Positions 1 through 29,322 of a stretch of 29,322 bases of DNA are shown here, in pieces. Under the pieces are notes generated by a model. That model was given only the letters and a program-made list of their open reading frames with translations, ran no database searches and was not told the origin of the DNA. Origin of the DNA: a virus; the IMG/VR virus record IMGVR_UViG_3300041409_000940, positions 1 through 29,322 of that record, one strand, 5' to 3'. Numbering within the stretch: the stretch's first letter is position 1; the number at the start of each line of letters is the position of its first letter. The translations under genes were made by a program, and so were the position numbers.

Positions 1-166
1 TGTTGATGTGGATCGGCTTGCCGCCGAGCATAGACCGCACGCGCTCGAGCTGCGCGGCCGTCCGCGTCAGCGTGGCGATCATCAACGAGCTCGGCACGTT
101 GGGCAGACCCGTCTCCGTGACGGTGAACTCCGCGAGGGAGAAGTGGGGCGAGAGCATCTGGGACAT
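1..166 (-). CDS. Endolysin, peptidase M15 type (N-terminal part, cut by window edge)
   Basis: The reverse strand encodes 55 residues beginning MSQMLSPHFSLAEFT and running off the left edge at ...GGKPIHIN. The opening LSPHFSLAEF, followed about 30 residues later by LERVRSMLGGKPI, matches the start of the M15A family (D-Ala-D-Ala carboxypeptidase-like phage endolysins), which cut peptide cross-links in peptidoglycan. The zinc-binding His/Asp residues would lie beyond the window, so catalysis cannot be checked. The ATG at 166 follows a GGGAGG ribosome site by seven bases and sits 19 bases after the stop of the upstream membrane-protein gene. That pairing suggests a lysis cassette. The family call rests on the N-terminal pattern alone. 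Confidence 0.72.
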   Translation of the reverse strand, partial: MSQMLSPHFSLAEFTVTETGLPNVPSSLMIATLTRTAAQLERVRSMLGGKPIHIN

Positions 167-185
167 GGAAAAGCCTCCCGGTCGG

Positions 186-776
186 CTAGGGCGTGGGGTC
201 GTCGGTATGGTGCGCGACGGCATGGTGCCGGTCGGGCCGGCCGTAGCGATGGATCATGTCCTCGTGCTCGCGGTGGAAGCGCTCGGTGAGGACTTCCTCG
301 GGCTCCGCGACCGGAACGCCGAGCATCACCGGCTCGGGGGGTGCGGTGTCGCCGCGGGCCCGCAGGCGCGCTGCGCAGTCACGAGCCCAGGCGAGCGCGC
401 TCTCGCGATCCTGGAAGAGCAGCCACTCGTTCGCCGCTCGGACCTCAAGCATGGCCTCGATGTCCGCCATGCGGGCTCGCGCCTCGTGCAGGTCGTCGGC
501 CAGCCGATCGTACATTTGCGAGACGTCGTCCAGCATGGCGCGCATGCTGCTGCGCGCGCGCTCGGACAGCTTGAATTGGTCCTGCACGGCGTCGAGGTTG
601 CGAACCATTTCGACGCGGTCGAGGCCAATACCGAAGAAGTGGACGAGCCAGCGGCGGAAGCGCCACACGGCGGCGCCAAGCCCAAGCGCCCCGGTCACGT
701 AGGGCCACGTGTGCTGGAACCACGCGAGGGCCAAGGCCACTCGGTTCGCAGACCACGTAACGAACTCGACACCCAT
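186..776 (-). CDS. Membrane protein with one transmembrane helix and coiled coil, possible lysis accessory
   Basis: A 196-residue protein of unrecognised family. Residues about 22-45 (around YVTGALGLGAAVWRF, then basic residues) form one likely transmembrane helix. Residues about 55-125 are charged and heptad-like, probably a coiled coil. The C-terminus is rich in histidine (HREHEDMIHRYGRPDRHH). I chose the ATG at 776 because GAGGTG precedes it at good spacing; an upstream in-frame start at 863 has no better signal and would run to within a few bases of the divergent lipoprotein gene. It lies 19 bases upstream of the endolysin gene, so a holin- or spanin-like role is plausible but inferred from position only. 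Confidence 0.6.
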   Translation of the reverse strand: MGVEFVTWSANRVALALAWFQHTWPYVTGALGLGAAVWRFRRWLVHFFGIGLDRVEMVRNLDAVQDQFKLSERARSSMRAMLDDVSQMYDRLADDLHEARARMADIEAMLEVRAANEWLLFQDRESALAWARDCAARLRARGDTAPPEPVMLGVPVAEPEEVLTERFHREHEDMIHRYGRPDRHHAVAHHTDDPTP

Positions 777-866
777 GTTCACCTCGGCGTGCAGAAACCG
801 ACGCGCCTCGCGCCGGCGTGGTAAGATCACGGCATACAACGCCGGGTACTTTTGGAGAAACATTAG
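777..866. other. Divergent intergenic region between lysis gene and lipoprotein gene
   Basis: This 90-base region separates the minus-strand membrane-protein gene from the plus-strand lipoprotein gene. On the plus strand TAAGAT at 822-827 resembles a -10 box, but no good -35 lies about 17 bases upstream. GGAG at 854-857 is the likely ribosome site for the GTG at 867. A promoter here is needed if the lipoprotein is expressed independently of the late operon, but the sequence support is weak. Confidence 0.3.
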
Positions 867-1829
867 GTGCAGTTGAAGTCAGTCATCAGCGTGGGCGCGC
901 TGGCACTCGCGAGTCTTCTGGTCGCATGTAGCGGCGGAGGATCATCGGCTCCGGTCGCCGGTCCTACGACGGCGCCAGCGGCGCGCCACATCGTGTTCGC
1001 GTGGTCGGGAGCAGCGCATAGCGCCTCCAGCGCCCACGCCGCGCGTCGCAGCCCCCTGGAAACCATCACGGGGACCGAGCCGATCGCGGTCGGCGCGCCC
1101 GCCAACCCCAACGACCCGAACGACCCGGCTACCCGAACGGGTGAGTCTCAGGCCGTCGTGCAGGCCCTGGAAGTCGACGCAGCGGGCTCGCCGGTGCCCA
1201 GTGCGGCGCCGAGCTTTTCGGTCGCCAACACCTCCATCGCTACGACCGCCGCACTCCCCCAGCCCTCGGGGACGCCGCTCGCCCGGGTGATCGCGGTCGC
1301 GCCGGGAGCGACGACGACGATCGTCTCGTTCCCCGACGGCTTGACCGGCAGCGTTCCGCTCGCCGCGTACGAAACGATCCACCCGTCCTGCCCGGCCAAG
1401 CCCGCGACATCGTTGCCGACCAACGCCAACGGCTACCGCTACGATCCGACGACGCTACGGCTCGTCGCCGCGAGTGATCCAAGTACCGCCGACGTCTACC
1501 TCACCGGACCACAGTGCGATGGGCCGTTCTTCGACGGCGTGTCAACGTCCGCCGTCCTGCACATGCCGGCCGGGTACAGCTCACTTCCGGAGAGCGAGCC
1601 GATCGGCAACGCGTTGACGGTGGGAACGTTCACGCCGAGCGGCACGTCGTTCGATCTGGCGAACTCCCAGAACTTGCCTTCCTTCCTGGTCATCAAGACC
1701 CAGACGCCCGGGGTGTTCATCAAGTGGCGCATCACGGGGTTTCAGTGCTCCGGAACGCCGTGCGCGCGCGGGATCGAGATCGATGGTGATGCGCTGGCGA
1801 GCAACAGCGCGATGGTGTTCGCCTACTAA
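867..1829 (+). CDS. Secreted lipoprotein with Ig-like (BIG-type) segment, candidate moron
   Basis: The only convincing plus-strand gene, 320 residues. It starts with GTG at 867, nine bases after GGAG. Residues 1-21 form a lipoprotein signal peptide (K4, hydrophobic core, lipobox LVAC with the modified cysteine at 21), followed by a Gly/Ser/Pro/Ala linker. Residues about 95-165 (QALEVDAAGSPVP..., NTSIATT..., IAVAPGATTTIVSF) resemble a bacterial Ig-like BIG2 repeat. The rest is beta-rich with two Cys pairs and no family I recognise. It is transcribed against the whole phage operon between tail and lysis genes, as expected of a moron or lysogenic-conversion gene. Its TAA stop (1827-1829) overlaps the stop of the convergent gene. 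The lipoprotein call is firm; its function is unknown. Confidence 0.75.
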   Translation: MQLKSVISVGALALASLLVACSGGGSSAPVAGPTTAPAARHIVFAWSGAAHSASSAHAARRSPLETITGTEPIAVGAPANPNDPNDPATRTGESQAVVQALEVDAAGSPVPSAAPSFSVANTSIATTAALPQPSGTPLARVIAVAPGATTTIVSFPDGLTGSVPLAAYETIHPSCPAKPATSLPTNANGYRYDPTTLRLVAASDPSTADVYLTGPQCDGPFFDGVSTSAVLHMPAGYSSLPESEPIGNALTVGTFTPSGTSFDLANSQNLPSFLVIKTQTPGVFIKWRITGFQCSGTPCARGIEIDGDALASNSAMVFAY

Positions 1830-2143
1830 ACGTTTACGTCGAAGAGGCCGCCCACGCCGAGTGCGGTCGTGAGCTTCTGAATCGCCGACCACGCCGTATC
1901 GGAAGCACCCACGCCAAAGCCGTTGAGCAGTGCGGCGTGGGTGCTTCGCATTGGCGCCGGTGACAAGTGCGAATCGAATACAGTGACACCCGGGATCGCA
2001 CTAAGCTCAGCCCGTCGCGTCGGGTGCGAGGCGTACTCGACGAACAGCGTGACGCCCGCCTTGGTGACGGTGTGCACCACGCCCGCAGCGAGAAGCGGCG
2101 TGGCGCCATTCAGCGACAGGCCGTAGATCTTCGTGGTCTGCAT
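1826..2143 (-). CDS. Small phage protein downstream of the receptor-binding protein
   Basis: A 105-residue protein of unknown function beginning MQTTKIYGLSLNGATPLLA. It has no signal peptide or clear transmembrane helix. The composition suggests a small alpha/beta domain (VVHTVTKAGVTLFVEYAS). The ATG at 2143 follows GAGG by seven bases and lies nine bases after the stop of the large tail gene, so it closes the tail module. Its TAG stop (1826-1828) overlaps the TAA of the plus-strand lipoprotein gene. A tail-fibre accessory role is possible from position only. Confidence 0.65.
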   Translation of the reverse strand: MQTTKIYGLSLNGATPLLAAGVVHTVTKAGVTLFVEYASHPTRRAELSAIPGVTVFDSHLSPAPMRSTHAALLNGFGVGASDTAWSAIQKLTTALGVGGLFDVNV

Positions 2144-2152
2144 GGTTTGACC

Positions 2153-5100
2153 TCAGAAGGTGATGCGGCCGCCGCCACCTGGCGGATGCCCGCCGACCGA
2201 TCCGCCTCCGCCGCCGGTTCCGCTGCCACCGGTCGTCGCAACGACCGTGCAGTTTGCGGTGATCGGGGTGTTGTAGTCCTGGAACGCTGCAGCGACTTGC
2301 GCTGCAGTCGCTGAGACGGTAGACGGCCCATAGAGGCACGTCAGCGCGTTCGTCAGCGAGTTGTACGCGAAGACGAAGTAGTACGTGCCGGGAAGCGAGA
2401 CGTTCCACCACAGGCTCGACGTGAACGGTGACGTCGAACCGTCCGGCCACGTGATGGTGTAGCTACTCGTGCCCTTATCCGGCAGGCTCGATCCGTTTCC
2501 ATGCACTCCGATGAGAAAGAGCGTACCGTTGCCGCTGGTATCCTGCCAGTACAGCGTGATGGTGGGCGTCAACGGCTGCACGATGGCGCCCAGCATCTTC
2601 ATGGGCGAAGAGCTGGTCGAGAAGCCATCGCTGTCGTAGGGGGCGCCGTCGACGTAGTCCTGGGTCTTGCCGCCCTCGTGGAACATCGGCAGGAAGAACG
2701 AGAACGAGCCGCCGGCTGTCGAGCCGTACGCTTCGACCATGAACCATATCAGGCTCACGCCGCTGGGCACCGTGAAGGTGCCGATGATCGGGACCCACGT
2801 GAGCGTCGTCGTGGTCTGGAGCGGCACGGCGGAGGCGCCCGCGCCCGCTGTGTAGAGCGCGCCCGCCGTGCCGGCCGGCGCAGTCGCGGAGCCATTGTAC
2901 TGCGTTGTCGATCCGACGTTGGAGATCAGCACACGCAAGGCGGTCCCGGCCGAGCCGCTCAGCAACGCGCCCAGGCAGGCATAGGTGTACGTCTGGCCGG
3001 GCTTGACCCGCAGCAGCCGGTAGAAGCCGCCGAAGCTCCCCGTGTACGAGACGGTCGGCATCGAATAGGTGACGCCGTTGGCGGTGTAAGCACCGCCAGT
3101 GTTCGACATGGTGGCCGGGCCGTACGCGGTCCAGCCGTAGTTGTTGGCGTAGTTGCCCTGAATGAAGCGGCCGTCGGTGATGTAGTTGCGCTGCTGGGCG
3201 AGCTGCACGTCGGCGGCGTGCCGGCCGATCAGAACGCGTCCCGACGAGTCGGCGACCGCGGCCGTGTCGGACGACGATGCACCGAGCAGGTGCCGGCCCG
3301 CAATCATGCCGGGCTTGGTGTAGAGCCCGTCCGCGCCGGGCGTCGACGCGATGGTCGACTGCACCGCGGTGTGGTTGAGGTCGAAGACGATCCGGCCGTC
3401 CGTGCCGACCACCGCATCGGTGATCGGGAAGACCGGGCTGCCGGAGATCGGCTTGAGGTGCCCGCGGCCCCACTGGCCAGGCGGGGCGTCACCGCTCATC
3501 ACCGCGGGGATCACGGAAACGTTGTCCCAGCGGGCGTCGCAGTACAGGTTCGCACCCGAGCTCACTGCCGAGCCGGTGGTGTTGACCGCCGTCACGCGGA
3601 TGAAGACGAGCGCGTAGCCGGCGCCGGCCGGGGGCACCAGCGTGCTCGCCGCGCCCGTAAAGCCCACCCCGGGCGCCAGGCTCTGGATCGACACGTCGGC
3701 GCCGACTTGATTGGTGCCCGCCGTGACGTCCGCGAGGGTCGGGAAGTAGCGCAGGAACGAGTCGGCGGTGAAGCTGACGCCCGCTGGCGGGTTCGCGTTC
3801 TTGGCGACCGCGAGCATCTGCGACTGGCTGATCTGGCGGCTGTTCGCGGGCAGCGAGAGCGGGTTGCTCTGGATCGCGATCGCCGTCGTGCCGGTGGGGA
3901 TCGTCGCGCTGCTGTTGACGCGGATCAGGAGGGAGTTGGCGCCGCTGACCTTTGAAGTCGGATCGGCCGAGAACGTGAACAGCGCCGGGACGGGATTGGA
4001 CTGGACGTACCAGCCGGACGGAACGCCCGCAACGACGGCCTCGCCGCCACCATTATCGACCAGTTCGCTGCCGACCGAGCCCATGGACGTCCCGGAGATC
4101 GGCTGTGCCTGGGTCGTCGCGATCGGGTAGACCTGCGTGGGCTGGTTGTTGGCGTCGAAGAAGACCGCGCCGATGTTCTGGGCGATGCCCGCGGTGAGCG
4201 CGCACGTCATGGCGGTCGGGAGCGTGGAACCAGCGGCGTAGTTCGCCTCCTGCCAGTTCGCGTAGTTCGTGTCGGTCCCACCGTTGGTCGCTCCGGCCGC
4301 CGCAGTCTGCACGACCAGCGCGAACGCAGTGAGCAGATTCGCGAGGGGCGGGTTCGCCGGGGTCGTCGTCGGGATCGTGATGGCCAGCGTGAGGCTCACG
4401 TTCGCGACCGGGCCCGGGCTTCCAGGGGTCCCGCTGATGTAGCTCGCGACCGAGCCGGAGGCGGAGAGGGTCGTTCCGCTCGGCCAGCTTTCGTTTGACC
4501 CGCCCAGCGTCCGCCGCGGCACTCCCGAAGGCGTGGTGTAGAGCGTGACGACCGGCGTCGTTCCGCCGAACCCGTCCACCCCCATGAAGCCCATGACGTA
4601 CCGGTTGCCCTTGGGAACCGTGTAGAAGAGGTTGTAGGAGCCGGCGGTGTTCGCTGATGTCGGCGGGCCAGCGATTTCCCACTGGGTCGTTCCGAAGACA
4701 GCGCGGACGGGCTGGAGATAGGCCTCCCAGGCAGCGGTTCCGCTCGCCGTGCCGCCCGGCGGCGTGATGGCGGGGTCCGTGGTGAACGCGATCGTGCAGC
4801 CGTAGTTGACGCCGGGGAGTGAGTAGCCGATCCGGTCCACGATCGTGCTTACCGTGGCCGGAGTCGCCGGCATGCTGAAGCCGACCGGAATGCGCGGCAG
4901 GGAGCTGGGCGGCGTGCCGACGGTTGTCGAGGAGTGAACGCTCGTCGTGCCGACCAGGACGCGGCTGCTCACCGACCCAGCCGACGTGACGTAGCGCCCG
5001 TAGAGGTCCCACTGCGCGCTCGGGTCGACCGTAAGGTGGGGGATCGTGCCGCTTCCGGCTGCGTTGGACCCGGAGCCGCCGACGATCGGGATCGTTTCGA

Positions 5101-7222
5101 GCGGCGTGAACGCGCCAGAGCTTCCGTGCAGACGGTAGTCCCAGGCGATTCCTGTAGCGTTCGCCCACCGGCTGTTGGCCGAATCGCTCGTCCAGGTGTA
5201 CTGGGCATCGTAGCTGGTCGCCGTCTTGTCGACGAAAGCGAAGCCCGCGGTGAGCGAGATGGCCGGCGCGCTGCCGGAGACCGGCCGGGTGACGATCCCG
5301 AGGTCGATCGGCTGCGAGGTTGTCGTCCCGAGCAGCAGCCAGGCCGACGACAGCACGCCATCGGTGTAGCGCACGAACAGCTGATGCGGCCCAGGAGCCG
5401 AGAGCTGGCCGTACAGGAAGTCGTAGATGCCGCTGGCGTTCGGGTCGACCCGATCGATCAAGACCGGCGTGGTATTTGCCGCGCCCACTGCGACCGCGCC
5501 CAGCTCGAGCTTCTTCAGCCAGGGCGAGGCCTTCGTCGCCTCGCTGGTGAGCTGGACGTGCACCAGCGCGTCAAATCCTGCTGCTCCCGTCCCGTTCGGG
5601 TAGGTCGGGGTGATGGGAAGCGTCGTGATGGCCTGCGGCCCGGCGGCCTGTGCGCTGACCGGCATCCCGGGGTCACCGTTCAAGAGCCGCGCGTCGGCCG
5701 GGAACGGGACGCCGTTGACGACCGTTGCGGTCACGAGGTTCTGCTGGGTCGCCGAGTTGGCCGGGACGGGGCCCTTGGTGATGACGTAGGCGCCTGCGGA
5801 CGTCAGCGAGATTGTGAACGGTCCGTCGCCGGTCTGGCCGTTCGTCGCGCTGCCGGTGTTGTCGGTCAGCGTCGTGAGCGCGAGCGCGCCGGCCGACACG
5901 AGCAGCGGTGCGGCCCCCGCGAGGCCGGGGAACACCGCATCGACGGCCGCCAGTGCGAGCTTTGCCGGCGAGCTGGCCGATCCGGTGACGTAGCCGCCCT
6001 GGCGGATGTAGAGCGTCTGGCGGCTGATCGAGAGCGGCCGAATGGCCGTTGCGGCCTGCGCGGCGACGTTGAGCCCCATGCGGTAGATCGCGGTGTCGAG
6101 GAACGGCGCGGGGCTCTGCGTCTGGATCTTCTGGACGACTCGCTCGCCGCTGAAGCTGAAGTCGACCTGCCCGCACCGGACCTGCTTGTATGACGCACCG
6201 GTCGATGCGCTGGCCGGCGCCTCGTTGAGCTGCAGCCACGTGCCGCTCACGATCGCGGGGTCGGGATCGAGTATCTCGAACGAGCCGATCGCGGTCGGAT
6301 ACGCCTTCAGGGCGAAGTGGACCGACGCGTAGTTCTGGGCCGCAGTGCTCGAGAGCAGGTACGGGACGCTGAGCTTCTCTTGGATCGCCTGACCGTTGAG
6401 CAGCGTAATCGATGCCGGGTCCTGATAGACGCCATAGACCTGCTGCCCGGTGACGGGGTCCTTGCCGCCGTAGACCGCCACGACGTTCACGATGTTGCTG
6501 TAGTCGGTGTCGGTCGCGTAGGAACGCCACTGGCCCGGGAACAGCATTTTGAAGCGCAGGCCGGAGACCGTGTTGGGGTTCTGGTCTGGCTGGACGACCA
6601 CGCGCCGCACGAGGCTGGCCGTGGTGCGGACGAACCAGGTGTAAAGCAAGCCGCTCGAGTCGCGACCCTGCTTGGTAAGGGTATCGATCGCCGCGCCCAG
6701 TTTGGTCGCATCGAACTGGTTCGCGTAGAGCGGGAACATGGACGACGGGATAATGGGCGCCGCAAAGTTGGGCGGCTGGTAGCCCAGGAACGTGCTGCCG
6801 TTGCCCGCGATGATGTGCTGGAGGTAGGCCGCACAATCCAGGGCGGGATTCCCACCGACGCTGGGCGCGATCGTCTGCGTGACGATCCCCGCGTCGAGCA
6901 GTTTCATGTCGCCCTGGGTGTAGATCGTCACCCGGCCGCTGGCGTCGTTCTGCTCCTGCTTGAACTTGACGATGTAGCCCGAATACCAGGGGTCCGTCGG
7001 CCGCGTGGTCCCGGCCGGCCAGAACCACACCTGCACGGGAAAGCCGTAGCCCAGCGCACCGATCTGGTTGTACGGCCGGTCGAACACGATGCTGCCGCTC
7101 GAGCTGCCGCCGTTGAGCACGTCGGTGAGCTGCAGCGAGACGATGTCCGCCTGCGGAATGTCCGCGATCTTCCCGGCGGCGTTGTAGATAGCGACCAGGA
7201 CGTTGGTCTTCGGTTTCGCCAT
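2153..7222 (-). CDS. Large baseplate / receptor-binding tail protein
   Basis: At 1689 residues this is the longest gene here. Residues 1 to about 385 (FPVQVWFWPAG, SGYIVKFKQEQ, TIYTQGDMKLLDAG) resemble siphovirus baseplate proteins of the Gp37-like/tail-hub kind. Residues about 390-1040 look like successive fibronectin/Ig-like beta modules rich in Thr, Ser, Gly and Pro. Residues about 1045-1235 (SELVDNGGGEA ... CDARWDNVSVIP) and about 1344-1525 (NYITDGRFIQGN ... FFLPMFHEGG) look like two jelly-roll carbohydrate-binding modules of the CBM4/9 type. The C-terminus is almost pure glycine (TGGGGGSVGG). Position directly after the distal tail protein, with a TGATG overlap (stop 7222-7224, start 7220-7222), supports a host-recognition role. 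The exact receptor and any enzymatic domain cannot be seen. Confidence 0.75.
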   Translation of the reverse strand: MAKPKTNVLVAIYNAAGKIADIPQADIVSLQLTDVLNGGSSSGSIVFDRPYNQIGALGYGFPVQVWFWPAGTTRPTDPWYSGYIVKFKQEQNDASGRVTIYTQGDMKLLDAGIVTQTIAPSVGGNPALDCAAYLQHIIAGNGSTFLGYQPPNFAAPIIPSSMFPLYANQFDATKLGAAIDTLTKQGRDSSGLLYTWFVRTTASLVRRVVVQPDQNPNTVSGLRFKMLFPGQWRSYATDTDYSNIVNVVAVYGGKDPVTGQQVYGVYQDPASITLLNGQAIQEKLSVPYLLSSTAAQNYASVHFALKAYPTAIGSFEILDPDPAIVSGTWLQLNEAPASASTGASYKQVRCGQVDFSFSGERVVQKIQTQSPAPFLDTAIYRMGLNVAAQAATAIRPLSISRQTLYIRQGGYVTGSASSPAKLALAAVDAVFPGLAGAAPLLVSAGALALTTLTDNTGSATNGQTGDGPFTISLTSAGAYVITKGPVPANSATQQNLVTATVVNGVPFPADARLLNGDPGMPVSAQAAGPQAITTLPITPTYPNGTGAAGFDALVHVQLTSEATKASPWLKKLELGAVAVGAANTTPVLIDRVDPNASGIYDFLYGQLSAPGPHQLFVRYTDGVLSSAWLLLGTTTSQPIDLGIVTRPVSGSAPAISLTAGFAFVDKTATSYDAQYTWTSDSANSRWANATGIAWDYRLHGSSGAFTPLETIPIVGGSGSNAAGSGTIPHLTVDPSAQWDLYGRYVTSAGSVSSRVLVGTTSVHSSTTVGTPPSSLPRIPVGFSMPATPATVSTIVDRIGYSLPGVNYGCTIAFTTDPAITPPGGTASGTAAWEAYLQPVRAVFGTTQWEIAGPPTSANTAGSYNLFYTVPKGNRYVMGFMGVDGFGGTTPVVTLYTTPSGVPRRTLGGSNESWPSGTTLSASGSVASYISGTPGSPGPVANVSLTLAITIPTTTPANPPLANLLTAFALVVQTAAAGATNGGTDTNYANWQEANYAAGSTLPTAMTCALTAGIAQNIGAVFFDANNQPTQVYPIATTQAQPISGTSMGSVGSELVDNGGGEAVVAGVPSGWYVQSNPVPALFTFSADPTSKVSGANSLLIRVNSSATIPTGTTAIAIQSNPLSLPANSRQISQSQMLAVAKNANPPAGVSFTADSFLRYFPTLADVTAGTNQVGADVSIQSLAPGVGFTGAASTLVPPAGAGYALVFIRVTAVNTTGSAVSSGANLYCDARWDNVSVIPAVMSGDAPPGQWGRGHLKPISGSPVFPITDAVVGTDGRIVFDLNHTAVQSTIASTPGADGLYTKPGMIAGRHLLGASSSDTAAVADSSGRVLIGRHAADVQLAQQRNYITDGRFIQGNYANNYGWTAYGPATMSNTGGAYTANGVTYSMPTVSYTGSFGGFYRLLRVKPGQTYTYACLGALLSGSAGTALRVLISNVGSTTQYNGSATAPAGTAGALYTAGAGASAVPLQTTTTLTWVPIIGTFTVPSGVSLIWFMVEAYGSTAGGSFSFFLPMFHEGGKTQDYVDGAPYDSDGFSTSSSPMKMLGAIVQPLTPTITLYWQDTSGNGTLFLIGVHGNGSSLPDKGTSSYTITWPDGSTSPFTSSLWWNVSLPGTYYFVFAYNSLTNALTCLYGPSTVSATAAQVAAAFQDYNTPITANCTVVATTGGSGTGGGGGSVGGHPPGGGGRITF

Positions 7223-8019
7223 CAGAAAAGGTAGGCGTCACGCCAGGTGACGGTCCCCGTGCCGACGCCGCTGTACGAGACCGCGTTCGAGCCCGGGTTG
7301 AGGTAGGGGAAGAAGGCGGAGTCGCCGTTGGAGTTGATCGTGGTCGCCATGTTGATCAGGTCCAATCTCGCGACGCCGGCGACGAGGATGCCGTTCTTGC
7401 GGTTGCGGGGATCGCAGTCGATGGTGATGGTGCCAGAGATGCCGGTCGCGGCCAGGGCGAGGGTGATGGAGCCGGTTCCGCCGGCGGGGGCGATCGTGAC
7501 CGAGGGCGTTGAGGTGTAGCCGGCCAGCGTGATCACCGGGTAGGCGGGACCCGAACCGTTTGAGACGGCGGTGCCCGCGCCGGTCAGCGAAGAGGTGGCG
7601 GTGGCCAGCCAGCGCGGGTCTTGGGCAACCAACTCGGTGGTGAAGTCGTACGCGGTGCGGAACGAGCCGGGAACGGGCGTGAACGAGGACTTTCGCTTCT
7701 GCACCTGGATCGTGCGCGCCGGCGTGATGTCGGTCAGCTGCAGCGCCAGGTACCCCGCCTCGAGGTACGACGACAGGAGGTTGAGCTCGGCCTCGAGCTG
7801 GCTCGGAGTCGTGATGGCCTGGCCGAGGGAGTCGATCGAGCCTGCGCCGCCGAGCGTCCCCTCGAGCGTGATGACCTTCGCGCCGCGGGTACCGGCCGGG
7901 ATCTGTGCGCCGTCGACGAACGGTATCTTCTGCTCGTCGACCGTCGTTGGCTGGTCGCGCGTGAGCATCCGGGTGCCGGCCGGGAAGACGTAGCCGCCCA
8001 GCGTGATGTTACTCGCCAT
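7222..8019 (-). CDS. Distal tail protein (Dit, siphovirus tail component)
   Basis: A 265-residue protein beginning MASNITLGGYVFPAGTRML. The N-terminal half (IPFVDGAQIPAGTRGAKVITLEGTLGG, then an alpha/beta stretch ending in FTTELVAQDPRW) follows the siphovirus Dit pattern, where a hexamer ring joins the tail tube to the baseplate. The C-terminal half (SNGSGPAYPVITLAGYTSTP..., TITIDCDPRNRKNGI) has the galectin-like beta pattern usual for these proteins. The gene sits three bases after the tape measure stop and overlaps the next gene start by one base, the standard order tape measure, Dit, baseplate. Family call is good; detailed domain limits are approximate. Confidence 0.85.
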   Translation of the reverse strand: MASNITLGGYVFPAGTRMLTRDQPTTVDEQKIPFVDGAQIPAGTRGAKVITLEGTLGGAGSIDSLGQAITTPSQLEAELNLLSSYLEAGYLALQLTDITPARTIQVQKRKSSFTPVPGSFRTAYDFTTELVAQDPRWLATATSSLTGAGTAVSNGSGPAYPVITLAGYTSTPSVTIAPAGGTGSITLALAATGISGTITIDCDPRNRKNGILVAGVARLDLINMATTINSNGDSAFFPYLNPGSNAVSYSGVGTGTVTWRDAYLF

Positions 8020-8022
8020 CGT

Positions 8023-11000
8023 CTATCCCAGCAAGTACTGGCGGTTGCGGGTAGCGATGTCTTGGCCTTCGATGATCGCCTCGATGATGTCGGCCTTGAG
8101 TTTCTGGTGGTCGGCGCCACTATTGATGTCGCCGGTCGTGACCTGAACGCTGATGTGAACGTCCCCGCCCCCGGGAATCGGGCTGACGGCTTTCGTCGCT
8201 CCCGAGATGAGGTTCGCAGCACTTGCGCCGGACTGGATCGCGGTGAGCTGACCGCCCAGCTCGTTCATCCCGGCGTTGATCGAGCGGGTCACGGACTGCG
8301 CCTGCAGCGCGAGGGCCTGCAGCGCGCCACCAAGTGCATCCTGAGCGGCTCCACCCAACTCGGTGAACGCACGCTTCACCAAGTCGATGAAGTCCTCGAC
8401 CTTCGCCGTCATGCCGCTCCCGAACGTAAACTTGTCGTTCTTCTCGTTCGCGATTCCGATATCGCCGTTGGACCCGCCCAGCCCGATGAGCGTCTTGAAG
8501 TCCGCGAGTGCCTGCCCTGCGAGATTCGCTGGGTTCACCGTCTTGAGCAAGGCTTCGAGCTGGAAGCCTAGGTCGCTCGGTGAGCCGTTGTTGTAGGCGC
8601 TCAAGAACTGCTGGTAGCCGGGCAGGAACTTGTCCGGCTCGTTCTGCTTGGAGTTGTGGTCGCCGAAGACGCCGCTCCCGAGCAGCGCACCGACGCCGGC
8701 GACGATGGCTCCGACCGGAAGGCCGAAGCCCGTTGCCGAGAGCGCGGCGCCGAGGCCGGTGAGCGAGAGCCCGCCACCCAGTGCCACCGAGAGCCCGCCC
8801 GCGGCGCCAAGGGCGCCCAGGATGCCGCCCGGGATGCCGCCACCGACCTGCTGGCCGAGCGTGACGCCCAGGTCACCGATGCCCACTCCCGCGAGCAAGG
8901 CGCCCAGGCCGCTCGTCTTCAGGAAACTGAGAAGTCCACCGCCACCGACTCCACCACCCTGAGCGACAGCGGCCGGATCATCCCAGCTGCCGAAGCTGGC
9001 AGCACCCATGTCCGGGCCGCCCTTGGCACCGAAACCGAACAGCTTGCCGATCCCGCTGACGATTCCGCCGATGCCGCCCTTGAAGGCACCGGTGATGGCG
9101 CCGAGGATGCCGCCCCCGCCGCCGAACAGGCCCAGCAGCTTGAGGCCGAGCACGCCCTCGAGGATATCGCGCAGCACCCCCAGCAGCCCACCACCCACGT
9201 CGGGGCTCTTGAGCGCATCGATCGTCGGCTGCTGGATCTGCGAGAGGTTGGAGTAGTTGATCGGCGTGGGTGACAGCTTGCCGATGTTGCCGCTGGCCAG
9301 CTCGTTGAGGGTCGGGATGTCGTGGACGATCGAGATTAGCGGAGCGGTTGCGTCGTGCAGGTTCGTGAAGTCGGTGTTGATCTTGTCGAGCAGCGCGACG
9401 TGGATACCGAACGCGCGCAGAATGCGTGCGATGACGTTGTAGAGGCTAATAAAAATGTTAGCCACCGCGGCGACTGCCTTGAGGACCAGGTCGATGACGG
9501 GGCGCAGGGCGTCGATGATCTCGGCGAAGACCTGCATCACCTGGTTCACGACGTTCATCACGTCGCCGAAGGCCTTGGACTTTTGAGCAGCGTCGAGAAG
9601 GAGTGTCGTCCAGTTGAACTTGCCGAACTCTATCCCGGCCGAGCGGCCGTCGGGAGTCGATCGTTCGCGAACGGACAGCCCTGGGATGTTGAGCTTAGCG
9701 ATCAGGCCTTCCGTGAACTTGGTGAGGTTGAAGCCGGTGTTTTCGAGCGCTTCGCGTAAGCGCGCGGACGACGCGGCTACGGCGTCATCGGCTGCAGTGA
9801 CTTTGAGGGTCGCTTGGTATAACGCTTGCGTGGCCTGTTCGACGAGTTGAAGCCCTGCCACGGGCGCCATCGTTTTCGCTCGCGCGAGGGCGTTGTAATA
9901 GTCCTCCTGCGCAAGGCCCTTCTGCAACCGCGCGAGTGCTCGGTCGAACTCCGCCTGGCGGTGTGCCTCCTGCTCTGAGTCGACAGGGGTCGGCGTCCTA
10001 ATAGCGGATTGTAGGTCGAAGCGACGCTTATCCAGCTCCTTTTGCTGGCTAACAGCGTACTCGCCCCCATGCTCAGACCGCGTCTTGCTCAGTTTCTCTA
10101 AGTCGAGGGTTTGCAGCGTCAGCGGATCAAACGCGTGAGCAATCTCGCGCCCGAGCTTCGCTATCGTCCCGCCGAGCTTCGCGAACTCTGCGTTCATCTT
10201 GATTGCGGAAAGCACGTGCTCGTTCATGCGCTTGCCGATCTCGGCTAAGTGCTTCGCGCGTTCTTGGTCACTTGCCGGAAGAGAGCGCATCAGGCTCGCC
10301 TCGGCCTGTGCGGCACGCAATTCTGCAGCCCGCTGTTCGGCCACTGCTCGGCGCAGCGCAAGCGTCCGTTCCAGCTGCTCGCGCTCGATTGCCTGCTCCG
10401 CTGCGATGCCGGTTGGGCCATCCACCGTGAGGGACTTGAACGGGTCGCGCTTATCGCGCAGGGTTTCCAGGTTAGCCGTCGTCTCGGCGAGCCGGGCCTT
10501 CGCCGCCTCGACGTGCTGCTGCGCGATGGCAAGCATCTTGTCGATAGCGGCCAGCATGGCGGTTAGCCAGTCGTTGATTCCCTTCTGGTCCACTTTCCCA
10601 GGGCCACCTAGGCCCGCCCAGCTCGCGCCTTGCTTGCCGATCTCGCCCAACTGCGCGGTGAAGACCTTGGTCATCGTAGTCCAGGCGTTTTTGACGTACT
10701 CCATGGCGCGATCGGTCCCAGCTTTGAAGCCGGTGAAGATCGCCTTCTCCGTCTGGGGCATCCCACGCGACAGGTCTTGGCCGGACTTGAGGTCCTGGGC
10801 AGCGTGAATCCAATCGCCGGACTTGAACTCCATCGCCGCCTTGATCGCGTAGCCGATGCTCTTCGCGTTGTCCTGGAAGCCGTCAGCCAACTCTTTCCAG
10901 GCCCTGCTCGCGAAGTTGATGACGTTTTCAAACGCCTCGCCCAGCTCGTTGAGGTGCAGGATCAACTCGACAACAACGGCGATAACAGCGGCGATCGCGG

Positions 11001-12105
11001 CGATGATCGCCAGAAGGGGAGCCTCAGCAAGCCATTCAGCGACCGTCGCCGTCACGAAGGCGTCGCGCGCCAACGAGACCCACGTGACGAGATCGCGGAA
11101 GCCGGCAACGACAACTGTGATGACGCGTCCGCCCAGAACGCTCAGGACGGAGATCAATGGGCTGACGGCCTTCGCAGCGAGCCCGAACGCCGATCCAACC
11201 AGCGCTAGGCCATTCCCAAGGAATTCCAGCGCAAGTTTAACCGCCGGGAGCATGAGACCGAGCGCGGTCAACGATAAGGTGCTGAATGAGATAGCGGCAG
11301 CGGCGGCCAGAAACCACGGTGGTAACTTCGCAACCGCGTCTAAGACGTGAGCGATCGCGTTTGCCGCGCCTTCGAAGTCGGTTACGAGCTGCTGTCCGAA
11401 CCTGGTGTTCACCAGCCGGTCGAGCGCGTTGGTGACCCTCCCGAATGCACCCTCCAGCCCCTCCGCCCGCTTCTCGGCCGCACCGGCGACCATGGACTCC
11501 CAACGCGACATCGCGGTCGCGAAGTCGACCGTCTTCCCGGTCGCGTCCTTGACGGCGATGCCATAGCGCCCGAGCATTTCCACATGACCGGTTGCCGCCT
11601 CGACGGCAAGATGCGTTGCCTCCTGGACGTTCATGTGCTTCGCTGCAGCGAGTCCGAGTACATCGACCAAGAGCCTTTGCTGCTGCGTCTCGCTCGCGCC
11701 CGTCGTCGCTAGAGCCTGGACGGACTCACGCATCGATGTAAGGGCGAAACCGCCACCTTGCGCGGACGCGGCAAGGCGGCGCAGCCACCGGTCCATCCCT
11801 TCGGCATCGAACTCGTGGCCGAAGTTCTTGGTCACCCGCCCGGCGATTTCCATCGCGTCAGCAGCATTATTGGCCGCCTCGGCGATCTTCTTGAGTTGGT
11901 CGATCACTTCGATGCCAACGAACGCCTCGGTGATGCCTTTGAACACGTTCGCAACGCGCTCCGAGCGCTCCTCAATGTGCTCGAACGTTTGGGTCACTTC
12001 GGTCCCGAAGCTTTTGATTTCACTTTTCGCCTTATTCAGCGGTCCCGTGAAGGCGGACCCAACAACGGTTCGGATGTTGATGGCCAACTCGCGTAAAGTG
12101 GGCAT
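8023..12105 (-). CDS. Tail tape measure protein
   Basis: A 1360-residue protein in the tape-measure position between the G/GT chaperones and Dit. Residues 1-250 are helical and Ala-rich and resemble the conserved tape measure N-terminus (MDRWLRRLAASAQGGGFALT, then LATTGASETQQQRLLVDVLG). Hydrophobic helices occur at about 268-340 and 358-385 (LLAIIAAIAAVIAVVVELIL). Residues about 520-760 are long charged coiled coils. Residues about 960-1130 are a very Gly-rich hydrophobic stretch (FGGGGGILGAITGAF), as often seen in regions that enter the membrane during DNA delivery. AGGA five bases before the ATG at 12105 supports the start. No lytic or peptidase domain is obvious. Confidence 0.92.
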   Translation of the reverse strand: MPTLRELAINIRTVVGSAFTGPLNKAKSEIKSFGTEVTQTFEHIEERSERVANVFKGITEAFVGIEVIDQLKKIAEAANNAADAMEIAGRVTKNFGHEFDAEGMDRWLRRLAASAQGGGFALTSMRESVQALATTGASETQQQRLLVDVLGLAAAKHMNVQEATHLAVEAATGHVEMLGRYGIAVKDATGKTVDFATAMSRWESMVAGAAEKRAEGLEGAFGRVTNALDRLVNTRFGQQLVTDFEGAANAIAHVLDAVAKLPPWFLAAAAAISFSTLSLTALGLMLPAVKLALEFLGNGLALVGSAFGLAAKAVSPLISVLSVLGGRVITVVVAGFRDLVTWVSLARDAFVTATVAEWLAEAPLLAIIAAIAAVIAVVVELILHLNELGEAFENVINFASRAWKELADGFQDNAKSIGYAIKAAMEFKSGDWIHAAQDLKSGQDLSRGMPQTEKAIFTGFKAGTDRAMEYVKNAWTTMTKVFTAQLGEIGKQGASWAGLGGPGKVDQKGINDWLTAMLAAIDKMLAIAQQHVEAAKARLAETTANLETLRDKRDPFKSLTVDGPTGIAAEQAIEREQLERTLALRRAVAEQRAAELRAAQAEASLMRSLPASDQERAKHLAEIGKRMNEHVLSAIKMNAEFAKLGGTIAKLGREIAHAFDPLTLQTLDLEKLSKTRSEHGGEYAVSQQKELDKRRFDLQSAIRTPTPVDSEQEAHRQAEFDRALARLQKGLAQEDYYNALARAKTMAPVAGLQLVEQATQALYQATLKVTAADDAVAASSARLREALENTGFNLTKFTEGLIAKLNIPGLSVRERSTPDGRSAGIEFGKFNWTTLLLDAAQKSKAFGDVMNVVNQVMQVFAEIIDALRPVIDLVLKAVAAVANIFISLYNVIARILRAFGIHVALLDKINTDFTNLHDATAPLISIVHDIPTLNELASGNIGKLSPTPINYSNLSQIQQPTIDALKSPDVGGGLLGVLRDILEGVLGLKLLGLFGGGGGILGAITGAFKGGIGGIVSGIGKLFGFGAKGGPDMGAASFGSWDDPAAVAQGGGVGGGGLLSFLKTSGLGALLAGVGIGDLGVTLGQQVGGGIPGGILGALGAAGGLSVALGGGLSLTGLGAALSATGFGLPVGAIVAGVGALLGSGVFGDHNSKQNEPDKFLPGYQQFLSAYNNGSPSDLGFQLEALLKTVNPANLAGQALADFKTLIGLGGSNGDIGIANEKNDKFTFGSGMTAKVEDFIDLVKRAFTELGGAAQDALGGALQALALQAQSVTRSINAGMNELGGQLTAIQSGASAANLISGATKAVSPIPGGGDVHISVQVTTGDINSGADHQKLKADIIEAIIEGQDIATRNRQYLLG

Positions 12106-12123
12106 CGCAATCCTTTCCGAGGC

Positions 12124-12920
12124 TTACACGCCAAGCAGGGCGCGAATGTGGGCTGGCATCTCAGCGGGCGCCCTGTTCTGGACCGACCCACCAAACTTCT
12201 CGAGGAACTGCGGGTCCGTCACACGCACCCGTTCGCGCGGATCGGCTTGGCGTGTCGATGGTGCGCTGGGTGCGCCATCGTCTCCCGATCCCCACGGGTT
12301 TGTAAGGACGATGTAGGCGCTCATCGCATCAAACAGGACCAGAACTTGGCCGAGCGTCATGCGGTGCATGACGTCGGCGACGGGGTACCGGTAGTGTGCT
12401 AAGACGTGGCCGATGGCGTCGGCAAGTCCGAATTCTCGTCCGGTTTCTGATCGGAGCCAAGCTTCGCGGCTTCCGCCGCCAGCCGTTTTCCCAGCGATGC
12501 AAGCCTGTTTGCGGAAAGCGTCGCGCTCGCAAGCGCTTGCATCGTTTCAACGAGCGGCAGCGCATTCCACCATTCGTCGAACGCCGCCTCGCCCTCGTCC
12601 CCATCGACCTCGACGGAGTCATGGACCATGCGCTTGAGGATGTCCTTCAGGTCTCGGTACCGACCGCCTATCTGGGGAATGATCTCAGCAAACGAGGTGA
12701 TTTGCTTGCTCATCACATCGTCGTAGATTGAGCCGAACGTCTGTGCAAGCCCGATCACCTGCTCATCGTCCGCAACGGAGACAGCGACCAGATCGATCTG
12801 CAACCCGCCCAACTCGACGATGACGCCGGAGGGCTTCCCGACAACCTGCTTCAGCAGCTCGAGTCGCGTCTGGGCGGAAAAAATGGGCCGGTGTTTGCCG
12901 GCCCCGTTCGTGGAAGACAT
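12124..12920 (-). CDS. Tail assembly chaperone GT fusion made by -1 ribosomal frameshift
   Basis: Extending the short T frame upstream of its first ATG (12369) shows it is open well into the G gene, in the -1 frame, with sensible protein (REFGLADAIGHVLAHYRYP joined to VADVMHRMTLGQVLVLFDAM). The join is at the slippery heptamer G GGA AAA at 12486-12492. The product is residues 1-145 of G followed by 120 residues of T (265 in all), with the segments 12920-12486 and 12486-12124 sharing base 12486. In lambda-type phages G and GT bind the tape measure and recruit tail tube subunits. The last T residues (AEMPAHIRALLGV) end 18 bases before the tape measure start. T alone lacks a convincing independent start. 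Confidence 0.85.
12399..12920 (-). CDS. Tail assembly chaperone G (zero-frame product)
   Basis: A 173-residue protein beginning MSSTNGAGKHRPIFSAQTRLEL, acidic and helical, with no enzyme motifs. Its place between the tail tube and tape measure genes, and the frameshift into the next frame, identify it as the G-type tail assembly chaperone rather than any sequence motif. AAAGGG four bases before the ATG at 12920 is a strong ribosome site. The zero-frame end (SDLPTPSATS) is low in complexity, which fits a tail that is simply bypassed when ribosomes shift. Confidence 0.82.
   Translation of the reverse strand: MSSTNGAGKHRPIFSAQTRLELLKQVVGKPSGVIVELGGLQIDLVAVSVADDEQVIGLAQTFGSIYDDVMSKQITSFAEIIPQIGGRYRDLKDILKRMVHDSVEVDGDEGEAAFDEWWNALPLVETMQALASATLSANRLASLGKRLAAEAAKLGSDQKPDENSDLPTPSATS
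12466..12492 (-). promoter_or_regulatory. Programmed -1 frameshift signal (slippery site plus hairpin)
   Basis: In the G frame the codons read CTG GGA AAA CGG, giving the heptamer G GGA AAA at 12486-12492, one base different from lambda's G GGA AAG. Six bases further on, GCGGC GGAA GCCGC (12466-12479) forms a five-pair GC stem closed by a GGAA loop, a member of the stable GNRA class. Slippage by one base re-pairs both tRNAs (GGA to GGG, AAA to AAA) and leads straight into the long open T frame. Heptamer, spacer and stem all match known stimulatory arrangements. Confidence 0.85.
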
Positions 12921-12937
12921 GGCGCCCTTTCTACAGG

Positions 12938-13729
12938 CTAGACGTTGACGAAGTCGGTATCCCAGACGCGCCCGAGCGCATCGGCGTACGCAGTGTACGT
13001 GCGCTCGTACTGGGTGTAGGTCTCGTCGGCGTGGGTGATCTTCATGCCGCCGGCGCGCACGGCGTAGTACGTGTAGAGCTGCAGGGCGGTCGCGCTATCG
13101 GCGTCGGACGCATCGCGCTTCGTGCAGACGAGCTGCATCGTTTTCTGGCTGTTCTGGAACGTGTTGACGACCGAGACTCGCGAGCCGGAGGTCGAGGTGT
13201 ACCGGTACGAGGCTTGGAACGTAACGCCAGCATCGCCCGATGCGAACGTGACCACGCCGGTCGCGTTGTTGACCGACGCGGACTTACCGGCGACCTCGGA
13301 CCCCGCGGCGACGATCGCGTAGGGGATCGCGACGTTGTTGACCAGCGCGAGGATGTAGACGGTTCCGGGCACCAGCTTCGCCGCTGTACCGTTGACGAGC
13401 GCCACGGTGTACGGGCCCGAAGGCGCCGGTACGGTGTAGAGCTCGTCCAGTGCAACCGGGCTCGTCCCGGTCGTCACGGTGCCGCCGACCGCGCTGGCGA
13501 GGGTCTGCGGGTCGATGGTGTAGTGCTTGCCGGTGATGGTGATCGACCCGTGCCCGCTGGCCGAGGCGATCGGCCAGGTGCCCTCGCCGTAGGCGTCCTT
13601 CATGTTGATCTTGTAGTCGGCGCTGACATCGACGAGCGCGCGAACGCGCACCCACGACGTGCTGCCGGGTGTCATTTCGAACAGGTTCGCGGTACCGAAC
13701 GTGATGCGTTCGACGGTCTGGAGAGGCAT
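12938..13729 (-). CDS. Major tail tube protein
   Basis: A 263-residue beta-rich protein beginning MPLQTVERITFGTANLFEM. The pattern of an N-terminal extension, VRALVDVSADYKINMKDAYG, a GHGSITITGKHYTID strand and a C-terminal segment (YTQYERTYTAYADALGRVW) matches tail tube subunits that stack as hexamer rings. The middle (about 80-170) has an inserted small Ig-like beta region. It sits directly upstream of the G/GT chaperones, the usual order. AAAGGA about ten bases before the ATG at 13729 is the ribosome site. A strong hairpin lies in the gap upstream, consistent with separate control of this abundant protein. Confidence 0.82.
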   Translation of the reverse strand: MPLQTVERITFGTANLFEMTPGSTSWVRVRALVDVSADYKINMKDAYGEGTWPIASASGHGSITITGKHYTIDPQTLASAVGGTVTTGTSPVALDELYTVPAPSGPYTVALVNGTAAKLVPGTVYILALVNNVAIPYAIVAAGSEVAGKSASVNNATGVVTFASGDAGVTFQASYRYTSTSGSRVSVVNTFQNSQKTMQLVCTKRDASDADSATALQLYTYYAVRAGGMKITHADETYTQYERTYTAYADALGRVWDTDFVNV

Positions 13730-13759
13730 GGATCACGGTCCTTTCGTAGGCGTGTCGGG

Positions 13760-13775
13760 GCCGGCGCGCGCCGGC
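13760..13775. repeat. 16-base perfect palindrome GCCGGCGCGCGCCGGC
   Basis: A perfect 16-base palindrome in the gap before the tail tube gene, between the 13783-13813 hairpin and the ribosome site. As RNA it could form a GC stem next to the larger hairpin; as DNA it could be a dyad binding site. It contains no T tract, so it is not a terminator by itself. Confidence 0.5.
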
Positions 13776-13782
13776 GAAAGGA

Positions 13783-13813
13783 ACGAGCGCCGGACCGATA
13801 GGCCGACGCTCGT
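13783..13813 (-). terminator. Intergenic hairpin before the tail tube gene (attenuator or partial terminator)
   Basis: In the transcript, ACGAGCGTCGG and CCGGCGCTCGT pair over 11 bases (one G-U) around a nine-base loop, followed by TCCTTTCG. The stem is strong but the T run is short and interrupted, so read-through is likely. It lies 27 bases downstream of the tail terminator stop and 54 bases upstream of the tail tube start. It may reduce read-through, stabilise the downstream message, or be a processing site. Confidence 0.5.
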
Positions 13814-13839
13814 GGGGCTCTTGGGGACTAGAGGAGCAG

Positions 13840-14307
13840 CTACGTCGCGATGCAGACGAGCGTTGCGGTGAGGTACCAGCGCGAGGACTGGCTATCGTAC
13901 CCAGGCGGCAGGGCGCCCGCTTCACGAATGGTCACGATCGAGACCGGCAAGGTCGTTGCGGTTGCTGACCGCGAGAGCGCATTCCGGCCGCCGCCGTCGG
14001 TTGAGAGCAGGCGCGCGCGGACAGCTTCGTACAGCTCGTCCACGATGTCGTCGCCGTTCGGCTTGCCGGAGCTGATCGACAGTTTGATCTCAAGCTCGCG
14101 GGCCCGCAGTTCGGGCGAGATACTCGGTCGTGCACCGACGATAAAGGAGACCATCGGATCGGGCGGGTCCACGATGTCGACCGGCGCTGCTCCGAACACG
14201 TTGTCGGTCGGCAGGGTAAGAGGCGCCGCGTCGTTGACCGTGTAGGTCAAGGGCGGGTTGGTCAGCGCATCCCCGATGGCTTGCTTGACCGCGGGAACGG
14301 TTCTCAC
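13840..14307 (-). CDS. Putative tail terminator / tail completion protein
   Basis: A 155-residue protein. The reading frame stays open far upstream, but the upstream part is antisense-like Arg-rich shadow of the neighbouring gene. The GTG at 14307 makes a GTGA overlap with the stop of that gene (14304-14306) and gives a natural start, VRTVPAVKQAIGDALTN. The body (DPMVSFIVGARPSISPELRARELEIKLSIS, DELYEAVRARLLS, SSRWYLTATLVCIAT) has the alpha/beta outline of tail terminators: a helix, long strands, a helix, a closing strand. Position just before the tail tube gene supports the call. No diagnostic motif is visible. Confidence 0.6.
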   Translation of the reverse strand: MRTVPAVKQAIGDALTNPPLTYTVNDAAPLTLPTDNVFGAAPVDIVDPPDPMVSFIVGARPSISPELRARELEIKLSISSGKPNGDDIVDELYEAVRARLLSTDGGGRNALSRSATATTLPVSIVTIREAGALPPGYDSQSSRWYLTATLVCIAT

Positions 14308-14786
14308 GCCGCATGCCCGCGGAGCGCTGCGCTCACGCTGGCCTCGATGATGCGGGCGAAGTCGTCGCCGTAGTGGTCGACGACCCATTGCATCCACGGG
14401 CGCGCCCGCATCTTGGTCGTTCCCTCTTGGACCCAGCGGTCGAGGTCCGCCAGCGTTTCGTCGATGACGATCGACCCCTCGATGATCTGCCCGAAGCGCC
14501 CTTGCGGGCTGATCTTCTTGAGCGCGTCCCGATACTTGCCGCTTTGCAGGTGGACCAACACGTCGGGGTTGTGGACGGCATGCCCGTGCGCCGCACTGTA
14601 CGGGTGACCCATCTCCGCGAGCTGCTTGAGCGTGTGATCGGCCGGCGACAAGACGGTCGCGCACGCCTTAAACGCGGCGTTCAGCGCAAGGAGAACGCCT
14701 TGGAATGCTGCCTGCCGTACTTCGAGCGCCGCGTTGTCCAAGTCCGCCAGCACGACCTCGATACCCTCGACCGATCCTTTGATCAT
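14304..14786 (-). CDS. HK97 gp10-like head-tail joining protein
   Basis: A 160-residue protein with an N-terminal helical part (MIKGSVEGIEVVLADLDNAA), a central TLKQLAEMGHPYSAAHG, and HLQSGKYRDAL followed by a strand region. This order (small domain, then P-x-x-G/SG-x-L element) matches the HK97 gp10-like proteins found between the connector and tail terminator, though the C-terminal part (WVQEGTTKMRARPWMQWVVDHYG, close to the usual xxGTxxMxARPxM motif) is the strongest evidence. AGGAG lies seven bases before the ATG at 14786, nine bases after the upstream stop. Confidence 0.75.
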   Translation of the reverse strand: MIKGSVEGIEVVLADLDNAALEVRQAAFQGVLLALNAAFKACATVLSPADHTLKQLAEMGHPYSAAHGHAVHNPDVLVHLQSGKYRDALKKISPQGRFGQIIEGSIVIDETLADLDRWVQEGTTKMRARPWMQWVVDHYGDDFARIIEASVSAALRGHAA

Positions 14787-14795
14787 CGTGCTCTC

Positions 14796-15215
14796 CTACG
14801 ACCACGCCCGCCCGCGCGCGACCTGAGCCTGTAGCGTGCGGGTGAAGAGGTAGTGGTTCACCGCGAGAACCAGCGAGCGCAAACCACTCTCATCGACGAT
14901 GACGTCGTTCGGGGCGAGCGCCGGGAAGGCGCCACGGCCGTTTGCGAGCACGGTGTACGTGATGCCGTCGACGACGACAGTCCCGTTCGGCGCGACACCG
15001 CGGTAGGCAGCGGGTGCCAGCCCGTCCAGAATGAGCAGCGCGTCTTGCACGTAGTCCTTGCCCTCGACCGCGATCGTCGTCAGCGCCCCCCGCGCTCCTT
15101 GGAGAAGTGCGGGGACGTCCGAGTTCAGCGGATCGTCTCTGGTCAGAACCGACCGGGTCGCGGACCGGCCGGAAACGTCGCGCCGAATGATCGTGACCCG
15201 GTTTGGCCGATTCAT
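14796..15215 (-). CDS. Putative head-closure (stopper) protein
   Basis: A 139-residue protein, MNRPNRVTIIRRDVSGRS..., with strand-rich order and DYVQDALLILDGLAP and GITYTVLANGRGAFP elements. Between the connector and the gp10-like gene the usual product is the stopper (SPP1 gp16 / phage head-tail joining family), which plugs the head before tail joining. A small beta-barrel with RDV..GR and a late ITYTVL strand fits that. The ATG at 15215 overlaps the connector stop as TGATG. The family assignment depends mainly on synteny. Confidence 0.55.
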   Translation of the reverse strand: MNRPNRVTIIRRDVSGRSATRSVLTRDDPLNSDVPALLQGARGALTTIAVEGKDYVQDALLILDGLAPAAYRGVAPNGTVVVDGITYTVLANGRGAFPALAPNDVIVDESGLRSLVLAVNHYLFTRTLQAQVARGRAWS

Positions 15216-16147
15216 CAGAATGCGGTCCCCGTCCAGCGCTTGAGCAGTTTCGCGGCCGGTATCGGGATGTCGAAGATCTCGTTGCGACGGTCGTACTGCA
15301 CGTCCCCTTCGCGGACCCGGGAATATCCGCCCAGGCCGCGCTCGATGACTCCCGCGTTCACCATCAGTTCGGTCGCGATGATCGCGGTCGCCTTGCGCAC
15401 CTCACGAGGTGTCTGCAACCACCCGTATCCCGACGTGTACACGATTCGCGCCACGTCCGGCGAGTACCCGACGCCTTGCAAAACGGCGCTCGGCCCGATG
15501 ATGGAGTTACCGAGCGCGAACCCTTGGACTTCGAAGTACCCGGCCGCGAAGTTGGTGTAGATTTGTCCGTTCTGACCAGCCACCTCGAAGGTCACCATGA
15601 GCTGGTTGTTCACGTAGAACGAGAACGCGTCGAGCGAGACGAGCGGGATGCCGCGGGTTGGGCCACGGGACGGGCGCACGCGCGGGCCGCGGCCTCCTCG
15701 TGCCGGTCGATAGCTGTGGTCCTCCTGGACCTGGTAGAGCCGCAAGCCCGCGTCGACGCCAATCGCGCTGTCGATGAACGCGCTGGCGTCGCGAAGCGCT
15801 TGATCGAGGAGGCCAGTGGCGAGACCAGAGACGTTGTCCACGGTGCCCTCGATCGCCGGGCTATACTGAGACGCCTGGCAATACTGCGATGACACGTTGA
15901 GCGCGCACGTGGCAGCGGTGCCGTCGCTCGCGGTGACAACGAGCGTACCGGACCGAGCCCCATCGGGCACGGTGAACGCGACCGCTGATCCACTGAAGAT
16001 GGCCGGGAGCGGCAGCGGGGCGGGCGGAATACCCTGGCCCTGCAGCACGACGCTCGCTCCTACCCCCGCCGACAATCCCGAGCCAGTCAACGTGATCACG
16101 TTCCCCGGTGAGCCGTCGACCAGGGCCGCGCCGAGCGTCGCGGGCAC
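15215..16147 (-). CDS. Head-tail connector with N-terminal Ig/IPT-like domain
   Basis: A 310-residue protein with two parts. Residues 1 to about 86 (NVITLTGSGLSAGVGASVVLQG, IFSGSAVAFTVPDGARSGTL, VTASDGTAATCALNV) read as an IPT/TIG-like beta sandwich. Residues from about 88 (YCQASQYSPAIEG) to the end match the gp6-like head-tail connector pattern: LLDQALRDASAFIDSAIG, a strand region, YTSGYGWLQTPREVRKA, IATELMVNAG and a C-terminal PAAKLLKRW. Connectors normally begin near residue 88. The start is a GTG at 16147, three bases after the upstream stop, with only weak AGGT upstream. The fusion is a single open frame, so it is not an assembly of two genes by misreading. Confidence 0.75.
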   Translation of the reverse strand: MPATLGAALVDGSPGNVITLTGSGLSAGVGASVVLQGQGIPPAPLPLPAIFSGSAVAFTVPDGARSGTLVVTASDGTAATCALNVSSQYCQASQYSPAIEGTVDNVSGLATGLLDQALRDASAFIDSAIGVDAGLRLYQVQEDHSYRPARGGRGPRVRPSRGPTRGIPLVSLDAFSFYVNNQLMVTFEVAGQNGQIYTNFAAGYFEVQGFALGNSIIGPSAVLQGVGYSPDVARIVYTSGYGWLQTPREVRKATAIIATELMVNAGVIERGLGGYSRVREGDVQYDRRNEIFDIPIPAAKLLKRWTGTAF

Positions 16148-16150
16148 GAA

Positions 16151-16483
16151 CTAGACCTGTGACGGCGTGGGCTTCACGGGAGCGCCGTGCGCCGCGGCGC
16201 GCGCGTCGGCGGCGGACTTGACCGCAGCTGCCGTCGCTGCCGCAGCCTGCTCTTCCGCCCGCTTGAGCGCTGCAGCGATGTGCGGGTCGATCAGGCTGGT
16301 CGCACCGGGCTCACTGGCGGGCTTGTCCGCGGCCTTGCGCGTGGTGAACCCACCAAGTTTGAAGAACTCGAGCTGGTCGCTGGTCAGCTCGGCGGCGGCG
16401 TCGTTGGGGTTGAGCCGGACGTCTCCGTGGGGGGTCTTGATGGTTTCTCCGCCGCGGAATCCGGCGATGGCGTATCGGGCCAC
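16151..16483 (-). CDS. Small head-region protein with Ala-rich helix
   Basis: A 110-residue protein beginning (V/M)ARYAIAGFRGGETIKTP. The N-terminal half (GDVRLNPNDAAAELTSDQLEFFKLGGF) looks folded and recurs in style among head-gene neighbours; the C-terminal half is an Ala-rich helix and Pro-rich tail. No function is recognised. The GTG at 16483 follows GAGGA by about seven bases. It overlaps the preceding small gene by 100 bases in a different frame. Confidence 0.6.
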   Translation of the reverse strand: MARYAIAGFRGGETIKTPHGDVRLNPNDAAAELTSDQLEFFKLGGFTTRKAADKPASEPGATSLIDPHIAAALKRAEEQAAAATAAAVKSAADARAAAHGAPVKPTPSQV

Positions 16484-16569
16484 GATGCTTCCTCGCTCTG
16501 CGCGACCTCGCGCTTGATGGGCGGCGGTGACGCCACCGGCTTGCCGTTGTGGAAGGTGATGTTTCTCAT
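16384..16569 (-). CDS. Very small Pro/Ser-rich protein overlapping the next gene
   Basis: A 61-residue open frame, MRNITFHNGKPVASPPPIKRE..., with AAGGG before its ATG at 16569. The first 29 residues lie in sequence used by no other gene; the last 32 (SPDSAAEKPSRPPTETSGSTP) overlap the following gene in another frame and are low in complexity. If real, it is a short head-region protein. The long out-of-frame overlap is the main doubt, although the start signal is good and the region would otherwise be empty. Confidence 0.42.
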   Translation of the reverse strand: MRNITFHNGKPVASPPPIKREVAQSEEASWPDTPSPDSAAEKPSRPPTETSGSTPTTPPPS

Positions 16570-16627
16570 GCTGAACCCTTACCCGTAGCGCCGCGACCGC
16601 ACCGCGGCACTACGGGAGTTGACCGCC

Positions 16628-16885
16628 TCAGCCCGCGCGCACGACGTCGTCGTACGCGATGTGTTCGACGGTCGGCGCGGACGGGTCGGTGAGATCGCCC
16701 GAGAGCTTGATGGACAGGTCGCTCCCCGTGTCGGCGGAGACTCGACCGATCTTTCCCATCGAGCGGATCTGGACGAGTTCGCCGGCCATGCTCTTGCCGA
16801 GCGCGGACGTCGCCGCCTCGGTCGGTGCTGCGGGCGGGTTGCTGCTCGCGCCGGCAGCGGGCGGGGCGGGCGTGGATTCGGCCAT
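16628..16885 (-). CDS. Small beta-rich head-region protein
   Basis: An 85-residue protein. Residues 1-32 are an Ala/Pro/Ser-rich flexible arm, and residues 33-85 (GELVQIRSMGKIGRVSADT, LSIKLSGDLTD) look like a small beta-barrel. GGAGGA precedes the ATG at 16885. It sits downstream of the capsid and Ig-like genes, where small head accessory proteins are common. No family is recognised. Confidence 0.62.
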   Translation of the reverse strand: MAESTPAPPAAGASSNPPAAPTEAATSALGKSMAGELVQIRSMGKIGRVSADTGSDLSIKLSGDLTDPSAPTVEHIAYDDVVRAG

Positions 16886-16930
16886 GGCAGGGTCCTCCGT
16901 GAGGATCGCGGGTGGTGAAGGGTGGCAGCC

Positions 16931-17491
16931 CTACGGCTGCGTGACGGTGACCGTGACGGTGCCGTTCGACCAGCCGGACGTGTCGGCGGTCGGCGCTGCG
17001 CCGTTGCTGAGGATGCCGGCGGAGGTTTCCGTGTACGTGCCGCCCAGCGCGAGCGGCGTCGTGTTCTGCTTCGTGTACGTGCCGTTCAGGGTCGTCGCGA
17101 AGTAGACGTTCACGCCGTCTGCGCCGCGGGGTGCGGCAGTCGCGGCCTGCGGCCAGACACCGGACGCATCGTAGGCGGTCGGGAGCGTCACCTGCGCGCC
17201 CTGACCGGCAGATGCGGTGCCTGCGGAGGTCGCCGGCGAGAGCACGGATTCCCGCGTCGCACCGTTGGTGAAGGTGACCTTGACGAAGCGCGCCCCCCCG
17301 GGCGCGGACGCCACGGTCACGATGGCGGCGGCCGGAGCCGGCGGGGCGGGGAACGTCGCGATGTCGGAGGGACCGTTGGGCGCGTCGATCGTGAAGATGC
17401 CGCCGCCGCCGTACGGGCGCAGGTCGACGGTGACGCTTCCCGAGTGCGGATCGACGTTCGCGTAGCCTTGGCGAGTGAGCGAAGTGGGCAT
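16931..17491 (-). CDS. Putative head decoration or fibre protein with Ig-like domains
   Basis: A 186-residue protein beginning MPTSLTRQGYANVDPHSGSVTVDLRPYGGGG. The first 45 residues may be a capsid-anchoring part; the rest (APAAAIVTVASAPGGARFVKVTFTNG, GVNVYFATTLNGTYTKQ, SNGTVTVTVTQP) is a Thr/Ser/Gly-rich Ig/FN3-like beta sandwich. Its place immediately after the major capsid gene suits a surface decoration protein. AAGGAG lies nine bases before the ATG at 17491. No direct motif shows capsid binding. Confidence 0.58.
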   Translation of the reverse strand: MPTSLTRQGYANVDPHSGSVTVDLRPYGGGGIFTIDAPNGPSDIATFPAPPAPAAAIVTVASAPGGARFVKVTFTNGATRESVLSPATSAGTASAGQGAQVTLPTAYDASGVWPQAATAAPRGADGVNVYFATTLNGTYTKQNTTPLALGGTYTETSAGILSNGAAPTADTSGWSNGTVTVTVTQP

Positions 17492-17526
17492 GTCGGTGTG
17501 CTCCTTCGAGAAGCGAGGAAAGCCAC

Positions 17527-17554
17527 GGCGCGCGCTTCACCGAAGACGCGCGCC
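17527..17554 (-). terminator. Hairpin after the major capsid gene
   Basis: GGCGCGCG with CTTC pairs to GAAG with CGCGCGCC, giving 12 pairs around a three-base loop with one bulged base. In the transcript it lies 17 bases past the capsid stop and is followed by GTGGCTTTCC, a short pyrimidine run rather than a proper T tract. A partial terminator or a 3' stabilising structure for the capsid message is likely; the downstream genes still need read-through. Confidence 0.55.
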
Positions 17555-17571
17555 CAGCCGTGCGGAGTGGT

Positions 17572-18753
17572 TTAGGCGGCGAGGTTGGCGGCGTACGTGG
17601 CGGCCGACGTGTTGGAGATCTTCAGCCGGACCTTGCCGAGGTAGTACGGGAGCGCTTGCTCGAGCGAAGCGAACCAGTAGACGGCGCGCAACATCCGAGC
17701 GGTGCGGTCGGAGAACATCGGGATCTCGACCACGACCGGGCCCTCGGAGCCCAGCCACACGATCTCCAGCCCGCGCGAGTCGGTCACGAAGATGTCGATG
17801 TACGTGCCCGAGCCGGCGATGGAGTAGTAGCCGGTGGTGAGGTCGCCCGCCATCGGGTAGTACGGCACGACGCGACCGTCGCCCATGCGGACGCCGCCCA
17901 GGGTGAGCCCCGGGATCACCTCGACGACCGGCGCGACGATGTTGAGCTTGGACTCCCACTCGCGCTCGATGTAGGTCGAGCCCTCGCCCGGCCCGAGGAT
18001 GAGGTCCACTTTGCCGCCCGCGTTGCGAACGCGCTGTGCGACGTCTTGGATCGCGTGCGAGATCGTGAACGCCTTGGGGTCGTACCCGGTGGTTGTGTCG
18101 ATCGTGATGACGTTGCGGCCGGGCGAGTACACCTCGGTCGTGTAGCGCATCCCGCGGAACCCGGTGGGGTCGTAGACGCCGAACTGCGTGTAGGCGCCGG
18201 ACTGGCTGCTCGCGGCTTGCACGTTGTGCATGCGGAACGCCTCGGACTGGAAGTCCTGCGAAATCTTCAGCAGCCCGCCTTCGACTTCGTTGTCGGTGAC
18301 GTCGGGTCCACCGGCCGCTCGCGACCCGAACACGGACTTGAGCGAGGCGCCGCGGATGGCGCCGAACAGCGCGACGTTCATGAAGTCGTCGACGTAGGTG
18401 TTCCGGTCCTCGACGAACACGCCGGTTTCCGGAACCGACAGCGGAGTATTGGGGTCGAACTGCGAGAACCCGGTCTGCCGGCGAAACGTGTCGGTGATGC
18501 CGTTGGCTTCCCGCTTGGGCAGCAGCTCGATCAGCGGAAACTCGCGAGCGAACTGCTCGTACAGCTGCGTCATCGCTTGGTCGGAGATCAGCGGGCCGAT
18601 CGAGGTAGAATCGCCGACGGCCTTCTGCGCGAGCGAGAGCCCGACCATGCGCCGAATCTCGGGATCGTTCCAGCTGAACAGCTTGGGCTTCTTGGTGGGG
18701 TTGCCTTTCCGCCACAGCGGATAGGTCCCGGCAGCGTGCATCATCTCGGGCAT
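17572..18753 (-). CDS. Major capsid protein (HK97 fold)
   Basis: A 393-residue protein beginning MPEMMHAAGTYPLWRKGNP. The order of elements fits the HK97-fold capsid family: an N-terminal helix arm, an E-loop-like strand region (NVALFGAIRGASLKSVFG), a long spine-like helix (AFTISHAIQDVAQRVRNAGG followed by VDLILGPGEG), and a C-terminal strand set (TYIDIFVTDSRGLEIVWLG, RAVYWFASLEQALPYYLGKV). Location directly downstream of the protease-scaffold gene is diagnostic of the head module. GGAGG lies seven bases before the ATG at 18753. Hairpins lie immediately upstream and downstream. The N-terminal part shows no cleavage signal that I can name. Confidence 0.88.
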   Translation of the reverse strand: MPEMMHAAGTYPLWRKGNPTKKPKLFSWNDPEIRRMVGLSLAQKAVGDSTSIGPLISDQAMTQLYEQFAREFPLIELLPKREANGITDTFRRQTGFSQFDPNTPLSVPETGVFVEDRNTYVDDFMNVALFGAIRGASLKSVFGSRAAGGPDVTDNEVEGGLLKISQDFQSEAFRMHNVQAASSQSGAYTQFGVYDPTGFRGMRYTTEVYSPGRNVITIDTTTGYDPKAFTISHAIQDVAQRVRNAGGKVDLILGPGEGSTYIEREWESKLNIVAPVVEVIPGLTLGGVRMGDGRVVPYYPMAGDLTTGYYSIAGSGTYIDIFVTDSRGLEIVWLGSEGPVVVEIPMFSDRTARMLRAVYWFASLEQALPYYLGKVRLKISNTSAATYAANLAA

Positions 18754-18772
18754 AGCGCGCCCTCCTCGGAAA

Positions 18773-18809
18773 GCGAATAGCCCGCTCGGTATTCCGACGG
18801 GCTATTCGC
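18773..18809 (-). terminator. Strong hairpin between protease-scaffold and major capsid genes
   Basis: GCGAATAGCCCG at 18773-18784 pairs perfectly with CGGGCTATTCGC at 18798-18809, and the 13-base loop carries an inner TCGG/CCGA stem, so up to 16 pairs form. It sits in the 71-base gap just upstream of the capsid ribosome site. Only TTTCC follows, so it is a poor full terminator. An attenuator, RNA processing site or message-stabilising 5' structure fits better. Confidence 0.6.
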
Positions 18810-18824
18810 GGTCGTTATGCGCCG

Positions 18825-20369
18825 CTATGCGGGGCGCTGCGCGGGGTTGTCGACGGCTGTCGCGCCGTGGAGGGCCTCGGCGAGGTCTCGCCGTGCCTGG
18901 TCGCTCGTCTTGAGGAACGGTGATTCGCGATCGCTCGCGGGCGTCGAAGCGGTGAACGGGCTCATGGGCACCGTTTGGCGGCCGGTCGGCGTGCGCTTGA
19001 GTTCCTCGATCCGCTCGGTGAGCGTGTTGGCCTCGGCCTTGGCCAGTTCGAGCGCGGCCTGGGCCTGCTCCAGTTCGGCAGCACGTTGTACGGCCTCGCC
19101 CGCGATGCGCTCGAGATCGGCGCGCTTGCTCGCGATCTGATCGTCGAGTTCAGCCGTCTCAATGCGGCCAGCGTCCAGCAGGATAGCGTCCTTCGTGAGC
19201 TCCAGGAACGCCTCGCGCTGTTCCGGAGCGAGAGCCGCGACGGCAGCCGCAAGCGACGACGCGGTGTCATCCTCGGCGGCACCAGGCGCCGCGGGGTCTT
19301 CCGCCGCCGGCGTTCCCGTCATGAGCCCCACCAGGGCGTCGTGGCCCTTCTTGGCATGCTGCATGGAGTCGTCGCACATGCCGTGGTCCATGGCGGACTT
19401 GAGGCTCCCGATGGCCACCGTGACGGCGGCCTGTGCCGCGGCTGTCAGACCCGGGTCGTACTGATCGCTGCTCGGGTCTTCGGTCGGGTCGTACTCGGGA
19501 TCGTCGGGGTTGTAGTCGGGGTCGTCCGGGTTGCTGACGTCCTTCGCCGTGGGCGCGGTTCCGGAAACGCCGGCGTGCGACTTGGCGAGCACCTCGCGCA
19601 GCGTATCGCGGACTTCCTTGCTACGGGTCGCACGGCGAACCAGGCCGCGACGCGCGTCGCGCGCCCAGTTCCGGCTCGGCTCGGGCGCCTCATCGTCGAC
19701 CCCGATCTCGCGCATGAAGCGGTGGGCCGCCGCGAGGGCGGCCAGCCGCGTCTGGGCCGATGCGGTCTTCAGCTGCTCGGTGTACGCGCGGGGATTCGCG
19801 GGGATGCCGCACAGGCTGATCTCCCACAGCGCCATGCCGTTGATGAGCAGCGGCGGGCACCACGACTCGCCGTCGTCGTTCTCATCGTCGACTTCGTACT
19901 CCGTGAGCGACCCGCCCACCGAGAAGCCCAGGGAGATACCGTCGTTGACGATCTTCCACGCCATGACGGCACGCGGGTTCTCGCTGGTGACGCGGCACAC
20001 GATCTCCAGGTCGATCACCGCGTCTTCGCCATCGGCCGGGGCCGACGCGGTCAGGCGGCTCTCGTTCACGTTGCCGAGCACGTCCTCCGGTACGTCGTAG
20101 TCGTGGTTGAGGAACATGGTCAGCCGATGGCCGTCGCGGCCGATGCCGGCCTGGAGTTGCTCGAGCATATCCGCCTGGCACTGAGCGGTGATGGTGTCGC
20201 CCTGACGGTCGCGCACGCTCGACGAGGCGACGCCCGACAGGTAGAGCAACTCGGTAACGGTTCCGTCGTCCGCGGTCGCCTTGACCTTCCACGCCTTGGT
20301 GAGAGCGCCGCCGAAGCTGAAGTCGCGCGGAATCTCCGGCCCGGGCGGGCGCGTCATCGGTTCGGGCAT
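18825..20369 (-). CDS. Prohead serine protease fused to scaffold
   Basis: A 514-residue protein. Residues about 20-195 are the HK97 gp4-like (S78/U35) prohead protease: LYLSGVASSSVRDRQGD, the catalytic His at about 89 in FLNHDYDVPEDVLGNV, the catalytic Ser at about 150 in ISLGFSVGG, and the family's LWEISLCGIPANP. Residues about 280-330 are an acidic Asp/Pro linker (DDPDYNPDDPEYDP). Residues about 390-480 (LDDQIASKRADLERI ... ERIEELKRT) form a coiled coil typical of scaffolds. The open frame continues 32 codons upstream, but the ATG at 20369 follows GGAGG by six bases and forms a TGATG overlap with the portal stop, so it is preferred. The protease would remove the scaffold, and itself, from the prohead. 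Confidence 0.9.
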   Translation of the reverse strand: MPEPMTRPPGPEIPRDFSFGGALTKAWKVKATADDGTVTELLYLSGVASSSVRDRQGDTITAQCQADMLEQLQAGIGRDGHRLTMFLNHDYDVPEDVLGNVNESRLTASAPADGEDAVIDLEIVCRVTSENPRAVMAWKIVNDGISLGFSVGGSLTEYEVDDENDDGESWCPPLLINGMALWEISLCGIPANPRAYTEQLKTASAQTRLAALAAAHRFMREIGVDDEAPEPSRNWARDARRGLVRRATRSKEVRDTLREVLAKSHAGVSGTAPTAKDVSNPDDPDYNPDDPEYDPTEDPSSDQYDPGLTAAAQAAVTVAIGSLKSAMDHGMCDDSMQHAKKGHDALVGLMTGTPAAEDPAAPGAAEDDTASSLAAAVAALAPEQREAFLELTKDAILLDAGRIETAELDDQIASKRADLERIAGEAVQRAAELEQAQAALELAKAEANTLTERIEELKRTPTGRQTVPMSPFTASTPASDRESPFLKTSDQARRDLAEALHGATAVDNPAQRPA

Positions 20370-22426
20370 CAGGTACCTCCGAGCGCTTCGTCCCACGAAG
20401 CCTGGTCGGCCGTCACGCGGCACTTGCAGTTGTCGCGACACTGGGTGTCGCCCATCCCGGGCCACGTCGGCAGCGTCTCATACGGCGAGCCGGCTTCCAG
20501 GCCGAGGCAATCTACGCACGGGTTGCCGCTGTCGAGCTCCCACGCCATGAGAATGTTGCTCGAGCGCAACTGCTCGCCGTACCCGTTCCATCCCGCACCC
20601 CACGGCGGATCGGCGTAGCGGGTGACGGAGGAGCGTAGGGCTTCCAGCTGGCCATCGATGGCGTCGAGCACGTCCTGAACCGACGCATCGGGCGTGTCCG
20701 CGGCATTCGCGGCATCGGCCAACTCCGCGGCAAGCCGGTCCGGCACGTCTGTGGCGTAGGTCGTCGTGTGGTCGATCCAACTTGCGGCTACCGGATCGCT
20801 GTCGTCCCGATGCTGCCCGAAGGCGGCGCGACCGTAGTTGACCGCCTGCCGGTACGTCGCCGGCTTCACCAACTCGTCGGCGAGTCCAGCGAGCGGATCG
20901 GCGAAGTCGTCTGCCGACCACGCTTTCCGTTCGGAAAGCTTCTGTCGTGCTTCCCGCCGGACTGCCGTGGCACGCCGGTCCCATGCATCGCTGAGGCGAC
21001 GCCGTTCCCGATCGGTCAGCGCGTGGAGGTTCGCCTCCAACGCCGACTCGCGCGTGGCGTTCGGCCCACTATGCTCACGGACGAAAGGGACGATGCTCTT
21101 AGCGGACCCCGCATCGGGCTTTGCCGGATCGTCGGTCAGTCCGAGTCCCATACCACCCGGTACCGGGGTGGGCGCTGGTTCGTCACCCCACGGCACGGGG
21201 TCGAATCCCATCCTTGCGCGGACCTCGTTCACGGTCCAAATACGTGCGCTGACATACGCCACATCAAGCTTGCCTTGAGTGACCGGATCGAGCGTCCGCA
21301 AGTCGGTGAACTCGAAGCCGTGGTTCGGATCGACGTGCGCAACGATTTCGCGTGTGATGTACGATGCGACACGCAGCGCGAGCGCCACATACCCCTCGTC
21401 GGTGCGCGCGGACATCGTCTCCGAGGTGGAGCGGTTCACGTCATCGATCTGCCCCAAGACCGTCTTGTCGATCTGAAACATGTAGGCGATGATGTTGACG
21501 AGCCACTTGCGGTACTCGTCGAACATGAGGTCGTGCGGCGACCACGCCGTCCGCGCGTAGGTGATCCCGCCGGGCTGGCCTTCTTCGGTCCCAACGATCG
21601 GGACCTCGCCGGGCGCAAGCTCCTCGTTGTAGTACGTCCGAAACGCGGTGAGCTTCTCGCCGGTCAACCCGGTGACACCAAGCAGGCCGGGCGGGACGGG
21701 GTTCTTGATCAGGTCGTACGCGTACGCCTCGCCGTACAAAGCTCGGTCGATCGCGTCCAGGCACATCTCGACTTGCGAGAACCCGAGGATGCGATACGTG
21801 CGCGGGTTCTGCATGATGTAGACGAGCTGATCGTTGCGTAGCTCGGCTTCGACTTGCCGCGTTTGCAGGTTGCGCTGCCGGTACCGGATCGCATCCGGGC
21901 TGCAGCCAGCGCCTCCGCGCGATGTTGGCGCCGCCCAGGCGGGGTCGATCGCGATCAGCGAGCCGTCCACCGGCCACAGCGCCTCGATAGTCGACTTCGT
22001 CCGCTTCGATGCTCCGCCGCCGACGGTCAGCTCCTTCTCGATGCAGCCGGCGTCCAGCACGAGCACGTCTTCGATCACCTGGCGGAACACCTCGCTCAGC
22101 GAGAGATTCGTCGGGTTCACGTACCGAAACAACGTTGTTAGCGATTCGACTACGCGCGGGTCCGGCGGCCGTTTCGGATCGTCCACCCGCACGATCTGCC
22201 AGCCGGACTCCGCGACCTGCTGCGTGCGGCGGTTGATGGCCGCCCGAACCGGTTCGCACCGATCAGCGAACCCGCGCAGGAGCGAGACGCGCGACGGCCC
22301 TCGCTGCGTCGTGTCGACCGTTAGTGACCGGCGTCCGATCCGGACCGCGTACGGAGCGAACGTCTTCTGCTCTTTGACGACCGGCAGACCAAGGAGAGCG
22401 CGGAAGCGGTCGAGCATCGACGCCAT
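20369..22426 (-). CDS. Portal protein with MuF-like C-terminal region
   Basis: A 685-residue protein. Residues 1 to about 430 match portal proteins: LLRGFADRCEPVRAAINRRTQQVAESGW, QVEMCLDAIDRALYGEAYAY, WSPHDLMFDEYRKWLVNIIAYMFQID and ETMSARTDEGYVALALRV. Residues about 480-685 carry helices and end with a cysteine motif at about 634-674 (NPCVDCLGLEAG ... DTQCRDNCKCRV), the signature at the end of Mu gpF-like head morphogenesis domains. So portal and MuF-type minor head functions appear joined. GGGAGG lies six bases before the ATG at 22426. The portal forms the dodecameric DNA channel at one vertex; the MuF-type part may be packaged or ejected. Confidence 0.88.
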   Translation of the reverse strand: MASMLDRFRALLGLPVVKEQKTFAPYAVRIGRRSLTVDTTQRGPSRVSLLRGFADRCEPVRAAINRRTQQVAESGWQIVRVDDPKRPPDPRVVESLTTLFRYVNPTNLSLSEVFRQVIEDVLVLDAGCIEKELTVGGGASKRTKSTIEALWPVDGSLIAIDPAWAAPTSRGGAGCSPDAIRYRQRNLQTRQVEAELRNDQLVYIMQNPRTYRILGFSQVEMCLDAIDRALYGEAYAYDLIKNPVPPGLLGVTGLTGEKLTAFRTYYNEELAPGEVPIVGTEEGQPGGITYARTAWSPHDLMFDEYRKWLVNIIAYMFQIDKTVLGQIDDVNRSTSETMSARTDEGYVALALRVASYITREIVAHVDPNHGFEFTDLRTLDPVTQGKLDVAYVSARIWTVNEVRARMGFDPVPWGDEPAPTPVPGGMGLGLTDDPAKPDAGSAKSIVPFVREHSGPNATRESALEANLHALTDRERRRLSDAWDRRATAVRREARQKLSERKAWSADDFADPLAGLADELVKPATYRQAVNYGRAAFGQHRDDSDPVAASWIDHTTTYATDVPDRLAAELADAANAADTPDASVQDVLDAIDGQLEALRSSVTRYADPPWGAGWNGYGEQLRSSNILMAWELDSGNPCVDCLGLEAGSPYETLPTWPGMGDTQCRDNCKCRVTADQASWDEALGGT

Positions 22427-22444
22427 CCGGGGCCTCCCATCACA

Positions 22445-24064
22445 TCAACTTCGGCGCTTCAGCGAGCCCCACGACGTACCGCTTGTGAGCTGCTTGGTCC
22501 CGATCTCGTTCAGCCACATCGACATCACCGTATCGTCGTGACTCTCGACACCGAGGCCGTGCAACTCGTTGATCAGTACGTCGACGAACGCTTTCGATTC
22601 GTCGTCGCCGCACGGCAGTTCGATCATCTCGGCCTCGAACAGGGCCGCCAGCGACGGCACGCCCTCGTACAGGTCGACGTGAGCGCCCCGCCCAGTCACG
22701 TGCTTTTTGATCGGCAGCTCGCCCTTAGCTTGGGTCAGAAGCGCCGATGCGAACCACCGCTGCGCTTGGTTGGCCTCAACGACCGCGACCTTCAGCGCAC
22801 GGTACCGGCGGAGGATGGACTCCGCGAGCGTGACCTGCGGCGTGATCCCTAAGCCGCGCTTCCGCGTGCCCCAAAGCAACCGACGGGCACCGTTAGGCAG
22901 CTTGCGCCACACCTCGATGACCGTGTAGTCCCCATCGGCCTGCTGAGCATCCCGCTCGTTCTCGATGATCGCCAGGTCGATGCCGGCCGTGACCGCATCG
23001 GTTTCGGCCGGCTGATCGCCGTAGGTCGCGGCGAAGGTCAGGCCCGGCCGAAGCGCCCGGCCGAGCAGCTCCATCTTGAACAGCGCCGTTTCGTCGTTGA
23101 CGGCAACGTTCCGGAAGTCTCGATTGAAGGTGACGCTCCCGACGTCCGCCTTCTTGGCCATGAGCGCGTCCCACGACCAGCGCGCCGGCCATAGGGTGAT
23201 TTTGCGCTGCTCATCGACGATCGCGTCATACTTCCGGAAGGTCCAGCCAGATCCAGGCTCTTTCGCCTTCTGCTCGAGCCGGTGCAGCACGTCGTTGTTG
23301 TGCTTGGCCGTGCCGATGACGATCGCGTGGCCGCCGCCGCCATTCGCCGTCGCCGGCTCCAGCGTGCCGAGCAGGTCGCCGTCGAACCAGGTCTGCAGCT
23401 TGTCCCGCTGGTGCTGCGTCATCGAGTTGCCCAGGTCGGCAAGGTCGTCCGGGAACACCCAGTCCGACCGCCCGCCCTGCACCGGCATCTCCGCACCGAC
23501 AGCGCGCCAGGTCGGCGATTGCGACGTCGACGGCCGGCGAACGATTAACTCGCTTTGGGTCCACTTCCCGCCGTCGCTGCGGTCCGGTCGGAATGGACCG
23601 AAGTCCTCGATGAGGAGCTCGTTCTGCTCCAACTCCCGCCGATTCGCAAGGAAGAACCGCTCCGCCAGTTTCGCGTTGACCGACGCATTCACGATCCGTA
23701 CGTTCGGGCCATGCCGCGCGACGGCTCCGGGGATGTCCTGCACGCAGGTCAGGTAGAGCGGCACGACCTTCGAGAAGATCGTCGACTTCGCGTGGCTCTT
23801 GGGCGCCATTAGCGCCAGGTGACGAATCTCACCCCGCAGCTGCGCGAGGAAGAGGTCGTACCACTCCCAATGGTGAGGCGCCGGCACGAGCGGGGTCCCG
23901 TCGTCGTCCTTGAGGTATATCCGCGCGAACCACGCCGGGTGCCGCGCGAGCGACCGGCGCTCAGGCTGGGTTAACTGGCCGCCCGAGAGCAGCTTCGAGC
24001 AGAGTTCGTGCAGCGGCGTCGGTGACGGGGTCGATCTGGATCGCGACGTCGATCGGTTCGCCAT
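22445..24064 (-). CDS. terL: Terminase large subunit
   Basis: A 539-residue packaging motor. The ATPase part has a Walker A-like element at about 87-95 (MAPKSHAKST, with Ala replacing the first Gly) and a Walker B-like WVFPDDLAD. A coupling-type VIGTAKHNND follows. The RNase H-like nuclease shows three acidic sites: AGIDLAI at about 359, VVEANQAQRW at about 430 and SHDDTVM at about 508. It overlaps the small subunit by 104 bases. The ATG at 24064 has GGGG only four bases upstream, so a start further in is possible, though no ATG occurs before the conserved ATPase core. Cuts and pumps the genome concatemer with the small subunit and portal. Confidence 0.92.
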   Translation of the reverse strand: MANRSTSRSRSTPSPTPLHELCSKLLSGGQLTQPERRSLARHPAWFARIYLKDDDGTPLVPAPHHWEWYDLFLAQLRGEIRHLALMAPKSHAKSTIFSKVVPLYLTCVQDIPGAVARHGPNVRIVNASVNAKLAERFFLANRRELEQNELLIEDFGPFRPDRSDGGKWTQSELIVRRPSTSQSPTWRAVGAEMPVQGGRSDWVFPDDLADLGNSMTQHQRDKLQTWFDGDLLGTLEPATANGGGGHAIVIGTAKHNNDVLHRLEQKAKEPGSGWTFRKYDAIVDEQRKITLWPARWSWDALMAKKADVGSVTFNRDFRNVAVNDETALFKMELLGRALRPGLTFAATYGDQPAETDAVTAGIDLAIIENERDAQQADGDYTVIEVWRKLPNGARRLLWGTRKRGLGITPQVTLAESILRRYRALKVAVVEANQAQRWFASALLTQAKGELPIKKHVTGRGAHVDLYEGVPSLAALFEAEMIELPCGDDESKAFVDVLINELHGLGVESHDDTVMSMWLNEIGTKQLTSGTSWGSLKRRS

Positions 24065-24506
24065 CTTTCCCCGTCAACTCCAGAGCCGCCGTCCGGTCCA
24101 GCCCGTGGATGCGCCGCTGCATCGCCATCGCTGCCAACGCCAACTTCACCCGGTCCTTGGCCTCCAGCTCGTCGCCTCGGAGCGCCGCGAGCGCCTTGGG
24201 CAAGGCCGCTTCGACCAGGGACTCGATCGCGGCGCGCTGGCCAGCGTTGACGGTCGCTGCTTGAACCGCCTGGATCTCCTTGGCCTTGTCGAGCGTCTCG
24301 CCTGAGACGGCCCGGCGGAACTCCGCACGATGTTCGGCCCAGGTTCGGCCCATGTTCGCTTCGTGCTCGCGGTCGCCGGCGACACGGGTCACGGCGCTCT
24401 CGCTCAGGCCCAGCCGCTTCGCCACCAGGCGGTACGATTCGTCCCCGGTCGCGTACAAGTCGCGCTCAGCGAACCAATTGGTCCCTTTCGGCGCCGTCGA
24501 CTTCAT
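23961..24506 (-). CDS. terS: Terminase small subunit
   Basis: A 181-residue protein. Residues about 22-50 (SYRLVAKRLGLSESAVTRVAGD) form a helix-turn-helix for recognising the packaging site. A central helical region (TLDKAKEIQAVQAATVNAGQRAAIESLVE) suits oligomerisation, and the C-terminus would contact the large subunit. GAGGA lies about five bases before the ATG at 24506. The end overlaps the start of the large subunit gene by 104 bases. The HTH plus the neighbour makes this the small terminase. Confidence 0.83.
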   Translation of the reverse strand: MKSTAPKGTNWFAERDLYATGDESYRLVAKRLGLSESAVTRVAGDREHEANMGRTWAEHRAEFRRAVSGETLDKAKEIQAVQAATVNAGQRAAIESLVEAALPKALAALRGDELEAKDRVKLALAAMAMQRRIHGLDRTAALELTGKDGEPIDVAIQIDPVTDAAARTLLEAALGRPVNPA

Positions 24507-24642
24507 CGTGGTCCTCGTCCTCAGCCAGCACGTCCGCGGCTGGACCGATCATCAGGTGCCGCTCCTCGCGGAACTCCCGCTCGATCCGGTCGTAGAGCTG
24601 CTGCTGGCGCTCGCGGCGGCGAGGCGCTGACCCCTTCGCCAC
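24466..24642 (-). CDS. Small charged protein before the terminase
   Basis: A 58-residue open frame, (V)AKGSAPRRRERQQQLYDRIEREFREE..., basic at the start and acidic at the end (DEDHDEVDGAERD). The GTG at 24642 follows GGAGG by eight bases and is preferred over an ATG at 24663 that lacks a ribosome site. It overlaps the small terminase start by 41 bases in another frame. A packaging-linked or regulatory helper is possible from position only; no family is recognised. Confidence 0.45.
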   Translation of the reverse strand: MAKGSAPRRRERQQQLYDRIEREFREERHLMIGPAADVLAEDEDHDEVDGAERDQLVR

Positions 24643-24663
24643 CGCTCGCTCCTCCGCGCACAT

Positions 24664-24777
24664 GCGAAAACAGCGCTGGCTTGTAAGCTGCGCTGTCTGG
24701 TTTCCGGTTTAACCGCACCCGAGTGTGTCCCGGGGCACCTTTGTTGTACCATATCGCGCGCGCGCGCGCAAGGCTAC
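24664..24777 (-). other. Intergenic region upstream of the packaging genes
   Basis: The largest gene-free gap of the right half. It holds an alternating CG run at 24755-24769, a near-palindrome CGGTTTAACCG close to 24705-24715, and a candidate promoter. I see no protein or RNA gene in it. Its place just ahead of the late packaging genes would suit a late promoter. Confidence 0.5.
24743..24771 (-). promoter_or_regulatory. Candidate promoter with CG-alternating spacer
   Basis: On the minus strand TTGCGC (24766-24771) and TACAAC (24743-24748) are separated by 17 bases, most of them an alternating CG tract. The -35 agrees with the consensus at three of six bases and the -10 at four of six. Position in the gap before the packaging genes helps. 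The match is moderate only. Confidence 0.3.
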
Positions 24778-24975
24778 CTACTCGTACGCCTTCATGGATA
24801 GCAGCTGTCCGTCCGCGGCGAAACGGAACTTCGTGAAGAACCCGTCGTATCCACCACCGTTTACTATAAGGTCACCATCATCGTCCCAATACCAGCCCAC
24901 GTTGTAGGCACTTCGCTGGCTGTTCTGCGGGTAGAGGCGCTGTACCGCTGCCAAAATGACGTCGCGCTCACTCAT
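24778..24975 (-). CDS. Small hypothetical protein
   Basis: A 65-residue protein, MSERDVILAAVQRLYPQNSQ..., with an N-terminal helix and a strand-rich, aromatic Gly/Asp half (VGWYWDDDGDLIVNGGGYDG). The start overlaps the upstream stop as ATGA, implying coupled translation. No family is recognised. It is the last gene before the 24664-24777 gap. Confidence 0.6.
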   Translation of the reverse strand: MSERDVILAAVQRLYPQNSQRSAYNVGWYWDDDGDLIVNGGGYDGFFTKFRFAADGQLLSMKAYE

Positions 24976-25889
24976 GCTGCTGGATTCGCCGCGTCCGCCC
25001 TAAGTTCCATTGCGAGCAAGCCCTGCTCGACTTCCTCGTACGTCCGGCCGGATATGATAGCTCGGGCGACGAGGTCCTGGTACCGGGCATTGGTCGGCGC
25101 GGTCGGAGGCCGGTCATCCACGAGCGCCTTCTTCGTTTCGGGGGCTACCTTTGCCCCGACGAACTCTCTCTTCTCTCGGCCGTCGTCTTGATTCTGGCGA
25201 GCACGGCGAGTATTGATCTCCTTGGCCGAAAGCGATCGATCTTTGCGGACCCGGCCGCCGCTACCGCCGCCACCGGATGCGTCACGCCGCCTCAGTGCTC
25301 CGTCATCCCCGACCGTTGACGTTAACCACCGCTGGCCCGGACCGTTCGGGTCGCCGGACGCCAGTGGATCGGCATCGCCACTCCCTGCACTGAACTGGCA
25401 GCAGGGCAACGTGCAGTTCTCTCCTTGGCAGTCGGGACGGCTGGAGACATTTGCCTCTCGAAGCGCGCTCTCGGCAAAGCGGGGCTGCAGCTCGCCGCTG
25501 TAGTCCACGCCGTTCTCACCCCGGCTGGCCAGAACCGTTCGAGCTGGGGCGCTCACGTCCCAGACCCCGAAGGGGTTCACCTTGGCCCAGCTCATCAGCA
25601 TTGTCCCCAGAACGATTCCGTCCGTTCGGTCTGGGCGCTTCTTGCGGATCGCCCGCAGCGCCCGGTCCAGGCGGTCGGTGGAGTCCCGGGCTACCATGCC
25701 GTGCAAGCCGGCCACCAGCGGGGCGATCGCCACGTGCTCGTGTAGCTCGACCTCGGTGGAGTTGCCGTACGTGTCGCCCTCCAAGCCCGGGAGGTCGATG
25801 TAGGTGGGGTGGGGGTCGGCCGGGTACGTCTCGCCGGCGGCTTGTCCACCGTTGGTGCTGGCTGGCGTGCGGAGGGCGATGGTGATCAC
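24972..25889 (-). CDS. 305-residue protein of unknown function with cysteine cluster
   Basis: Begins with GTG at 25889 (GTGA overlap with the upstream stop). The N-terminal 90 residues contain YPADPHPTYIDLPGLEGD and VELHEHVAIAPLVAGLHGM; residues 90-145 look alpha/beta. Cys154, Cys159, Cys163 and Cys164 form a tight cluster (DCQGENCTLPCC) that could bind a metal. A long polar Gly/Arg-rich linker follows (about 165-235), then a C-terminal helical part (TNARYQDLVARAIISGRTYEEVEQ). I recognise no family and assign no function. It ends with ATGA overlap to the next gene. Confidence 0.65.
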   Translation of the reverse strand: MITIALRTPASTNGGQAAGETYPADPHPTYIDLPGLEGDTYGNSTEVELHEHVAIAPLVAGLHGMVARDSTDRLDRALRAIRKKRPDRTDGIVLGTMLMSWAKVNPFGVWDVSAPARTVLASRGENGVDYSGELQPRFAESALREANVSSRPDCQGENCTLPCCQFSAGSGDADPLASGDPNGPGQRWLTSTVGDDGALRRRDASGGGGSGGRVRKDRSLSAKEINTRRARQNQDDGREKREFVGAKVAPETKKALVDDRPPTAPTNARYQDLVARAIISGRTYEEVEQGLLAMELRADAANPAA

Positions 25890-26272
25890 GGTATGTTCTC
25901 CTCCCGATCTCGACTCAACGCGGCTTTAAGCTCGACGCCGCGGCTCGTTGAAAACGTCGCGATGTCCTCTGTAAGGCTGGTCGGAGACCGCCGAAACGCA
26001 GCTCTTACGTCGTCCGCCACCAACCGCTCTTCGGGGGACATGGCGGCAAGACGTGACGCCAGCTCCGCGTGGACTTGTACCTCCCGCTCGCGAAGACGGC
26101 GCTGGACCTCGGCCTCGACCGCACCCTGTTCGACGTGGACTTCAATTCCAGCGGCCTTGAACGCGGCGAGCACTCCGCGCTCGGCATCGTCGTCGTTTAC
26201 CCCGTACTCGTCTTCCCGGGGTACCGTATCCTGGAACGCTATGACGGCCCGGGCTAAGGCGCTTGCCGTCAC
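25886..26272 (-). CDS. Hypothetical helical protein (start uncertain)
   Basis: The frame is open from a TTG at 26356 to the stop at 25886. I prefer the GTG at 26272, giving 128 residues (VTASALARAVIAFQDTV...), because the upstream part is Arg/His-rich and would overlap the neighbour; neither start has a strong ribosome site. Residues about 50-95 (VHVEQGAVEAEVQRRLREREVQVHAELASRLA) form a long charged helix, probably a coiled coil. Function is unknown. Its stop overlaps the next start as GTGA. Confidence 0.52.
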   Translation of the reverse strand: MTASALARAVIAFQDTVPREDEYGVNDDDAERGVLAAFKAAGIEVHVEQGAVEAEVQRRLREREVQVHAELASRLAAMSPEERLVADDVRAAFRRSPTSLTEDIATFSTSRGVELKAALSRDREENIP

Positions 26273-26315
26273 TGCGCCCCCGGTTGAACCGAACTTCCGC
26301 CGAAAGCGACGATAA

Positions 26316-26765
26316 TCATGTGAATGGTCCCTCCTCAGCGAACTCCGCGCCGTCAAGCGTCCGCCGAATCATCTGCGCGACAGCGGCCGGGGTGTAGGAT
26401 GACCACTTGTAGTCAGCCCCATCAAGCCGGTCAGCCAACGCGCGCACCGCGCCCGTTGAATTGGGGACAACTGGGTACGGACACCCCGGCGTAAGCAAAT
26501 CCCTCGCCACGCTGAACCACTTCGACCGGTCAGTTTGCGAAATTGTTTTCGGATCGTCAAACCACTTCCCGGAGTTGGACTCGTAGAGGAATCGAGCGAG
26601 TCGGTAAAGAGGAACGCCGCCTTGCCATTCGTCAGGTGTGGCCGCTGCCTGGTTGTCGCCGTCCTCTCGGGCCGTTCTATGATGAGCTTGATCCTTCTTC
26701 ACATCGATTACCTCACCAGCCGCTGCACAGGTACTACTTCGCGTTAAACGCCGAACTTCTTCCAT
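26316..26765 (-). CDS. Hypothetical protein of unknown family
   Basis: A 149-residue protein if it starts at the ATG at 26765, which lies three bases after the upstream stop but has no ribosome site. A GTG at 26702 has GAGG eight bases before it and would give 128 residues. The folded part (WQGGVPLYRLARFLYESNSGK, DRSKWFSVARDLLTPGCPYP, YTPAAVAQMIRRTLDG) has an alpha-helical order with conserved-looking aromatic residues. No function is recognised. It belongs to the small-gene block between helicase and terminase. Confidence 0.58.
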   Translation of the reverse strand: MEEVRRLTRSSTCAAAGEVIDVKKDQAHHRTAREDGDNQAAATPDEWQGGVPLYRLARFLYESNSGKWFDDPKTISQTDRSKWFSVARDLLTPGCPYPVVPNSTGAVRALADRLDGADYKWSSYTPAAVAQMIRRTLDGAEFAEEGPFT

Positions 26766-26768
26766 TCG

Positions 26769-27041
26769 TTAGCCGTAGTAGTAAGGGTAGGCTGTCGGTA
26801 ATCGATCACGCCCCGGCGGCTTCGGTGCGTGCGTCCCGCCCGAATTCATCGACGCCTTCGCCGTAACGGAGCGCGGGCCGTCGGTCACCGGGACCCGTCG
26901 GCCATGGCATTGCGCGCAACCCTCGCACCCCGTGTGGCACTGCAGCACAGGCCTCCCGTCCGGCAAGGGCGGTGCAAATCCACACTTCTTGCACCGCTTC
27001 CACCCGGTACACAGGAATCGGTTCTCGGCCAGGGTCACCAT
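26769..27041 (-). CDS. Small zinc-finger-like protein
   Basis: A 90-residue protein with seven cysteines within residues 11-45. CKKC (17-20) and CAQC (42-45) form two CxxC pairs, with C11, C35 and C39 between and around them, a likely zinc ribbon or DnaJ-like zinc site. The C-terminus is basic and ends YPYYYG. I chose the ATG at 27041 because GGGAGG lies five bases upstream; a GTG at 27047 is less well placed. DNA, RNA or protein binding cannot be distinguished. Confidence 0.65.
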   Translation of the reverse strand: MVTLAENRFLCTGWKRCKKCGFAPPLPDGRPVLQCHTGCEGCAQCHGRRVPVTDGPRSVTAKASMNSGGTHAPKPPGRDRLPTAYPYYYG

Positions 27042-27053
27042 GCTCACCTCCCA

Positions 27054-27236
27054 TCAACCCTTGCTGGCGAGGACCATCTTGGCGTCCCGATCAGGCCGCT
27101 TCACAGCCCAGACGACGAGCCGGATCGCGCCGACCGTCACCCCGAGCAGTTGCCGGCGCGTGGCGAGCAGCAGCAGCGTCACCACCACATCGGCCAGCAG
27201 TGCGAGCCCGAAGTGCTCGGCCAAGGCGGGGCTCAC
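27054..27236 (-). CDS. Short membrane protein
   Basis: A 60-residue protein with one or two hydrophobic helices (LALLADVVVTLLLLATRR and LLGVTVGAIRLVVWAVKR) separated by basic residues. Start GTG at 27236 overlaps the upstream stop as GTGA. Its place far from the lysis genes argues against a holin, although size and topology would allow it. Function unknown. Confidence 0.58.
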   Translation of the reverse strand: MSPALAEHFGLALLADVVVTLLLLATRRQLLGVTVGAIRLVVWAVKRPDRDAKMVLASKG

Positions 27237-27520
27237 GTCGAGGACCCCAGCTGGTCCGCGATCTCCTGTCGTACTACAGCCAGCACCCTCTGGACGCAGA
27301 TGCTATGGACACCGCCTCCATCGATCAGCTGCTTGGCCTCCTGCTGGACGACGACAGCGCATAACCTTTCGAGCGCTTCCTGGACCTCATGCAGGGCCGC
27401 GTGGAGGCTTCTCGAGCCGGACGTCACGCGCCCGCTGCGCTGGTTCGCGTAAAGGTTCGCGTACACCGCAACGGCCAGCATGACTTGGCGCTTCTGCGCC
27501 TCGATCGGCGTTTCGATCAT
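27233..27520 (-). CDS. Small helical hypothetical protein
   Basis: A 95-residue protein, MIETPIEAQKRQVMLAVAVYANLYANQ, with a second long helix (SRSLHAALHEVQEALERLCAVVVQQ). The frame is open further upstream, but that part is Ala/Gly/Arg-rich shadow of the neighbour, and the ATG at 27520 makes an ATGA overlap with the upstream stop. No family is recognised. Confidence 0.6.
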   Translation of the reverse strand: MIETPIEAQKRQVMLAVAVYANLYANQRSGRVTSGSRSLHAALHEVQEALERLCAVVVQQEAKQLIDGGGVHSICVQRVLAVVRQEIADQLGSST

Positions 27521-27801
27521 AGCCCGCTCTGCATCCGCCGGACGCGCGACCCCGGCCCGCTCGTCGCCGGCGGCAGCACGCGGAGCCGAGCCAGCACAGC
27601 CCCACGCCGCTTCTCCAGAAGCGCCCAGCAGACCGGGCCATACCCCCGCCTCTTGGACTCGGGATCGCTCAGCAGGTGCCCGCATCGATCACACGAGCGA
27701 GCCGAACGATCCACCACATCCGGCAGGTCCAAAGGCAACAGCGTAGCGACCACCCTCGCGACCGCAGCATCGAATGATCCGGGGCGGCGGCGGCCTGCCA
27801 C
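27517..27801 (-). CDS. DUF6011-like zinc-binding protein
   Basis: A 94-residue protein whose core CDRCGHLLSDPESKRRGYG followed by PVC (Cys37, Cys40, Cys58) matches the short zinc-binding motif of DUF6011, common in phages and plasmids, where C-x2-C-G-x-L-x-D-P-x-S precedes G-x-G-P-x-C. GTG at 27801 is chosen: it lies two bases after the upstream stop with AGAAGG ten bases away. The biochemical role of the family is not known to me. Confidence 0.65.
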   Translation of the reverse strand: MAGRRRPGSFDAAVARVVATLLPLDLPDVVDRSARSCDRCGHLLSDPESKRRGYGPVCWALLEKRRGAVLARLRVLPPATSGPGSRVRRMQSGL

Positions 27802-27803
27802 GC

Positions 27804-28148
27804 TTAGCGCACCTTCTGAAGGATACTGATGATCAGCGCTATCCCGGCGAGCCGCCACAGCACGTCACCTACGTAGGTCTCTAGGGCCCCGATTAGAATG
27901 CCCGCCATGCACAGAGCGACTTCTTGCCGCCAACGGATGCGCTGGTACCACCGAGGCGCCGGCTCGCCGATCTTCGGCATCATGGCATCGGCCGATTCGG
28001 ACGCCTTCAGCAGCGCGCGACCGAGCTGTGCGAGATTGCCGGGGGCCGTCTCCCATGACCACGTGATCGCGTCGCCGATTTGCACTTCGACGTGGATCGA
28101 GGTCGCACTCGGTTTAATGTCCCAACGTGATCCCGGTCCAGCCTTCAT
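27804..28148 (-). CDS. Small protein with two C-terminal transmembrane helices
   Basis: A 114-residue protein. The N-terminal 70 residues are soluble (IHVEVQIGDAITWSWETAPGN, LGRALLKASESADAM); the last 40 carry two hydrophobic helices (EVALCMAGILIGALETYVG and WRLAGIALIISILQ). The ATG at 28148 overlaps the helicase stop as ATGA. Function unknown; a membrane-anchored replication or exclusion helper is only a possibility. Confidence 0.6.
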   Translation of the reverse strand: MKAGPGSRWDIKPSATSIHVEVQIGDAITWSWETAPGNLAQLGRALLKASESADAMMPKIGEPAPRWYQRIRWRQEVALCMAGILIGALETYVGDVLWRLAGIALIISILQKVR

Positions 28149-29322
28149 CGCGAGTACCGATCCTCATCACCATACGGCACGAACAGCGTGTGCTCGGGCA
28201 AGAACCGCAGCTTCACCGTACCCACCTTCCCGTTCCGGTGCTTCGCGAAGATCAGCTCGGTCATATCCGGCTCCGCGCTCGTTTCTTTGTTGTAGTAGGA
28301 GTCCCGGTAGAGGAACGTGACGATGTCCGCTTCTTGCTCGAGACTGCCCGAATCCCGAAGGTCGCTCAGCAGCGGGCGCTTCTCCTGACGGGTCTCCACC
28401 GCGCGATTGAGCTGGGCGAGCGCGATGATCGGAATGGCGAGGTCCTTCGCGGTCGCCTTCAGCACCCGGCAGATTTCGGCCAGCTCCTCGTTGCGGTTCG
28501 TCGGTCCACGCCGGGCTTTGGTGAACGGCGGCTGCACGAGCTGCAGGTAGTCGATGAACGCAGCGCTCAGCCCCGCTTTCGATGCCTTCAGCCGCCGCAG
28601 CCGCGAGCGAATCTCCGTCACGGTGACCGAGCCGGCGTCGTCCAAGAAAAGCGGCAGCTCGTGCAGCACCCCCATCGCGTTGCCGATCCGCTCCCAATCC
28701 TTGTCGCGGATCGCTCCCCGCCGGAGCTGGCTTGCATCAAGCCGCCCCTCCGACGCGATCAGGCGCTCCACCAGTTCTTGCTTGGTCATCTCCAGCGAGA
28801 ACACGGCGACGGGCTTGCCCTCGTCCTTCGCCGCGGCCACCGCCATGTTTAAGCCGAGCGACGTCTTCCCCATCGCCGGCCGAGCCGCCAGGATGATGAG
28901 GTTCCCGGGCTGCCACCCGGCGGTGTAGTCGTCGATGTCTCGGTACCCCGACGTGACGCCCGTGCGGTCGCCCTTGTTCTCGTGCCGCTGCTCGAGCTGG
29001 TGGAAGACCTCCAGCAGCAGGGACGGCACGCCGGCGAAGCCGCCGGGCTGGCGTTTCGTGCCGACCTCGTACACGACTTGCTCGGCCCGGTCGATCGCCG
29101 CCTCGACGTCGTCCTCGGACTCGAAGCCCAGGCCCGTGATCTGCGTGCCGGCGTGGATCAGCTCGCGCAGGCTGGCCTTCTCGCGCACGATGCGGGCGTA
29201 GTACTCGGCCGACGCGGCGGTCGGCACGGTGTCCATCAGCGAGTTGAGGTAAGCCATCCCGCCGACTTTGTCGAGCATGCCGCGGTTGCGCAGCTCCTCG
29301 GCCAGCGCGACCTTGTCGAGCG
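28145..29322 (-). CDS. dnaB: Replicative DNA helicase, DnaB family (N-terminus beyond window)
   Basis: The frame is open to the window edge, so the visible 392 residues start inside the protein at LDKVALAEELRNRGML. The N-terminal domain has VPTAASAEYYARIVREKASLREL, as in DnaB. The RecA-like ATPase shows Walker A ARPAMGKTSLG, the H1a-type VAVFSLEM, Walker B AAFIDYLQLV, ALAQLNRAVE and the C-terminal LRDSGSLEQEADIVTFLYRD with the arginine finger. It unwinds DNA 5' to 3' as a hexamer at the phage fork. Its stop overlaps the next start as ATGA, so it begins the small-gene block. Primase fusion cannot be judged from this part. Confidence 0.93.
   Translation of the reverse strand, partial: LDKVALAEELRNRGMLDKVGGMAYLNSLMDTVPTAASAEYYARIVREKASLRELIHAGTQITGLGFESEDDVEAAIDRAEQVVYEVGTKRQPGGFAGVPSLLLEVFHQLEQRHENKGDRTGVTSGYRDIDDYTAGWQPGNLIILAARPAMGKTSLGLNMAVAAAKDEGKPVAVFSLEMTKQELVERLIASEGRLDASQLRRGAIRDKDWERIGNAMGVLHELPLFLDDAGSVTVTEIRSRLRRLKASKAGLSAAFIDYLQLVQPPFTKARRGPTNRNEELAEICRVLKATAKDLAIPIIALAQLNRAVETRQEKRPLLSDLRDSGSLEQEADIVTFLYRDSYYNKETSAEPDMTELIFAKHRNGKVGTVKLRFLPEHTLFVPYGDEDRYSR

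What the first reader, a model, noticed from the sequence alone, without database searches (positions are those of the whole stretch)
867..1829. Opposite-strand lipoprotein gene inside the late operon, a candidate moron
A lipobox-bearing protein with a BIG-like segment is the only recognisable plus-strand gene and breaks the minus-strand operon between tail and lysis genes. That is the classic place for morons, which alter the lysogen surface, for example in superinfection exclusion or adhesion. If the element is a prophage, this is its most likely contribution to host phenotype.
Basis: partly seen in the sequence, partly recalled or inferred. Interest (0 to 1): 0.6.

Follow-up and report, generated by a model that had tools for sequence, protein, structure and literature searches.

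The report
Orphan lipoprotein cargo gene in phage
A bacterial virus known only from an environmental sequence record carries, backwards inside its block of tail and lysis genes, one extra gene for a lipid-anchored surface protein that its nearest relatives lack; it is most likely a passenger gene that changes the surface of bacteria carrying the virus, a familiar kind of gene with a previously unseen protein.

Summary
ORF 867-1829 (+, GTG start) is a real gene: phage-like codon usage, a Shine-Dalgarno site and a canonical lipobox (LVAC, Cys21). It is the only lipoprotein and the only credible plus-strand gene in the record, and lies exactly between the tail module and the lysis genes. A candidate promoter of its own (TGgTAAGAT, 819-827, the only such site in the window) lies 39 nt upstream. 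The three relatives recovered that share this tail module (G005, G006, G007) have no such gene at the junction. G007 still carries host chromosomal genes and G002 has integrases, so the group includes temperate phages. This supports a moron (accessory lysogen gene), placed rather like lambda bor.

What the protein does is not shown. No homologue was found in IMG/VR, GTDB species genomes, phage or plasmid records, Pfam, PHROGs, NCBIfam, PADLOC or the PDB. The 'BIG-like' segment is only hinted at (Big_1, E 0.07, below cut-off), and AlphaFold without homologues failed (pLDDT 33). Superinfection exclusion is my preferred function, by inference only. It is a new protein of a known kind, of modest interest.

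The parts
867..1829 (+). Lipoprotein gene, 320-aa precursor, 300-aa mature protein (about 30 kDa, pI 4.9)
   Evidence: Own-frame codon bias, Shine-Dalgarno site, lipobox; no homologue found
867..929 (+). Signal peptide (residues 1-20) and lipidated Cys21
   Evidence: MQLKSVISVGALALASLLVAC; 1 of 1196 ORFs passes the same test
1140..1376 (+). Residues 92-170, the segment called BIG-like
   Evidence: Only Big_1 at E 0.07, under the cut-off; no Big_2 match
1380..1826 (+). C-terminal part (residues 172-320) with four Cys (175, 217, 294, 299); beta-strand-rich in an unusable low-confidence model
   Evidence: pLDDT 33.7
819..827 (+). Candidate extended -10 promoter TGgTAAGAT
   Evidence: Only TGNTAAGAT in the window, 39 nt before the start; leader 820-866 in the top 0.54% for A+T. 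No canonical sigma-70 site
854..857 (+). Shine-Dalgarno GGAG
   Evidence: Sequence
1826..2143 (-). gp105, last gene of the tail module; its stop overlaps the lipoprotein stop by 4 bp (convergent)
   Evidence: Weakly similar to the 166-aa protein of G005 in the same position (E 0.001)
1902..1947 (.). Longest perfect inverted repeat of the window (14-bp arms); possible transcription barrier for either strand, no U tract
186..776 (-). gp225 (196 aa from the likely start at 776), hydrophobic N-terminus and helical remainder; lysis-module position
   Evidence: GAGGTG Shine-Dalgarno before the ATG at 776; hydrophobicity
2..223 (-). N-terminal part of an endolysin, cut by the record end
   Evidence: phrog_894 E 1.2e-4

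Best explanation
A moron: an accessory gene for a surface lipoprotein, lying backwards at the tail/lysis junction of a probably temperate siphovirus. Shown: a real gene, a lipoprotein signal, the opposite strand, and absence from relatives at the same site. Inferred: it is transcribed from its own promoter (extended -10 at 819-827) while the late operon is silent, that is in the lysogen. The protein is exported by Sec, lipidated at Cys21 and anchored in the envelope, with an A/P/S/T-rich tether holding the Cys-containing C-terminal part away from the membrane. During lytic growth the late minus-strand transcript, which must read through this gene to reach gp225 and the endolysin unless those have their own promoter, would oppose its expression. 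Most likely effect: it protects the lysogen from superinfecting phages at adsorption or DNA entry (about 35% within this reading); otherwise it changes adhesion or other surface properties.
For: Own-frame codon bias. Lipobox passed by 1 of 1196 ORFs. No other membrane segment. Opposite strand, convergent 4-bp stop overlap with gp105. The only TGNTAAGAT in the window lies 39 nt before the start in a leader in the top 0.54% for A+T. G005: the gp105 counterpart ends at L014:15095 and the 140-aa protein starts at 15115, so there is no room for a gene. G007: 116 bp between tail hub and 145-aa protein. G006: no such gene after its tail protein. Lipobox scans of relatives found none like it. Temperate relatives: G007 is flanked by host malate synthase, tRNAs and a DEAD-box helicase; G002 has two tyrosine recombinases. 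A published transcriptome study calls positions antisense to prophage lytic genes characteristic of moron loci (PMC7067206).
Against: No homologue anywhere, so no function transfers. Codon usage and G+C are those of the phage (z -0.9, 0.681), so there is no compositional sign of recent acquisition. No canonical sigma-70 promoter or intrinsic terminator was found. No integrase in this record, which is a fragment. Only three relatives cover the junction, at about 40-45% identity.
Confidence: 0.65

Rival explanations
1. It is a lysis protein: a spanin lipoprotein, since spanins sit beside endolysin genes and gp225 (hydrophobic N-terminus, helical remainder) could be the inner-membrane partner.
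For: Position next to gp225 and the endolysin. No other lipoprotein ORF of 30 aa or more near the lysis genes of the window.
Against: 320 aa is far larger than known o-spanins (own knowledge). It is on the strand opposite to the lysis genes. It has no C-terminal membrane segment, which a u-spanin needs. Relatives with comparable lysis-module genes lack it.
Confidence: 0.07
2. It is expressed in the lytic phase and acts on the infected cell or the released progeny: for example a lipoprotein that masks the receptor late in infection so that progeny do not readsorb to debris, as T5 Llp does for FhuA.
For: Phage-like codon usage and G+C suggest long residence in phage genomes. Lipoproteins that block the receptor during lytic infection are known (own knowledge: T5 Llp).
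Against: Lies against the late operon, so late expression would face antisense transcription. The group includes temperate phages.
Confidence: 0.15
3. It is a recently captured host lipoprotein gene with no selected role in the phage, or a neutral passenger.
For: A/P/S/T-rich tether-type lipoprotein; the host flank of G007 also holds a lipoprotein gene, an NHL-repeat protein. Absent from relatives.
Against: The frame is intact with codon bias maintained; tightly packed between neighbours, with a plausible leader. The lipoprotein in the G007 flank is unrelated.
Confidence: 0.1

Closest known systems
Lambda Bor (lipoprotein expressed in lysogens, encoded beside the lysis genes on the strand opposite to the late operon)
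   Same: Lipoprotein gene on the opposite strand beside the lysis genes (in J02459 the frame reads on the minus strand at 46459-46752, just past Rz).
   Different: 97 aa against 320 aa; no sequence similarity (BLASTP E 0.53); Bor lies beyond the lysis genes, this gene between tail and lysis genes; expression untested here.
Ltp of Streptococcus thermophilus phage TP-J34 (superinfection-exclusion lipoprotein, described as a moron)
   Same: Phage-encoded surface lipoprotein (PMC3952083).
   Different: Ltp lies in the lysogeny module of phages of Gram-positive hosts and acts on the tape measure protein of incoming phage; here there is no detected sequence relation, the place is the tail/lysis junction, and exclusion is untested.

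Membership tests
Moron / prophage accessory gene | Extra gene absent from otherwise colinear relatives | tested here: met
   Absent at the tail/lysis junction of G005, G006 and G007
Moron / prophage accessory gene | Own promoter and terminator | tested here: inconclusive
   One candidate extended -10; no canonical promoter or terminator; hairpin without U tract
Moron / prophage accessory gene | Expressed in the lysogen while lytic genes are silent | not testable with these tools
   No expression data
Moron / prophage accessory gene | Carried by a temperate phage | tested here: inconclusive
   No integrase in this fragment; relatives G007 (host flank) and G002 (integrases) are temperate
Bacterial lipoprotein | Signal peptide with lipobox and no further membrane segment | tested here: met
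   LVAC at Cys21; hydrophobicity profile
BIG-domain protein (Big_1/Big_2) | Match over the curated cut-off | tested here: not met
   No Big_2 match; Big_1 13.7 bits against 34.9
Lambda Bor family | Sequence homology | tested here: not met
   No Pfam match; BLASTP with lambda Bor E 0.53
Spanin | Small lipoprotein co-transcribed with the lysis genes, or lipobox plus C-terminal membrane segment | tested here: not met
   320 aa, opposite strand, no C-terminal membrane segment
Known anti-phage defence families | Match to a PADLOC model | tested here: not met
   No match at E up to 1

The most novel reading that the evidence does not exclude
The protein is the first member of a new family of phage-encoded surface lipoproteins that block superinfection in a poorly known host lineage, switched by the lysis/lysogeny decision because the late transcript runs antisense through its gene.
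Probability: 0.15. Interest if true: 0.5.

Novelty: new member of a known kind. Interest (0 to 1): 0.27.

Why it matters
It adds a lipoprotein without known relatives to the catalogue of candidate lysogen-modifying phage genes, in a phage group with no close match among the phage records searched. It also gives a site (the tail/lysis junction) at which to look for further cargo in this group. If it does block superinfection, it would extend surface exclusion by phage lipoproteins to a poorly known host lineage.

Tried and rejected
Homologue searches that found nothing: tblastn in phages and plasmids, 8-mer-seeded scans of IMG/VR and GTDB genomes, Pfam, PHROGs, NCBIfam, PADLOC and PDB, sub-segments against Pfam. 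A Cys-motif DNA pattern for the C-terminal part gave only four chance matches. AlphaFold without an alignment, on the whole protein and on the C-terminal part, gave unusable models (pLDDT 32.5 and 33.7), so no fold search was made. Rfam: nothing. Direct repeats flanking the gene, as a sign of insertion: none convincing. Terminase relatives G003 and G004 are too distant. G002 appears to have a different, sheathed-type tail (my reading of a 648-aa product, not tested), so its junction is not comparable. A terminase scan of GTDB genomes for the host found nothing. Spanin, structural protein and known defence gene were considered and set aside for the reasons given in the rivals.

Full report
What was checked. 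The window is a complete IMG/VR record of 29,322 bases, linear, so probably a fragment. The ORF at 867-1829 (+) is present as described: 320 aa, GTG start, an in-frame stop directly upstream at 864-866 and a Shine-Dalgarno GGAG at 854-857. At about 66% G+C, length alone is no proof, since a 484-aa plus-strand shadow ORF exists in the same window (2501-3955). I therefore trained a codon model on the minus-strand phage genes. The ORF scores 0.308 bits per codon in its own frame against 0.143 or less in the other five frames. One 93-aa antisense ORF scores higher per codon but carries far less total evidence.

Lipoprotein signal. The N-terminus MQLKSVISVGALALASLLVAC|SGGG is canonical. The same test was passed by 1 of 1196 ORFs in the window and relatives, and by 0.3% of shuffled N-termini. 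No other membrane segment exists. The mature protein is 300 aa, 48% A+P+S+T, with four further Cys in the C-terminal part (175, 217, 294, 299).

Place. On one side lie the tail genes: Dit (phrog_33, E 2.2e-14), a 1689-aa tail protein and gp105. On the other lie gp225, probably starting at the ATG at 776, which has a GAGGTG Shine-Dalgarno, and the start of an endolysin (phrog_894, E 1.2e-4). The gene therefore sits exactly at the tail/lysis boundary, with a convergent 4-bp stop overlap with gp105 and a 90-bp divergent leader before gp225.

Relatives. Terminase, portal and tail searches of IMG/VR gave several records. G005 and G006 are colinear through the structural genes (Dit 41-42%, tail hub 44-45% identity). 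G007 shares Dit and tail hub (40-41%) and portal (40%). None has the lipoprotein at the junction. In G005 the counterpart of gp105 (E 0.001) ends 19 bp before the 140-aa protein. In G007 116 bp separate the tail hub gene from the 145-aa protein. In G006 no such gene follows the tail protein, though that record ends within the next few genes. Searches of the related records with the lipoprotein itself were empty, and lipobox scans found none like it. The lysis enzyme differs between relatives: a YkuD-domain protein in G005 and G007 (the G005 match, 22.1 bits, is just under the 23.4 cut-off).

Life style. The window has no integrase. G007, however, still carries host chromosomal genes at its edge: malate synthase (PF01274, E 4.6e-47), tRNA-Thr, tRNA-Gly and tRNA-Tyr, and a DEAD-box helicase. 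G002 carries two tyrosine recombinases. The group therefore includes temperate phages; for this phage that is an inference. The host is unknown. The NHL-repeat lipoprotein in the G007 flank reminds me of Eremiobacterota proteins, but that is a recollection and was not tested.

Regulation. The simple sigma-70 scan found nothing. The leader 820-866 is in the top 0.54% of the window for A+T and holds the only TGNTAAGAT of the record (819-827, + strand), an extended -10 type, 39 nt before the start. The longest perfect inverted repeat of the window (1902-1947, 14-bp arms) lies 73-118 nt past the stop, inside gp105, and folds well on both strands (z -3.3 and -3.9). It lacks a U tract, and it also encodes gp105 residues that align with the G005 protein, so a barrier role is only a suggestion. 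Because gp225 and the endolysin lie beyond the gene, the late transcript must either read through it antisense or restart.

What it is. These facts fit an accessory (moron) gene better than a structural or lysis gene. A transcriptome study describes a position antisense to prophage lytic genes as characteristic of accessory loci, and names bor among the few lambda genes expressed in lysogens (PMC7067206). In lambda the Bor frame reads opposite to the late operon just past Rz. There is no sequence similarity to Bor. Function is open. Exclusion of superinfecting phage at the surface, as shown for the lipoprotein Ltp (PMC3952083), is my first guess; adhesion or another surface change is the alternative.

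Limits. No homologue was found in any library or collection. The 8-mer-seeded scans reach only close relatives, so remote homologues may exist. The BIG-like label is not supported at threshold. Structure prediction without an alignment failed. The absence argument rests on three relatives of about 40-45% identity, and codon usage gives no sign of recent transfer.

Noticed in passing
window 1902-1947: Longest perfect inverted repeat in the window (14-bp arms, 18-nt loop), inside the gp105 coding sequence; strand-symmetric, no U tract.
   Followed up: partly
window 18773-18809: Second longest perfect inverted repeat (12-bp arms, 13-nt loop), between the putative major capsid gene (17572-18753) and the head protease gene; candidate terminator or processing hairpin.
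   Followed up: no
L027 1-5300 (record G007): Relative with a host flank: malate synthase, three tRNAs, DEAD-box helicase and an NHL-repeat lipoprotein at the phage edge; a lead to the host lineage of this phage group.
   Followed up: partly
L009:4596-5822 (-), record G002: Phosphoesterase-family protein (PF04185, E 1.6e-35) in a related phage record, a possible cargo gene.
   Followed up: partly
L017:61-1131 (-), record G006: 356-aa protein with a signal-peptide-like N-terminus and no Pfam match, between the counterparts of window genes g14796 and g14304; another possible cargo gene in the group.
   Followed up: partly
L014:15539-16030 and L027:6626-7186: Relatives carry a YkuD (L,D-transpeptidase) domain protein in the lysis position where the window has a phrog_894-type endolysin: the lysis enzyme is swapped within the group.
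   Followed up: partly
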